Origin: Spirochaetaceae bacterium | GTDB taxonomy: Bacteria; Spirochaetota; Spirochaetia; B11-G9 | NCBI GenBank assembly: GCA_015493635.1 | Contig: WGCU01000077.1 | Location: 23,442 to 87,441, forward strand | Direction of reading: 5' to 3' | Length of the DNA stretch: 64,000 bases | Part shown: piece by piece, positions 1 to 64,000 of the stretch | How positions within the stretch are numbered: position 1 is the first letter of the stretch | Layout of the letters: the number at the start of each line of letters is the position of its first letter | Notes under the pieces: model-generated | Databases searched by the model: none | What the model was told of the DNA's origin: nothing | Seen by the model: the letters and a program-made list of their open reading frames with translations, nothing else | Program-made: the position numbers and the translations under genes

Positions 1-502
1 GATCCCACCCGACAACCCGGGATACCGGCTTTCGGGGGCTCTTCATAGGTACTTCAGCCGGATATCCCAACAGAAGGAGCATTACAACCCGCATGGAATA
101 CGGTATACTCAGGATATCCTTTACCTCAGCTTCATCAAATGTTGTTACAACACACGCACCGAGTTCTTCCGCCCGACTCTGAATCATCATAAAAGAAACG
201 GCCATACTTAGATCAACAGGATAAGAAAGCTGTCCGTTGGGCATTTTATATTCAATGTTTGTTGTACAGGCAGCTATAACAACAGGAGCACTGCCAACAT
301 GTTCCTGACCAAAAGCTGCTTCTTTGATCCGGTTCCTCGTTCCGGGGTCCCTGCAAACCACAAACCGCCAGGGCTGGCGGTTTTTAGCAGAAGGAGCCCG
401 GATTCCCGCTTCGAGAACTCTACCGAGAACATCTTTATCAATGGAATCTTTTTTAAAGTTTTTTATACTCACCCACTCTCTTATTTCATCAATAACATGC
501 AT
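1..502 (-). CDS. Nitroreductase family protein (C-terminus truncated by window edge)
   Basis: Manual translation of the minus strand from ATG at 502 gives MHVIDEIREWVSIKNFKKDS...LEAGIRAPSAKNRQPWRFVVCRDPG..., a typical nitroreductase N-terminal FMN-binding motif; the frame stays open to base 1. Not in the ORF track because it is partial. Confidence 0.85.
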   Translation of the reverse strand, partial: MHVIDEIREWVSIKNFKKDSIDKDVLGRVLEAGIRAPSAKNRQPWRFVVCRDPGTRNRIKEAAFGQEHVGSAPVVIAACTTNIEYKMPNGQLSYPVDLSMAVSFMMIQSRAEELGACVVTTFDEAEVKDILSIPYSMRVVMLLLLGYPAEVPMKSPRKPVSRVVGWD

Positions 503-567
503 TTGAAACTCCGGGAATTTTATAATTAGCTTGACGTTGTTCCGGATAATCACGTATTGTTTCAATA

Positions 568-2766
568 ATGAAGAAATCTTTTTTGTTCATCAGTATTATT
601 TTACTATCCCCTGTCTTTATAAATGCCGGAACAACTCTCTCAAAAACAGTATATCACATTACACAGGATATGAACAGTTTCTCCACATTTTTTCCACTCA
701 AAGAGGGATCAGAACACGAGAAAGAAGCTGTTCGTTTTATAAAAAAACGGTTTGATTCATTGGGAATTACCTATACTCAGTACGCCATGAATAATGCAGA
801 AACCATTCATTCGGAATCAGTTATCATTGACGCTTTTTTCCCCGGTGAAAAAAGTGATGAAATATTTTTTATCATACCGCTTAATTCCACAGCAGGGTCA
901 TCAAAAGAAACATATTCCTTCAATATTGCATCAGCTCTCATGCTTGCTCAAACACTTCAGGCCAAAAAGCTGCGTAATAGAGTACACTTAATTTTTATGG
1001 GAGCAGAATTCGGCGATGATGATTCATACCCTCTTGGAACAGCAGAGTTTTTAAACGCTTACTATCCGGAGCACAGCAGTGCTTTTTTTTACTGTAATAT
1101 AACCGGCATACCTGAAAAAATTAATGTATCTACCGCCGGAACAGGAAATATTTCTCCCCTGTGGCTCCTTGAAAAGAGTATACAGTCCCTACAGGAAGCA
1201 CATGTTTCCTACCGTTTCCGTCAAGGACAAAACCTGATATACCGGCTTAAACTAAATGACCATCCTTCAATAATTGACCGGTATTTGGAAAATGGATATC
1301 CTACAATACTATTTACCGGTAATAATACTCTTTCAACAGTTACAGCTCATTACTATTCGTTCCTTTTGCATATTGCAACAGATAAAGGCTGGGATATCCC
1401 TTCCAGTCTCAACTGGGACAAGCACTATCTTTTCATCAACCATGGCAGAACCCCGTTTTTTATCAATGAACAATCCTACGTGCTCTTCCTCATTATCCTC
1501 TTAAGCATTTTTTTACTGTATCCCTTTATCAAAGGACCACAATTCAGCCGATACCTGAAATCTCTCTCACGACATCTCTGGACAATTCCTGTATTGTTCC
1601 TGATGACATTTCTTTTCCTCGCCGTTGCAACCTTTGCGCTTCAGTCAATTCTCCGTATCCGATCGTTCAATACACTCTGGAAAGAGTCTCCCTGGCTATT
1701 TCTATTTTTTAAGCTTACCTTCACAAGCTTTCTTTTTCTTCTTTCCGTACGTCTTTTTAAATTTCTAAACTTTTCCTACAAGGGCAGCTTCTACAGCGCA
1801 GCCTCAATGCTTTTTATCATTCTTGATATGCTTCTGTTATCAGCTGTTGATATTTCCTTTACTTTTTATCTTGTCCCGGTACTCTTTAGTATTTTCCTCT
1901 TTACCATATTCAGAAGTAAATGGGGAAAACTTTTTTTCCTTCTTCTCTCAACAGGTATCCTTATAGCAGGAACGGTTAACATGTTTTACAGTAACTCTTT
2001 TCGGGTTATCCATATTTTCCTGCTTTCTTCACTGTATGGGAATTTAATTATTTCAGCAAATCTGCTTCCCGTACTTCTTATGATTTACAGATTGAGATTA
2101 TTGTTCCACTCCAGGGATACCGAACGTGTAAAAAAAGGGATACGATACTTTGATTTTTCCCTGGGAGTATTGTCACTTTCACTTTTTGTATACCTATCCA
2201 TTTTTAACCCTTTTTCCCGGACAAATCCTCAACCGCTTGCTATTCATGATACTGTTTCTCTTGATACCCGCTCCCGGTTTATAACGATGACAAGTCCTGC
2301 TCCACTCGGTACATTCACTCTGACAGAAGGCTCTCATTCCACCAGGTACACGACAAAAGAAAGGGAAATTACCATTCCTTCAGCTTTTCCGGCCCAACCT
2401 CCTGTAATTGTACTTACGAGAACCGGCTTTCTAAACCGGACAAAATATGCATTGTCATATTACGGGACAATTTGCGCGGATACCATTAAAGTAAAATTGG
2501 TTTCCGACAAACGAATCATTCTTTTTGATTCCAATTTTTCTTATTCCGAAAACAATGATGCTACAGAGGTTAACTTCACCACAGGTTCCTTTCCCCCTTT
2601 GAATTTTTATCTCACCTTTACACTTCCCCGTTCTTTTAACGGAGAACTCTTCGTAAAAGGGGTATACACTGATCCTGCAGATGGAATTTCCATAAAAGAT
2701 CACTTTTTTTCTGTCAAGAGTATACAATACATCAAAAAAAAATTACTTATTACAAACTCAGATTGA
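568..2766 (+). CDS. Membrane protein with N-terminal M28-peptidase-like domain (apparently degenerate active site) and C-terminal TM region
   Basis: 732 aa; signal peptide, M28-like 'NIASALMLAQTLQAKKLRNRVHLIFMGAEFGDDDSYPLGTAEFL', then several hydrophobic segments. Confidence 0.6.
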   Translation: MKKSFLFISIILLSPVFINAGTTLSKTVYHITQDMNSFSTFFPLKEGSEHEKEAVRFIKKRFDSLGITYTQYAMNNAETIHSESVIIDAFFPGEKSDEIFFIIPLNSTAGSSKETYSFNIASALMLAQTLQAKKLRNRVHLIFMGAEFGDDDSYPLGTAEFLNAYYPEHSSAFFYCNITGIPEKINVSTAGTGNISPLWLLEKSIQSLQEAHVSYRFRQGQNLIYRLKLNDHPSIIDRYLENGYPTILFTGNNTLSTVTAHYYSFLLHIATDKGWDIPSSLNWDKHYLFINHGRTPFFINEQSYVLFLIILLSIFLLYPFIKGPQFSRYLKSLSRHLWTIPVLFLMTFLFLAVATFALQSILRIRSFNTLWKESPWLFLFFKLTFTSFLFLLSVRLFKFLNFSYKGSFYSAASMLFIILDMLLLSAVDISFTFYLVPVLFSIFLFTIFRSKWGKLFFLLLSTGILIAGTVNMFYSNSFRVIHIFLLSSLYGNLIISANLLPVLLMIYRLRLLFHSRDTERVKKGIRYFDFSLGVLSLSLFVYLSIFNPFSRTNPQPLAIHDTVSLDTRSRFITMTSPAPLGTFTLTEGSHSTRYTTKEREITIPSAFPAQPPVIVLTRTGFLNRTKYALSYYGTICADTIKVKLVSDKRIILFDSNFSYSENNDATEVNFTTGSFPPLNFYLTFTLPRSFNGELFVKGVYTDPADGISIKDHFFSVKSIQYIKKKLLITNSD

Positions 2767-2797
2767 CACCACCACCTCCTTCAATTAGGATAGAGAT

Positions 2798-5095
2798 ATG
2801 AAGATGTTAAAAATATACTCAATCTCTCTTTTATTTTTTGGGGTTTTTGCACTGAGCAGTGTAAGTGGTACCGTAGTTAATACTTCGCTCGGGAAATCCT
2901 TTCTCAAGATATTCCCGGAACTTTCCAAAGGATATATTGATTTAAATGCAAATGGCCAGATGGACAGGCTCGATGATATGGATGAGAAAATTCCTGATTC
3001 CAGTGTTAAAGACGGTATTATCCAGGTGCAGGAAATTCTGAATTTTATCGAAGTTAATTACCGTTTTATTCCCATAGAAACACTGAAATCAGTTAAGACA
3101 GCTCTTTTAAACGCTTCGGGAGATATTCCTCAGATAATAGCTCTTAATTATATGGGCAAAATTGATGAAGTTTTAAAAAAGAAGGAGCAGTTGGGAGGAG
3201 ATTCTCTTTACTTGACACCGTCTGCACTGAAAAAAGCACAGGAAAAGATGCTGGGATACATTGCAACGATGCTTAACGCCTACAGAAAAGAACAGAAAAA
3301 ATATGAAGCGGATTTTACATCCGCAAGTGATCAGCTGTTTAGAATGATTGAAGCCGGTTATCCGCTTCCGGATCTTAATACCGATGACCGTGATCTCCTT
3401 GTAAGTTTAACAATATTCACCATTGAGAAAAATAAGGATACCAACAAGAAAAGAGTTACTGCCGCAATCAGAACCCTTGGTATACTCAAGGCAAGACAGG
3501 CGATCCCCTATCTTAAGAAACTTCTGGACTCTTCTGATTACGGGTACGATAGTGCTCTTGCCCTGGGAAATATTGGAAATTCAGACTCAAGGGAAGTGCT
3601 TATTTCCAAAATAAAGGGAGGTGTTTCAGGAAAGCTTCAGACGGGAATTATACAGGCTCTTGGGAATGTGGGAGGAGATGACAGTATTAACGTCCTCCTT
3701 TCTTTTCTTACACCGGGAAAAGGGAAAAAAATAGACCCCGCTATTGAAAAACCGGTTATTGAAGCACTCTCTGCTATTACAAAAAAGAATCCCCGGAACA
3801 GAAAGGTTTATTCGATTCTTTCTTCATACCTCACCAATCCTGATAAATCATTACGGATCCTTGCCATTAAGGGCATTGCCCGTTATAAATCTGCCTCAGC
3901 CGTATCGCTTCTCCTTCCTCTTCTGAAAACTGAAAAAGCAGAAGATGTTAAAATTGGACTGGTAAAAAGTCTTAGTGCAACGGACAGCTCTACTGCAGTA
4001 CCGGCAATTACCGCGCTTCTGAAAGACCCAAATTCATCAGATGATCTCAAAGAAGCTGTTATTACATCACTTGGTGACAACAGTAACGGTTCGAAATCGG
4101 TATTGAACATAGTCGATTATCTGGGGGATAAAAACAATACCCTCCGGACAGCAACCGCCAAAACCCTTGAAAAACTTTACAAGCAGAACAGTACTGTTGT
4201 TACAGGAATGTTAAGCAGGAAACTTGCCACCCGTAAGGATGAACTCTTCTTAACAGAAGCATCCGCGCTTCTTGCAAAACTCGCAGATCCCGGAACTATC
4301 GTTACAGTTACAAATCTGCTCCAGTCACAGTATCCTTCTGTCAAGAAGAATGCCACCTGGGCACTTTACAGAATACGTCCGGAAAAAAATCTAAAAGTAG
4401 TTACAGAACTTCAAAAACTGGTTACAAGTGAAACAGAATCTACAGAGGTCCGCATCAATGCCGTACGTACCATAGGTGCCATGGGATATGATCCGCCCCG
4501 TTCTGATACCTGGAAAACCTTACTTGCTCCCTTAAAACTGCAGGATACAAAGTATTTCATGCTGAAACTCTATGCTGTTGAAGCTTTAGGGAATCTGGGC
4601 ACGGTAAACAATCAGATTATCTCACGTCTTACCGAAACGTTAACACGTGAAAAAAGTGAAACCATAAAAATCGCTGCAGTTGACGCGCTGCGATCAATGA
4701 ATAACCTGAATAGTTCTGTTGAAAAGGTTCTTACCGGGATTTTTAAACGGAGCAAGGACACAATGCTGCGCCTTTCAATACTTGAAGTTCTCAGTGATAT
4801 GGATTCTCCTGAAATTTCTACCTTTGCCCCCGACCTTCTAACCAAAGAGCAGACTATAGATGTTAAATTCAGGGTAATCTATGCTCTGGCCCGGGTTGGA
4901 GATGATAAATCCCTTTCCGTTCTCCTTGATGAAACCTCTGATACTACTGTTGCGGCATTCCTGACCGGAGTACTGGAAGACGCCGATAAGACAACTCTCG
5001 GGAATCTTCTTGCAAGAAGGATCAAAACAGAAACAGATCCTGTACGGCTTGCAGCTTTCAAGAAGCTGAGTAACGGTTTTGCCGATTCATTCTAA
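2798..5095 (+). CDS. HEAT-repeat protein, secreted/periplasmic
   Basis: 765 aa; signal peptide and many ~30-aa alpha-helical repeats such as 'AIPYLKKLLDSSDYGYDSALALGNIGN'. Confidence 0.75.
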   Translation: MKMLKIYSISLLFFGVFALSSVSGTVVNTSLGKSFLKIFPELSKGYIDLNANGQMDRLDDMDEKIPDSSVKDGIIQVQEILNFIEVNYRFIPIETLKSVKTALLNASGDIPQIIALNYMGKIDEVLKKKEQLGGDSLYLTPSALKKAQEKMLGYIATMLNAYRKEQKKYEADFTSASDQLFRMIEAGYPLPDLNTDDRDLLVSLTIFTIEKNKDTNKKRVTAAIRTLGILKARQAIPYLKKLLDSSDYGYDSALALGNIGNSDSREVLISKIKGGVSGKLQTGIIQALGNVGGDDSINVLLSFLTPGKGKKIDPAIEKPVIEALSAITKKNPRNRKVYSILSSYLTNPDKSLRILAIKGIARYKSASAVSLLLPLLKTEKAEDVKIGLVKSLSATDSSTAVPAITALLKDPNSSDDLKEAVITSLGDNSNGSKSVLNIVDYLGDKNNTLRTATAKTLEKLYKQNSTVVTGMLSRKLATRKDELFLTEASALLAKLADPGTIVTVTNLLQSQYPSVKKNATWALYRIRPEKNLKVVTELQKLVTSETESTEVRINAVRTIGAMGYDPPRSDTWKTLLAPLKLQDTKYFMLKLYAVEALGNLGTVNNQIISRLTETLTREKSETIKIAAVDALRSMNNLNSSVEKVLTGIFKRSKDTMLRLSILEVLSDMDSPEISTFAPDLLTKEQTIDVKFRVIYALARVGDDKSLSVLLDETSDTTVAAFLTGVLEDADKTTLGNLLARRIKTETDPVRLAAFKKLSNGFADSF

Positions 5096-6272
5096 CGGTA
5101 AAATCATTTTCCATGTGGACATGGACGCTTTCTATGCCTCCATTGAGCAGGTTGACAACCCCGAATACCGGGGGAGACCGGTAATAGTAGGCGCACAGCC
5201 GGGAAGCAGAGGGGTTGTATCAGCATGTTCCTATGAAGCCCGTTCATTCGGGGTACACTCAGCCATGCCCATTTCCGAGGCTTTCAGTTTATGCAGATCA
5301 GGTATCTTTGTTCCTGTCCGCATGCATCGATATCAGGAAGTGAGCCGGTTGATTATGCGTATCTTTGATGATTTCACCCCCTTGAAGTTTCAGATCTCCA
5401 TAGATGAAGCATTTCTTGATATGACCGGTACGGATAAACTCTTTGGGACGCCTAAAAAAACAGCAGAGAAGTTAAAGGCCAGTATAAGAGAAGAAACTGG
5501 ATTGACCGCTTCTGTCGGTATTGCACCAAACAGGCTTCTTGCAAAAATTGCATCGGACCATAATAAACCTGACGGACTGGTAGAAATCAAGAAGGGTACA
5601 GAGATAGACTTTCTCGATACAATACGGTTAAAAGATATATGGGGCCTTGGGAAAAAGACCCTGAAAACCCTGCAGGATTATAATATAACAACAGTAAAGC
5701 AGTTAAGAACTCTTGATCTTCCCACTCTTCAGCAGTTAACAGGAAAATCCGGAGGGGCATTCCTGTACAATGCCTCCAGAGGAATTGATCCCGGTATGTA
5801 TTCAGGTGAACGGAAGACAAAGTCTATCAGCAGTGAGACCACATTCAGTACAGATACAAAAGACAAAGAAAGTATCAAACACATATTGCTTGATCTTTCA
5901 GATCAAATTATGTTCAGATTGACAGAACATGGATACAAAAGCAAAACGATCTTTATTAAAATCCGATACACCGATTTTACAACGATGACAGCTCAGACCA
6001 CGCTGCCGCATCCGGTTAGAACAACGGACGAGATATTCACTACTGCTCTCGGTCTTTTCGAAAAAAAGTGGGACGGTGTTTCTTCCCTGCGTCTGGTAGG
6101 TCTCGGCGTATCTTCTGTTGAAGTAAAAAAACTCCCGGATCAGATTCAACTGTTTATGGACACTGAAGATCAAAAATCTAAAGTTGAAAAAGCTGTTTTC
6201 TCATTACGGGCAAAGGGAAGCAGGGTAACCAAAGCAAGCCTCCTGAACAAAGAGGCCCGCTTCAATCGGTAA
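5079..6272 (+). CDS. dinB: DNA polymerase IV (Y family)
   Basis: 'IIFHVDMDAFYASIEQVDNPEYRGRPVIVG', 'SIDEAFLDMT', 'SVGIAPNRLLAKIASDHNKPDGL'; TTG start overlaps the HEAT gene by 17 nt. Confidence 0.95.
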   Translation: MPIHSNGKIIFHVDMDAFYASIEQVDNPEYRGRPVIVGAQPGSRGVVSACSYEARSFGVHSAMPISEAFSLCRSGIFVPVRMHRYQEVSRLIMRIFDDFTPLKFQISIDEAFLDMTGTDKLFGTPKKTAEKLKASIREETGLTASVGIAPNRLLAKIASDHNKPDGLVEIKKGTEIDFLDTIRLKDIWGLGKKTLKTLQDYNITTVKQLRTLDLPTLQQLTGKSGGAFLYNASRGIDPGMYSGERKTKSISSETTFSTDTKDKESIKHILLDLSDQIMFRLTEHGYKSKTIFIKIRYTDFTTMTAQTTLPHPVRTTDEIFTTALGLFEKKWDGVSSLRLVGLGVSSVEVKKLPDQIQLFMDTEDQKSKVEKAVFSLRAKGSRVTKASLLNKEARFNR

Positions 6273-6277
6273 CAGTG

Positions 6278-7180
6278 TTACATTTTTGCAAGAATATCTT
6301 TTACTTCCTTTAAATCGTCCTTATCCCCCGGTTTCGCATCGGGGAGGGTACTCAGCTTCTTTTCTAGCCATACCATGATGGCTTTTCCTTCTTCCTTGTC
6401 TGAAAGTTTTGCGAGAGCCTTTGAACTGTACGGAGGTATACGGGAAAAATCAACGACTCCCTCGTAATACCAGTTTTTCTTGAGCAGAGAATTTTCACTG
6501 CTGTACTTAACCTTTTTTTTCTTCTGCTCCCGCAGACGTTTGGATGCACTCCATTTTCTCCCCAGAAGGTCTTTGCCAAGAGCAAGATAGTACGAATAAT
6601 GGTACGGCCGGGTTTTCTTCTCCTGATTATCAATAGCCTTCCGGGCAAAGGACACAGCATAATCCATATTACCAAATGAAATAAAACCGGGTACCGCATA
6701 GTAGAGCCGTCCCAGGACATAGTATGAATCACCGTGCCGGGGATTATTGTTGATAGCCTTCTCTAGATCATCCCGCATCGACGGTGCTTTAAAGAGTGAA
6801 TTCAGAATACCCTTTGTTTCTCCCCATCTTCCGGTATTTGAAGACCGCCAGTAGTAGGCATTGTAATTCCCCGGTTCATAAGTAAGGGATTTATTTGCAA
6901 ACGCAACCCCTTTATCAAATCCGGCAAGAAGGTCATCTTTTGAATAACCGTCACGTTCTTCCTGATCAACAATTTCCAGATTTGCCCGGGATAATCTCCA
7001 GGTTATCTCACCCTTTTCCCGGTTACTCTTTGCCGAAGAGAGTGCGTTCTCCAACAGTGCATACTCCTGTTTGTACAGCCCTGCATCATGCATTGCATCA
7101 GCTTTCTTGTAGAGTGCTTGATCAGCCCACAGTCCGGCAACGAGAAAAGTAAACACAAATCCCAACAGTATCTTCTTCAT
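6278..7180 (-). CDS. TPR-like secreted protein
   Basis: 300 aa; signal peptide and helical repeats ('NPRHGDSYYVLGRLYYAVPGF'). Confidence 0.5.
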   Translation of the reverse strand: MKKILLGFVFTFLVAGLWADQALYKKADAMHDAGLYKQEYALLENALSSAKSNREKGEITWRLSRANLEIVDQEERDGYSKDDLLAGFDKGVAFANKSLTYEPGNYNAYYWRSSNTGRWGETKGILNSLFKAPSMRDDLEKAINNNPRHGDSYYVLGRLYYAVPGFISFGNMDYAVSFARKAIDNQEKKTRPYHYSYYLALGKDLLGRKWSASKRLREQKKKKVKYSSENSLLKKNWYYEGVVDFSRIPPYSSKALAKLSDKEEGKAIMVWLEKKLSTLPDAKPGDKDDLKEVKDILAKM

Positions 7181-7221
7181 AAAAGCTCCTTTATGTTTTT
7201 ATACAGTGTAGCATACCCCTG

Positions 7222-8448
7222 CTACATTTCCCACCGGTAAATTTCTATTTTTCCATCCAGAAAATCTGAGAAAGCAACCGTCTTCCCATCGGGAGATGCT
7301 GCAAGCCCCGTCGGCTGATTCCCGCCCCATGTCCAGTCAACAAGCTGCTGTTTCCGGGTATCATACACAAATATTTTACCGAAAACAGGACCTTTATGCA
7401 GGTACCCCTCTGCAGAGTTTTTTCCCCGGGAGGATATAAACAGATACCGTTCATCAGGGCTGAGAGCAATGGTATTAAGATTGCTTCCTACATAAAATGT
7501 TTTCAGTACCCTGTCAGTAGAAATACTTATTTCAGATACGGTTCCTCTGTACATATCCGAAACATACAGCTTATCTGATTTCCGTGCTACTGCAATATGC
7601 CGGGGAGCCCCGTTCCCAAGTATAATATTTTTTATTATTTTAAACGAAGAAAGGTCAATTTTTACCACCATACCTGCAGAATAAAGTGCTGCATAGAGAT
7701 ATCTGTTATCAGGAGAGATTCCAAGTCCCCGGGGAATACCGGGAGTATGAATAATTTTTAATATCCGGTGACTCCTGGTATCTATAACAGAAACTGTCTT
7801 TGATTCCCAGTTCGAAACAAATGCTCTCCTGCCCTCTCCGTCAGCGGCAATAACTTTCGGCCACCGCCCACCAGCCGGAAAACTTGAAAGATACGTAAAG
7901 TTCCTGCTGTCAAAAATATGGATCAATCCTGTTGTCATCTGGCTGACCCAAAGCTCATGTATATGCGGAATAAAAAGGGTTTCCACAAACCCTTTCTTTT
8001 CGGCATATTTCTGCGGGATAGAAATTTCAGAATATTTTCTGTTGCTTCCGGAATAAAAAACTTCTATTCCACCTCCATTAAGGAGGGCGGTAACGTAATA
8101 TTTACCGTCAGGAGAGAATCGGACACTCTTAGGCTGACTTCCCGTCCTGTTGTATGAATCGAATACAAGATGAGTATGCATTCTCTCCAGTTTGTATTCC
8201 TCAGCACCTCCTGACTGTTTATGATAGGGGATGTATTTGTCTCTGTATGAAGGGGCCCTTAACAAAGCATACGTCCAGCCTACCGGAAGGAGGTAATGAT
8301 GCACTCCTCCGCTGATACTTTGAGGTTTAATAATGCCGCCGTTCACAACAAGAACCGAAGAGAAAGGAAAGGATTTTATATCAAAAGACAGAAGATTCTG
8401 AACAGCGGTTAAGAATAAAAGCAGCTGAAAAACCTGATACAGTCTCAT
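7222..8448 (-). CDS. YncE-like beta-propeller protein
   Basis: Repeats such as 'VSVIDTRSHRILKIIHTPGIPRGLGISPDNRYLYAALY' and 'LNTIALSPDERYLFISSRG'. Confidence 0.7.
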   Translation of the reverse strand: MRLYQVFQLLLFLTAVQNLLSFDIKSFPFSSVLVVNGGIIKPQSISGGVHHYLLPVGWTYALLRAPSYRDKYIPYHKQSGGAEEYKLERMHTHLVFDSYNRTGSQPKSVRFSPDGKYYVTALLNGGGIEVFYSGSNRKYSEISIPQKYAEKKGFVETLFIPHIHELWVSQMTTGLIHIFDSRNFTYLSSFPAGGRWPKVIAADGEGRRAFVSNWESKTVSVIDTRSHRILKIIHTPGIPRGLGISPDNRYLYAALYSAGMVVKIDLSSFKIIKNIILGNGAPRHIAVARKSDKLYVSDMYRGTVSEISISTDRVLKTFYVGSNLNTIALSPDERYLFISSRGKNSAEGYLHKGPVFGKIFVYDTRKQQLVDWTWGGNQPTGLAASPDGKTVAFSDFLDGKIEIYRWEM

Positions 8449-8882
8449 ACAGTGATAATTTTCTGGGGTGAATGCTCAGTAAGATAGATGGTATCATACC
8501 GCCCGGAGTGCTCAAAGTCCTGATCAGGAAAGTGGCTCTTCCCGAAAAAATAAATAATATCCATCATGTCATTACTGCTATTGCTTAAAGAGTAACGATA
8601 ATAACAGTCATAATTCTCAAGTATTTTTTTATGTTCCGGCGTATAAATCAGTACAGAATCTGTCTGGCGGCGGAGCCTTGAGCGGAGTCCGCCGTACCAC
8701 ACCCAATCCAGGAACATAAGATTCAGTTTCTTTTTCTCATCCATATAGTAAAGTTCATAGATCCCGCCGAGGGAAGGGACTGAAGATGAAATTTCGTACT
8801 TGTCCGCCTTTTTCAGGAGAGACCAATACACCTGAAAAAAGACTTCCCTTTTATCTTCCTTTTTTTTAATGACTGGTTCCAT
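8445..8882 (-). CDS. Hypothetical protein, coupled to the downstream beta-propeller gene
   Basis: ORF 8445..8936; MEPVIKKKEDKREVFF (ATG 8882) is the likely start, giving space to the divergent trmL. Stop overlaps the next start by 4 nt. Confidence 0.5.
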   Translation of the reverse strand: MEPVIKKKEDKREVFFQVYWSLLKKADKYEISSSVPSLGGIYELYYMDEKKKLNLMFLDWVWYGGLRSRLRRQTDSVLIYTPEHKKILENYDCYYRYSLSNSSNDMMDIIYFFGKSHFPDQDFEHSGRYDTIYLTEHSPQKIITV

Positions 8883-8972
8883 TAGAAAAAAAGTGTAAAC
8901 TGAGTTATGAAAAAGTACAACCCCTCTTGTCCCCACTTTAAATTATTTCAATTTCAAGGTAGTATCCTTTTC

Positions 8973-9473
8973 ATGGCAGTTGGAATTGTACTTGTTGAAC
9001 CTGAGATTCCTCAAAATACAGGGAATATTGCCCGTACCTGTGCCGCAACAGGAAGCAGTCTTCATCTTGTTAAACCCCTGGGTTTTTCCGTGGATGACAA
9101 ACATCTGAAACGCGCCGGGCTTGATTACTGGAATTTACTGGATGTTTACTATTATGAAAATTTTGAAGCGTTTTTATCCGCAGCCGGTCATTCCAGGATA
9201 GTCTTTGTTACTACCAAGGCTGACAGACTATATACGGATTTCAGATATGAAGATAACTGTTATCTGGTTTTCGGCAAAGAAACGAAAGGACTCCCGGAAG
9301 AACTTCTTGTTGCACATCATGAAACCTGTGTGAGAATTCCCATGGTTGAAGAAGCCCGTTCCCTGAACCTTTCAAATTCAGCAGCAATTGTGGTATATGA
9401 AGCATACAGACAACTTAATTTTTGCGGGATGCAGCACAAGGGAAAGCTGCACCGTCTTGAATGGAGGGAATAG
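8973..9473 (+). CDS. trmL: tRNA (cytidine(34)-2'-O)-methyltransferase, SPOUT family
   Basis: 'MAVGIVLVEPEIPQNTGNIARTCAATGSSLHLVKPLGF' and 'YLVFGKETKGLPEELL...RIPMVEEARSLNLSNSAAIVVYEAYRQ'. Confidence 0.93.
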   Translation: MAVGIVLVEPEIPQNTGNIARTCAATGSSLHLVKPLGFSVDDKHLKRAGLDYWNLLDVYYYENFEAFLSAAGHSRIVFVTTKADRLYTDFRYEDNCYLVFGKETKGLPEELLVAHHETCVRIPMVEEARSLNLSNSAAIVVYEAYRQLNFCGMQHKGKLHRLEWRE

Positions 9474-9474
9474 C

Positions 9475-10266
9475 ATGACACAAACAGGAATCATCGGAAT
9501 GGGCAACATGGGTTACGCAATAGCCCGGAGCCTTAAAAGGGCAATGCCTGGTACTACGTTATCTGTTATTGATAAAGACACAGAAAGAGCAGAGAAATGC
9601 GCCCTGGATCTGGAAGCACAGGCGTTCAGTAACTATGCTGATTTTTTCAAGAACACGGAAATTTGCATTATAGCTGTTAAACCGCAGCATCTTGAATCTC
9701 TTTTCTCGGAAATTTCCCCCTACACCAACGGAATGAAAATTATCACCATTGCGGCGGGAAAAAAGATTTCATTCTTTTCCGAACATCTCTCCACCGGTCA
9801 GGTTATACGGTTTATGCCGAATATTGCAGCTAAAATGTCCCGTTCATTAACGGCCATCACTTTTGGCAGAGATGTTTCTCCGGTATTCAAGGAGGAAGCA
9901 GTAACTATTGCAGAAGCTTTCGGGAAAACAGTTATTATTCCGGAAACACTCATGCCTGCTGTAACAGGACTTTCCGGGAGCGGTATAGCCTACGTCTTTG
10001 CCTTTGTACACGCTCTTGCCCTCGGCGGAACTCATAGCGGGATTCCCTATGAGACCTCAATGGATATCGCTGCTCAGACTCTTGAAGGAGCACTGGCTCT
10101 TCTCAAAGAAGAAAAGGAAAACCCGATAACACATCTGACAAAGGTTATTTCCGCAGGAGGAACAACTATTGAAGGTATTAAAGCACTTGAAGACGGGGGT
10201 TTTACCGCTTCGGTTATGGATGCAGTTAAGAAGGCCGCAGATAAAGCACAGAAATTTGAACAATAA
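9475..10266 (+). CDS. proC: Pyrroline-5-carboxylate reductase
   Basis: 'TGIIGMGNMGYAIARSL', 'VIRFMPNIAA', 'AVTGLSGSGIAYVFAFVHALALGGTHSGIPYETS'. Confidence 0.93.
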   Translation: MTQTGIIGMGNMGYAIARSLKRAMPGTTLSVIDKDTERAEKCALDLEAQAFSNYADFFKNTEICIIAVKPQHLESLFSEISPYTNGMKIITIAAGKKISFFSEHLSTGQVIRFMPNIAAKMSRSLTAITFGRDVSPVFKEEAVTIAEAFGKTVIIPETLMPAVTGLSGSGIAYVFAFVHALALGGTHSGIPYETSMDIAAQTLEGALALLKEEKENPITHLTKVISAGGTTIEGIKALEDGGFTASVMDAVKKAADKAQKFEQ

Positions 10267-10290
10267 ATCTTAAAAATTAACGAGGATGAC

Positions 10291-11568
10291 ATGCTGGATT
10301 TAAAATTTGTAAAAGAACACGCGCAGGAAGTAAAGGAAAATATTAAAAATCGGAACATGCAGGTGGATGTAGATACCGTTGTTGCCTATTTCGATAAAAG
10401 AAGTGATCTTATCCGGACGATAGAAGATTTGCGCAGGAAGAGAAACGCCAACGCCCAGGCCATGAAGGGGAAGATGTCACAGGAAGAAAGACAGCTTCTT
10501 ATTAAAGAAGGAAAAGAGTTAAAGACCTCTATAGCTGAATATGAAAAAGAATTGGAAACAGTGGAAAAGGTTCTTTTCAGTGAAGCAGGGAAAATTCCAA
10601 ACATGGCTCACCCCGATGCTCCTGTAGGCAAAGAGGAAAAAGACAACCTTGAAATAAAAAGATTTCTGGAACCGGTCCGCTTCCCCTTTCAACGGAAAGA
10701 TCATGTACAGCTCGGGCAGGATCTTGATCTTATTGATTTTGAAACAGCCACCCGGGTTACCGGACCTAAATTTTATTACCTTAAAAACGAAGCGGTATTT
10801 CTTGAACTTGCCCTCATACGGTATGCCATGGAGATTCTTCAGAAAAAGGGGTTTACACCGGTTATAACTCCTGATATAGCCCGGGAGGAGATCCTCGAAG
10901 GGATCGGCTTTAATCCGAGAGGTACTGAAAGCAACATCTATAATCTGGAAGAAACGGGAACATGCCTTATCGGTACAGCGGAAATTACTTTGGGAGGCTA
11001 CTTCAGTAATCAGATAATAGAAAAAGATTCCCTGCCGCTAAAGATGGCGGGACTTTCCCACTGTTTCCGAAGAGAGGCAGGCGCCGCAGGTAAGTATTCC
11101 AAGGGATTGTACCGGGTCCATCAATTTACGAAGGTAGAGATGTTTGTGTACTGTATGCCTGAAGATTCAGAAAACATGCACCGGGAACTTCTGGACATTG
11201 AAGAAGAAATATGGAAGGGAATGGGAATACCTTATAGAATTGTCGATACCTGTACCGGTGACCTTGGAGCTCCTGCCTACAGAAAATACGATATAGAGGC
11301 ATGGATGCCCGGAAGAGGAAAAGATGGTGAGTGGGGAGAAGTAACAAGTACTTCAAACTGTACCGACTACCAGTCCAGAAGACTGGGAATACGGGTAAAA
11401 GACGGCGGAAGAACGACGTACCTGCACATGATCAACGGTACAGCAATAGCCGTTTCCCGTGCCATCATTGCTATTATGGAAAACTTTCAACAGGAAGACG
11501 GTTCCATCGTGATCCCGGAAAAACTTGTTCCCTATACAGGCTTTTCCCGTATAAACCGGCATGAATAA
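10291..11568 (+). CDS. serS: Seryl-tRNA synthetase
   Basis: 425 aa; 'MLDLKFVKEHAQEVKENIKNRNMQVDVD', 'SHCFRREAGAAGKYSKGLYRVHQFTKVEMF', 'NGTAIAVSRAIIAIMENFQ'. Confidence 0.96.
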   Translation: MLDLKFVKEHAQEVKENIKNRNMQVDVDTVVAYFDKRSDLIRTIEDLRRKRNANAQAMKGKMSQEERQLLIKEGKELKTSIAEYEKELETVEKVLFSEAGKIPNMAHPDAPVGKEEKDNLEIKRFLEPVRFPFQRKDHVQLGQDLDLIDFETATRVTGPKFYYLKNEAVFLELALIRYAMEILQKKGFTPVITPDIAREEILEGIGFNPRGTESNIYNLEETGTCLIGTAEITLGGYFSNQIIEKDSLPLKMAGLSHCFRREAGAAGKYSKGLYRVHQFTKVEMFVYCMPEDSENMHRELLDIEEEIWKGMGIPYRIVDTCTGDLGAPAYRKYDIEAWMPGRGKDGEWGEVTSTSNCTDYQSRRLGIRVKDGGRTTYLHMINGTAIAVSRAIIAIMENFQQEDGSIVIPEKLVPYTGFSRINRHE

Positions 11569-12121
11569 CGGGGAAGAAATAAAATCCCTTGTTCTGAAAA
11601 CCGTTCTTTTTTTCATAATAGCCGCTGCTGCTTACGGGGTACTGTTTTTTGCGGCTGGCAGCACTATCCGGGAAATGGGAAGACACTTTGCCGGGAAACG
11701 GGGACTTACCGGTATTTTCCTCTATGTGTATCTGGTAGATACCTTTATCGTCCCTGCTACCCCCGATATTGTTTTTACCCTGTCAACAGCTTCTCCGCTG
11801 CTTCTTATCACGGTTGTATCCACAGCATCCATCTCGGGAGGGTTTACGGGATACCTTATTGGAAGATATCTGAATCACCTTTCCATTGTGCGTAAAGTAA
11901 CTGCTTACTACCGTGCAAAGGGAGAAGCATTGATACACAGATACGGTCCCTGGGCAGTTGCTCTTGCAGGGTTTACCCCCCTTCCTTATTCAACCATATC
12001 CTGGCTCGCGGGAATGTTTAAAATAAAACCAGGACAGTACCTTCTCGCTTCTTTAACACGGATTCCCCGTCTTACCCTGTACTATATGGCAATTCAGGGA
12101 GGAATGAAACTTTTTTCATAA
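11561..12121 (+). CDS. VTT/TVP38-type (DedA-like) membrane protein
   Basis: 186 aa; 'TGYLIGRYLNHLSIVRKVTAYYRAKGEALIHRYGPWAVALAGFTPLPYSTISWLAGMFKI'. Confidence 0.7.
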   Translation: MNNGEEIKSLVLKTVLFFIIAAAAYGVLFFAAGSTIREMGRHFAGKRGLTGIFLYVYLVDTFIVPATPDIVFTLSTASPLLLITVVSTASISGGFTGYLIGRYLNHLSIVRKVTAYYRAKGEALIHRYGPWAVALAGFTPLPYSTISWLAGMFKIKPGQYLLASLTRIPRLTLYYMAIQGGMKLFS

Positions 12122-12177
12122 ACTGTGTGACCGGGGAGGTTCACAGAGAACCCATATTCTCCTATACTGCGGGCGGT

Positions 12178-13665
12178 ATGAAGGAATTACTGGAACTGAA
12201 ACAACTCTCATTTAAATACCCTGACTATCCGGGACTTGAATTTCCTCAGCTCTTTTCCAACATCAACCTTACACTCAATAAAGGTGATTTCAGGATTGTT
12301 CTGGGAAAGCCGGAAAGCGGAAAAACCACCCTTTCTCGGATTATAACAGGTCTTATTCCCCGCTATACCGGGGGAGTATTAACAGGGTCAATACTTCTCA
12401 ATGGAAAGACTACGGCAGAGCTGAAACCCTACGAATTGATAGAACAGGCAGGTACCGTTTTCCAGAACCCTGATGAACAAATTATTACAACCCGCTGCGA
12501 TACCGAGATTGCTTTCCCTATGGAATCACTGGGATGGGAGCGAACGATAATGACAAAGCGTATTGACGCTGCATTACATGATACCGATATCTCCCGCCTG
12601 AAAACAAGAAATCCGGCAACCCTTTCCGGCGGAGAGAAAAAAAAACTTCTTATAGCATCTCTCTTTGCTCTTGATCCGGATGTATGGATACTTGACGAAA
12701 CCCTTGAAGAGCTTGACCCGGCATCCGTACAAATGATTTTAACACAAATTCTGCAGAAAGAAAAAACAGTTCTTCTTTTGGCATCCAAGAATCCCAAAAT
12801 CCCGGAAAATATTCAGGCTCTCTATTCTGTCTTTTCAGAGGGAGAACTTTTTCACAGAGAGAACCTTCCGGAACACAGCTATCAGGAACTGCTTGAGCAG
12901 GAAGGTCTTGTCATTCCGGGAAACAGTACCTCTTTTTCACTACCGGTTACCTTAAAAAAAGAAAACAAGAACGGAGAACTGCTCCTTCAGATACGGAATG
13001 TACGGTATTCCTATGAAGGAAACAGGGAGTTTTCCTTGACAATAGATAATTTGTCTCTGCATAAAGGAGAAATACTATCCATCGTTGGGGAAAACGGCAG
13101 CGGGAAATCTACCCTTGGGAAAATTTTAAGCGGACTCATACAGCCTTCTTCCGGTGATATCAGTATAAGGAATGGTGAGTATATGCAAAGTGCTACTGCC
13201 CAAGCACTCAACGCTTTTACCGGTTTTCTGTTTCAGAACCCCGACTCACAGATATTCCTTCCAACGGTAAAAGAAGAACTATCTTTCAATCTTGATCTTG
13301 ATGAACACGTACTCTCGGACACGATACAGCTCTTTTCCCTTCCGGGAAAAGATGTCCCTCCCGCCCTGATGAGCTACGGAGCCCGGAAACGTCTCCAGGG
13401 AGCGGTATACTATCTCCTTGCAAAAAGACTGTACATTATTGATGAAGCTGACTCGGGATTATCCATTAATGATTACTCAAATATTATCTCTCTTCTCAAG
13501 AAAAAAAATGCCGCACTTATTATTATTACCCATAACATGGAATTAAGCCGGTTCTTTTCGGACCGTACGTACATCATGGAACGAGGGGCCATCATCAAAA
13601 CTATTGAAAAAAATCAGTTTTCCCGAGTGCAGACCTATTTTGATACGATAAAAGGGAACCAGTAA
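12178..13665 (+). CDS. ECF transporter energizing module, fused dual ATPase (A-A')
   Basis: Two ABC cassettes in one chain (Walker A-like GKPESGKTT and GENGSGKST; signature LSGGEKKKLL in the first). ORF opens at 12127; ATG 12178 is the likely start. Confidence 0.88.
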   Translation: MKELLELKQLSFKYPDYPGLEFPQLFSNINLTLNKGDFRIVLGKPESGKTTLSRIITGLIPRYTGGVLTGSILLNGKTTAELKPYELIEQAGTVFQNPDEQIITTRCDTEIAFPMESLGWERTIMTKRIDAALHDTDISRLKTRNPATLSGGEKKKLLIASLFALDPDVWILDETLEELDPASVQMILTQILQKEKTVLLLASKNPKIPENIQALYSVFSEGELFHRENLPEHSYQELLEQEGLVIPGNSTSFSLPVTLKKENKNGELLLQIRNVRYSYEGNREFSLTIDNLSLHKGEILSIVGENGSGKSTLGKILSGLIQPSSGDISIRNGEYMQSATAQALNAFTGFLFQNPDSQIFLPTVKEELSFNLDLDEHVLSDTIQLFSLPGKDVPPALMSYGARKRLQGAVYYLLAKRLYIIDEADSGLSINDYSNIISLLKKKNAALIIITHNMELSRFFSDRTYIMERGAIIKTIEKNQFSRVQTYFDTIKGNQ

Positions 13666-13668
13666 AAG

Positions 13669-14442
13669 ATGATTACCAGCACCTACCAGAACGGCAATTC
13701 ATACATTCACAAAACAGATCCCAGAATGAAACTGTTTCTCCTTGTATTTTTTACTGTTTCTTTTTTTATTACAGACAGCATTTCAGTAACATCATTATAT
13801 TTTCTTTTTATCATGTTCCTTATCGGTTCAAGCATCGGCATAAAAGGGATGGCTGCTCCCGTTAAAACAATTTACCCGCTCCTGATCTTTGTAGCACTGC
13901 TGACTCCGCCGTTTCACCCGGGAGGAACGGTCTATCTCCGGATAGGTTCACATATCCTTGTTTCAAACAATGGCATAATGGAAACGTTACGTCTCATTAT
14001 ACGGTTTACGGGAATCACCGGTATCTTTTTTCTCTTTTTCCGTACCACAAGTATTGATGATCTTATTCTTTCCCTACGGTGGTTCCACGTTCCCTTTACC
14101 ATTACCCTCATTCTCACTATTGCAATCAGATACATACCCCATATGATCTACCTGTACACCAGTGTTACCGATGCGCATAAACTCAGAAAAAACTGGAACA
14201 GCAAAGAAGAAAAGATCAGCTTCAAAACACGAATAAAAAACCTTTTCCCGGTACTTGTTTCTGTTCTCATACAATCAATAAAAGCCATCCCCACCCTTGC
14301 CATGTCCCTGGAATTAAAGGGCTTTGGATCAAAGCGGCCGAGAAGCCGGTACATGACTATTCATCAGTATTACTCTTTTCCCTTGCAATTGTTTCTTCTC
14401 TCTGCTATTGTGCTCACCGTAATTTTATCAGCGATACTTTAG
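13669..14442 (+). CDS. ECF transporter T component
   Basis: 257 aa; 'IHKTDPRMKLFLLVFFTVSFF' N-terminus, multiple TM segments, 'AIRYIPHMIYLYTSVTDAHKLRKN', follows the ATPase gene. Confidence 0.88.
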   Translation: MITSTYQNGNSYIHKTDPRMKLFLLVFFTVSFFITDSISVTSLYFLFIMFLIGSSIGIKGMAAPVKTIYPLLIFVALLTPPFHPGGTVYLRIGSHILVSNNGIMETLRLIIRFTGITGIFFLFFRTTSIDDLILSLRWFHVPFTITLILTIAIRYIPHMIYLYTSVTDAHKLRKNWNSKEEKISFKTRIKNLFPVLVSVLIQSIKAIPTLAMSLELKGFGSKRPRSRYMTIHQYYSFPLQLFLLSAIVLTVILSAIL

Positions 14443-14451
14443 GAGGTATCC

Positions 14452-15012
14452 ATGTCTGATCAGGAACAAAAAAACACTTTCACCAGATTCTCAGCTTTCA
14501 GAATTGCATCTCTTGCTATTCTTATAGCAGTGACCACCATTTTCACCTATTTAATCCGTATACCGACTGCTCCAACCCGGGGCTATCTTAATCTGGGTGA
14601 CGTTGCCGTTTTTTTTACAGCAATTACCTTCGGCCCTTTTTCTGCGCTTATAGCCGGAGGCCTGGGAACAGCTCTGGCAGATATTATATCCGGATACGCC
14701 CAATGGGCTCCTATTACGTTTTTTGCCCATGGTATTCAGGGTTTTATTGTTGGGCTTATAATATTTGCCCACCGGAAAAACGCGGATAATCTGCGGATTG
14801 GAATTGTCAGACTCGTTCTTGCATTTTTGGGAGCCACCATTATCATGGCGGGAACATACTTCGTCACCGGCGGCTTCATGTACGGATTCGGAGCAGCAGC
14901 TACAGAGATACCGGGAAACATCCTTCAGAATGTTGCAGGTGTTCTTATCGGATATCCGCTGGCCCTGGCAGTACGGAAAGCATACCCTCCTGTTCTTACC
15001 TACAAGTGGTAA
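14452..15012 (+). CDS. ECF transporter S (substrate-binding) component, substrate unknown
   Basis: 186 aa, about 6 TM; 'RGYLNLGDVAVFFTAITFGPFSALIAGGLGTALADIISGYAQWAPITFFAHGIQGFIVGLI'. Confidence 0.85.
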   Translation: MSDQEQKNTFTRFSAFRIASLAILIAVTTIFTYLIRIPTAPTRGYLNLGDVAVFFTAITFGPFSALIAGGLGTALADIISGYAQWAPITFFAHGIQGFIVGLIIFAHRKNADNLRIGIVRLVLAFLGATIIMAGTYFVTGGFMYGFGAAATEIPGNILQNVAGVLIGYPLALAVRKAYPPVLTYKW

Positions 15013-15353
15013 TGTTGTTTCATTAACAGCTCTCTATACCGGGACACATCCGTGTGGGAAGAAAACATGACACTCACCCGGGATGTTTCCGGTGAAAGGG
15101 CTTTTATGTACACGATATCATCGGTAATGGAGAATGATCCATCTACCGCACGCAGCGTAATCTGGTAATCTTTAACCTTAAAAACATTAACCGGAAGAAT
15201 AACACTTATCCCGTTATCATCGGCATCTATCGTTTGTGCTTTCATCCGCTGCGCTGATTCTGGATCTCCCAGATATGCCGCAAATTCTTTCAATAAGGGA
15301 GGTAATCTTTTTGCCGGGAGCCTTGGTCCTCCCCGTCTCTCTTCGTCTCCCAT
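15000..15353 (-). CDS. Small hypothetical protein (possibly PilZ-like)
   Basis: 117 aa from internal ATG 15353 ('MGDEERRGGPRLPAKRLPPLLKEFAAYL...'); lies directly after the stop of the upstream gene at 15358. Confidence 0.45.
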   Translation of the reverse strand: MGDEERRGGPRLPAKRLPPLLKEFAAYLGDPESAQRMKAQTIDADDNGISVILPVNVFKVKDYQITLRAVDGSFSITDDIVYIKALSPETSRVSVMFSSHTDVSRYRELLMKQHYHL

Positions 15354-15357
15354 CGTA

Positions 15358-16527
15358 CTATACAGAAGCCTTGAAAAGACTGTTAAGATAAGAAATCTTT
15401 TTCTCACATACAGCACGTAAGCTTCCCGGCCGTTTTGAGGAAGCAATGCGCTCTTTGGTCCAAAGCCAGGTAAAACGTTTAAACAACCTTACATATTCAT
15501 CATCTGAAACACCTTTCCAGTAGGGAGCCTTTCTTTCTTTAAGAAGCTCCGGAGTACCAATCCCTGTTTCTTTCTTGTCTCTCAGATACATATCAAGAGG
15601 AAACCGGGCATTGTACTCCTGCCAGAGACTCACCGTTTCCTTTTTTGCAAAATCCCGTTGTTTTTCCCAGAACTCCAGAACATCTATGATATGATTAACC
15701 GGTTCAAAGGCCTTTTTCCCTCCGTCATAGATGGCACATCCTTCAAGAGCAATAATAATCTTTTCAAACTGGGAATGTTCAAATTCAGGACTGAGAAGAG
15801 CTCCAAGCTTGTAATTACGGAGAAGATCTGTATCCGGAAGCACATTTGCAAGAGGGGTTGCGGTACTGCCGAGAGCAAACCGCCCTTCCAGATAGATTAA
15901 AACTGTTCTTTCATAATGAGGATGCGTCTGCTTAAACCGTTTGTCCCATTTTTCAAGAACTTCTTCAGCTCTCACACCGCCGATGGTTATAAAAATAAAG
16001 TTCTTCAACTCAAGCTGCTTCTGTTCAAGATATTTCTCAAGATACACCAGACTGTTGTCGAGGGATGCCCCGGAAGCGACTATATCAGCACTGTACACTG
16101 TTGCATTATTGGGAACCTCAAACTTGCGATACGCGTCTTCGGAGATGACGAACTGAACACCCTCCTTCACCCGCTGACTGGAAATGTATGAGCTTGAGTG
16201 CCATTTATATCCGAAAGCCTTCCGCAGAACATCGCGTATTTGAAAATTTAAACCTCCCCGGAGGATATGATACACATTCACATTTCTGGAGTTAATCATA
16301 CTGAGTTTCTCAAGGTGATTCAAACTTTTTAGTGCGTTTGTTATACCGTTACGCATCAATTCCGTAAAATCACAGTTAATTATTTCGGGGAAATTCATCA
16401 TGTTCCTTGTATCACGGGTTGAGACTATGTACCGGTGCAGAGAAGAAGCGTCTGATTCTCTTTCTATCGTATAAATAGCTGCAGTCTCATCCTTAAATTT
16501 TCGAACCAGGTAATCTTTTATTTTCAT
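15358..16527 (-). CDS. Type-I phosphoribosyltransferase-fold-like protein
   Basis: 389 aa; 'NVNVYHILRGGLNFQIRDVLRKAFGY' and PRPP-loop-like 'ATVYSADIVASGASLDNSLVYLEKYL'. Confidence 0.6.
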   Translation of the reverse strand: MKIKDYLVRKFKDETAAIYTIERESDASSLHRYIVSTRDTRNMMNFPEIINCDFTELMRNGITNALKSLNHLEKLSMINSRNVNVYHILRGGLNFQIRDVLRKAFGYKWHSSSYISSQRVKEGVQFVISEDAYRKFEVPNNATVYSADIVASGASLDNSLVYLEKYLEQKQLELKNFIFITIGGVRAEEVLEKWDKRFKQTHPHYERTVLIYLEGRFALGSTATPLANVLPDTDLLRNYKLGALLSPEFEHSQFEKIIIALEGCAIYDGGKKAFEPVNHIIDVLEFWEKQRDFAKKETVSLWQEYNARFPLDMYLRDKKETGIGTPELLKERKAPYWKGVSDDEYVRLFKRFTWLWTKERIASSKRPGSLRAVCEKKISYLNSLFKASV

Positions 16528-16588
16528 ATATGCTCCATGAGAGTTTATTTCTCATTTTAAGCTAAATAGAGACATATTGAAAGTATTA

Positions 16589-16617
16589 TTTACACTTGGT
16601 AGACAAATTGTTATAGT
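16589..16617 (+). promoter_or_regulatory. Predicted sigma70-type promoter of pncB
   Basis: TTTACA-N17-TATAGT upstream of ATG 16635, with GGAGGT ribosome-binding site. Confidence 0.6.
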
Positions 16618-16634
16618 GGTCTTGGAGGTCTTAC

Positions 16635-18056
16635 ATGAACTACTCCGGATTGCTGACTGATCTGTATGAACTTACCATGATGCAGGGGTACCTGCTTCAA
16701 AACCGAAATGAGAATGTTGTCTTTGATGTATTTTTTAGGAAACACCCCTTTTCCGGCGGATACTCCATTCTAACGGGAATAGAAGATGTATTGAATCTGC
16801 TCCCCCGTCTCTCTTTCTCAGAAGATGATATTGCATATCTGCGGAGCCTTAACAGATTTGAAGACCGGTTTCTTGATTATTTACGTAACTTTAAGTTTAC
16901 CGGTGATGTCTATACCATGGATGAAGGGGATGTAATATTCCCTCAGGAACCGCTTCTTCGTATTCACAGCACAATCATGGAAGCCCAGCTCATTGAAAGT
17001 ATCATACTCAATACCATTAATTTTCAAACACTTATAGCAACAAAAGCTGCAAGAGTTGTTCATGCAGCAGGTGGAAGCGGCGTTCTCGAATTCGGACTCC
17101 GCAGGGCACAGGGTGTTGATGGGGCACTTTCCGCGTCTCGGGCGGCATATATAGGCGGGGTTATTGCGACATCAAATACCCTTGCGGGAAAGTTGTATAA
17201 CATACCGGTAACCGGTTCCATGGCACACTCCTGGGTTATGGCCCACGACAATGAACTGCAGTCTTTCGCAAAATTTGCCGAGTTGTATCCTGATGCGGCC
17301 ATACTGCTCATTGATACCTTTGACACTCTTGGCAGCGGTATTGAAAACGCAATTAAAATAGGTTTGGATCTTAAGAAAAAGGGTAAATCAATCATGGTGC
17401 GCCTTGACAGCGGTGACCTTTTCTACCTCAGCAATAAGATAAGAGAAAAACTTGATAATGCCGGTCTTCAAGATGCAAAAATTGTTGTTTCAAACGATCT
17501 GAACGAAGAAATTATTCATCAGATGGTTACTGATGGTGTTCCTATAGATTTCTGGGGTGTTGGTACACAGCTTGTTACAGGAGGTATTGATTCCGCTTTT
17601 GGCGGAGTCTATAAGCTCTGTGCAAAAGAGAACAGCGGCAGGATGGTACCGACAATCAAGGTTTCCAATAATGCGGAAAAAACATCAAATCCGGGTGTTA
17701 AACAGGTTTACCGTTTCTATGACTCAGACGGTTATGCGATAGGAGATATGATTGCTCTGCAATCAGAGAAGATTCGTCCCGGAAGACCTTACAAGTTTTA
17801 TCATCCGACCTATTTCCATAAAAAATATATCCTGAACAAGTATTCACGTATTGAACCGTTGCTCAAACTTCAGATGGAAAATGGTGTCCGGACCGGTGAT
17901 TCTTTCACCCTGCAGGAAATACAGCAGAAAGTACAAAAAAATCTCACAAATTTTGATAAAACTTATAAACGGATTCTTAACCCTCACATATATAAAATTT
18001 CTCTCTCTGAAACACTGAAAAAATTAAAAGCGCAATTGATTGATGAATATAAATAA
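16635..18056 (+). CDS. pncB: Nicotinate phosphoribosyltransferase
   Basis: 473 aa; 'LLTDLYELTMMQGYL', 'EFGLRRAQGVDGALSASRAAYIGG', 'GSMAHSWVMAHDNELQSFAKFAELYPDAAILLIDTFDTLGSG', 'VRLDSGDLFYLS'. Confidence 0.95.
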   Translation: MNYSGLLTDLYELTMMQGYLLQNRNENVVFDVFFRKHPFSGGYSILTGIEDVLNLLPRLSFSEDDIAYLRSLNRFEDRFLDYLRNFKFTGDVYTMDEGDVIFPQEPLLRIHSTIMEAQLIESIILNTINFQTLIATKAARVVHAAGGSGVLEFGLRRAQGVDGALSASRAAYIGGVIATSNTLAGKLYNIPVTGSMAHSWVMAHDNELQSFAKFAELYPDAAILLIDTFDTLGSGIENAIKIGLDLKKKGKSIMVRLDSGDLFYLSNKIREKLDNAGLQDAKIVVSNDLNEEIIHQMVTDGVPIDFWGVGTQLVTGGIDSAFGGVYKLCAKENSGRMVPTIKVSNNAEKTSNPGVKQVYRFYDSDGYAIGDMIALQSEKIRPGRPYKFYHPTYFHKKYILNKYSRIEPLLKLQMENGVRTGDSFTLQEIQQKVQKNLTNFDKTYKRILNPHIYKISLSETLKKLKAQLIDEYK

Positions 18057-19128
18057 AAAACTCCCGAAAGGGAGGCACAGGACCTTTATTATTGCTGAAA
18101 TAGGTACTGCCCACAACGGTGATCTATCGAGGGCAAAGGATCTTATACACTCCGCCCGGGATGCTGGTGCTGACTGTGTAAAATTTCAGTATGTTATAGC
18201 GGAAGAAATTATTCATCCTCTTACCGGCGATGTATTACTTCCCGGCGGGGCGATTCCTCTGTTTGACCGTTTTAAATCACTGGAAAGAGAACCGGAATTT
18301 TATTTATCCCTGAAAACAGAAGCGGAAAAATCAGGATTGTTGTTTCTGTGCACCCCCTTCGGCCCCCGCAGTGCTGAAGTTTTAATGGAGCTTCAGGTTG
18401 AAGCAATTAAAATAGCATCTCCGGAACTGAACTATTATGCTCTTCTTGACAAGGTGCAGTCGTTTCCCCTTATCATTTCCACAGGAGTTTCAACTCTTAC
18501 GGATATTGACAGAGCCATCTCCCACTGCCCGGAGGAAACAGCAATACTTCACTGCATAACCGCCTATCCGGCACCTGAAACTGAGTATAATCTTAAAGTA
18601 ATACCGAATTTAATGCGTATCTTTAATAAACCGGTCGGCATTTCAGATCATTCATTAAACCCTGTTCTCGTCCCCTCTCTGTCCGCATCAATGAAGGTAT
18701 ATGCCCTGGAAAAGCACATCACCTTTTCAAACACGGATAAAGGCCTTGATGATCCCATTGCTCTTACACCTGAAAACTTTAAACTCATGTGCAGGAGTGT
18801 TAGAGAAGCGGAACATGACGGATACAACGAAACACTCGAAAAAATGATATACGCTTTCGGCACAGAAAAAGTATTTACAACCCTCGGAGACGGAGAAAAA
18901 AAACTTGCCCCCTGTGAACGGGATAATTACAGGACAACGAACAGATCTATTATGGCAGTTGAAGATATAAAGAAGGGAACCCCTTTTACAGAAAGGAATA
19001 TAGCTCTTTTGAGAAGTGAGAAATCCCTCTCACCGGGCCTCCCGCCCGATTATCTATCTATTGTTTTATTTAAAAAAGCTGCAAAAAACATCCCCAGCGG
19101 AACAGGGATAACAGGAAACTGTTTTTAA
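18043..19128 (+). CDS. NeuB-family (sialic/pseudaminic/legionaminic-type) synthase with C-terminal SAF domain
   Basis: 'TFIIAEIGTAHNGDLSRAKDLIHSARDAGADCVKFQ', 'TAYPAPETEYNLKVIPNLMRIFNKPVGISDHSL', SAF-like 'RSIMAVEDIKKGTPFTERNIALLRSEKSLSPGLPPDYLSIVLFKKAAKNI'. Confidence 0.85.
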   Translation: MNINKKLPKGRHRTFIIAEIGTAHNGDLSRAKDLIHSARDAGADCVKFQYVIAEEIIHPLTGDVLLPGGAIPLFDRFKSLEREPEFYLSLKTEAEKSGLLFLCTPFGPRSAEVLMELQVEAIKIASPELNYYALLDKVQSFPLIISTGVSTLTDIDRAISHCPEETAILHCITAYPAPETEYNLKVIPNLMRIFNKPVGISDHSLNPVLVPSLSASMKVYALEKHITFSNTDKGLDDPIALTPENFKLMCRSVREAEHDGYNETLEKMIYAFGTEKVFTTLGDGEKKLAPCERDNYRTTNRSIMAVEDIKKGTPFTERNIALLRSEKSLSPGLPPDYLSIVLFKKAAKNIPSGTGITGNCF

Positions 19129-19141
19129 CGGCAAACGCCGC

Positions 19142-20362
19142 TTATGAAGATTCGGTCTTTACCAGTTTCGCGAGTTCTTTTCCCCGCTGATATGCACGCT
19201 CATGAACTTCTTTATCAGCCGTTCCGTTCCATTCAACCGGATCAATAAACTCCCACTTCAATTTTTCTGTTCGTGCTTCAAAATCTTTCTGGGCACCGCC
19301 GCTCCAGCCCCATGAACCGAATCTGAACACCTTTTTATTCCAGATGTGCTTAATCCCAAATACATCAAGAACATACACAATAGGGGGAAACATCTTGTAT
19401 TCATACGTGGGCATTCCAAATACCAGCCCGGCAGATTTCCATGCGTCTGCCAATGCCCAGGAAACATCCTCATTTGGTACCCGGTGAATATGAACCGGAA
19501 CGTTTTCCGATCTGATGCCTTTAATAACGGAATGGAGAACCTGCTCCGTATGGCCGTACATACTTCCCCAGATGACAGTAATTTCCGGAAGTGCGGGACC
19601 ATTCATATACGTAGCAAAATCTTTGTAAAGTGAAACAATCCTTGCCGGATTTTCCCTCCAGATAATTCCATGTGAAGGAGCAATCATTGCTATTTCAAGA
19701 TCTTTCAGCTTATCAATCGCCTTAAGAACAAAGGTTGAAAAAGTTGATACAATGTTGGCATAGTATCTAAGGGACTCTTTATAAAAGAATTCATGATCTT
19801 CTTCGGAAAGTTCATCATCAAACACAGCTGCACCAATAGACCCATACGAACCGAAGGCATCACAGGAAAATAGAATCCGGGAACTCTTTTCGTACGTCAC
19901 CATAGTTTCCGGCCAGTGGACGTTAGGAACTTCCTCAAAAACCAGCTCTTTCCCATCACCAAGATCAAGGATGTCGCCGCTCTTTACCGCCCGGATATTT
20001 TCCGTTATTCCGGAAAAAACTTTTGCAAGCTCAACCCCCTTTTTTGTCGCAAGTATCTCAATTCGGGGGTTTTCTTCAATGAAATCATGGAGCCATCCCG
20101 TATGGTCAGGCTCCAGATGATTAAGCACCAGATAGTCAATTTCTTTAAAAGAAAGAGGAATAGACTCAAGCTGTTCTTTAATAGTCAGGGGAGCATCATT
20201 CCAATCCCGTACAAGATCTATAAGAGCTGTCTTTTCCCCTTTCACAACGTAGCAGTTCAGGGACACCCCATGGGGAATGGGCCACATTCCCTCAAACATA
20301 TCTCCGTTTTCAATGTTCGCACCAACACGGTATATTCCATTAACTATCTTAATTGCTTTCAT
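19142..20362 (-). CDS. fprA: FprA-type flavo-diiron protein
   Basis: 406 aa; MBL diiron motif 'LVLNHLEPDHTGWLHDF' and flavodoxin 'VIWGSMYGHTEQVLHSVIKGI'. Confidence 0.92.
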   Translation of the reverse strand: MKAIKIVNGIYRVGANIENGDMFEGMWPIPHGVSLNCYVVKGEKTALIDLVRDWNDAPLTIKEQLESIPLSFKEIDYLVLNHLEPDHTGWLHDFIEENPRIEILATKKGVELAKVFSGITENIRAVKSGDILDLGDGKELVFEEVPNVHWPETMVTYEKSSRILFSCDAFGSYGSIGAAVFDDELSEEDHEFFYKESLRYYANIVSTFSTFVLKAIDKLKDLEIAMIAPSHGIIWRENPARIVSLYKDFATYMNGPALPEITVIWGSMYGHTEQVLHSVIKGIRSENVPVHIHRVPNEDVSWALADAWKSAGLVFGMPTYEYKMFPPIVYVLDVFGIKHIWNKKVFRFGSWGWSGGAQKDFEARTEKLKWEFIDPVEWNGTADKEVHERAYQRGKELAKLVKTESS

Positions 20363-20365
20363 TTT

Positions 20366-20524
20366 TTAATCCTCTGCTGAAAAATCATCTTTACTTGCAC
20401 CACAGAGGGGGCACACCCAATCCTCAGGAATCTGATCAAAAGGGGTTCCCGCTGCTACTCCGTTATCCGGATCACCTTCTGCCGGATCGTAAACATATCC
20501 GCATACATCACATACGTACTTCAT
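20366..20524 (-). CDS. Rubredoxin
   Basis: Manual minus-strand translation: [52 protein letters not shown] (52 aa); two C-x2-CG motifs. Absent from the ORF track (too short). Confidence 0.95.
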
Positions 20525-20904
20525 TAAAATTCTCCTTTCCACAAACCATGTTTATTACAATATTCTCTGGCAGATACTTCCGCAGCGTCTGTCTTAAAAA
20601 CTGCTACCGGTTCATCACCAGGTTTAAGATACTGAAAGTAAGATTTACCGTAGGCAAGAAGTTCTATCCACTCTATGTAATGATCTTCAGCCATAGGATG
20701 CAGTGTACTTCCAACAGTAACTTTATAACCACCGTCAATTTTTTCAATTACAGGGACATGTTTCTCCGTTGCAGAATCAGCTGTCTTTTCCGGCAGTAAA
20801 TTCATAGGTTTACCGCAGCAAACCAAAGTCCCCCCCGCTCCGTGTTCTACTGCTACTATATTCCCGCAGATAGAACACCTATACATTTCGTTTCGTTCAG
20901 CCAT
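20524..20904 (-). CDS. dfx: Desulfoferrodoxin / 2Fe-superoxide reductase
   Basis: '[31 protein letters not shown]', '[35 protein letters not shown]', 'EYCNKHGLW'. Likely start MAERNEM. Confidence 0.94.
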
Positions 20905-20939
20905 ACTATTACCTTCCTTATACATTTAAAATACGTCGA

Positions 20940-21515
20940 TTACCAATTTTCTCCCAGTAACTCAAAATAAGACTGCGCATGTGCACAGGCAGGGCATACC
21001 TTGGGAGCTTCATATCCCTCATAGATGTAGCCGCAGTTTCTGCAGCGCCATACGACCTTTTCGTCACGTTTAAAAACTTTTCCAGCCTCCAGATTAGCAA
21101 CAAGATCATTGTACCTCTTTTCATGCTGCTTTTCCGCTACAGCAATCGCTTCAAAAACAGATGCAATTTTGTCAAATCCTTCTTCCCGTGCTGTTTTTGC
21201 GAAGGAAGGGTACATATCAGTCCATTCATAATTCTCTCCGCCTGCACCTGCTTTTAAATTTTCAAGGGTAGATCCTATAACACCAGCCGGGAATCCTGCA
21301 GTTATTTCCAGTTCTCCCCCTTCAAGAAACTTAAAAAGCCTTTCCGCGTGTTCTTTTTCCTGGGCAGCCGTTTCAGTAAAAATATCCGAAATTTGAATAT
21401 ACCCTTCTTTTTTTGCCTTGGAAGCAAAGTAGGTATATCGATTACGGGCCTGGGATTCACCCGCAAAAGCTTTTAATAAATTTTTCTCTGTTTCAGTACC
21501 CTTTAATCCAGCCAT
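20940..21515 (-). CDS. rbr: Rubrerythrin
   Basis: 191 aa; ferritin-like diiron region plus C-terminal rubredoxin-like '[32 protein letters not shown]'. Confidence 0.95.
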
Positions 21516-21537
21516 ACGCTCTCCTTATAAATATATT

Positions 21538-21581
21538 TAGTAACCATTACTAGTATAATAGCCACTTATTAAAAAAGTCAA
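21538..21581 (-). promoter_or_regulatory. rbr operon promoter with Fur/PerR-like 15-bp inverted repeat
   Basis: Minus strand: TTGACT-N18-TATACT, followed at 21538-21552 by TAGTAACCATTACTA (6-3-6 perfect or 7-1-7 with one mismatch). Confidence 0.55.
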
Positions 21582-21598
21582 GTACCTCTCTGAAACTG

Positions 21599-22054
21599 TC
21601 ATCTTGACTCCTCAATTTCTGCAAGAAGTTCATCTTCTATACGCAGCCGTCTGCTGATATCCCTGGCAAGATTCATAATTAAAATTGAAAATATCTGACA
21701 GCTGCATTTGTTTATTTCATACAATCCTCTGTTTGATAGTGTTAAAGTTGTTGTATCCTCTATGGCCCGGACCGAAGCTGCACACGGCTGTATATCAATG
21801 AGTTCCATTTCACCAAATGTTTCCCCTTCATCCAGTACAAGAAGCTGACGGAATCCTTCCCTGTGTTTACGTTTTTTTATAATTTCAACAGAACCCTTTG
21901 TAATAAAAAATATGCGGCTTCCACGTTCTCCTTCCCGTTCAATGAAATCACCGGTCACAAATGAACGCTCTTCAAAGAAAGGACGGATCAGTTCAATTTG
22001 ATCAGCTGTTATCCCTCCGAAGAGACTGTGTGACTGCAGTGACGTTAAATCCAT
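21599..22054 (-). CDS. Cyclic-nucleotide-binding-domain protein without evident HTH
   Basis: 151 aa; 'GDFIEREGERGSRIFFITKGSVEIIKKR', 'LDEGETFGEMELIDIQPCAASVRAIEDTTTLTLS'; too short for a Crp-type HTH. Confidence 0.8.
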   Translation of the reverse strand: MDLTSLQSHSLFGGITADQIELIRPFFEERSFVTGDFIEREGERGSRIFFITKGSVEIIKKRKHREGFRQLLVLDEGETFGEMELIDIQPCAASVRAIEDTTTLTLSNRGLYEINKCSCQIFSILIMNLARDISRRLRIEDELLAEIEESR

Positions 22055-22122
22055 TTAAGAACTCCCCTTGTTAACTCTAGTACATAAATTCATCTGTTGC
22101 AAGATTTTTTATAAATATTATA

Positions 22123-22151
22123 TTGTCAAAGGATGTGGATAGTTTTATACT
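22123..22151 (+). promoter_or_regulatory. Predicted promoter of the DUF1007-NicO operon
   Basis: TTGTCA-N17-TATACT; the -10 ends 7 nt before ATG 22158, implying a leaderless mRNA. Confidence 0.5.
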
Positions 22152-22157
22152 CCCGCC

Positions 22158-22793
22158 ATGAACAAGCGATTACTTCTTCTTCTTGTTACTGTACTTGCCG
22201 CTTTTCCTCTTTATGCGCATCCGCACATAATGCTCTTATCAGACCTTGATTTTATCTTTTCCGGCAGGACATGCAAGGGCGTCTGGGTTGAATGGGCATT
22301 TGACCGTTTTTTCAGTGCTTCAATTATCCAGGACTATGACACTGATCATGATGGTTCTTTCAGTATTAAGGAAATCAAGCAGGTACATGACCATGCATTC
22401 ATCAACCTTAAGCATTACGGTTTTTTTGTTTCCTTCAGAAAGGGAAAAACACGGAAGAGCCCCGATTCGGTAACCAACTTCTCCGCCAGAGAAAAAGACG
22501 GTGAGCTTTTCTATAAGTTTTTTATCCCCCTCGATACCTTTAAGTTCAGTAATGGGTTTTATCTTTCAATTTTTGACCCCACCTACTATTGTGCAGTAAA
22601 ATATCGAAAGAATCCTGTAAAAATTGAACAGTCAAAAGGGGAAACACCCTCATTTTCAATTGAAACAAACAAAAATTATCCTGTGTATTACAATCCTTAT
22701 GGAGCGGCAAATGATACCTCAACGTACAATAAATGGAAACCCGGACTGCAGACAGCCTATCCTAAAGAAGTCCATATCTTTTTTAAGCAGTAA
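22158..22793 (+). CDS. DUF1007 family periplasmic protein
   Basis: 211 aa; signal peptide then 'HPHIMLLSDLDFIFSGRTCKGVWVEWAFDRFFSASIIQDYDTDHDGSFSIKEI'. Confidence 0.8.
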   Translation: MNKRLLLLLVTVLAAFPLYAHPHIMLLSDLDFIFSGRTCKGVWVEWAFDRFFSASIIQDYDTDHDGSFSIKEIKQVHDHAFINLKHYGFFVSFRKGKTRKSPDSVTNFSAREKDGELFYKFFIPLDTFKFSNGFYLSIFDPTYYCAVKYRKNPVKIEQSKGETPSFSIETNKNYPVYYNPYGAANDTSTYNKWKPGLQTAYPKEVHIFFKQ

Positions 22794-23706
22794 AAAGTAC
22801 GGTATTTTATTCATTTTTCTCATTTTTATTTTAACTGCCGTTTCGGTTTCTGCGGATCCATTCACCTCCGGGAGTAACGGAGAAACTCTTCCGGCGGCAT
22901 CTCGGGTTTCGGTAATTCATATTCCGAAATTTCTCATCACCTCCCAGCTTGTATTCAGAGAAAAGGCAGGAGATATCCTCTCCTCCCTTAAAAATAATCC
23001 CTCTGTTTCTGTATTATTGTGGTTCATTTTTATTGTCTTTATCTATGGCTTTTTACATGGGGCAGGCCCCGGACATCGGAAAACTGTTGTCTTTTCCCTT
23101 TTTTTATCCCGTTCAGCAAAATCATGGGAACCATTTGCCGCAGGTTTCCTTTCCGCGGGACTTCATGCCGGCACAAGTCTTATTCTCATTATCATTTTCA
23201 AAGTCATAAAACAAACAGTTGCAAGCTTTACCAGTTCAGAACTCCTGGCCTTCTACCTGGAGGGATGGACCTTCATAGCTCTGGGAATCTTTGCCGTGTT
23301 CCTTATCATCTTCAAAATATTTGAAAACCATAGAGTAACATCACAAAGCAAAACGGTTATTCATTCAAACAAAAATATATATGGACTCCTTTTTGTATCA
23401 AGCCTTTTCCCCTGTCCGGGTGCTACCATGATTCTTCTGTTTGCTCTTTCAGAAGGACTTCTTACCATAGGAATTCTTGGAGTTGTAGCCATGTCCCTGG
23501 GAATGGGAACGGTTATCTCACTCGTAGGATACCTGGCTATGACAGGAAGAGAGAGTCTTTTCAAATGGTTTAAAAACAGAGAAGATAAAGTCAAAAGTAT
23601 CAGCGATAAGCTTGAGATAACATCGTATGTCCTCGTTGTGTTCTTTGCTTTATGGATGGGCAGCCCTTTCATCTACTGGCTTATTACCCACACCGGGGTA
23701 TCATAA
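22711..23706 (+). CDS. NicO-family nickel/cobalt transporter
   Basis: 'FIYGFLHGAGPGHRKTVVFSLFLSRSAKSWEPFAAGFLSAGLHAGTSLILI' and 'FPCPGATMILLFALSEGLLTIGILGVVAMSLGMGTVISLVG'. Start uncertain (ATG 22699 or 22711), overlapping DUF1007. Confidence 0.8.
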   Translation: MIPQRTINGNPDCRQPILKKSISFLSSKKYGILFIFLIFILTAVSVSADPFTSGSNGETLPAASRVSVIHIPKFLITSQLVFREKAGDILSSLKNNPSVSVLLWFIFIVFIYGFLHGAGPGHRKTVVFSLFLSRSAKSWEPFAAGFLSAGLHAGTSLILIIIFKVIKQTVASFTSSELLAFYLEGWTFIALGIFAVFLIIFKIFENHRVTSQSKTVIHSNKNIYGLLFVSSLFPCPGATMILLFALSEGLLTIGILGVVAMSLGMGTVISLVGYLAMTGRESLFKWFKNREDKVKSISDKLEITSYVLVVFFALWMGSPFIYWLITHTGVS

Positions 23707-23717
23707 AACCGTACCTT

Positions 23718-24704
23718 TCATTTCAGAATCTGGTATGCAGTATTATCGGTTGGTTTACCGCCGATAGTTGTTCGTATAGTAGGAACACCTTCTGCCTCAA
23801 AAGCAGCTGCAACCTTGTCCTGCAGCTCCTTATCGGGAGTCAGGGCAAGCATATAACCGCCTCTTCCCCCTCCTGTAACTTTTGATCCATAAGCACCGAG
23901 AGAATTCGCAAGATTACAAAGATGAATCAATCTTTCATGAGATAGTCCCATTTCTATGAGGATTTCATGATTGGCATTCATAATTCTTCCGGTTTCTTTC
24001 AGATCTCCTCCGGTAAGAGCTGCTCCAAGGGCTTTTACCTGATCCCGTATACTATCCAGACGTTTATTAAAGAGAACAGGATCGGAGGATTCCTGTTCTT
24101 CAAGAAATCCTTTCAATGCTGCAGTATTTGCAGTAATTCCGCTGTTGCCAAGAACCACTTCTACCGGTCCGCTCATATCAATACGCTTAAACTGCTTTAC
24201 ACCATCCTTAATCCAGTATTGAATGACTCCGCCGTAAGTTGATACCGTGTTATCCAGACCACTGGGAAGGCCGTGATAGCCGAATTCACCTTCCCATGCC
24301 ACATGGTTAATTCCAAGTATATCAAGGCCGAGATCAAACTCTTCATTACAAGCTCTGGCAAACGATACACAGATGGCAGCGCTGGCACCCACACCGCTTC
24401 CTGCCAGCAGATCACCGGAAACCGTAATTTTTATCGGATTCTTATCAAGATCCAGCCCCATTACTTCCACCATACGGTTAAAAGAGGCAATACTGTCCTT
24501 CTCTTTTGCTTTTTTATACCCAGGAACTTCAATCCTGTTATCTTCTACTATCCACCCCGATCCGGAGGGTAACCGTTCAACTTTACAGTATGTTTCAAAG
24601 GGTATCGCTGAAAGAACTGCAGGAATCTCCCACAGAACAAACTGGTCTCCTATAAGTATTGTTTTTCCAAATCCTTTACCTGTTCCCATTATCTTTCTCC
24701 CCAA
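23718..24704 (-). CDS. GHMP kinase, mevalonate-kinase-like
   Basis: 328 aa; 'KILI/KTILIGDQFVLWEIPAVLSAIPF' N-terminus, 'GDLLAGSGVGASAAICVSFARACN', 'GEFGYHGLPSGLDNTVSTYGG', 'KVTGGGRGGYMLAL'. Confidence 0.8.
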   Translation of the reverse strand: MGRKIMGTGKGFGKTILIGDQFVLWEIPAVLSAIPFETYCKVERLPSGSGWIVEDNRIEVPGYKKAKEKDSIASFNRMVEVMGLDLDKNPIKITVSGDLLAGSGVGASAAICVSFARACNEEFDLGLDILGINHVAWEGEFGYHGLPSGLDNTVSTYGGVIQYWIKDGVKQFKRIDMSGPVEVVLGNSGITANTAALKGFLEEQESSDPVLFNKRLDSIRDQVKALGAALTGGDLKETGRIMNANHEILIEMGLSHERLIHLCNLANSLGAYGSKVTGGGRGGYMLALTPDKELQDKVAAAFEAEGVPTIRTTIGGKPTDNTAYQILK

Positions 24705-24713
24705 GTTTGTATT

Positions 24714-25538
24714 TCATTTCTCACTCTGAAGCGCAAAACCCTTCATAAAACTGTCCTGCATTATATAGAAAATCAAGAGCGGCGGAATCATGGTCATTAC
24801 AACGCCTGCCATAATAACACCCCAGTTATTACTGGATTCTGCGTTCATGAGCATTTTAATACCAATCTGCACAACTCGCATATTATCCGAATTTGTTGCC
24901 ATCAGCGGCCACAAATACTGATTCCAGATATAGATAAACTCAATCACCGATAAAGCAGCTATAGTGCTCTTTGTCAACGGAAGGAGTACCTTAAAGAAAT
25001 ACTGCATTGGTCGGCATCCGTCCATTTTGGATGCATCAATCAGCTCTGACGGAACAGTTTTAAACCGCTGAATAAAAAGAAAGGTTCCTGTAGCAGATGC
25101 CCAGAAAGGAACAATAAGCCCCGCATAGTGGTTTAACCACCCCAGTTTTCCAACAACATTAAAAAGTGCGACAATTCTTACCGGAACAGGTAAGAGCAGT
25201 GATATAAGAATAAGAATAAAAAGGATACTCTTTCCCTTAAATTCAAAATGAGTAAAAGCAAAAGCTGCCAGAAGGCTCATGATAACTTTTCCTATGGTAA
25301 CTGATACTGCAATAAACGCAGAATTAAACAGCATCCTCCCAAGATGCACTGCGTTCCATGCTGTTTTATAATTGGAGACAGCATTATTGCTGGGAATAAG
25401 ACGCGGCGGATATGATAATGCCTGCGTCTCAGTCTGTGTACTGATAGTAAGGGAAAGAATCACCGGCAGACAAATAACAAAAACCGATAAAATTAAAAGC
25501 GCGTGAATCGACAGGGTCTGTAATTTTGTTCTTTTCAT
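24714..25538 (-). CDS. Carbohydrate-type ABC transporter permease (UgpE/MalG-like)
   Basis: 274 aa; 'ELIDASKMDGCRPMQYFFKVLLPLTKSTIAALSVIEFIYIWNQYLWPL' EAA loop. Confidence 0.9.
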   Translation of the reverse strand: MKRTKLQTLSIHALLILSVFVICLPVILSLTISTQTETQALSYPPRLIPSNNAVSNYKTAWNAVHLGRMLFNSAFIAVSVTIGKVIMSLLAAFAFTHFEFKGKSILFILILISLLLPVPVRIVALFNVVGKLGWLNHYAGLIVPFWASATGTFLFIQRFKTVPSELIDASKMDGCRPMQYFFKVLLPLTKSTIAALSVIEFIYIWNQYLWPLMATNSDNMRVVQIGIKMLMNAESSNNWGVIMAGVVMTMIPPLLIFYIMQDSFMKGFALQSEK

Positions 25539-25547
25539 CTGTTTCTC

Positions 25548-26417
25548 CTACTGATAATGAACTTTTTTTTCTGTGGTCTGAAACTGCAAAACGGTTATAC
25601 CGACAACAAGGAGAAATAAAACCAGACTTTCTGCTGCGGCATACCCTGTCTTTGAATTAACAAAGAAATCCCTGTACAGCTGATATATAAGTATATTTGT
25701 CGACCGTGCCGGTCCGCCTTCAGTAAGAACATCTATAAGACCGAAACTGCTGAAGTACGCGTACGTTGTATTCATTACAAGAAGAAAAAATGTTGTTGGT
25801 GAAAGGTAAGCAAAGGTTATGGAAAAAAACCTGCGCACCGGTCCTGCACCGTCTATGGCGGCAGCCTCTAAAGCACTCCGGGGAACGTTCCGCAGAGCGG
25901 TAAGATAAAAAACGATATTGTAACCCAAATTCTTCCAAACCGCAGCCATAATAATAATAAAAAACGCGGTGGTTCCCTGGGTAAGCCAGGTCCGGTATCC
26001 GGTAAAATAGCAGATAACACCATTAGCGGGATTGAACAAAAAGTTAAAGAGTGCACCGGCAATAGCTGGAGAAAGTGCGTATGGCCATATTAAAAAAGAC
26101 CGGTAATACTTCATTCCCTTAATTTGCTCATTGAGAAGAAGCGCAATCATCATGCTGAAAATAAGCCCCAGAATTACCACTGCCAGCGTAAAAATAAAAG
26201 AAATCCCAAAACTGTGTATGTAGTCACTGTTGGAAAAAATATTTTTAAAATTGTACAATCCTGCAAATCGTTCTGCTCCGGTATACGGATGAACGGTAAA
26301 CAGGCTCAATCTAAAGGTTTCAAGTGCCGGATAAAACAAAAAAACAACAAGAATAAGAAATGTCGGCAAAAGAAGAATGTAGGGTAACACATCACCTTTA
26401 AAAGTTGATTGTTTCAT
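25548..26417 (-). CDS. Carbohydrate-type ABC transporter permease (UgpA/MalF-like)
   Basis: 289 aa; 'RSALEAAAIDGAGPVRRFFSITFAYLSPTTFFLLVMNTTYAYFSSFGLIDVLTEGGPARSTNILIYQLY'. Confidence 0.9.
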   Translation of the reverse strand: MKQSTFKGDVLPYILLLPTFLILVVFLFYPALETFRLSLFTVHPYTGAERFAGLYNFKNIFSNSDYIHSFGISFIFTLAVVILGLIFSMMIALLLNEQIKGMKYYRSFLIWPYALSPAIAGALFNFLFNPANGVICYFTGYRTWLTQGTTAFFIIIMAAVWKNLGYNIVFYLTALRNVPRSALEAAAIDGAGPVRRFFSITFAYLSPTTFFLLVMNTTYAYFSSFGLIDVLTEGGPARSTNILIYQLYRDFFVNSKTGYAAAESLVLFLLVVGITVLQFQTTEKKVHYQ

Positions 26418-26438
26418 ATATCGTCCTTTACGTAAAAG

Positions 26439-26469
26439 AGGGGCTGCCCTTCAAATAAGGGCAGCCCCT
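26439..26469 (-). repeat. Intercistronic 13-bp perfect stem-loop between SBP and first permease
   Basis: AGGGGCTGCCCTT-CAAAT-AAGGGCAGCCCCT. Confidence 0.85.
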
Positions 26470-26480
26470 GTGTTAAAAAA

Positions 26481-27827
26481 CTACTGTTTAATTACTTTAT
26501 TCCATTCAGCCATAGCTGCATCAACTTTTGCTGCTGATTCGTCAAGCGCCTGCTGAACCGGTTTACCGGCATAACATTCCTGGATAGCAGACTGAATAAT
26601 CGACCGAGCCTGTGGGAATACCCCAAGGAGTGCACCGGCTGTATTCAACGATTCAGGGCTGTCCAGCAGCTGGTTAAAAGCAGTAAGGTAATTAGGATTT
26701 TCTTTAAACCATCCCTGTGCTTTCAACTTGTCCATAGCTGTCTTACGTACAGGAAAGTATCCTGTTCCCTTGTGCCATTTAATTTGAGGACCATCGCTGG
26801 ATATGTATTCAATCAGTTTAAGAGCAGCAAGCTGCTGTTCTGGAGTTCCGGTATTGGTCATCCACAGAGAACCGCCGCCGATAGCAACGCCGCCCTTGGC
26901 TCCTGCGGGACGCGGAATATAACCGGTTCCCATTTCCCATCCCTTCTCCTTAAGACCTTTGGTAAGAAGGTTTACATCAGAAGATGAGGACATAACCATG
27001 GCAACTTCACCGGAAACAAATGCTGCACGGTGATTTGACCATCCGGGACCTACATCAAGGAAAAGACCGTCTTTTTCCATTCCAACCCACCAGTCAAGTA
27101 CCTTTTTCCCGGCTTCTCCGTTAAAAAGGGCCTTTGTGGGAAGTTCTTTACCACGGCCGTTGTCATTATTCACAAAAGGAGCATCCTGCAGACAGATCAT
27201 CTGTTCAAAATACCATGAATGAAGGTTCCAGGTAATAGGAGTTTTAATACCGGCTTTCTGGAGAGCTACAGCAGCTTTCCGTATATCAGCGTAGGTTTTC
27301 GGAGGATTTTCAGGGTCCAATCCTGCTTTCTTAAAAAAAGTTTTATTATAATAAATCAAAGGTGTTGAAGAATTAAAAGGCATTGAATAGTGCTTACCCT
27401 GATATTTATAATAACTCTGTACAGGAGTAAAGAAATCACTCCACTTGATAGGAAGATTAAACTTTTTCGCCGCATCGTCTACCGGTGTAATAATATCGCT
27501 GTAAATAAGACCGAGGGTTCCGACATCGTAGGATTGGAATACCTGAGGTGCGTTCCCGGCTTTTACCGCTGATTTAACCTTGTTCAGCGTATCATTGTAC
27601 GAACCGGTATACTGAACCTTTACCGTAATATTCGGGTTCTCTTTCATAAACTGGTCAACTATACCCTGTATAAGATCAATCCGGGTTCCTGACATTGCAT
27701 GCCAGAACTCGATGGTTACGGGGGCATTCGCGTCCACCTTAACTGCTTTTTCTTCTTTCTTGCCTGTAGCAAACAATGCTGGAACAAGCATTGCAACAGC
27801 CAGAAGAAGGATCACAATTTTTTTCAT
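26481..27827 (-). CDS. Extracellular solute-binding protein (UgpB-like, family 1)
   Basis: 448 aa; signal peptide, 'VTIEFWHAMSGTRIDLIQGIVDQFMKENPNITVKVQYTGSYNDTLNKVKSAVKAGNAPQVFQ'. Confidence 0.92.
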   Translation of the reverse strand: MKKIVILLLAVAMLVPALFATGKKEEKAVKVDANAPVTIEFWHAMSGTRIDLIQGIVDQFMKENPNITVKVQYTGSYNDTLNKVKSAVKAGNAPQVFQSYDVGTLGLIYSDIITPVDDAAKKFNLPIKWSDFFTPVQSYYKYQGKHYSMPFNSSTPLIYYNKTFFKKAGLDPENPPKTYADIRKAAVALQKAGIKTPITWNLHSWYFEQMICLQDAPFVNNDNGRGKELPTKALFNGEAGKKVLDWWVGMEKDGLFLDVGPGWSNHRAAFVSGEVAMVMSSSSDVNLLTKGLKEKGWEMGTGYIPRPAGAKGGVAIGGGSLWMTNTGTPEQQLAALKLIEYISSDGPQIKWHKGTGYFPVRKTAMDKLKAQGWFKENPNYLTAFNQLLDSPESLNTAGALLGVFPQARSIIQSAIQECYAGKPVQQALDESAAKVDAAMAEWNKVIKQ

Positions 27828-27867
27828 CGCTTTCTCCTTAAAAATAATTTAACAAAAAACTACCTCT

Positions 27868-27885
27868 ATATAGTTAAAACTATAT
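27868..27885. promoter_or_regulatory. Perfect 18-bp palindrome in SBP 5' region (putative operator)
   Basis: ATATAGTT-AA-AACTATAT. Confidence 0.5.
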
Positions 27886-27911
27886 TAGGATTCCGTTAAT
27901 TGTTAATGAGC

Positions 27912-27940
27912 ATTATACAACAAGGCGGCTTGTTGATCAA
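27912..27940 (-). promoter_or_regulatory. Predicted ABC-operon promoter with inverted repeat in the spacer
   Basis: Minus strand TTGATC-N17-TATAAT; inverted repeat CAACAAG-GCGG-CTTGTTG (27918-27935) spans the spacer. Confidence 0.6.
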
Positions 27941-28010
27941 GTTTTTATTAAATATGTTTTTCAAATACTGTTTATGATCGTTTTTGGAAGTTTAAAGTAT
28001 TTCACTTTTT

Positions 28011-28039
28011 TTGATATGCATTCTTTTTTGTTATATACT
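28011..28039 (+). promoter_or_regulatory. Predicted promoter of DOMON gene
   Basis: TTGATA-N17-TATACT. Confidence 0.55.
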
Positions 28040-28059
28040 GTCATCAAGGAGTGAAATAA

Positions 28060-28593
28060 ATGACAAAAAAAATAGTATTTATATGCCTGTTCATTTTACT
28101 CGCGGGAGCACCCTCCCTGATATTTTCCCAGGAACAGCCTGTATCTCCTGCACTGCAATACAAAGAAATAACCACCGCTCAGATAACCTTTAAGTGGACC
28201 ATCAGTGAAGGTAATCTGTACGTTATTCTTTCCGCACCGACAGACGGCTGGGTTTCCGTAGGATTTGATCCGACACGAATGATGAAAGACGCAAATATAA
28301 TTATCGGCTACGTTAAAGGAACTGAAGTTGTTATTGACGACCAGTTCGGAATAAGAACGACATCCCACAAACCGGATACAGAGCTGGGAGGAACGAACGA
28401 TGTTACCGTTTTGGGAGGCAGTGACACCGGAGGCATAACTACCCTCAGATTCTCCATTCCGCTTGATTCAAGGGATACCTTTGACCGGAAGATTGAAAAG
28501 GGGAATGAGTACACCATACTTGTTGCATACGGAGCAAGAGACAATCTGACATCGTACCACAATAAAAGAGGAAAGGTAAAAATCACATTTTAA
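28060..28593 (+). CDS. DOMON-domain secreted protein
   Basis: 177 aa; signal peptide; 'ITFKWTISEGNLYVILSAPTDGWVSVGFDPTRMMKDANIIIGYVKG'. Confidence 0.75.
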   Translation: MTKKIVFICLFILLAGAPSLIFSQEQPVSPALQYKEITTAQITFKWTISEGNLYVILSAPTDGWVSVGFDPTRMMKDANIIIGYVKGTEVVIDDQFGIRTTSHKPDTELGGTNDVTVLGGSDTGGITTLRFSIPLDSRDTFDRKIEKGNEYTILVAYGARDNLTSYHNKRGKVKITF

Positions 28594-28702
28594 TTGTTCT
28601 CAAATAACATATTTCATGAATTTCATAACAATATTTGCTAACTTATAACTTTTTCTTGACAAAAAGCTGTTTTTGTTGGAAAATAGTACAGGAGGATAAG
28701 AT

Positions 28703-29092
28703 ATGGGTAAAATTTATGTAATAGACGATGATCCTGATATTATTGATTTTCTGACCCTTGTCCTTGAAAAAGAGGGCCATTCTGTCGGTTTCCAAACCGA
28801 TGAACAGAATGCGCCGAAAAACGCAGCTACCTTTGGAGCAGACCTTATTATTCTGGATGTTATCTTTCCGGAAAACGACAGTGCCGGGTTTGAAATTGCC
28901 CGGGAGCTAAAACATAGCAACCAGACAAAAAAAATCCCCATTATCATTCTTTCTGCTGTCAATCAAATGGGGAATTATTCGGGAAGTTTTTCCAACAGAG
29001 ACAAGAACGACATCTATCTTCCCATAGAGGAATTCACTGAAAAACCCATTGAACCGGCAAAACTTATCAAGATAGTACAGAAACTTCTATGA
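28703..29092 (+). CDS. Stand-alone response-regulator receiver protein
   Basis: 129 aa; 'IYVIDDDPDIIDFL', 'DLIILDVIF', 'EKPIEPAKL'; no output domain. Confidence 0.9.
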   Translation: MGKIYVIDDDPDIIDFLTLVLEKEGHSVGFQTDEQNAPKNAATFGADLIILDVIFPENDSAGFEIARELKHSNQTKKIPIIILSAVNQMGNYSGSFSNRDKNDIYLPIEEFTEKPIEPAKLIKIVQKLL

Positions 29093-30273
29093 GTATCCAG
29101 CAATCCTTTCCTCATTCCTCTATAGCTATTGTAGGAATGGGGAAAGGAGGTACATCAATTTTAAAGCTGCTTCTGCAAATCACGGGAGCCACGGTAAAGT
29201 ATATTTGTGATACCAATCCAAAAACTGAAGGGATGATTCTTGGTTCCAGAATTGGTATTACCTGCTTAACAGAACTTAAGGGTTCTGATGTTGTAAGAGA
29301 CAGATCCCTCAATCTGATTTTTGAAGCTACCGGCAAAAAGGATATTTTTGAATATCTACAGGAAGAAGTAGCTACATACTGCACTGTTATCGGTGCCGTC
29401 GGGGCTCGGGTAATTTATTACCTTCTCGACGGACAGCAAAAAATTACCGAAGAGCTGCAGCAGTGCAAGCTGATCCTCTCAGAAAAGGTAATGGAGAGAA
29501 CGGAAGAACTTGAAAAAAGCAACCTGGAATTACAACGGCAGATTAATGACTATCAGGAACTGAATAAAAAATTACATCAGATCAATGAAGAAAAAACAAA
29601 ATATCTTGTAAATGCGACACATCAGCTAAAAGCGCCCTTTGCAGCTATTCAAAGTTACACCGAGCTGCTTCTCGACGGTTACGCGGATACCTTTTCCGAA
29701 AAAGCGGAATCAATACTACGAAAGATGAAAGACCGCTGTATCCTTCTTTCCAGTTCCATTAAAGAGATGCTGGAACTGGCAAATTTAAATTCATTTCTTG
29801 AAGAGAATTTACAGACGGATACGGAGAATCTTGACACCATTTTGCAAAAGGTTGTTGATTCTTTGCATCCTCTTATAAAAAGAAAGCACATGATCGTTAC
29901 GTTTCATTCCGGGAAGAGGCCCCATATAATCCGATGCAATAAAAAACAGATTGAAGCTCTCGCACAGATCCTTCTGGAAAACGCGGTTAATTATTCAGAC
30001 CCGGGAATGCCGATTGATATCCTGATCAAGAAGGACAAGGGAGGCAGAATACTTTTTTCAGTTTCTGATAAGGGAATAGGAATCGATAAAAAGAATTTGC
30101 AGAATATCTTTAAAGAATATTTCAGGACAAACAGAGGCGTACAAAAATCCTACAATGGAAGCGGTCTTGGACTTGCAATTGCAAAACGGATAGCAGAGCT
30201 TCACCGCAGTGATATCTCTGTTGACAGCATCTCCGGCGAAGGTTCTGTTTTTAAAATAGAGTTTCCCAAGTAA
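29089..30273 (+). CDS. Sensor histidine kinase with N-terminal Rossmann-like nucleotide-binding domain
   Basis: 394 aa; N-term 'SIAIVGMGKGGTSILKLLLQITGATVKYICDTNP' (GxGxxG); coiled coil; H-box 'NATHQLKAPFAAIQSY'; HATPase 'SVSDKGIGIDKKNLQNIFKEYFRTNRGVQKSYNGSGLGLAIAKRIAELH'. ATGA overlap with the receiver. Confidence 0.88.
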   Translation: MSIQQSFPHSSIAIVGMGKGGTSILKLLLQITGATVKYICDTNPKTEGMILGSRIGITCLTELKGSDVVRDRSLNLIFEATGKKDIFEYLQEEVATYCTVIGAVGARVIYYLLDGQQKITEELQQCKLILSEKVMERTEELEKSNLELQRQINDYQELNKKLHQINEEKTKYLVNATHQLKAPFAAIQSYTELLLDGYADTFSEKAESILRKMKDRCILLSSSIKEMLELANLNSFLEENLQTDTENLDTILQKVVDSLHPLIKRKHMIVTFHSGKRPHIIRCNKKQIEALAQILLENAVNYSDPGMPIDILIKKDKGGRILFSVSDKGIGIDKKNLQNIFKEYFRTNRGVQKSYNGSGLGLAIAKRIAELHRSDISVDSISGEGSVFKIEFPK

Positions 30274-30284
30274 AATTTATCATA

Positions 30285-30638
30285 TTATAGAGCCCGGGAT
30301 ACGACATACACATACTTCAAAATGTTACCGCCCGTATTTTTAACATTATGTTCTGTTTCCGGGGGACAGTAAAAAAAAGTACCTTCGTGTAAGGCGGCAG
30401 GATCCCTGCCGGAGATAAGAAACTCTCCCTTCCCTTCAAGTACGATAATGAGCTCCTCACGGTCGTTTGTACTATGGATCCCCACTGTTTCTCCCGGCCG
30501 CAACCGTACCAGTCCTGAACGCATAACAACACTTTCCGGAAATCCTCGTAAAATTCGTGAGAACCCCGCTTCCTTCTCTTCCGGAATAATAAGTTTTGGT
30601 TCCATAATACCTCCCTGTTGACCGTAAGTATACTTCAT
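30285..30638 (-). CDS. Cupin-domain protein
   Basis: 117 aa; 'GETVGIHSTNDREELIIVLEGKGEFLISGRDPAALHEGTFFYCPPETEHNVKNTG'. Confidence 0.85.
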   Translation of the reverse strand: MKYTYGQQGGIMEPKLIIPEEKEAGFSRILRGFPESVVMRSGLVRLRPGETVGIHSTNDREELIIVLEGKGEFLISGRDPAALHEGTFFYCPPETEHNVKNTGGNILKYVYVVSRAL

Positions 30639-30762
30639 TATTTATCTTTTTGCTATCATTATTTTATATTTTAGTATATTTTATTTGATTTATCATATTT
30701 ATTGTGATATATTTTTAGTAATTGATATATCTTATACTTTCTCCTCGATATCGGAGATGTTG

Positions 30763-33072
30763 ATGAAAGGGTTCGAATTACAAGCAACCGCTCCTCTTTC
30801 AGCCAGAGTTATATCTGTGGATGGGAGAATTCAGGGAGTAGGGTTCAGGCCTTTTTTGTACCGTCTTGCTGAAAAGTATGAATTAACGGGCTGGGTGAAG
30901 AACTGCACCGATGGAGTCCGCATATACATCGAAGGGCCTGAAAACAAAGTGCACTTGTTTATTAACGGGATCACATTAGACGCACCGGCTGCAGCCAAGG
31001 TACATTCTGTTCACGTCTCACCGGCAGCACAGGAATTCCTGCCCCGGTTTTCTATTCTTCCTTCAGAATCAGAAAAAACGAATGCTGCCATTTCTGAAAT
31101 TCCTCCGGATATAGCAGTCTGTAAAGAGTGCCTTTCAGACATGAAATCCCATGGGTCACGGCTAAACTATTTCTTTACAAACTGTACCAACTGCGGTCCC
31201 CGGTTCACTATCATCAAAGCCCTTCCCTATGACAGGGAAAGTACAACGATGGTTCCCTTTACCATGTGCGGTAACTGTCAAAAAGAATACAGAGAGGTAA
31301 CAGACAGAAGGTTTCACGCGCAGCCGGTCAGCTGTCTTAAGTGCGGTCCGTCTTATACCTTTCAGAGTAAAGATGAAACAATCACCAATGACCGGTTAAT
31401 TTTACAGAAAATCAGGGAGATAGTAGCAAACGGCGGTATATGCGCCATTAAAGGGCTGGGAGGTTACCACCTGGTCTGTGATCCCTTTAACACTGAAGCT
31501 GTTGAAAGATTGCGTAAAGTAAAGAAACGCGAAGGCAAGCCTTTTGCCGTTATGTTTCCCACCGTAGAGGAAATAAGGAACCATGTGCAGGTATCCGAAA
31601 CCGAAGAAAAAGCCTTAACCTCTTCTGCCGCCCCGATTGTACTTTTGAAACTCCGCAGAGGAACCTCAATCTCCTCCGTTGTGTACAGAAACCTGCCGGC
31701 ACTGGGATGTATCCTCCCCTACACCCCCTTCTACCATGCTCTTTTCTCCATTACCGGACTGAAAGCTCTCGTTCTTACGAGCGGTAATATCTCTCATCAG
31801 ACCCTTGTTACCGATAACAGGGAAGCTCTTTCCCTGTTTTTGGAAAGTACCGACGGAGTTGTTACGTACAACAGGGAAATCCATAACAGATGTGATGATT
31901 CAGTCGGCAGGGTATCAGCTAATATGTTTCGTCTTATCCGGCGTTCCCGGGGATGGGTCCCGGAATCCCTGCCTCTGAAAAATAATGCGGAAGGGATACT
32001 TGCCGTAGGGGCGGAACTTAAAACCTGCTTTTGTATCGGGAAAAACCACCGGGCTATTCTCAGCCAGCACATAGGCGATCTTAAAAACCCTGAAACGGTT
32101 GAAACCTTTAGCAGCACCGTTGAGCGGTTTAAACAACTTTTCCGCTTTTCTCCTTCTCTCATTGTTCACGATCTTCATCCTGACTACGCTTCTACAAGAT
32201 TTGCCCGTTCTCTCGGTCTACCGGTGCTGGAAGTTCAGCATCACCATGCCCATATTGCCTCCTGCCTGGCGGAGAATGGAAAAGACGAGACCGTTATCGG
32301 TTTCAGTTATGACGGGACAGGACGTGGGGATGACGGGAATATTTGGGGAGGTGAAGTTTTACTGTGCGACCTGGAAGGGTATCAGCGTGCTTACCACCTG
32401 CCGTATCTTCCCATGCCCGGAGGCGATGCAGTTGTGGCAGAACCATGGAGAATGGCACTCTCCGTGCTTTACCGGACATACGGTAAAAACCTTTTACGGA
32501 TGCCAGTTCTCTTCCTGAAAACTCAGGACCGGAACAAAATTGATATTGTTCTGAAAATGATCGAACGGAAGATCAACACGCCCTTAACGTCAAGTATGGG
32601 ACGGCTGTTTGATGCTGTCTCAGCCCTTCTTGGTCTCTGTACGAAGGCATCCTTTGACGCGGAAGCACCCATGCGTCTGGAGGCTGTTCTGAAACAGGGT
32701 GTAACAACGTTCTATCCTGTCCCGGTGACTGAAACAATTGATACCTCGCACCTCATAACGGGAATCATTGATGACATCCTGCGGAACGTTACTCCCGGGG
32801 AAATATCGGCCAAATTTCACAACAGCATTATCCACATGACCGGTACCATAGCCGAACGTATACGCAACCGTACCGGTGTATCGGTCTGTGCTCTCTCAGG
32901 AGGTGTTTTTATGAATGCATATCTCCTTGAAGGATGTACGAAAATACTGGAGCAAAAAGGGTTCAGTGTATTATCTCACACCGAGATCCCGTGTAATGAC
33001 GGTGGAATCGCATTGGGACAGTTGGCGATAGGTGCAAAAAAACGGGAAAAAGGAGCCGCATCATGTGTTTAA
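30763..33072 (+). CDS. hypF: Carbamoyltransferase HypF
   Basis: Acylphosphatase 'GRIQGVGFRPFLYRLAEKYELTGWVKN', zinc fingers 'CKECL...CTNCGPRFTI...CGNCQKEY...CLKCGP', C-terminal Kae1-like 'VQHHHAHIASCLAENG' and 'ALSGGVFMN'. Likely ATG 30763. Confidence 0.95.
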   Translation: MKGFELQATAPLSARVISVDGRIQGVGFRPFLYRLAEKYELTGWVKNCTDGVRIYIEGPENKVHLFINGITLDAPAAAKVHSVHVSPAAQEFLPRFSILPSESEKTNAAISEIPPDIAVCKECLSDMKSHGSRLNYFFTNCTNCGPRFTIIKALPYDRESTTMVPFTMCGNCQKEYREVTDRRFHAQPVSCLKCGPSYTFQSKDETITNDRLILQKIREIVANGGICAIKGLGGYHLVCDPFNTEAVERLRKVKKREGKPFAVMFPTVEEIRNHVQVSETEEKALTSSAAPIVLLKLRRGTSISSVVYRNLPALGCILPYTPFYHALFSITGLKALVLTSGNISHQTLVTDNREALSLFLESTDGVVTYNREIHNRCDDSVGRVSANMFRLIRRSRGWVPESLPLKNNAEGILAVGAELKTCFCIGKNHRAILSQHIGDLKNPETVETFSSTVERFKQLFRFSPSLIVHDLHPDYASTRFARSLGLPVLEVQHHHAHIASCLAENGKDETVIGFSYDGTGRGDDGNIWGGEVLLCDLEGYQRAYHLPYLPMPGGDAVVAEPWRMALSVLYRTYGKNLLRMPVLFLKTQDRNKIDIVLKMIERKINTPLTSSMGRLFDAVSALLGLCTKASFDAEAPMRLEAVLKQGVTTFYPVPVTETIDTSHLITGIIDDILRNVTPGEISAKFHNSIIHMTGTIAERIRNRTGVSVCALSGGVFMNAYLLEGCTKILEQKGFSVLSHTEIPCNDGGIALGQLAIGAKKREKGAASCV

Positions 33073-33302
33073 GTATTCCAGCTGAAATTATTTCCATTGA
33101 AGAAAATGGAAGGGCTCTCGTAAGTGTGGGAGGCACCAGATACAAGGCAAGTTTAATCCTTGTGGATAATGTAAAACCGGGAGATTTTATTCTTCTTCAC
33201 TCGGGATACGCAATAGGTAAAATTGATCCTGAGAGAGCGTATGAAACACTGCATCTCATGGAAGGAATCAAGAGGAAGGCTGATGATACCACTCATGAGT
33301 GA
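33063..33302 (+). CDS. hypC: Hydrogenase maturation chaperone HypC
   Basis: 79 aa; 'MCLSIPAEIISIEENGRALVSVGG...VKPGDFILLHSGYAIGKID'. Confidence 0.95.
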   Translation: MCLSIPAEIISIEENGRALVSVGGTRYKASLILVDNVKPGDFILLHSGYAIGKIDPERAYETLHLMEGIKRKADDTTHE

Positions 33303-34380
33303 ATACAGGGATAAAACCCGGGTAGACGAAATTCTTACAGCAATACGTGATATATCCCGAAAACAGGTAACATTCATGGAGGTATGCGGCGGCCATACCA
33401 TGGCTATCCATAAATCCGGCATTCCTTCGCTGCTTCCCTCCACCATAAAACTCTTATCCGGCCCCGGCTGCCCGGTATGTGTAACATCAAAGTACTTTAT
33501 TGATGAGGCTGCGGCTCTTGCAAGAATGGATAACACCATTATTACAACCTTCGGTGATTTAATCCGCGTTCCCGGCTCACTCACCTCACTTTCCCGGGAG
33601 AAAGCGGATGGTCGAGATATACGAATGGTCTACTCCCCTCTGGATGCCCTGGCAGCTGCAAAGGAAAATCCTGATAAAAATGTAATTTTTCTGGGTATAG
33701 GATTTGAAACAACAGCACCCTCAAGCGCTGCGGCGGTTCTTGAAGCGGAAACGCTGAAGCTTGACAATTTCTACATCCTCTCAGCACATAAAGTCATGCC
33801 GCCTGCCATGTCAGCGCTCATAGACGGGGGAGTAAAGATCAATGGATATATATGCCCCGGACATGTCAGCACCATAACGGGATCTCGGATATACAAACCC
33901 CTCGTCGAGAAATACCGCATTGGATGTGTCGTTTCCGGTTTTGAGCCGCTTGATATCCTTCAGACCATATTCCTTCTTGTTAAACAGTGTGAAACAGACA
34001 CTCCCGAACTGGAAAATCAATACACAAGAGCTGTTCAGGATAACGGGAACAGGAAAGCCCTCTCTCTGATGAACAAGGTTTTTGAACGTTCCGATGACTG
34101 GTGGCGGGGACTTGGAATTATACCTGACAGCGGATTGCAGTTAAAAAAACAGTACATAAAACATGACGCCCACAGGGTTTTTGAAATCAATTTTGAAAAA
34201 GGCCCCGAAGAAGAGGCCGGATGCAGATGCGGTGATGTCCTGAAAGGAACCATTTCACCTCCGGAATGTCCCCTCTTTTCCCGCGTCTGTACTCCCGGAA
34301 ATCCCGTAGGAGCCTGCATGGTTTCCAGTGAAGGGGCCTGTGCCGCATGGTTCAGATACTCAGGGGAGGCAAAACCATGA
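33283..34380 (+). CDS. hypD: Hydrogenase maturation protein HypD
   Basis: 'FMEVCGGHTMAIHKSGIPSLLPSTIKLLSGPGCPVCVT', 'VIFLGIGFETTAP', 'GFEPLDIL'. Confidence 0.96.
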   Translation: MIPLMSEYRDKTRVDEILTAIRDISRKQVTFMEVCGGHTMAIHKSGIPSLLPSTIKLLSGPGCPVCVTSKYFIDEAAALARMDNTIITTFGDLIRVPGSLTSLSREKADGRDIRMVYSPLDALAAAKENPDKNVIFLGIGFETTAPSSAAAVLEAETLKLDNFYILSAHKVMPPAMSALIDGGVKINGYICPGHVSTITGSRIYKPLVEKYRIGCVVSGFEPLDILQTIFLLVKQCETDTPELENQYTRAVQDNGNRKALSLMNKVFERSDDWWRGLGIIPDSGLQLKKQYIKHDAHRVFEINFEKGPEEEAGCRCGDVLKGTISPPECPLFSRVCTPGNPVGACMVSSEGACAAWFRYSGEAKP

Positions 34381-35384
34381 AAGGGATCATTACCATGGAT
34401 CATGGAAGCGGATACGGCCGGACGTCCGAGCTTATCGAATCCCTTTTTCTTGCCTCTTTTTCCGGTACAGGGCTGTCCGACCAGGGAGATTCAGCAATTC
34501 TTAGTATCGGATCTGATCACATAGCGTTTACCACAGATTCATTCGTCATTAAACCGGTATTTTTCCCCGGAGGAGATATCGGGAAGCTTGCCGTCTGCGG
34601 TACGGTAAATGATCTGGCCGTTTCTGGAGCCCATCCCCGGTATCTTTCCTGCGGATTCATACTTGAGGAAGGTCTTCCGCTGGAGGATCTGGAACGTATT
34701 GTTGCATCCATGGCACAAACAGCACAAGCAGGCGGTGTAAAGATTGTTACCGGTGATACGAAGGTTGTCGAGAAGGGTTCATGCGACAAACTGTACATCA
34801 ATACAGCAGGCATAGGTACCATAAGGGAAGAATATACCCATATTACAAATGCTGAAAAGGTGAAACCCGGGGATGTCATTATCATAAACGGTACCATAGC
34901 TGAACACGGTCTTGCTGTTCTTTCATTTCGAAACTCATTTGAAAACTCAATTATCTCTGACTGCACTCCCCTGTCCGGGCTCATAGAGAAATGTCTGGAA
35001 TCGGGTGCTGATATCCGGTTCATGAGAGACGCGACCCGCGGCGGGATTGCGGCGGTTTTATCAGAACTGGCGGTAAAAACAAAAACCGGAATAGAACTCT
35101 TTGAAAATGCAATTCCCATAAGGGATGAGGTTGCCGGACTGTGCGAGATGCTCGGGTTTGATCCTCTGTACGTTGCCAATGAGGGAAAGGTTTTAATGGC
35201 GGTATCAGAAAAGGAGGCCGGTAAAGTACTTTCAGTGCTGCATAACCATCCGGACGGGAAGAACAGCAGCATCATGGGAACCGTAACAGAGAAACATCCG
35301 GGAAGCATTGTTCTTAATACTTCCATAGGCGGCAGGCGGATCGTTGATATTCCCGCCGGAACACAGCTGCCGAGGATATGCTGA
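34377..35384 (+). CDS. hypE: Hydrogenase maturation protein HypE
   Basis: 'ITMDHGSGYGRTSELIESLF', 'CGTVNDLAVSGAHPRYLS', 'MRDATRGGIAAVLSELA', C-terminal 'PRIC'. Confidence 0.96.
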   Translation: MKGIITMDHGSGYGRTSELIESLFLASFSGTGLSDQGDSAILSIGSDHIAFTTDSFVIKPVFFPGGDIGKLAVCGTVNDLAVSGAHPRYLSCGFILEEGLPLEDLERIVASMAQTAQAGGVKIVTGDTKVVEKGSCDKLYINTAGIGTIREEYTHITNAEKVKPGDVIIINGTIAEHGLAVLSFRNSFENSIISDCTPLSGLIEKCLESGADIRFMRDATRGGIAAVLSELAVKTKTGIELFENAIPIRDEVAGLCEMLGFDPLYVANEGKVLMAVSEKEAGKVLSVLHNHPDGKNSSIMGTVTEKHPGSIVLNTSIGGRRIVDIPAGTQLPRIC

Positions 35385-35731
35385 TGCATGAGATGAGCGT
35401 TGTATCGAACATTATAAAGATTGCCCTCCAGACAGCGGAAGAAAATAATCTCGCAGCAGTAACGAAAATCAGAATAAAGGTAGGCAGTCAGCATCATCTG
35501 GCTCCTGATCTCATGGAATACGCTTTTTCTTTTTTTAAAAAAGATACCGCTGCCGCTGAAGCTTCCCTGGAAATCAAAAAAGTACCGGTAACCATGAAAT
35601 GTCTCCGATGCGGCAGAACCTTTACCGTAAACGAAGGTATCTATATCTGTCCTGTATGTGAATCGGTACACGTGGAAATGCTGACAGGCAGAGAATTAAT
35701 TATTGAAAATATAGAGGGGGAAACACAGTGA
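35384..35731 (+). CDS. hypA: Hydrogenase nickel-insertion protein HypA
   Basis: 'MHEMSVVSNIIKIALQTAEENN', zinc site 'CLRCGRTFTVNEGIYICPVCES'. Confidence 0.95.
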   Translation: MHEMSVVSNIIKIALQTAEENNLAAVTKIRIKVGSQHHLAPDLMEYAFSFFKKDTAAAEASLEIKKVPVTMKCLRCGRTFTVNEGIYICPVCESVHVEMLTGRELIIENIEGETQ

Positions 35732-36393
35732 AAATAGAAGTGATGAAGGCCTTGATGGAGGATAATGCCAGCAATGCCCAAAAATTACGGAATTTGTTTT
35801 CAGAAAAAGAAGTTCTGGTACTTAATCTTATCAGTTCTCCGGGATCAGGAAAAACCACTCTTCTGGAGAAAACGCTGGCGGAATTGAAGGATAGATATTC
35901 CATAGGGGTTATTGAAGGAGATATTACCACAGCGAGAGACGCTGAAAGGCTTACACAGTTCAATATACCCCAGGTAGTTATCAATACTGATGGAGCCTGT
36001 CACTTGAACGCCAACAGCATCGAAAAAGCCCTGGAGAGTTTTGATCTTGATGCGCTGGACCTTCTTTTCGTTGAGAACGTAGGAAACCTTGTATGTCCGT
36101 CGGAGTTCGACATCGGGGAGTATGCCAAAATAGCAATGGTAAGCACCACAGAAGGAGATGATAAACCGGCCAAGTATCCCCTCCTTTTTCAGGAGGCAAA
36201 ACTTGCACTCCTGAATAAAACAGACCTTATTCCCTACACAAACTTCAATTCGGACGCTTTTTACCGGGATTTACAGAATATCAACCCCGGAATACCTGTC
36301 CTTGAGATGTCGTGCATAACCAATGACGGTCTTTCGGGCTGGTTTGAATGGATAATAGCAGAACTGAAAAAAAGGAGGATACATAATGACTGA
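35728..36393 (+). CDS. hypB: Hydrogenase nickel-insertion GTPase HypB
   Basis: 221 aa; 'LNLISSPGSGKTTLLEKTL', 'GDITTARDAERL', 'LLFVENVGNLVCPSEFDIGEYAKIAMVSTTEGDDKPAKYPLLF'; no His-rich N-terminus. Confidence 0.95.
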   Translation: MKIEVMKALMEDNASNAQKLRNLFSEKEVLVLNLISSPGSGKTTLLEKTLAELKDRYSIGVIEGDITTARDAERLTQFNIPQVVINTDGACHLNANSIEKALESFDLDALDLLFVENVGNLVCPSEFDIGEYAKIAMVSTTEGDDKPAKYPLLFQEAKLALLNKTDLIPYTNFNSDAFYRDLQNINPGIPVLEMSCITNDGLSGWFEWIIAELKKRRIHND

Positions 36394-38266
36394 AGTACTG
36401 GAGATACAGTCAACGAAAGATAATGTAATGCTGGGTCTGCAAAAAGCACTCTCGGAATACTCCATCGCCGCACTTACCAGAAAGGGAGGGAAAGTCCTTT
36501 TCGATTATGTGGATTCTGTTGATAAAATAGAACTTGAATATACGCCTACTGTTCTTTCCCCAAAGAAGTTCTTTTTCCCGCAGGAGGAAGTTATTCTGGA
36601 GTATACCCTTGAAGGAAAGGTGAATACAAAAATTGAGTATAAAAAGACAGTCCTGTTCGGTGTCAGACCCTGTGATATAACCGGAATACAGATCCTTGAT
36701 GAAGCATTCTCAGAAAGTAACGGGGATCCGAACTACCTTACAAAACGGGAAAACTCGGTAATTATCGGCATCGACTGTAAAAGCGTATGTGATGAAAACG
36801 CCTTTTGCTACAAGGTGGCTTCCCAGAATCCGGAGAAAGGGTTTGATATCATGCTCCGCGATCTTGGGAATGATTATGCCATGACCATCGCGACCCGGAA
36901 AGGTGAAGTGTTTGCTGAAGAATATTTCTCAACCTTCAAACCTGATTATGAGGCGCTGCATGAGTTCCGCGTTCAAAAAGAACGGGCCTTTGAAGAAGCG
37001 GGAGGTCCCTTTGAAGAACTTGAAAACCTGCCTGCAATATTCAGTGAGAACCAGTTTCATCCCATTTGGGATTCAGAAGCAGAACGGTGCTTAAGCTGCG
37101 GTTCCTGTATCATGGTGTGTCCGACCTGTTACTGTTTCGATGTAATTGATGAGCTTTCCCTCAGTATGAAGATAGGAGACCGCCTCAGGAGATGGGACGC
37201 ATGTATGCTGCGCAGTTTCGCGGAAGTATCCGGCGGTGAAAATTTCCGGGAAGAGGTAAAAAACAGGGTAAAGCACCGTATAAACAGAAAGTTCAATTTC
37301 CTCATGCTGAAACACGGCAGATCTGTCTGTGTCGGCTGCGGCAGATGTGTACGGAGCTGTCTTGCTGATATTTCTCCGGTAACAATCGTGGATGCCCTGA
37401 CAAAAACAAGTAAAGAGATGAGACTTGAAGAAAAAAACAATGATCTGTACCTGCCGGAGAAAGCATACATACGGAAGATAGAATCATTTACGGACAAAGA
37501 AAAGTTTTTTGAACTGGAAATGGAAAATGGTAAAAGCCTCGGGGCGCAGCCGGGTCAGTTTATCCTTCTTTCCATCTTCGGGATCGGGGAAGCTGCCATA
37601 TCCGTATCTTCACCCCCCAGTTTCGGAGACCGGTTTGAAATTGTTGTCCGTGCGGTTGGAGATGTTACCAACAAACTTCATACCCTTACTGAAGGTGATT
37701 TTGTTTTTATACGGGGGCCTTTCGGCCATGGCTTTGATGAAAACATATTACGGAAAATGAAGGGGAAACATCTGCTCTTTATAGCCGGAGGTATAGGATA
37801 CGTTCCGCTCCGTTCTCTCATTAACCTCACCTTAAAACAGACAGATTTGTACAAAAAGATATCAATTCTGTATGGCTGTAAAACACCTGAAGACAGGATG
37901 TACAAGGATGAACTTGCCTATATTTCAACCCTCGGAGGCAACGTGGAACTCCTTGAAACTGTTGATAAGGGTGATGATACCTGGCTTAAAAATACCGGGG
38001 TAATAACAACCCTTATTCCCCAGGTCGATTTCGATCCTGAAGAGACAATTGCTGTTGTCTGCGGACCGCCGGTTATGTACAAATTCGTAACAAAAACCCT
38101 GAATGACCACGGTATTCCCAACAGCAGCATCTACGTTTCTCTGGAGAGAAGGATGAAATGCGGCGTAGGCAAGTGCGGCCACTGCCAGATTGATGATATC
38201 TATGTATGTCAGGATGGCCCTGTTTTCAGGTTCTCGGATATAGAAGATAAAGAGGAGGCACTGTAA
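36386..38266 (+). CDS. [NiFe] (sulf)hydrogenase fused beta (Fe-S) + gamma (FAD/NAD(P)-binding) subunit
   Basis: 626 aa; 'CLSCGSCIMVCPTCYC' and 'CVGCGRCVRSCLADISPV' followed by FNR-like 'GQFILLSIFGIGEAAISVSSPP', 'LLFIAGGIGYVPLRSLI', 'VVCGPPVMYKFV', C-terminal 'CGVGKCGHCQIDDIYVCQDGPVF'. Confidence 0.9.
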   Translation: MTEVLEIQSTKDNVMLGLQKALSEYSIAALTRKGGKVLFDYVDSVDKIELEYTPTVLSPKKFFFPQEEVILEYTLEGKVNTKIEYKKTVLFGVRPCDITGIQILDEAFSESNGDPNYLTKRENSVIIGIDCKSVCDENAFCYKVASQNPEKGFDIMLRDLGNDYAMTIATRKGEVFAEEYFSTFKPDYEALHEFRVQKERAFEEAGGPFEELENLPAIFSENQFHPIWDSEAERCLSCGSCIMVCPTCYCFDVIDELSLSMKIGDRLRRWDACMLRSFAEVSGGENFREEVKNRVKHRINRKFNFLMLKHGRSVCVGCGRCVRSCLADISPVTIVDALTKTSKEMRLEEKNNDLYLPEKAYIRKIESFTDKEKFFELEMENGKSLGAQPGQFILLSIFGIGEAAISVSSPPSFGDRFEIVVRAVGDVTNKLHTLTEGDFVFIRGPFGHGFDENILRKMKGKHLLFIAGGIGYVPLRSLINLTLKQTDLYKKISILYGCKTPEDRMYKDELAYISTLGGNVELLETVDKGDDTWLKNTGVITTLIPQVDFDPEETIAVVCGPPVMYKFVTKTLNDHGIPNSSIYVSLERRMKCGVGKCGHCQIDDIYVCQDGPVFRFSDIEDKEEAL

Positions 38267-39012
38267 TGAGTAAACCAAAAGTAGCTTTCTTTGATTTTAC
38301 ATCCTGTGAGGGATGCCAGCTGTCCATTCTTAATCTTGAAACAGAATTACTGGATCTGCTGGAAATTATCGATATAGTGGAGTTCAGAGAAGCAATGAGT
38401 GAAAAATCTCCGGTTTTTGACATTGCTGTTATAGAGGGGAGTTACTCCCGGGACAGTGATTTGAAGCGGCTTAAAAAAATACGTGAAACAGCCTCGGTTG
38501 TTGTAGCCCTCGGAGCTTGTGCCCACATAGGAGGGATAAACGCTCTCCGCAACAGTCAGAACAAGGAAGATTTGATGAAAAAGGTGTATCCTGATAATCC
38601 GTTCCTGTACGAAACGAACGAAAAAGCTCTTCCGATCTCGGGAGCTATCAAGGTAGATGCCTTTGTTCCAGGGTGTCCCGTTGATGTCAAGGAGTTTGTA
38701 CGGGTTGTCAAGAACCTTGTCCTTGGTAAAGATCCGGGACTCCCGACCTACCCCGTCTGTGTTGAATGTAAATTAAACGAGAATGTCTGTGTGTATGAGC
38801 TGGGAAAAACCTGTCTCGGTCCGGTGGTACGTGCCGGCTGCAATGCCGTCTGTACGAGCAGCGGAGGTGTATGCATCGGCTGCAGAGGACTTATCCCGAA
38901 TCCTAATATTAATTCCCAGAAAGATATTATGGAGAAATACGGCCTTGATATGAAGCGGATTATCGATTCCGTCAATATGTTCATGACTGAAGATGCCAAG
39001 GGGGTACAATAA
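38266..39012 (+). CDS. hydD: [NiFe] (sulf)hydrogenase small subunit (delta)
   Basis: 248 aa; 'KVAFFDFTSCEGCQLSILNLETELLDLL', 'VALGACAHIGGINALRN', 'CVYELGKTCLGPVVRAGCNAVC'. Confidence 0.93.
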   Translation: MSKPKVAFFDFTSCEGCQLSILNLETELLDLLEIIDIVEFREAMSEKSPVFDIAVIEGSYSRDSDLKRLKKIRETASVVVALGACAHIGGINALRNSQNKEDLMKKVYPDNPFLYETNEKALPISGAIKVDAFVPGCPVDVKEFVRVVKNLVLGKDPGLPTYPVCVECKLNENVCVYELGKTCLGPVVRAGCNAVCTSSGGVCIGCRGLIPNPNINSQKDIMEKYGLDMKRIIDSVNMFMTEDAKGVQ

Positions 39013-40313
39013 TGGGCGAAACAATTACTATTGGGGTAAATCACATAACCCGGGTTGAAGGTCACGGAAATATAAAGGTAGATGTTCAAAACGGTGAAGT
39101 AAAAGAATGCAAACTTGAAATTGTAGAAGCACCCCGTTTTTTTGAAGCGATGCTTGAGGGAAGACACTATACGGAAGCATCTCTGATAACATCAAGGATC
39201 TGCGGTATCTGCTCGGTCGGGCACCAGCTTGCGTCGGTAAAAGCAACGGAGGATGCCTTTGGCATAAAACTTTCAAAGCAGAACAGGCAGCTTAAAACAC
39301 TCCTGGACATGGGACAGTATTTTGAATCGCACGTGCTGCACACCTACTTTCTCGCGGTTCCGGATTTTGTCGGCGCCCCCTCGGTCTTTCCCCTTATTGC
39401 TACCCATAAGGATGTCGTCCTCTCAGCATTAAAATTAAAAAAACTGGGACATGATATAGGGGATATGGTCGCAGGACGCCTCGTTCATCCTATTTCCATG
39501 ACACCCGGAGGATTTACCATGATGCCGACGGAAAAGAAACTGGAAGAGATTCTCGACCGGATTCAGGATGCAAAGGGTGAACTGGAAGACGGAGCAAAAC
39601 TTATTTCCCAGCTGAAGCTCCCTGATTTTCAGCGGGAAACTGAGTATATATCCCTCTACAAAGAGGGAGAGTACGCTTTTATAGACGGGAACATCTATTC
39701 CAGTGATAAGGGTGAAATTTCCTACAAAGATTACAGGAACGTAACAAACGAATACCTTGTTCCCCACTCAACTGCCAAAAGAACCCGTTTTTCCCGCAGT
39801 TCATACATGGTTGGAGCCCTCGCGCGATTCAACAACAACTACTCCTGGCTCAGTGACAGTGCCAAGGAAGCAGCCGAAACACTTGGCCTGAAACAGGGCT
39901 GCTACAACCCGTATATGAATACGGTCGCGCAGATGGTGGAGCTGTTTCATATTATCGATAACAGCACAGCTATCATTGAAGACATGCTCTCAAACGGTAT
40001 AAAAGATGAAAAACCGGTGGTTCCGGAACTTAAAAACTGTACCGGTGTCGGGGCAGTGGAGGTCCCCCGGGGGATTCTGTTCCATGAATATACCTATGAT
40101 GACAAGGGGTTCATTACAAAAGCGAACTGTATTATCCCTACCGGCCAGAACCTGCAGAACATTGAAGATGATATGAACGAGATTGTTCCTGCCGCGCTGA
40201 AGGTCCGTTCAAAAGAAGAGCTGACCCTCGATCTTGAAATGCTTGTCCGGGCGTACGATCCGTGTATATCCTGCTCATGTCACCTGCTGGATGTTGAATT
40301 TATAAATGAATAA
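39012..40313 (+). CDS. hydA: [NiFe] (sulf)hydrogenase large subunit (alpha), group 3b-like
   Basis: 433 aa; N-terminal 'RICGICSVGHQLAS' and C-terminal 'AYDPCISCSCHLLDVEFINE' NiFe ligand motifs. Confidence 0.95.
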   Translation: MGETITIGVNHITRVEGHGNIKVDVQNGEVKECKLEIVEAPRFFEAMLEGRHYTEASLITSRICGICSVGHQLASVKATEDAFGIKLSKQNRQLKTLLDMGQYFESHVLHTYFLAVPDFVGAPSVFPLIATHKDVVLSALKLKKLGHDIGDMVAGRLVHPISMTPGGFTMMPTEKKLEEILDRIQDAKGELEDGAKLISQLKLPDFQRETEYISLYKEGEYAFIDGNIYSSDKGEISYKDYRNVTNEYLVPHSTAKRTRFSRSSYMVGALARFNNNYSWLSDSAKEAAETLGLKQGCYNPYMNTVAQMVELFHIIDNSTAIIEDMLSNGIKDEKPVVPELKNCTGVGAVEVPRGILFHEYTYDDKGFITKANCIIPTGQNLQNIEDDMNEIVPAALKVRSKEELTLDLEMLVRAYDPCISCSCHLLDVEFINE

Positions 40314-40758
40314 CCCGGTCCTTGTCCTCGGCGTAGGGAATCCTCTACGCCGGGACGACGGGATCGGTCCCGCGGTTATACGGAAACTGTCAGAACGGAA
40401 AGAGGAATCATGTATCCTTCCTGACACAGATATTGTTGACGGAGGAACTGACGGCCTGGGGCTTATTGAATACTTCAAAAAGTATAAAAGAGTCATCCTT
40501 GTTGATGCTGTTGAAATGGGAAAGCCCCCCGGAAGTATTAAAATTTTCACCCCGGATGAAGCTGTTTTACACAGCGGCACCGATTCACTCTCTACCCATG
40601 GTTTCGGTATTCCGGAACTTATTAACCTTGCCCGGGAACTGGACATCCTTCCCGATCTTACGGTCATCGGCATACAGCCGGAAACAACGCAATACGGACT
40701 TGAACTCTCAAAAACCGTTTCATCCTGCATTGAGAAAGTGTGCCGGCTTATTGAATAA
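40306..40758 (+). CDS. Hydrogenase maturation protease
   Basis: 150 aa; 'VLVLGVGNPLRRDDGIGPAVIRKL', 'ILVDAVEMGKPPGSIKIF', 'STHGFGIPELINLARELD'. Confidence 0.92.
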   Translation: MNNPVLVLGVGNPLRRDDGIGPAVIRKLSERKEESCILPDTDIVDGGTDGLGLIEYFKKYKRVILVDAVEMGKPPGSIKIFTPDEAVLHSGTDSLSTHGFGIPELINLARELDILPDLTVIGIQPETTQYGLELSKTVSSCIEKVCRLIE

Positions 40759-40782
40759 AATAAAAGCAGTACGTATGCAGCC

Positions 40783-40811
40783 TTGCACATTGGATTGCTT
40801 TCTGGTATGGT
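40783..40811 (+). promoter_or_regulatory. Predicted promoter of pur operon
   Basis: TTGCAC-N17-TATGGT, placing the start site just upstream of the riboswitch. Confidence 0.45.
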
Positions 40812-40821
40812 CAGCTTAACA

Positions 40822-40888
40822 GCTCATATATTTCTGGAGATAGGGTCCGGAAGTTTCTACAGGCAGCCGTAAATTGCCTACTATGAGC
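40822..40888 (+). ncRNA. Purine riboswitch, guanine class predicted
   Basis: GCTCATATATTTCTGGAGATAGGGTCCGGAAGTTTCTACAGGCAGCCGTAAATTGCCTACTATGAGC: P1 CTCATA/TATGAG, L2 GATAGGG, J2/3 TTTCTAC, P3 AGGCAG/TTGCCT, L3 CCGTAAA, and ACU before P1 3' strand (C at the specificity position). Confidence 0.93.
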
Positions 40889-40926
40889 GGAGACAGCTTC
40901 TATATCAGACCTCTCTTCTTTTTATA

Positions 40927-40948
40927 AAACAGCACCAATGCTGTTTTT
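40927..40948 (+). terminator. Intrinsic terminator of the riboswitch expression platform
   Basis: AAACAGCA-CCAA-TGCTGTTT then T-run. Confidence 0.8.
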
Positions 40949-40963
40949 ACAGAGTGGGGGGCA

Positions 40964-41010
40964 GAAGGTTCTCTCCGCCGGCCCTTATTTTCCGGCCTGG
41001 AGGGTCCTTC
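40964..41010 (+). promoter_or_regulatory. Long hairpin covering the purL Shine-Dalgarno
   Basis: GAAGG..CTCTCCGCCGG-N10-CCGGC..GGAGGG.CCTTC; the GGAGGG 11 nt before ATG 41015 lies in the 3' arm. Confidence 0.65.
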
Positions 41011-41014
41011 TAAA

Positions 41015-44000
41015 ATGCACAGTTCCTTTCGTGTCTTTGTAGAGAAGAGGCACGGCTATTCGGCAAAATCAAAAAACATTCTGAAAGAGCTAAAGAGCCT
41101 TTTTCATCTCCCTTTACTGGAAGATGTGAGACTCATAACATTTTACGAAATCTTCGGGCCTTCCCCGGAAGAAGGGATGAAGTACGCAGAGGAGATCCTT
41201 TCCGAACCCCCTGCGGATATCTTTTCTACGGAATTTCAATCCTCAGAAGGAAGATTTATTGCCGCGGAGTACCTGCCGGGTCAGTTTGACCAGCGGGCCG
41301 ATTCAGCAGAATCCTGTTTTGCCCTTCTTCTGGGCCGTGACGGAGTTTCCGTAAGGTCCGGACAGATACTGGATCTTACCGGCAGTATTTCGCAGGAGGA
41401 GTACAGCCGGATAAAGGACTACTGGATAAACCCCGTTGAGATGAGGGAGAAGCGTTTTGAACCGGAGCCCGCTCTGGGAACTTACCCGCCGCCGGAGAAA
41501 CCGGAAATACTTACCGGATTCACCGCCGCAGGAAAAGATGATCTGGAGAAGATTATCTTAAAATACGGTCTTGCAATGGACATAAAGGATCTGATGTTTA
41601 CTCAGGAGTACTTCAAGTCAATAGACAGAGATCCTTACCTTGGCGAGATCAGGGTAGTGGACACATACTGGTCGGACCACTGCAGACACACCACCTTTGA
41701 AACTGAACTTTCGGAAATAGAATTTCCTTCCCGGGGAATTACAGAGCCTGTCAGGGAGGCATGGGAAACCTACCTGGCTGCCCGGAATCGTACCGGTAGA
41801 GAGTCGAAACCTGTTACCCTTATGGACATAGCAACAATATGGGGAAAGGATATGCTCAAACGGGGTAAACTCGAAGACCTGGAGGTATCCGAGGAGATAA
41901 ATGCCGCAAGCGTAAAGATAAAAGCGGATACACCCTCCGGAGAAATTGACTGGCTTATGATGTTCAAGAATGAAACCCACAACCATCCCACGGAACTCGA
42001 GCCCTTCGGAGGAGCATCCACCTGTATCGGAGGGGCCATAAGGGATCCTCTTTCGGGAAGAGCCTTCGTATACCAGGCGGCAAGGATTACCGGAAGCGCG
42101 GATCCCAGAAAGGGACCCGAAGAAACCCTTAAAGGGAAACTGCCCCAGAGGTACATTACAACGAGAGCCGCCGCCGGCTACAGTTCCTACGGGAACCAGA
42201 TTGGGCTCGCTACATCCTTTGTCAGGGAGATATACGACAGCGGTTACGCAGCAAAACGGATGGAGGTTGGAGCGGTAGTTGGCGGTGCCCCGGCGGAACA
42301 TGTTATCCGTGAAGCTCCGGCTCCCGGAGACGTAGTGCTTGTAATAGGGGGTGCAACGGGCAGAGACGGATGCGGGGGTGCTACAGGATCCTCGAAGAGC
42401 CACAAGGAAGACTCCATAACCACAGCGGGAGCGGAGGTTCAAAAGGGGAACGCCCCGGAGGAAAGAAAACTCCAAAGACTTTTCCGAAGCAAGAAAGCTG
42501 CATCCATAATAAAGAGATGCAACGACTTCGGGGCCGGGGGAGCATGTGTTGCAATAGGGGAGCTCAGTCCCGGGGTAAGGATACACCTGGACAGACTTCC
42601 GGTTAAGTACCGGGGACTTTCGGCAACGGAACTGGCAATATCCGAATCCCAGGAAAGGATGGCCGTTGTAGTAGCCGCCGAAAACCGGGACAAGATGATA
42701 GAACTGGCGGCAGAGGAGAACCTCGAAGCCGTGAGCGCCGCGGAGATAACGGATAACCGGCGGCTTATAATGGAGTACGGCAGCGAAAGAGTTGTGGATA
42801 TCAGCCGCAGCTTTCTCGACACCAGCGGAGTTGACCGGAAAACAACGGCAAAGATAAAAGAGATCGATCCCCTGACAGCCCCTTTCACACCGAAGGCGGA
42901 TGGAGAAAGCATAAAAGAAAAACTTTTAAACCGCTTAGGCAGACTCGATGTTGCCGGCAGAAAGGGTCTTGTAGAGATGTTCGACAGCACCGTGGGCGCC
43001 GGAACAGTACTTATGCCCCTTGGCGGGGTGTATCAGGAGACGGAGGCTGAAGCCTCGGTTCATCTCCTGCCCATTACAGGAACGAAGACTGCCAGCGTTC
43101 TTGCCGCGGGCTACAACCCTGAGATTTCAAAGTGGAGCCCCTTTCACGGCGCTGTTTATGCGGTTACAGAAGCCCTGTCACGGATTGCAGCTGCCGGAGG
43201 GAACTGGGAGAAAACAAGGTTCAGCTTCCAGGAGTACTTCCCCTCCCCCGGCAGCAATCCTCAGATGTGGGGGCTGCCCCTTTCGGCCCTTTTAGGGGGA
43301 TTATGGGCTCAGGCAGCCTTTGACCTTCCGGCGATCGGGGGAAAGGACAGCATGTCGGGAACCTTCGAAAACCTTACTGTACCCCCTGCTCTTATAGCCT
43401 TCGGGGTAACCACCGCCAGGGGTGACAAGGTTATATCCCCGGAACTAAAAAAGGCCGGTAATTCCCTGTATCTTCTCTACACTCCCAGAGACAGCAGCCT
43501 TCTGCCGGAGGTCGGGGTCTTCAAGAAAAACATGCGGATTCTGCAGGAGGGGATAAAAGGGGGCAGGATAGTTTCCGCCTGGAGCCTTAAGGAGGGGGGA
43601 CTGGCCGAAGCCCTCGCCAAGGTATCCTTCGGCAACAGACTCGGAGCGGAGGTGGACCTGACCGGCATTGATATCGGCCTGTTCGATCTCTCCTACGGAA
43701 GCTTCCTGATAGAAGCGGAGCAGGGGTCTAACATCCGGGAAGCTGAAAGGTTAGGAGAGGTTATCCCCTCCCGGAAACTCAAACTGAAAGGGGAACATGG
43801 AGAGGAAACCATAGCCTTAAAGGAAGTCTTCGAAGAAAGCAGGAAAACTCTTTCGGAAGTTTTTCCCCTTTCCAATTCACCTGAGGGAGATGTCAGGATC
43901 AAAGAGAATCTGAAGACTAAACAGACAGCAGCCGGGTTTAAAGAGAGTCTTGCATCCCCGGTAATCCCCACCCCTCCCAAAGTAATTATCCCCGTGTTCT

Positions 44001-44764
44001 ACGGAACCAACTGTGAGGATGAAAGCACTCTGGCCTTCCGGAAAGAGGGAGCGGATGTGGAAACCTTTATATTCAGAAACAGAAGCTCTTCGGATGTAAA
44101 GGAATCCATAAGAGTTCTGTCGGAGAGGATAAAAAACAGCCGGATACTCTTTCTTCCCGGAGGGTTCTCCGCCGGAGACGAGCCTGACGGATCGGGAAAG
44201 TTTATAGTCTCTGTTCTCAAGACCCCTTCGGTATCGGATGCGGTAAGCACCCTTCTGGAAAAAGAGGGGCTTATCCTTGGTATCTGCAACGGCTTTCAGG
44301 CCCTTATAAAATCGGGGCTCCTCCCCTACGGGAAGATCGGAGGCGTGGATGAAAAATCTCCCACCCTTATCGAGAACACCGTCGGGAGACACATCTCTGC
44401 AATTGCACCGACCAGATACACCGGAGCTTCATCTCCCTGGCTGGAAGGATTTACCGAAGGGGAGATCCATCACCTTCCTTTTTCCCACGGCGAAGGCAGA
44501 TTCAAGGCTGAACCGGAGGTTCTGGACAAACTGTTTGCCTCCGGCCAGGTAGCTTTTCAGTACGCTGACCTTAAGGGCAATCCTCTTACAGGGGAGGACT
44601 GCATAAACGGAAGTGACGGAGGAGTGGAAGGGATCATCTCTCCGGACGGCAGGATCCTGGGGAAGATGGGGCACAGTGAAAGATACAGGGATATGCTCTA
44701 TAAAAACTATCCCGGATTCAAACATCAGAACATATTTGCAGCTGGAGTAAGATATTTTAAGTAA
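41015..44764 (+). CDS. purL: Phosphoribosylformylglycinamidine synthase, single-chain with C-terminal glutaminase
   Basis: 1249 aa; 'VVDTYWSDHCRHTTFETEL', 'MMFKNETHNHPTELEPFGGASTCIGGAIRDPLSGRAF', amidotransferase 'IPVFYGTNCEDESTLAF...LPGGFSAGDEPDGSGKF...LGICNGFQALI'. Confidence 0.97.
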   Translation: MHSSFRVFVEKRHGYSAKSKNILKELKSLFHLPLLEDVRLITFYEIFGPSPEEGMKYAEEILSEPPADIFSTEFQSSEGRFIAAEYLPGQFDQRADSAESCFALLLGRDGVSVRSGQILDLTGSISQEEYSRIKDYWINPVEMREKRFEPEPALGTYPPPEKPEILTGFTAAGKDDLEKIILKYGLAMDIKDLMFTQEYFKSIDRDPYLGEIRVVDTYWSDHCRHTTFETELSEIEFPSRGITEPVREAWETYLAARNRTGRESKPVTLMDIATIWGKDMLKRGKLEDLEVSEEINAASVKIKADTPSGEIDWLMMFKNETHNHPTELEPFGGASTCIGGAIRDPLSGRAFVYQAARITGSADPRKGPEETLKGKLPQRYITTRAAAGYSSYGNQIGLATSFVREIYDSGYAAKRMEVGAVVGGAPAEHVIREAPAPGDVVLVIGGATGRDGCGGATGSSKSHKEDSITTAGAEVQKGNAPEERKLQRLFRSKKAASIIKRCNDFGAGGACVAIGELSPGVRIHLDRLPVKYRGLSATELAISESQERMAVVVAAENRDKMIELAAEENLEAVSAAEITDNRRLIMEYGSERVVDISRSFLDTSGVDRKTTAKIKEIDPLTAPFTPKADGESIKEKLLNRLGRLDVAGRKGLVEMFDSTVGAGTVLMPLGGVYQETEAEASVHLLPITGTKTASVLAAGYNPEISKWSPFHGAVYAVTEALSRIAAAGGNWEKTRFSFQEYFPSPGSNPQMWGLPLSALLGGLWAQAAFDLPAIGGKDSMSGTFENLTVPPALIAFGVTTARGDKVISPELKKAGNSLYLLYTPRDSSLLPEVGVFKKNMRILQEGIKGGRIVSAWSLKEGGLAEALAKVSFGNRLGAEVDLTGIDIGLFDLSYGSFLIEAEQGSNIREAERLGEVIPSRKLKLKGEHGEETIALKEVFEESRKTLSEVFPLSNSPEGDVRIKENLKTKQTAAGFKESLASPVIPTPPKVIIPVFYGTNCEDESTLAFRKEGADVETFIFRNRSSSDVKESIRVLSERIKNSRILFLPGGFSAGDEPDGSGKFIVSVLKTPSVSDAVSTLLEKEGLILGICNGFQALIKSGLLPYGKIGGVDEKSPTLIENTVGRHISAIAPTRYTGASSPWLEGFTEGEIHHLPFSHGEGRFKAEPEVLDKLFASGQVAFQYADLKGNPLTGEDCINGSDGGVEGIISPDGRILGKMGHSERYRDMLYKNYPGFKHQNIFAAGVRYFK

Positions 44765-44776
44765 GGAGGCATTTTT

Positions 44777-45256
44777 ATGCAGGTGGCGCTGATTATGGGA
44801 TCAAAATCCGACACGAAGAGTATGGCCCCCGCCGCTGAACTATTAAAGGATTTTGGAGTAAAGGCACGTTCCTTCATTCTCTCCGCCCACAGGGTACCGG
44901 AGAAGCTGGAGGAGGTTCTAAGGGAGCTGGAAAAAGAGGATACCGTCTGCATAATTGCAGGAGCCGGCCTAGCGGCGCATCTGCCCGGGGTTATTGCATC
45001 AAAGACGCTGATCCCTGTTGTGGGGGTACCCCTGGATGTAAAGCTCGGAGGAATGGATGCCCTTCTCTCCATAGTCCAGATGCCCAAGGGAATACCCGTG
45101 GCAACGGTCGGGATAGGCAACTCGGTAAACGGAGCACTGACAGCACTGCAGTTTGCCGCCGCAGCTGATCCGTCTGTAAAAGAAAAACTGTCTGAATACA
45201 GAAAAAACATGAAAGAAAAATTTTTATCCGAAAACGGAGGGGAGATTACGTTATGA
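44777..45256 (+). CDS. purE: PurE, N5-CAIR mutase (class I-like)
   Basis: 159 aa; '[25 protein letters not shown]', '[11 protein letters not shown]', '[25 protein letters not shown]'. Confidence 0.95.
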
Positions 45257-45969
45257 CAAAAGGGAAGATGATCTATGAGGGAAAGGCAAAACAGCTCTTT
45301 GAGACTGAAGACAGGAACAAAGTACTGGTCTATTTCAAGGACGATGCCACTGCATTGAACGGAGCCAAGATGGCTCAGATTCACGACAAGGGAATTGTAA
45401 ACAACAAGATTACATCCATGCTTTTCAAGCTGCTGGAGAAAGAGGGAATTCCGACCCATTTTATCGATAGAATAAGCGACAGGGAACAGCTCTGCAGGAA
45501 AGTCGATATCTTCCCCCTTGAGGTAATTGTAAGGAACGTTGTTGCAGGGCACATGGCTGAACGTGTAGGGCTTCCCGAGGGAACGGAGATACCCAACACC
45601 ATATTCGAGATAAGCTATAAAAAGGACGAACTCGGAGATCCGCTTATAAACGATCACTATGCGGTAGCCCTGGGTGCGGCCACCTACGAAGAACTCAAAG
45701 AAATCTACGCCATGGCCGGCAGAATAAACAAGATCCTTATCGATTTCTTTGCCACCCTGGGTTTGAGACTTGTGGACTTCAAACTCGAGTTCGGGAAGGA
45801 CGAAGAGGGGAACATTCTTCTTGCCGACGAGATAAGCCAGGACACGTGCAGACTGTGGGATCTTGAAACCGGGAAAAAGATGGACAAGGACCGGTTCAGA
45901 AGAGACCTGGGAGATCTGGAAGAGACCTACCGGGAAATTCTGAAACGTGTGGAGTCAAAGCTTAAATGA
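45253..45969 (+). CDS. purC: SAICAR synthetase
   Basis: 238 aa; '[32 protein letters not shown]', '[11 protein letters not shown]', '[29 protein letters not shown]'. Confidence 0.97.
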
Positions 45970-47333
45970 ACGACAAGATGGAGGAAGAATGCGGAGTTTT
46001 CGGGGTATTCGGAAGCTCCGGGGATGAAACTGCCAACCTGATCTATTCGGGACTCCTTGCCCTCCAGCACCGGGGGCAGGAGAGTGCCGGAATTTCCATC
46101 CAGACCGGTGAGAAGATAATAACCCGCAAAAGCATGGGACTGGCCAGCGAGGCTTTCAAGGCAGTAAATCCGGAAACCCTAACGGGAACATCCGGGGTCG
46201 GCCATGTAAGATATTCAACATCAGGGGATAAAAGTCTTACCAACGCCCAGCCTCTGGTGGGACACTGCAAACTTGGGGACCTGGCAATAGCCCATAACGG
46301 GAACCTGGTCAACGCGGATATTATACGGTCCCTTATGGAGGACGGAGGCACCGTTTTTCAGACAACCAGCGACTCCGAAATTCTGCTGAACCTGATATCC
46401 AGAGGAGCTTCCTCCGGGAGCTACGACAAGGCTATAAGGGAGGCTGCAAGTGCGGTAAAGGGATCCTACTCAACCATTATACTTACCGAAGACCGCCTTG
46501 CCGCAGTAAGAGACCCCTACGGGATAAGGCCCCTCTGTATCGGCAAACTGGGGGATATCTACATAGTATCCTCCGAGACCTGCGCCCTGGATGCGGTGGG
46601 AGCCGACTTTGTAAGGGACATTGAACCGGGAGAGCTGGTTTTCATAGACAAGAACGGAATCCACAGCGAGATAACGGGAAAGGGAAGTGAACAGAACACA
46701 TGTCTTTTCGAGTACATCTACTTCGCCCGTCCTGACAGCGTAATAGACGGCATAAGTGTCTACAGGTTCAGGTACCAGAGCGGAATGGAGCTCTACAACG
46801 AACATCCGGTCAAAGCTGATGTAGTTGTAGGAGTTCCAGACTCCGGACTTGCTGCTGCCCTGGGTTATGCGGCAGCTTCCGGTATTCCCTTTACCCACGG
46901 ACTAATAAAGAACAAGTACAGCGGGAGGTCCTTCATCGCCCCCTCCAAACACTTAAGGGAGCAGACCGTAAACGTCAAGCTTAACGTACTTAAGGAAGAG
47001 GTAAATGGGAAGCGGGTTATTCTGATTGATGACTCTCTTGTCCGGGGAACTACGAGTAAAAAGCTGATCAAGTCTTTACGAAAAGCGGGAGCTGAGGAAG
47101 TGCACCTGGGGATTGTTTCACCCCCGGTTACACACTCCTGCTACTTCGGAATAGACACCCCCTACAGAACCGAGCTTATTGCCGCGGGAAAGAGTACCGA
47201 AGAGATATGCCAGCTTATAGGTGCCGATTCTCTCTTCTACATTTCTCCCGAAGGTGTGCTGAAGTCCACGGGAAAAGAGAAGGGATTCTGCATGGGCTGT
47301 TTTAACGGGATCTATCCCATGTCATACAGTTAA
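45966..47333 (+). CDS. purF: Amidophosphoribosyltransferase
   Basis: 455 aa; '[10 protein letters not shown]', '[15 protein letters not shown]', PRPP loop '[18 protein letters not shown]', '[12 protein letters not shown]'. Confidence 0.97.
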
Positions 47334-47342
47334 GAGGTAAAG

Positions 47343-48350
47343 ATGAGTAAAAACTACAAAGAGGCCGGAGTGGACAAGGAAGAGGGATACCGCTCCGTAT
47401 CCCTTATGAAAGAGCACGCGGCCAAAACCGCAGACAGGAACGTTCTTGGCGGGCTGGGGAGCTTTGCCTCCCTGTACGCTCTTCCGGCTATGGAAGAACC
47501 TGTTCTGGTCAGCGGAACCGACGGGGTAGGCACGAAACTGGAGATTGCCCTTAAACACAGAGTTTACGATACAGTGGGAAAGGACTGTTTCGCCATGTGC
47601 GCCAACGACGTCCTGTGCCATGGGGCGAAACCCCTGTTTTTCCTGGACTACCTTGCCTGCGGGAAACTGGAAGCGGAGGTTGCATCGGAAATTGTAAAGG
47701 GGATCTCCGAAGCCTGCACAGAGGCACAGTGCTCCCTGGTCGGCGGAGAGACCGCCGAGATGCCCGGATTCTACCGGAAAGGAGACTATGACGTTGCAGG
47801 TTTCTGCGTCGGAGCAGTGGAACGGAAGAAAATAGTCGACGGTTCAAAGGTAAAAGAAGGTGATCTCCTTCTCGGGATCGAGTCCTCGGGCATTCACAGC
47901 AACGGATTCAGTCTGGTAAGAATGCTCTTCAAGAATATGGAGGCCGATTTTGAAGGCTCTCCCCTGTACAAGACCCTTCTTACCCCCACAACCTTATACG
48001 TTACGCCCGTTTTGAAGCTTCTAGGGCAGATTGATATCCGCGGAATGGCCCATATAACCGGCGGCGGACTTCCGGAGAATCTTCCAAGAACCATCCCCGA
48101 GGGTCTCGGCGTAAGGGTTGACAAGAGTTCCATACCCGTTCCTTCAATCTTCAAATACATTCAGGAACAGGGAGTGGAGGAAGAGGAGATGTGGAACACC
48201 TTTAACATGGGTATAGGATTTGTTCTTGTTATGGATCCTGCAGATTTTCAGACAGCCCGCAGGCTGCTTGAAAAAGAGGGGCTTGAATCCTTCGCAATAG
48301 GTTCTGTGGTAAAGACAAAGAATCCGGAGGAGAAGTTTTGCTTCGTATAG
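47343..48350 (+). CDS. purM: AIR synthetase
   Basis: 335 aa; 'YKEAGVDKEEGYRSVSLMKEH', 'VSGTDGVGTKLEIALKH', 'VGGETAEMPGFYRKGDYDVAGFCVG'. Confidence 0.97.
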   Translation: MSKNYKEAGVDKEEGYRSVSLMKEHAAKTADRNVLGGLGSFASLYALPAMEEPVLVSGTDGVGTKLEIALKHRVYDTVGKDCFAMCANDVLCHGAKPLFFLDYLACGKLEAEVASEIVKGISEACTEAQCSLVGGETAEMPGFYRKGDYDVAGFCVGAVERKKIVDGSKVKEGDLLLGIESSGIHSNGFSLVRMLFKNMEADFEGSPLYKTLLTPTTLYVTPVLKLLGQIDIRGMAHITGGGLPENLPRTIPEGLGVRVDKSSIPVPSIFKYIQEQGVEEEEMWNTFNMGIGFVLVMDPADFQTARRLLEKEGLESFAIGSVVKTKNPEEKFCFV

Positions 48351-48922
48351 GGGTTCTCATATCCGGCGGAGGAACCAACCTTCAGGCGCTTATTGATGCC
48401 GTAGATGGGGGTATTCTGGATGCACGGATTACCAAAGTAATCGCCGACCGACCCGCCGGGGGGCTTAAAAGGGCAGCATCAGCGGGAATACCCGCCATTA
48501 TGCTGGACAGGACGATCTACGGAAAAGAGCTTTCCGAAAGGATTATGGAGGAGCTTAAGGGGGAAGCGGACATTGTTGTTCTTGCAGGTTTTCTGTCTAT
48601 TCTGGGCAGCTCTTTTGTGAAAGCGTACAGGGGCAGGATAATAAACATCCACCCATCCCTGCTGCCATCCTACGGAGGTAAGGGGATGCACGGCATTCAT
48701 GTACACGAAGCTGTTATAGCCGCAGGGGATAAGTACAGCGGCTGCACCGTTCACCTTGTGGAAGAGGGAGTGGATACGGGGAAGATTCTCGCTCAAAAAA
48801 AGGTAAGAGTAGTACCCGGCGACACCCCGGAAAGTCTTGCCAAGAGGATTCTTGAAGAGGAGCACTCCCTTCTCATATCCGCAGTCAAGAATATGGCAAA
48901 GAGCATGGAGGATAAACAATGA
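48338..48922 (+). CDS. purN: Phosphoribosylglycinamide formyltransferase
   Basis: 194 aa; 'IGVLISGGGTNLQALIDAV', 'IINIHPSLLPSYGGKGMHGIHVHEAVIAAGDKYSGCTVHLVEEGVDTG'; apparent TTG start after GGAGGAGAAG. Confidence 0.96.
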   Translation: MLRIGVLISGGGTNLQALIDAVDGGILDARITKVIADRPAGGLKRAASAGIPAIMLDRTIYGKELSERIMEELKGEADIVVLAGFLSILGSSFVKAYRGRIINIHPSLLPSYGGKGMHGIHVHEAVIAAGDKYSGCTVHLVEEGVDTGKILAQKKVRVVPGDTPESLAKRILEEEHSLLISAVKNMAKSMEDKQ

Positions 48923-50166
48923 AGATAATGGTTCTCGGCAGCGGGGGGAGGGAGCATGCCCTTACCTGCGCCTTTTTAAAGAACAGAGATGTTGAAAAGA
49001 TCTACTGCGTTCCGGGAAACGGAGGGACTGAGGATCTGGAGAAGTGTGAAAACGTAAACCTGAAGACAATCGACGGGATAGTCCGCTTTTGCCGGGAAAA
49101 GGGGATCGATCTTGCCATGCCCGGCTCCGAGGCTGCCCTTGTGAAAGGGATAGTGGACAGGTTGACTGAGGCAGGCATAAAAGCATTCGGACCGGACAGA
49201 AAAGCGGCCATGCTTGAGGGAAGCAAGGCCTTTGCCAAGGATTTTATGAATAAGTACGGCGTCAGGACAGCAGGATACAGAAGCTTCAGCTCCTACAAAG
49301 ACGCTCTCGGCTATCTTTCGGAATGTCCCTTCCCTGCAGTAATCAAGGCAGACGGCCTGGCAGCGGGGAAAGGGGTAATCATCTGCAGGAGAAGAGAAGA
49401 GGCGGAGGATGCTCTCAAGCTGATAATGGTTGACAAACACTTCGGCAGTTCCGGAGACAGGGTTGTTATAGAGGAGTTTCTCGAAGGCTTCGAGGCCTCG
49501 ATCCACTGCTTTTTCGACGGCAAGACATTTCTGCCCCTTCTGTCGGCAAAGGACCACAAGAAGATAGGAGAGGGAGAGAGGGGCCCGAATACCGGTGGGA
49601 TGGGGGTTGCTGCTCCTAATCCCGGGATGACAGATGAGCTCTGGGAGGACTTCAACAAAAATATCCTGGCCCCGACAAAAGAGGGGCTGCTGTCCGAAGG
49701 TTTGACCTTTCAGGGGGTTATCTTCTTCGGAGTTCTCGTTCAGAACGGCAGGTGCTATCTTCTGGAGTACAACATGAGGATGGGAGATCCCGAAACACAG
49801 GGGATGCTCTCCCTGCTGGATTCCGACTTTACAACCCTTGTTACCGGCACCCTCTCGGGGAAACTGGAAAATACCGAACTGAAGTGGAAAGAGGGTTGTG
49901 CTTGCTGCGTAGTTCTGGCATCTGAAGGATACCCCGGCACCTACCGGACAGGATACGAAATAAAAGGGATCACTCCGGATATATCATCCAACATATATAT
50001 GGCGGGGGTACAGAAAAAAGAGGGTCTCCCGGTAACCTCCGGCGGACGCGTTTTGAGCGTTACCGCCGTTGGATCAAACCTTGAAGAGGCCAGATCCCTC
50101 TGCTACCGGGATGTCGAAAAAATCTCCTTTAAGGGGAAGACATTCAGAAAAGATATCGGCCTTTAA
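48919..50166 (+). CDS. purD: Phosphoribosylamine-glycine ligase
   Basis: 415 aa; 'MKIMVLGSGGREHALTCAF', 'VIKADGLAAGKGVII', 'GPNTGGMGVAAPNP', 'LEYNMRMGDPETQ'. Confidence 0.97.
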   Translation: MKIMVLGSGGREHALTCAFLKNRDVEKIYCVPGNGGTEDLEKCENVNLKTIDGIVRFCREKGIDLAMPGSEAALVKGIVDRLTEAGIKAFGPDRKAAMLEGSKAFAKDFMNKYGVRTAGYRSFSSYKDALGYLSECPFPAVIKADGLAAGKGVIICRRREEAEDALKLIMVDKHFGSSGDRVVIEEFLEGFEASIHCFFDGKTFLPLLSAKDHKKIGEGERGPNTGGMGVAAPNPGMTDELWEDFNKNILAPTKEGLLSEGLTFQGVIFFGVLVQNGRCYLLEYNMRMGDPETQGMLSLLDSDFTTLVTGTLSGKLENTELKWKEGCACCVVLASEGYPGTYRTGYEIKGITPDISSNIYMAGVQKKEGLPVTSGGRVLSVTAVGSNLEEARSLCYRDVEKISFKGKTFRKDIGL

Positions 50167-50175
50167 TCAAAGCTC

Positions 50176-53100
50176 CTACAGGGGCTTTACGTTTATCTCC
50201 CCTTTTTTCAGGAACCCGATCCCTTCCACCGCCGCCCACGCTGCGGTGGTTGTTGTCGTATAGGGGATACTCCTTTTAAGAGCCTCTATACGGATGTCGT
50301 GGTCCCCCTTCTTGGCATATCCGCCCAGGGGGGTATTTATTAAAAGATCTATCCTGCCGCTTCTCAAATGGTCCACAACATTGGGGTTTCCTTCGTGGGT
50401 CTTCAGAATTACCTCGGCAAAGATCCCGTTGTCGTAGAGGAACTGGGCGGTTCCTCTCGTCGCCGCAATTTCGAATCCCATATCCGCCAGTTTCTGAGCC
50501 GTCGGAAGGATTGTCTCCCTGTCCTTGTCATGAACCGATATAAATACTCTGCCCTTTACGGGAAGGCTGTTCCCCACAGCTATCTGAGCTTTTGCGTAAG
50601 CCTCTGCAAAAGACTCTCCCATTCCTATTACCTCACCGGTGGACTTCATCTCCGGCCCCAGAAGGGGATCGATGTCGTTAAAACGGTCAAATGGGAACAC
50701 GGCCTCTTTTACTGCCCATCCGGTTTTACAGCTTCCCGAACCTGTTCCGCCGGATGTAAGCTCCTGGCTTTCCAGATCCTTACCGAGCCATACATTTACC
50801 GCCGCCTTTACAAGATCAACTCCGCTTGCCTTCGAGAGAAAAGGAACGGTCCTGGATGCCCTGGGGTTCACCTCCAGAACGTACAACAGGTTGTCCTTTA
50901 CGGCAAACTGTATGTTGAGAAACCCCTTGACCTCCAGCTTCCGTGCAATCCTGACCGTTGCACTCTTCATCTCCTTCAGAATCTCCGGTGTCGATTTGAA
51001 GGGCGGGAAAACACAGGCCGAGTCGCCGGAATGGATCCCCGCAGCTTCGATGTGCTGCATGATCCCCGCTATATAGACGTTCTTTCCGTCGCATACGGCA
51101 TCGAGGTCGTACTCAAAGGCATCTTCCAGAAACTGATCCACAAGAAGAGGAGATTCTTCGGAAAGCTGGACCCCGCTTTCAAGATAATCCAGAAGCTCCT
51201 CCCTGTTGTAGGCAATGTACATGCTCTTTCCGCCCAGAACGAAGGAAGGACGGAGGAGTACCGGATATCCTATCTCCGCGGCCCTGTCAAGGATGTCTTT
51301 TCTGTTTCCGGCCATAAGCCCCTTAGGCTGCCGCAGGGACAGGGCATTGACCATATTCGAGAAAGCCTCTCTGTCTTCAACCCTTGTAATACTCTCTATG
51401 GAGGTACCGACAATCTCTGCACCCCACTTTTTAAGATCCTCCGCCACGTTCAGCGAGGATTGCCCGCCGAGCTGAACGACAATCTTCTTAGTCCCCTCTT
51501 TCTCCATTATGGCCTTGATACTCTCGGAGGTGACAGACTCCATGTACAGCCTGTCGGAAACGTTGAAGTCAGTGGAAACGGTCTCGGGGTTGGAGTTGAC
51601 CATTACAGTCTTTACCCCGTTGTCCCGGTAGTTAAGGGAAGCAAGGGTACAGCAGGTATCGAACTCGAGTCCCTGGCCTATCCGGTTGGGACCGCTTGCC
51701 GCTATTACAACCGCGCTCTCACCCATCCCCTTTGCCTCGTCGGCCTCGCCGAAGGTGGAGTAGAAGTACGGGGTTTTTGCCGCGAACTCTCCGGCACAGG
51801 TATCCACAAAGTGGAAAGACGCCTTTATTCCATGCTCTTCCCTTAACCCCTGCACTGCAGCCTCACCGATTCCCGTAACGCCTGAGATCTGCCTGTCCGA
51901 CATTCCCGCTCTCTTTGCTTCGAGAAGAAGATCTTTGCTAAAGTCTTTTTCATTACCCGAAAGGGCTTCCAGCTTTTTTTCAAGATCAACGAGTTCCAAA
52001 AGGTTGTAGAGAAACCAGTAATCGTATCCGGTTTTTCCATGCACATCCTCTACAGCTTTCTCCCCTTCCCTTTTGAGGATGGTATAGGCACCGAAAATTC
52101 TTAAGGGATGACGGGTGGAAACGATCTTCTCCAGAGCATCGCCTTCCTGATCCAGCGCCCCCAGCCCCTCGAACCCTGCTTCACAGGAACGGATTGCCTT
52201 GTTAAGGGCCTCGTTAAAGGTCCGCCCCAGAGCAAGGGATTCTCCCACAGATTTCATCTGTGTATTGAGCTCGGTATAGCCTCCGGCAAACTTTTCGATC
52301 TCAAACCTCGGCACCTTTACTGCACAGTAATCCAGGGTGGGCTCAAAACTCGAGACCGTTACTCCGGTTATGTCGTTCAGAATCTCATCCAGGGTGTATC
52401 CCACCGAAAGCCGGGCGGAACAAAGAGCGATGGGAAACCCCGTAGCCTTACTCGCCAGAGCCGAAGAGCGGGAAACACGGGGGTTCATCTCTATTATAAC
52501 CCTCTTCCCGGTTTCAGGATGAACTGCAAACTGAACATTTGCCCCTCCGCAGTCAATTCCCACGGCTCTAAGCACCTTTATGGAGGCATCCCTCATTTCC
52601 TGATACTCGGTATCCGAAAGGGTCTGGATGGGGGCTACGGTAATACTGTCTCCGGTATGAATTCCCATGGGATCCACGTTCTCTATGGAGCAGACAACAA
52701 CGGCGTTATCCGCATGATCCCTCATAACCTCCATCTCGAACTCCTTCCATCCCAGAAGGGATTCCTCTATAAGCACCTCGTGTACGGGGCTGTCAAACAG
52801 CGCCTTTTTTACCAGAGTTTCAAACTCCTCTTCACTCCTCGCTATGCTTCCCCCCTTGCCGCCCAGGGTAAAGCTTGGCCGGATAACCACCGGCAGTCCC
52901 CTCTTTTCCTTGAAGGCACAGGCCTCTTCGAAGGACCCGACGAGGATCGACTCGGGGCTCTTTTCCCCTATCTTTTCCACTACATCTTTAAAGCTTCCTC
53001 TGTCCTCTCCGGCCATTATGGACTCTACCGAAGCGCCGAGGACCTCGACCCCGTACTTTTTCAGAATATCCTGCCGGTACAGATCCAGAGTAAGGTTAAG

Positions 53101-53385
53101 CCCCGTCTGCCCTCCCATGGTCGGAAGGATTGCATCGGGCCTTTCCTTTTCTATTATCGCCTCGAGATACGGAACCTCCAGCGGCTGGGTATAGATCCTG
53201 TCCGCCAGCCCCGGGGTTGTCATTACCGTTGCGGGGTTTGGATTTACCAGAATAACCGTGTACCCTTCCGCCTTGAGTGCTTTTACCGCCTGGGTTCCGG
53301 AGTAGTCGAACTCGCAGGCCTGACCAATTACAATAGGTCCTGATCCTGGAATAAGAATCTTTTTTATGTCTTCTCTCTTCGGCAT
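50176..53385 (-). CDS. carB: Carbamoyl-phosphate synthase large subunit
   Basis: 1069 aa; '[48 protein letters not shown]' and the second synthetase half. Confidence 0.97.
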
Positions 53386-54530
53386 TACTTGTTCTCCGTG
53401 TTTTTAATTATCTCATCGAAAATCCAAAGGGAATCGTGAGGTCCCGGAGCTGCCTCCGGATGTAACTGAGTAGTGATTATGGAAAGCTTTTTATGCTTCA
53501 ATCCCTCTACGGTATTGTCGTTGGAGTTTCTCATCCAGACCTCTACATCCTCAGGCAGAGTCTCTTCGTCGATCATAAACCCGTGGTTCTGGGATGTTAT
53601 CAGAACCTTATCATTCTCCATGTTCCGTACCGGGTGGTTTATTCCATGGTGCCCGAACTTCATCTTTACCGTTTTGGCTCCCAGGGCAAGTCCTATTATC
53701 TGATGTCCGAGACAGATCCCCGAAAGAGGGATCTTTCCTGCAAGATCCTTTACCTGATCAATTATGTGGGTAAGCACCGCGGGATCTCCGGGGCCGTTTG
53801 AAACAAGAACCCCGTCACAGCCGGTTGCCGTAATCTCCCGGGAGGTAAATGTTGAAGGTACCACAGTAACCCTGCATCCTCTATCAAGAAGGCTGCGGAC
53901 TATGTTCTCCTTTATTCCGCAGTCCACCACAACAATATGGGGAGAGCCCTTTGGATTATACCCGGCCTTCTCCGTTGTCCCGGTTTCGGAAACCAGATTG
54001 CATCCCTCCATGGAGGGGCAGGTACTTAAGAACGAAAGGGTCTTCCGCTTTTCATCATCCGAAAGAACCGGAGAATCCCCCCGGGGTCTTACAATAACTC
54101 CGTTGCAGCTTCCCTCGTCCCTGAGCTTAAGGGTAAGGCTCCGGGTATCTACACCGGTGATACCGCTTACTCCGTTGTCCGAAAAATACTTGTCCAACGG
54201 CATTCTTCCCCCCGGAACAGGTCCTTTATACAGAGAACGGACTATCATGGCAGAGAGCCCCGGTTTACCGTCCATGGACTCCGCCCACTTTAAGTCTACC
54301 CCGTAGTTCCCTATATGGGGATAGGTCATAACAACCATCTGCCCGGTATAGGAGGGATCTGTGGCTATCTCCACGTACCCGCTCATTCCCGTATTGAATA
54401 CAACTTCACCGAACGGGATCTGATGCTTAAGGCTCAGATCTTCCACTAAAGGGGGAATAGCCCCGAAGGCCTCCCCGGCATAAGCCGTGCCGTCCTCCAG
54501 CACAAGAAAACATGGTTTATTCATGCCCAT
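53385..54530 (-). CDS. carA: Carbamoyl-phosphate synthase small subunit
   Basis: '[37 protein letters not shown]', '[14 protein letters not shown]', '[34 protein letters not shown]', '[11 protein letters not shown]'. Confidence 0.97.
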
Positions 54531-54602
54531 TACTATGAACTCTCCTGTAATTACTGTCAATATAAGAAGTTATGTAAAATTTTAATAGGTTTATCATTCA
54601 AT

Positions 54603-55664
54603 TTAATACTCCCCGTCCATACCCGCAAAGGGGTCGAAACCGTACTCATCGGCAGGGATCTTCACAGCCCCCGGATTCTTCTTAAAGGTATTCTTCTTAA
54701 TTCCGAAGGCTTCTGTTATGTTGCTGAAGGTAAGATCTTCCAGGTCAGAATCCCCCAACCCTCTGCTTTTAAGAATCTCCATAAAAGTTCCGTAGAACTG
54801 GAGTACCGGAATCCCTGAAAAGTTTTTAACCCTCTTTTCCTCCTCCGCATGGGGAGCATGGTCTGTCTCTATCCAGTCTATCCGGCCGTCCAGGAGAGCC
54901 TCAAACATCTCTTCCTGCATCCTCTTTTCCCTGAGAGGGGGATTTACCTTGAGAAGGATCCCGTCGGGGCCCTTCATGTCATCCACAGAGAGCAGCGCAT
55001 GATGGGGAGTTATTCCGCAGGTAACCCTGCAGGACAGCTTTTTCCGGCCATCCTCTATTACCTTCAGACTTTCCGGTACCGAGACGTGGCATATATGGAG
55101 AGTACCTTTGAATCCTCTCTCCTGTGCCCACCTTATCTGATCCCTTACCGATTCAACCTCCGCTTCAGGCGGCCGGGCGGCAAGATGGGTTTCAGGCCTT
55201 TCGGGATCGAACAAATCCGGCTTTTGAAGACTCTCCTTCTCGCAGTGAACCATAAGCACTCCGGTATAGTTCAGGGATGAGAGAATTTCAAAAACACTTC
55301 TCTGCCCGGCGGGCTCTGTAATTCCCATATTCCCTGTTGAGTGGCCGGCAAACATCTTCAAGCCAGCAACCGAGGGGAAGAGATCTTTCCATGCCTTTAC
55401 TACCTCCGCTATCTGTTCCGGATCAGGGGTAAGGCCTGCAAGAATCCCATGGAACAGAGGCAGGCCGAGTTTACTCAGGGCTTTTTCACCCTTCTCAAGC
55501 CTGGAGAGAATAACATCTCTTGAAGTCAGAGGGGGATCGGTATTGGGCATCTCGAAAACACCGGAAAGCCCGCTTCTCCATGCAGTAAGAAAACCGTGCT
55601 CCATGGTCTCCTTGTGTTTCTGTGAAGTCCAGTCCCTTAGGTGGACATGGGGATCAATTCTCAT
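54603..55664 (-). CDS. pyrC: Dihydroorotase
   Basis: 353 aa; 'MRIDPHVHLRDW', 'FEMPNTDPPLTS', 'GLKMFAGHSTGNMG', 'DWIETDHAPHAEEEK'. Confidence 0.93.
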   Translation of the reverse strand: MRIDPHVHLRDWTSQKHKETMEHGFLTAWRSGLSGVFEMPNTDPPLTSRDVILSRLEKGEKALSKLGLPLFHGILAGLTPDPEQIAEVVKAWKDLFPSVAGLKMFAGHSTGNMGITEPAGQRSVFEILSSLNYTGVLMVHCEKESLQKPDLFDPERPETHLAARPPEAEVESVRDQIRWAQERGFKGTLHICHVSVPESLKVIEDGRKKLSCRVTCGITPHHALLSVDDMKGPDGILLKVNPPLREKRMQEEMFEALLDGRIDWIETDHAPHAEEEKRVKNFSGIPVLQFYGTFMEILKSRGLGDSDLEDLTFSNITEAFGIKKNTFKKNPGAVKIPADEYGFDPFAGMDGEY

Positions 55665-57363
55665 TCATCTCACTCCATTTAAACCAGGTTCCCTCTCTGC
55701 AGGTAAGATGCCCTCCGCACTCACACTCGCCGCAGAGGCCGACTCCGCACTTTGTGTGGGTCTCTATGGAAAGGAGAACATCATCGGCGCTTCCCCTTTC
55801 GGCGGTAAAGGCATAGGCAGCCTTCTCCATAAATGGCAGGGGCCCTATCGTATAAAGGGCGCAGCCTGCAGCGGAGATCCCGCCGTCAAAGGGAGAAGTA
55901 TTCTCCCTCAGAGCTTCCATCATACGGTTTATAACCCTTCCCGCCTTTCCCCCGTCGGGAACTGCGGTGTAGCTGCCGAAGCCAAGGAAATCATCAGCCA
56001 TCGCTTCCTGCCCCGGAGTACTCATTCCGTGAAAGGTATGAACACTCTTACCTTCGCCTGCAAACTTTTCAGCCAGCTTTAAAGCCGAGGCCAGTCCCGT
56101 TCCTCCCGCGGCGATCAGAACCGTTTCCTTGTCAGTCTCCGGAGCACTCTTACCGTACAGTCCCCTTACAAAGATCCTGTCCCCGGCCTCAAGCTCCATA
56201 ACCCTGGATGTAAAAATCCCCTTCTTTTTAATAAGGAAGGTAAGAGGATCGCCGCTCATTATGGAAAAGGGTTTTTCTCCGGTTCCGGGAATCCAGAGGA
56301 AAGCGAACTGCCCTGCGTCGTACTTAATCTTTCCGTCAAGCTGAATAATCCTGACATCGCCGGGCAGATCCTTTATCTGCGTAACGGTATGGGGTTCGTA
56401 CTTCATACCGCTGTCCGTTCTTTTCAGTCTTGAAGCACTGTCTCCCCCTTCGACAAGATCAGTCTTAAGGGATTTAAAGAAATCCTGCCAGTTCCAGGGT
56501 TCAACGGAGGCAAAGAGGGAGCCTATCCCCGCAACGTCTGCACCGGCGTTCATCATGTTCCTTACATCGTTTCCATTTTCGATTCCACCCATACCTATTA
56601 TCGGGATATCCGGACCCAGGGCCTTCCGTATCTCCCCTACCTTCTCCAGGGCAGTCTCCTTTATCCACCTTCCGGACATCCCCCCCTTGTTGCCGCTGGC
56701 ATTCAGCAGCAGGGGTGCTCCCGACACCGGTTCCGTATACAACCTGGGTCCCACAGTATTTATTGCAGTAATACCGTCCGCTCCTCCCTCTACCGCGGCA
56801 AGGGCTGTCTCCCCTATCGATTCCACGTTGGGAGTAAGCTTTGCAAAGACTAGGGCATCAGTCGACTTTCTTATCTCTATAAGGTAGGTATATACAACCT
56901 CCGGGTCCTTGCCTATGGCCATGCCGTATCCCCCGGTTGCATGGGGACAGGAGAGGTTCAGTTCGATTATGTCCGCAAGACCTTCAAAGTACTTTACCAG
57001 AGTTACAAACTCCTCCACACTGTTTCCTGATACCGAAACATTCAGGATTGAGCGCAGAGGCTTTTTTGAGATCATTTCCTCCAGCCCCTTCAGCCCCTCT
57101 TCCATTCCGGGGTTACGCAGACCTACCGCATTTCCGAAACTTCCCTCTTCGGGTTCTACAATAACCGGCTCGCGGTTACCCGGATTCGGCTTAACCTGAA
57201 AACTCTTGGTGGTTATAAGACCGATCTCCGGGATATCGTTATCCACCCTCCGGACCATTCCCGGGTTTGTCGTTACAACACCGGATACGGTGGCAAAAAA
57301 GGTGGAGCTGTTTACCGGATTATTGCCCTTTAAAAGTTCCAGAACTTTCTTCTTATCCATCAT
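55654..57363 (-). CDS. Fused dihydroorotate dehydrogenase (PyrD-like) + PyrK-like electron-transfer subunit
   Basis: 569 aa; N-terminal 'ELNLSCPHATGGYGMAIGKDPE...FAKLTPNV...GGADGITAINTVGP...IPIIGMGGIENGNDVRNMMNAGADVAGIGSLF'; C-terminal FNR-like 'AGGTGLASALKLAEKF' and 2Fe-2S 'CGVGLCGECECGGHLTCREG'. Confidence 0.92.
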   Translation of the reverse strand: MMDKKKVLELLKGNNPVNSSTFFATVSGVVTTNPGMVRRVDNDIPEIGLITTKSFQVKPNPGNREPVIVEPEEGSFGNAVGLRNPGMEEGLKGLEEMISKKPLRSILNVSVSGNSVEEFVTLVKYFEGLADIIELNLSCPHATGGYGMAIGKDPEVVYTYLIEIRKSTDALVFAKLTPNVESIGETALAAVEGGADGITAINTVGPRLYTEPVSGAPLLLNASGNKGGMSGRWIKETALEKVGEIRKALGPDIPIIGMGGIENGNDVRNMMNAGADVAGIGSLFASVEPWNWQDFFKSLKTDLVEGGDSASRLKRTDSGMKYEPHTVTQIKDLPGDVRIIQLDGKIKYDAGQFAFLWIPGTGEKPFSIMSGDPLTFLIKKKGIFTSRVMELEAGDRIFVRGLYGKSAPETDKETVLIAAGGTGLASALKLAEKFAGEGKSVHTFHGMSTPGQEAMADDFLGFGSYTAVPDGGKAGRVINRMMEALRENTSPFDGGISAAGCALYTIGPLPFMEKAAYAFTAERGSADDVLLSIETHTKCGVGLCGECECGGHLTCREGTWFKWSEMNEN

Positions 57364-58254
57364 CTACAGAAGACCTCCTGCCTCTTCGTTAAACCTGAGA
57401 AAGGCATCCACACATACTTCGTCCCAGTTCCGGGGCACCCCTTTCTTTTCTTTTACCCATGGATGAGTAATGGCACTCGAAACGTTTACCCGGATAAGGG
57501 GTGTCTCGTACCGTACTTCTTTCATTATCCCCGCTACGTCGGAGAAACTCCCCCCCTGACTTCCCACTCCGGGGATGAGGAGAGGTATGTTTCTGCCTCC
57601 GAAAAGCAGGGCGAGATCCTTCAGTTCCTGTGGAGATGTGGCACCTGTTACGGCTCCGGTTCCGGGATACTTCCAGGCCCAGGAGATAATCTTTTCCCCA
57701 ACCGCAGTAAAGAGCTTCTCTCCCCCTTTCGCAAGCCGCAGGTTCTGAAACTCCTTTCCGCCGGGATTAGATGTTCTGTCAAGAACATAGGCTCCGCCCC
57801 CCCGGCTTACAGCCTCTTTCAGGAAAGGCTCTACCGAATCGCTGCCCATGTAGGGCGACACAGTAACACTGTCGCATCCCCAGGAGACAAACCCCTCAAG
57901 GGCATAGTTTTCAGACGACCGGGCTATGTCGCCCCTTTTGTAATCCAGGATTACCGGGATATCCGGGAAGCTCTTCTCGATCAGGGAAAGTATCTTTGCC
58001 AGAGCAAGGGAACCGGGGAACCTCCCCTGCCGGGGTCTGTCCAGACAGGAGAAGAAACCCAGATTGGGCTTGAATGCACCGGGCATTACGTTCTTCCTGA
58101 TCAGTCCGGAAAGAATAGTTTCAAAAAAGGAGGTTATCCTCTCTTCCGTCTCCAACCCCTCACCGGGCAGGTAATCGGGTACAGGATCCAGTCCCATACA
58201 GAGAACACTTCCGCTTTTTTCTGCCGATACTTTCAGTTTATTTATGAAATCCAT
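57364..58254 (-). CDS. pyrF: Orotidine-5'-phosphate decarboxylase
   Basis: 'SVLCMGLDPVPDYL', 'FKPNLGFF', 'IPVILDYKRGDIARSSENYA', 'LLIPGVGSQGG'; ATG 58254 follows GGGGGAGAAGA. Confidence 0.94.
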   Translation of the reverse strand: MDFINKLKVSAEKSGSVLCMGLDPVPDYLPGEGLETEERITSFFETILSGLIRKNVMPGAFKPNLGFFSCLDRPRQGRFPGSLALAKILSLIEKSFPDIPVILDYKRGDIARSSENYALEGFVSWGCDSVTVSPYMGSDSVEPFLKEAVSRGGGAYVLDRTSNPGGKEFQNLRLAKGGEKLFTAVGEKIISWAWKYPGTGAVTGATSPQELKDLALLFGGRNIPLLIPGVGSQGGSFSDVAGIMKEVRYETPLIRVNVSSAITHPWVKEKKGVPRNWDEVCVDAFLRFNEEAGGLL

Positions 58255-58891
58255 TCTTCTCCCCCCATTCAAAGGGAGCCTTTCTCCACTCCCTCAAGCT
58301 TTCCAGATCTTTTTCCTCTATGTATCCGATTCTTTCAGCCTCCTGAATCAGCTCGTCGTAGGTAAAAATCGGAATTGTTCTGCAAACCGGGTCAAGGGAT
58401 GCGAAGTTTTCGGACCCCTTATCAAGCCCGTAGTTGAATATGGAAAGGCAGTACTCTATATCCCCGTCAGCCTCTCTTATGGCTTTTACCGCCTCTATGG
58501 AGCTTCCCCCCGTCGAGACAAGGTCTTCTATAAGAACGACCTTTTTACCTTCGTACCCCTTGTCAGCAGGCAGCCCCTCGATCCTGTTCTTGAGTCCGTG
58601 AGCTTTAGGCTTACTCCGCACGTAGGTAAGGGGAAGATCAAGCTTGTCCGCCAGAGTTGTCGCATGGGGAATTCCCGCTGTGGAGGTCCCGGCAATGACG
58701 TCCGCTTCTATATGGTTTTCCTCCATTATGGAGATAAAGGCTTCTGCAATCATCGACCGGTATCTTTTCTCTTTAAGAAAGATCCTGTTGTCGTTGTACA
58801 CCGGCATGTAGTATCCCGATGCCCAAAGGAAAGGCTCCTTCGTATTCAGCTTGAGAGCCTCTATATCAAGTATTGTCTTTATCAATTCCAA
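58238..58891 (-). CDS. pyrE: Orotate phosphoribosyltransferase
   Basis: 217 aa; 'LNTKEPFLWASGYYMPVYNDNR', 'GTSTAGIPHATTLADKLDLPLTYVRSKPKAHGLKN', 'KVVLIEDLVSTGGSSIEAVKAIREA'. Confidence 0.95.
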   Translation of the reverse strand: MELIKTILDIEALKLNTKEPFLWASGYYMPVYNDNRIFLKEKRYRSMIAEAFISIMEENHIEADVIAGTSTAGIPHATTLADKLDLPLTYVRSKPKAHGLKNRIEGLPADKGYEGKKVVLIEDLVSTGGSSIEAVKAIREADGDIEYCLSIFNYGLDKGSENFASLDPVCRTIPIFTYDELIQEAERIGYIEEKDLESLREWRKAPFEWGEKNGFHK

Positions 58892-60465
58892 ACCTCCCTG
58901 AAGGTATGTACTTTTTCACAATAATCACACTTGAGGGTGTCTTCGGAAATCCTGGTAAACTCCGGCAGAACGTTCTCTTTGTGTGAAGGATGACTTATAC
59001 AGTCCGGGTTTTTACAGCTCATGGATTCAAGGTTATAGACCCTCGGCGGCAGGCTGAGTCTCAGTTTTTTTACAATCTTGCCGTTTCCGATTACGTTCAG
59101 TGTGGCACCCGGGGCTATCGCCGCAAGCCTTTTTATGGTCGATTCATCCGGAGCCTCCGCTCCCGGCCGGAAGATAATTCCCTTCATTGTTCCGGGCTTC
59201 TCCTTGGAGGATGATATCCACTCTCCCCCCTTACCAAAGAGCTTCATTACACGGATAATCCGCGACATATGCTCCCTTATCTCCTTCTCATCGTCTCCCC
59301 GGCATATATGATCTATAACTATTCCGTTTGTTATAGGGTTGACCCCTTCGGAGTACCGCTTGGGAGTACGGCCGCTGCCGGCCTGAATTTCCTCTATAAA
59401 CGGTTCCTCTTTTTCTTCCGGTTTTTCAAACTCCGCTTTAAAGTCATCTCCCAGTTTTCCCGAAACCAGACCGAGGAGAACAATCCTTACAAGCTTCCCG
59501 TTCATGGACTGCTCCTCCCATCCGTTAAGACTTGTGGAATCCAGAAAGGCCGGGATTGTGGGATGCTCTTTGTGCCGCGGGAGGGGATGGTAGAAGACCG
59601 TTCCTGATGGAATCCTGTCCATATATTCCCGTTTAAAGGTTATCCTGGCCCTCAGGGAGTCGGCAATCTTCAGGATATCATCCCCCATTCTCTCCAGCTG
59701 AGGGCGGGTGAAGTACCATATACCTGCAATTTCTTTCTGCCCTAAATACTCCTCTATGGAACCGAAAACCCTAACCTTGTACCCCTTGGCCTCCATCTCT
59801 TTTTGGTAGTGATCAGGCAAGGCCAGCTGAGGCGGAGCAACAAGATCAACGCTAACAGAATTAAAAACATTAAGCCCCTGTACTTTTGAATGTACAGTTC
59901 TGCCGTGAAAGAGGTCGCCTATCAAAGCTATGTGGATGGAAGACCGGTCCCCGTTCAGTTTTTCGAGAAAGGTAAACTCATCGAGAAGCTCCTGGGTGGG
60001 ATGTTCATGCTTGCCGTCCCCGGCATTAATAAAAGAAGGCGGAACGTCCATACCGTTCCGCCCTGCAAATTCCCGTCCGTTTTTCTCAAGCCACCGGCAC
60101 ACGCCTTCCAGGCGGCTCCGTACTATAAAGACTGAATTGTCATAACCGGAAAGGGTATTGAAGGTATCGGCATAGCTTTCCTTTTTGTTTATTGACGAAG
60201 CGGATACGTCAAGATTACTCAGTTTAACCCTGTGAAACTCCGAAGCATTCTTGAAAGACTCCTTGGTCCTTGTACTGGACTCCAGGAACACCTCGTAAAC
60301 ACCGAAATCACCGTTGTTGATACGGAAAGCTTCGAGCTTTTCCTTATTTTTCTCCTTAAGAAGTGCCTTCAACTCCCTTGTCTTTTCAAACAAGTACAGT
60401 CTCTCCTCCAAAGAGAAATCGGCTATTACCGTCAGCGACCGTCCCTTAAACCTGTTTTTTCCCAT
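58882..60465 (-). CDS. pyrBI: Fused aspartate carbamoyltransferase catalytic + regulatory chains (PyrBI)
   Basis: 527 aa; catalytic 'FLESSTRTKESF', 'HEHPTQELLDEF', 'HPLPRHKEHPTIP'; regulatory zinc domain 'CKNPDC...CDYC'. Confidence 0.94.
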   Translation of the reverse strand: MGKNRFKGRSLTVIADFSLEERLYLFEKTRELKALLKEKNKEKLEAFRINNGDFGVYEVFLESSTRTKESFKNASEFHRVKLSNLDVSASSINKKESYADTFNTLSGYDNSVFIVRSRLEGVCRWLEKNGREFAGRNGMDVPPSFINAGDGKHEHPTQELLDEFTFLEKLNGDRSSIHIALIGDLFHGRTVHSKVQGLNVFNSVSVDLVAPPQLALPDHYQKEMEAKGYKVRVFGSIEEYLGQKEIAGIWYFTRPQLERMGDDILKIADSLRARITFKREYMDRIPSGTVFYHPLPRHKEHPTIPAFLDSTSLNGWEEQSMNGKLVRIVLLGLVSGKLGDDFKAEFEKPEEKEEPFIEEIQAGSGRTPKRYSEGVNPITNGIVIDHICRGDDEKEIREHMSRIIRVMKLFGKGGEWISSSKEKPGTMKGIIFRPGAEAPDESTIKRLAAIAPGATLNVIGNGKIVKKLRLSLPPRVYNLESMSCKNPDCISHPSHKENVLPEFTRISEDTLKCDYCEKVHTFREVWN

Positions 60466-60484
60466 ATATACTCCTATAAATAAT

Positions 60485-60598
60485 TTAAAAGGACAAAAAA
60501 AATACCGGCAAAAAAGCCGGTAAACAATTCACAAAAAAAGAGGAAATACCATCCCCATCAAAAATGATGTCTGGTTTTTTCCTCTTTTCTCTCTCCAT
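60485..60598 (-). CDS. Putative pyr operon leader peptide (37 aa)
   Basis: MEREKRKKPDIIFDGDGISSFFVNCLPAFLPVFFLSF*; begins within about 5 nt of the predicted start site and runs through both leader terminators, stopping upstream of pyrBI. Confidence 0.45.
   Translation of the reverse strand: MEREKRKKPDIIFDGDGISSFFVNCLPAFLPVFFLSF
60495..60522 (-). terminator. Second leader terminator upstream of pyrBI
   Basis: Minus strand TACCGGC-TTTTTT-GCCGGTA then TTTTTTTT. Confidence 0.85.
60533..60587 (-). terminator. First leader terminator upstream of pyrBI
   Basis: Minus strand AAAGAGGAAA...TTTCCTCTTT stem (60578-60587/60537-60546) enclosing CATCATTTTTGATG hairpin, then T7 run. Confidence 0.75.
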
Positions 60599-60609
60599 CT
60601 TGAAAAGAA

Positions 60610-60652
60610 ATTGTAAAGAATGTCGGGCAGGGTGTAAAGACCCTGCTCCCGA
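60610..60652 (-). promoter_or_regulatory. pyr operon promoter with dyad around the -35
   Basis: Minus strand TTTACA-N17-TACAAT; dyad TCGGG-AG-CAGGGT-CTTTAC-ACCCTG-CCCGA (60623-60652) brackets the -35 hexamer. Confidence 0.65.
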
Positions 60653-60702
60653 TTTGGTTAAACTTTTTTGATTAATCTTGATCATCCCTGAATATTGCCA
60701 CT

Positions 60703-62559
60703 CTAGATATAGTAACCGTCTTGAATAGCATCCTGTGCATCTCCCACTATTCTTGCATCACCTATAACATGCACCGGCATTGTTTCAGACAGTTCTTTCC
60801 CAAGAGGATTATTGGACTTCATCCCTGAGGAAACAATAATAAGATCTATATTTTGAAAGACAATATCCTTATCATTCCTTTTTGCATAAACAGTGCTCCC
60901 CTCAATCTTTGAAATATGGGTGTAATCACTGAAAATAACACCTTTCTCCTTCATCTCTTTCAGAGAAAGCTTCTTGGATATCATCTCCATGTCCTGACCG
61001 AAATCGGTAGAACGCTTTACAATGATAATATCATTGTTCTCCGGAAGGAGAGCTGTCGCTATATCAACGCCCGTCAGTCCTCCTCCGATTATAAGAACCC
61101 TTTTATTTTTTGGAAGTTCACTGTCCAGAAGGATATCAGCCCCCCTAAAATCATTTAGCCCCTCTATCGGCGGAATTGAAGGGACAGCTCCGGTTGCAAG
61201 AACAACAGCATCATACTTCCCCTCCAGATCCTCTTTTGTTGCTTCCTTTGAGATACTATGTACACCGGTTCTCTCCATTTCCATCACGTAGAAAGGGATG
61301 AGCCGCTCCATTGATCTTTTATGAGGAGTTTTTGAAGCCATTATGAACTGACCGCCAAGCCTATCCTTTTCATACAAGTCTACCAGGCACCCTCTTGAGG
61401 AAAGCTGTAAAGCCGCTTCCATTCCCGCGGGTCCGCCGCCTACAACAGCATACCTTTTCTTTTCCTTGCATTCTTTTCTTTCAGGAACCTTCTGACCAAC
61501 AGATGGGTTCACAAGACATCCCAATCCTTTACCCGCTTTTACTCCGCCAAGACACCCCTGGGCACACTCCATACACGGACGTACGGCCCCTGGAACCTTG
61601 CCGGTGTACTTTCCGATAAAGTCGGGATCTGCGACAAGAGCTCTGCCGGCTGCAATATAATCAGCATGAAACTCATGCTTTAGTCTGTCGATATCCTCCC
61701 CTGTGTTTACCTTTCCCACAAAGATAACCGGTACCGTTACTTCCTTCTTTATCTTTCCTGCCAGCTCCCATGTTTTTCCCTTGGGCACAAACATATGCTG
61801 AAAGAACCACGGCGGAGTTGAGCAGAGACTTCCCGCAGAGACATGAAGTGCGTCGGCCCCTCTTTCTTCCAGGAGCCGGGCAAAGGTGACCATCTCCGGA
61901 AGCTTGATACCGTCGGGAATCATCTCGTCAGCACTCATTCTTACGATAACCGGGATGGAAACCGCCTGCTTAACAGCATTGAGAATCTCAAGGGGAAACC
62001 GTACTCTATTCTCAAAACTACCGCCGTACACATCATCCCGGCCGTTTACCTTGGAAGAAAGGAACTGTGCGGCAAGATATCCGTGCCCGAACTGAAGCTC
62101 TACAATATCAAACCCAGCCTTCTCTGCACGTATTGCAGAAGTTACAAAGAGACTAACTATTCCTTTGATCTCTTCAATGGTCAGCTGTTTTGGTACCGGC
62201 CCGCCTGCTTCACATGCTGAACCGTATGAAGATACAAAATAGTTGCCGGATATCTTGGGATTTGCCATCCTTCCCGGATGGTTCAGATGTGCTATTACCT
62301 TCGTTTCTGTCTCCTGAATCATGGATACAAGAGCTGAGAGACCTTCAATTTTATCATCATTGTCAATACCAAGCTGGGTCGGCACTTCTCTTAACCCCTT
62401 GTCCATATACAGCGGTTCCAGAGCTATGGCGCCAAGGTACGTTCTTCTTTCCCGGTAAAAATCAAAATGTTTCTCCGTGACCCTTCCGTCACCTTTCGTA
62501 TATCCCAGTTTCACCGGGGGCATGATAAATTCATTTTTTAATGATAACATATACAACAC
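60703..62559 (-). CDS. NADH:flavin oxidoreductase / 2,4-dienoyl-CoA reductase-like (OYE + FAD/NAD domains)
   Basis: 618 aa; 'PVKLGYTKGDGRVTEKHFDFYRER', 'FDIVELQFGHGYLAAQFLSSKVNGRDDVYGGSFENRVRF', 'CMECAQGCLGG', 'YAVVGGGPAGMEAALQLSSRG'. Confidence 0.9.
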   Translation of the reverse strand: MLYMLSLKNEFIMPPVKLGYTKGDGRVTEKHFDFYRERRTYLGAIALEPLYMDKGLREVPTQLGIDNDDKIEGLSALVSMIQETETKVIAHLNHPGRMANPKISGNYFVSSYGSACEAGGPVPKQLTIEEIKGIVSLFVTSAIRAEKAGFDIVELQFGHGYLAAQFLSSKVNGRDDVYGGSFENRVRFPLEILNAVKQAVSIPVIVRMSADEMIPDGIKLPEMVTFARLLEERGADALHVSAGSLCSTPPWFFQHMFVPKGKTWELAGKIKKEVTVPVIFVGKVNTGEDIDRLKHEFHADYIAAGRALVADPDFIGKYTGKVPGAVRPCMECAQGCLGGVKAGKGLGCLVNPSVGQKVPERKECKEKKRYAVVGGGPAGMEAALQLSSRGCLVDLYEKDRLGGQFIMASKTPHKRSMERLIPFYVMEMERTGVHSISKEATKEDLEGKYDAVVLATGAVPSIPPIEGLNDFRGADILLDSELPKNKRVLIIGGGLTGVDIATALLPENNDIIIVKRSTDFGQDMEMISKKLSLKEMKEKGVIFSDYTHISKIEGSTVYAKRNDKDIVFQNIDLIIVSSGMKSNNPLGKELSETMPVHVIGDARIVGDAQDAIQDGYYI

Positions 62560-62616
62560 TCCATATATGAAATTTGCGATAGTATATCACTAAATGCTGT
62601 TTTCGGGAAAGATTAA

Positions 62617-63423
62617 TTACGTCTTTATCCGATACAGCTCTTCATAGCTTAAATCGGGGTGGATGCCAAGCCGGGAAAGGCTGAAATCGAAACGTACAGG
62701 ATCGGTTTTATCAAATGCCCGCAATGCTTCGGTTATTTCAAGGGCCGTTTTCATATCCGCCTGCTGCCTGCGGGTAAGCCTTAGAATATGGCTTATCTGC
62801 ATAATGTGAGTATCGAGAGGAATAATGAGAATCTCAGGAGAAAGGGTTTTCCACGTTCCGGGATCTATTTCATCACAGCGGATCATCCACCGGGCATACA
62901 TGTTGAGCCGCTTTACAGCACTTCCCTTTTCAGGGTCAGGAAGAACACTGCGGGTGGTTCCCGTTTCTTTTCCTATGCTCCGTACAAGAGAAACAAGCCC
63001 TGACAGAAGAGGATACGGTGCCGCATTCTTTCCACTGCTTCCGCTTAGAAAACAATTTTCAAGAGATCCAAAATACAAAACAGTTTTTTTTATTCCTTCA
63101 AGAAAGTCAACAAGACTGGCGGATGGATAAAACCGATATTTAAAATCTTTAAACAGGAGGTTCAACGCGGCTCTATCGGTTGCTAAAAGATCCTTTTTCA
63201 GGGAAGGAAACGGTGCAAGAATGCTCCTGACAGTTTTTAAAATACTTCCGACTCTGCCGGTAGCAAAAGATGCGGCAACTAACCCTGCTATCTCCTGATC
63301 CTCCGGAGCCGGGTAGCGGAGAACCAGTTCAAGAGGATCCGGATGAATAAACTCCGGTTTATGATATTTTTGATATATGGTTTCCAGGATACGGGAGATT
63401 ATACGGATCCGCTCCCGTTGCAT
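62617..63423 (-). CDS. DUF2400/TIGR02757 family protein
   Basis: 'FIHPDPLELVLRYPAPEDQEIAGLVAASFATGRVGSILKTVRSIL', 'RLNMYARWMIRCDEIDPGTW', 'LIIPLDTHIMQISHILRLT'. Likely start MQRERIRII. Confidence 0.85.
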   Translation of the reverse strand: MQRERIRIISRILETIYQKYHKPEFIHPDPLELVLRYPAPEDQEIAGLVAASFATGRVGSILKTVRSILAPFPSLKKDLLATDRAALNLLFKDFKYRFYPSASLVDFLEGIKKTVLYFGSLENCFLSGSSGKNAAPYPLLSGLVSLVRSIGKETGTTRSVLPDPEKGSAVKRLNMYARWMIRCDEIDPGTWKTLSPEILIIPLDTHIMQISHILRLTRRQQADMKTALEITEALRAFDKTDPVRFDFSLSRLGIHPDLSYEELYRIKT

Positions 63424-63791
63424 TTGGCACAAAGACCGGTATATTCCAGGGTTATTCCTTCCACCTTTCTGTCTCCGGCCCACTGGTTCATGGTACCTGA
63501 GGAAACAACCGAATCTATATCAAAGGGGAGGTCTTCAATTGCCCCGCATTTTACACATCGGAAATGAGGATGTTGAGATACAACAGGATCGAATCTCTTC
63601 TGCCCGTCTTTACCAGAAAGCTTCAAGATTATACCTGCTTCGGATAGTAACTCAAGATTTCTATACACCGTTCCCAGACTGATACGGGGAAGTACCTTAC
63701 GCACTTCCGCGTAAATAACATCTGCTCCCGGATGATCTGTATGTTGATGCAGAGTGTCAAGAATAACCTGGCGCTGTTTTGTCTGCCGCAT
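63399..63791 (-). CDS. Fur/PerR-family transcriptional regulator
   Basis: 130 aa; 'RQVILDTLHQHTDHPGADVIYAEVRKVLPRISLGTVYRNLELLSEAGIILKL', 'HPHFRCVKCGAIEDLP', 'GLCAKC'. Confidence 0.93.
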   Translation of the reverse strand: MRQTKQRQVILDTLHQHTDHPGADVIYAEVRKVLPRISLGTVYRNLELLSEAGIILKLSGKDGQKRFDPVVSQHPHFRCVKCGAIEDLPFDIDSVVSSGTMNQWAGDRKVEGITLEYTGLCAKCNGSGSV

Positions 63792-63806
63792 AATAACCTC
63801 TTTTAT

Positions 63807-63849
63807 CAGTAATTATTATTATAATAGCAGGAGATAAATTCTTCGTCAA
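63807..63849 (-). promoter_or_regulatory. fur-family gene promoter with PerR-like AT-rich box
   Basis: Minus strand TTGACG-N17-TATTAT; 63807-63821 CAGTAATTATTATTA imperfect 7-1-7 repeat beside the -10. Confidence 0.45.
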
Positions 63850-64000
63850 TGAGCTTTTTGCGAAGTACCCCAACTTACTATACTGAGAGAAAATAACAAA
63901 GGGGTCAAAAATATTTTACCCCGAGAGAATGCCCTGAAGAGGCTTTAGAGCATCTAAAAGCCAAAAATTTGTAATATTTACCCCACAAAAAAGGTGCCCT

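Follow-up and report, generated by a model that had tools for sequence, protein, structure and literature searches.

A short ORF placed at a terminator suggests pyrBI-like, ribosome-coupled attenuation of the pyr operon in Spirochaetia

The pyr operon leader described here is probably a transcription attenuator that is worked by a ribosome and is sensitive to UTP, like that of E. coli pyrBI. Judged from sequence comparisons, ribosome coupling is the well supported part of this reading; UTP as the signal, translation of the leader and termination at the terminator next to pyrBI (T2) are predicted. A ribosome at the stop codon of the short leader ORF would sit over the 5' arm of T2, and a U-rich stretch directly precedes T2; ribosome-coupled attenuation is the best reading. 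The core that appears to be conserved consists of a promoter, the short ORF, the U-rich stretch, T2 and pyrBI. The recurrence of this layout in a large part of the Spirochaetia suggests that a ribosome on a tiny ORF decides whether the operon is on or off. A sequence-only reading of the locus had proposed a leader-ORF attenuator resembling that of E. coli pyrBI, and the stop placement, the frame constraint and the U-rich stretch in relatives support this.

The window, that is, the whole 64,000-nucleotide stretch of DNA that was analysed, comes from a draft genome of 3.27 Mb that is about 98% complete. Features of the locus are collected in Table 1. The sequence-only reading had listed a promoter, an ATG, a 37-codon ORF, two terminator-like hairpins and pyrBI downstream, and this list is correct. 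pyrD was named by its Pfam domain DHO_dh, and pyrE, pyrF, pyrC and carA were named by inspection of the ORF translations. The leader promoter aligns with TTGAC(A/C/T) promoters in four relatives. An oxidoreductase gene lies upstream of the leader on the same strand and ends at 60703. A perfect 7-bp inverted repeat, GCAGGGT-CTTTAC-ACCCTGC (60627-60646, minus strand), spans the -35 box; it can be read as a weak terminator for the oxidoreductase gene or, alternatively, as an operator, and it did not show up in the alignment of the four relatives. Elsewhere in the window there is a purine riboswitch aptamer (40804-40903, plus strand; RF00167, 69.9 bits).

Table 1. Positions of the pyr operon leader elements and of the operon genes in the window.
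Feature	Position	Strand	Details	Basis
Promoter	60610..60638	-	TTTACA (60638-60633), 17-nt spacer, TACAAT (60615-60610)	10/12 consensus matches
Interval from -10 box to leader ATG	60599..60609	-	11 nt, TTCTTTTCAAG	Sequence
Leader ORF	60485..60598	-	ATG at 60598, 11 nt past the -10 box; 37 codons + TAA; putative peptide MEREKRKKPDIIFDGDGISSFFVNCLPAFLPVFFLSF	Sequence; KKP(D/E) segment and frame common to four relatives
T1 hairpin	60533..60587	-	10-bp core stem AAAGAGGAAA/TTTCCTCTTT (60587-60578/60546-60537), inner hairpin, T7 (60539-60533)	
U-rich stretch	60523..60552	-	60% T, directly 5' of T2; RNA polymerase may pause here	
T2 intrinsic terminator	60495..60522	-	TACCGGC/GCCGGTA (60522-60503), T8	Sequence; conserved in relatives
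pyrBI	58882..60465	-	Aspartate carbamoyltransferase, catalytic and regulatory chains fused; opens the operon; ATG at 60465, 19 nt 3' of the leader ORF stop	Pfam OTCace_N, PyrI, PyrI_C
Remaining operon	53385..58891	-	pyrE, pyrF, pyrD (pyrK-like C-terminal part), pyrC, carA	ORF translations

pyrBI homologues were gathered from whole genomes and named contigs, and near-identical leaders were removed. The working set consists of 63 distinct upstream regions with a T2 shortly 5' of pyrB. T2 is missing from a further group, in which pyrB often directly follows another gene; the layout thus occurs widely in the class Spirochaetia, though not in all of its members. Another 20 upstream regions are from more distant families. 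Many of these have pyrB directly behind another gene and lack T2, and at least three (L144, L145 and L155) have a T2-like hairpin. Four records whose titles name Clostridia, Clostridiales or Ruminococcaceae MAGs (L088, L100, L103 and L110) also have a fused pyrBI, preceded by an identical or similar leader layout; mislabelled bins or transfer would explain this.

It is only by comparison with relatives that the leader ORF can be told from a chance ORF. In 51 of the 63 non-redundant leaders, an ORF (ATG start, at least 12 codons) has its stop codon no more than 15 nt from the first nucleotide of the T2 stem, compared with an expectation of 10.4 from dinucleotide shuffles of the sequence before T2 (sd 2.6, maximum 18, 100 rounds). 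The other 12 leaders have no stop within this distance. When a Shine-Dalgarno sequence is required as well, 35 are observed versus 2.3 in the shuffles. If the choice of ORFs is widened, 39 of 60 have their stop 1 to 15 nt 5' of T2. No comparable ORF ends near the stem of any of 26 other terminators from the same loci and the window.

Promoter scores reach at least 9.5 in 43 of the 63 leaders (5.1 in shuffles), and the gap between T2 and pyrB has a median of 25 nt and is at most 30 nt in 39 of 63. These values bear on the alternative in which T1 and T2 serve just to end transcription from upstream and pyrBI is transcribed from a promoter of its own beyond T2. The same-strand gene ending upstream of the leader would fit such a role, but a good promoter precedes the ORF in most genomes, and in most of them the gap leaves no room for a promoter between T2 and pyrB. 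A pyrBI promoter in that position was rejected on this spacing, and the alternative is very improbable indeed.

The frame of the leader ORF appears to be under weak purifying selection. Pooled pN/pS in 12 groups of related leaders is 0.63 in frame versus 1.00 and 0.84 in the other frames. Column shuffles of the leader alignments give 0.86 (sd 0.08) with 1 of 500 as low as the observed value; since pairs within a group are not independent, the pN/pS result is supportive, not conclusive. Peptide constraint is absent in some leader groups. In the genome's own family, five peptides (MEREKRKKPDIIF, MIKRRGKKPDDIL, MIRTRGKKPDDIF, MEISERKKPDNVL and MEISKRKKPENVL) share KKP(D/E) near the N-terminus, the Lys and Pro codons show synonymous changes, and no indel is found between the ATG and the T1 region. 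The sequence-only reading had named a frame not conserved in relatives as evidence against its proposal; the frame was found to be conserved over the N-terminal two thirds of the ORF. Leader peptides are unlike one another across groups, which suggests that it is position, not peptide sequence, that matters.

By the usual spacing from -10 to +1, transcription of this leader probably starts at CAAG within the interval before the ATG. The 5' UTR would then be about 1-5 nt long and the leader mRNA near-leaderless, with translation predicted to begin at the leader ATG. The frame stays open beyond this ATG to another in-frame ATG at 60685 (66 aa), which was rejected as the start because it is 5' of the promoter and is not shared by relatives. 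Starts were compared among leaders whose promoter scores 9 or more. In this set, 26 of 27 Shine-Dalgarno-led ORFs begin 18-56 nt past the -10 box. Where a Shine-Dalgarno sequence is missing, 15 of 17 begin 7-11 nt past it, a distance seen in 1 of 27 of the Shine-Dalgarno-led ORFs (Fisher p 9e-9), and the leader in the window belongs to this 7-11 nt group. Such starts indicate that several families, and not one odd genome, have near-leaderless initiation, in support of the near-leaderless start claimed in the sequence-only reading.

Across 49 loci, the bases at positions 1-5 past the -10 box of pyr leaders are pyrimidine-rich (0.61-0.80) and are followed by purine-rich bases, more so than at control promoter-like sites. 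The pyrimidine-rich bases could reflect a UTP/CTP-sensitive choice of start site or an ordinary discriminator. A more elaborate scheme would make the Spirochaetia pyr leader an independently evolved two-step pyrimidine sensor. In it, UTP-dependent pausing before T2 would be combined with a choice of start site that depends on UTP/CTP through the pyrimidine-rich interval ahead of the near-leaderless ATG, and the nucleotide pool would also determine whether transcription yields a translatable leader mRNA. This scheme is quite unlikely.

Class-wide, T content is about 0.20-0.24 at positions -90 to -51 relative to T2 and 0.39-0.44 in the last 30 nt. The T fraction is 0.42 at -30 to -1 versus 0.27 at -60 to -31 (Wilcoxon p 1.6e-9). 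For the same two intervals the values are 0.60 and 0.23 in this genome and 0.40 and 0.17 in E. coli pyrL (MG1655), which was used as a yardstick. Some genomes have no striking U-rich stretch, and the comparison with other terminators (p 0.017 against 9) is based on few controls.

The U-tracts had been read as Phe codons, and seven Phe codons are indeed present in this leader, where they fall in the U-rich stretch. Many relatives have leaders with none to two. U-richness is conserved and Phe content is not, so the Phe codons look like by-products of the U-rich stretch. A classical amino-acid attenuator sensing phenylalanine would account for the seven codons, but not for their scarcity in relatives, their location in the U-rich stretch or the target, which is pyrBI in a pyrimidine operon. 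Phe sensing was rejected because Phe content is not conserved and there is no amino-acid target gene; its probability is next to negligible. Coupled attenuation could also respond to a signal other than UTP, the leader reporting ribosome supply, translation rate or the general NTP level and the U-rich stretch being incidental. The best supported features, stop-codon placement and frame, agree with this, as does the finding that the leader codons have no conserved amino-acid signature across groups. However, the operon is one for pyrimidine synthesis, T richness peaks right before T2 and E. coli pyrL has the same profile; a signal other than UTP is unlikely.

Control of T2 by PyrR, by another RNA-binding protein or by a riboswitch, with the ORF incidental, was also considered. 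The leader has a sub-threshold match to the PyrR RNA site (21.1 bits, cut-off 54, E 0.83), but ORF geometry and frame are conserved, and control of this type is very unlikely. The Rfam search gave nothing at threshold for this site in the leader and no match at threshold in the loci of 17 relatives, which agrees with the absence of a PyrR-binding consensus in the sequence-only reading. The best match to the PyrR protein in this genome scores 38 bits versus a cut-off of 138; the cut-off is passed by B. subtilis and others in the control and by 3 of 59 relatives. Relatives G013, G016 and G038, with PyrR above the cut-off, are without full-length fused pyrBI, a hint that the leader-peptide layout substitutes for PyrR control and vice versa.

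The T1 region has a predicted fold of -25.1 kcal/mol (z = -5.2), and none of 1000 shuffles is as stable; the z value for the whole leader is -4.7. From the ATG to T2 the fold is -25.3 kcal/mol here compared with -11.0, -12.5, -11.0 and -6.7 in four relatives. T1 was rejected as a conserved second terminator because it is strong in this genome only and corresponds to weak structure in the four closest relatives. It appears to be a terminator-like or pause hairpin that is special to this genome. The leader ORFs of the four closest relatives stop 3-11 nt 5' of T2. In the alignment, a 5-nt gap near T1 carries the frame of this genome beyond the stop of its relatives, and the ORF reads through both T1 and T2, ending 19 nt before pyrBI. 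A frame that runs through two tandem terminator-like hairpins, as the earlier reading described it, is therefore found in this genome but is not general. With a strong T1 and a run-through frame in one draft genome, a real change and an assembly fault are both possible, and the exact working of the leader may differ here from that in relatives. E. coli pyrL also passes through its terminator, so run-through is compatible with function.

In E. coli pyrBI, RNA polymerase pauses at low UTP and the ribosome that follows blocks the terminator (PMC10135430; PMC5021804). In this species, termination falls from about 90% to less than 10% when the stop codon ahead of a terminator is brought from 28 bp to 5 bp away, and a stop codon more than 27 nt before the terminator does not repress termination (PMC4824070). 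In the mechanism proposed for the Spirochaetia leaders, transcription would begin a few nt before the leader ATG and a ribosome would load immediately. RNA polymerase would next traverse the U-rich stretch ahead of T2. With plentiful UTP it would outrun the ribosome, T2 (here perhaps T1 too) would fold and transcription would end. With scarce UTP the polymerase would be slowed in the U-rich stretch, and the ribosome would catch up and cover the 5' arm of T2. T2 would then stay unfolded, and pyrBI and the remaining operon would be transcribed. The ribosome would act from a stop codon at the T2 base in most relatives; the ORF of this genome crosses T1 and T2, as pyrL crosses its terminator.

The locus thus appears to have the features of the E. 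coli pyrBI type: a leader ORF running toward or through a terminator before pyrB, and a U-rich stretch 5' of that terminator, with pyrBI as the target. The ORF starts at -88 relative to the terminator stem in E. coli and at -76 here, and its stop lies past the start of the stem by 44 nt in E. coli and 35 nt here. The two systems differ in that pyrL has a Shine-Dalgarno sequence and a 5' UTR whereas the leader in the window is near-leaderless, E. coli has one terminator whereas T1 is added in this genome, and pyrB and pyrI are fused here. In most Spirochaetia, unlike E. coli, the stop codon is at the base of the terminator. By eye, no similarity between the leader peptide and pyrL is apparent, and common descent is not claimed. 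Attenuators of the Bacillus PyrR type (Rfam RF00515) likewise combine a pyr operon with an intrinsic terminator in the leader, but here there is a leader ORF instead, with no PyrR above the cut-off and no site at threshold. Leaderless amino-acid leader peptides are known from Streptomyces (PMC8079986). They too are followed by a terminator, but they carry codons for the amino acid of their own operon, whereas the operon here is for pyrimidines.

Attenuation of pyrBI through a translated leader is already known from E. coli. The search of the open literature found no papers joining pyrBI or pyrimidine attenuation with spirochaetes, and leader-ORF pyr attenuation in spirochaetes is apparently undescribed so far. 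The leaders form a set of natural variants, with near-leaderless or Shine-Dalgarno starts and with stops at or beyond the terminator, which permit direct tests of how the pacing of ribosome and RNA polymerase leads to readthrough. If the proposed reading is true of this layout in the many families of Spirochaetia that keep a fused pyrBI, ribosome-coupled pyrimidine control would be wider than known or would have arisen more than once.
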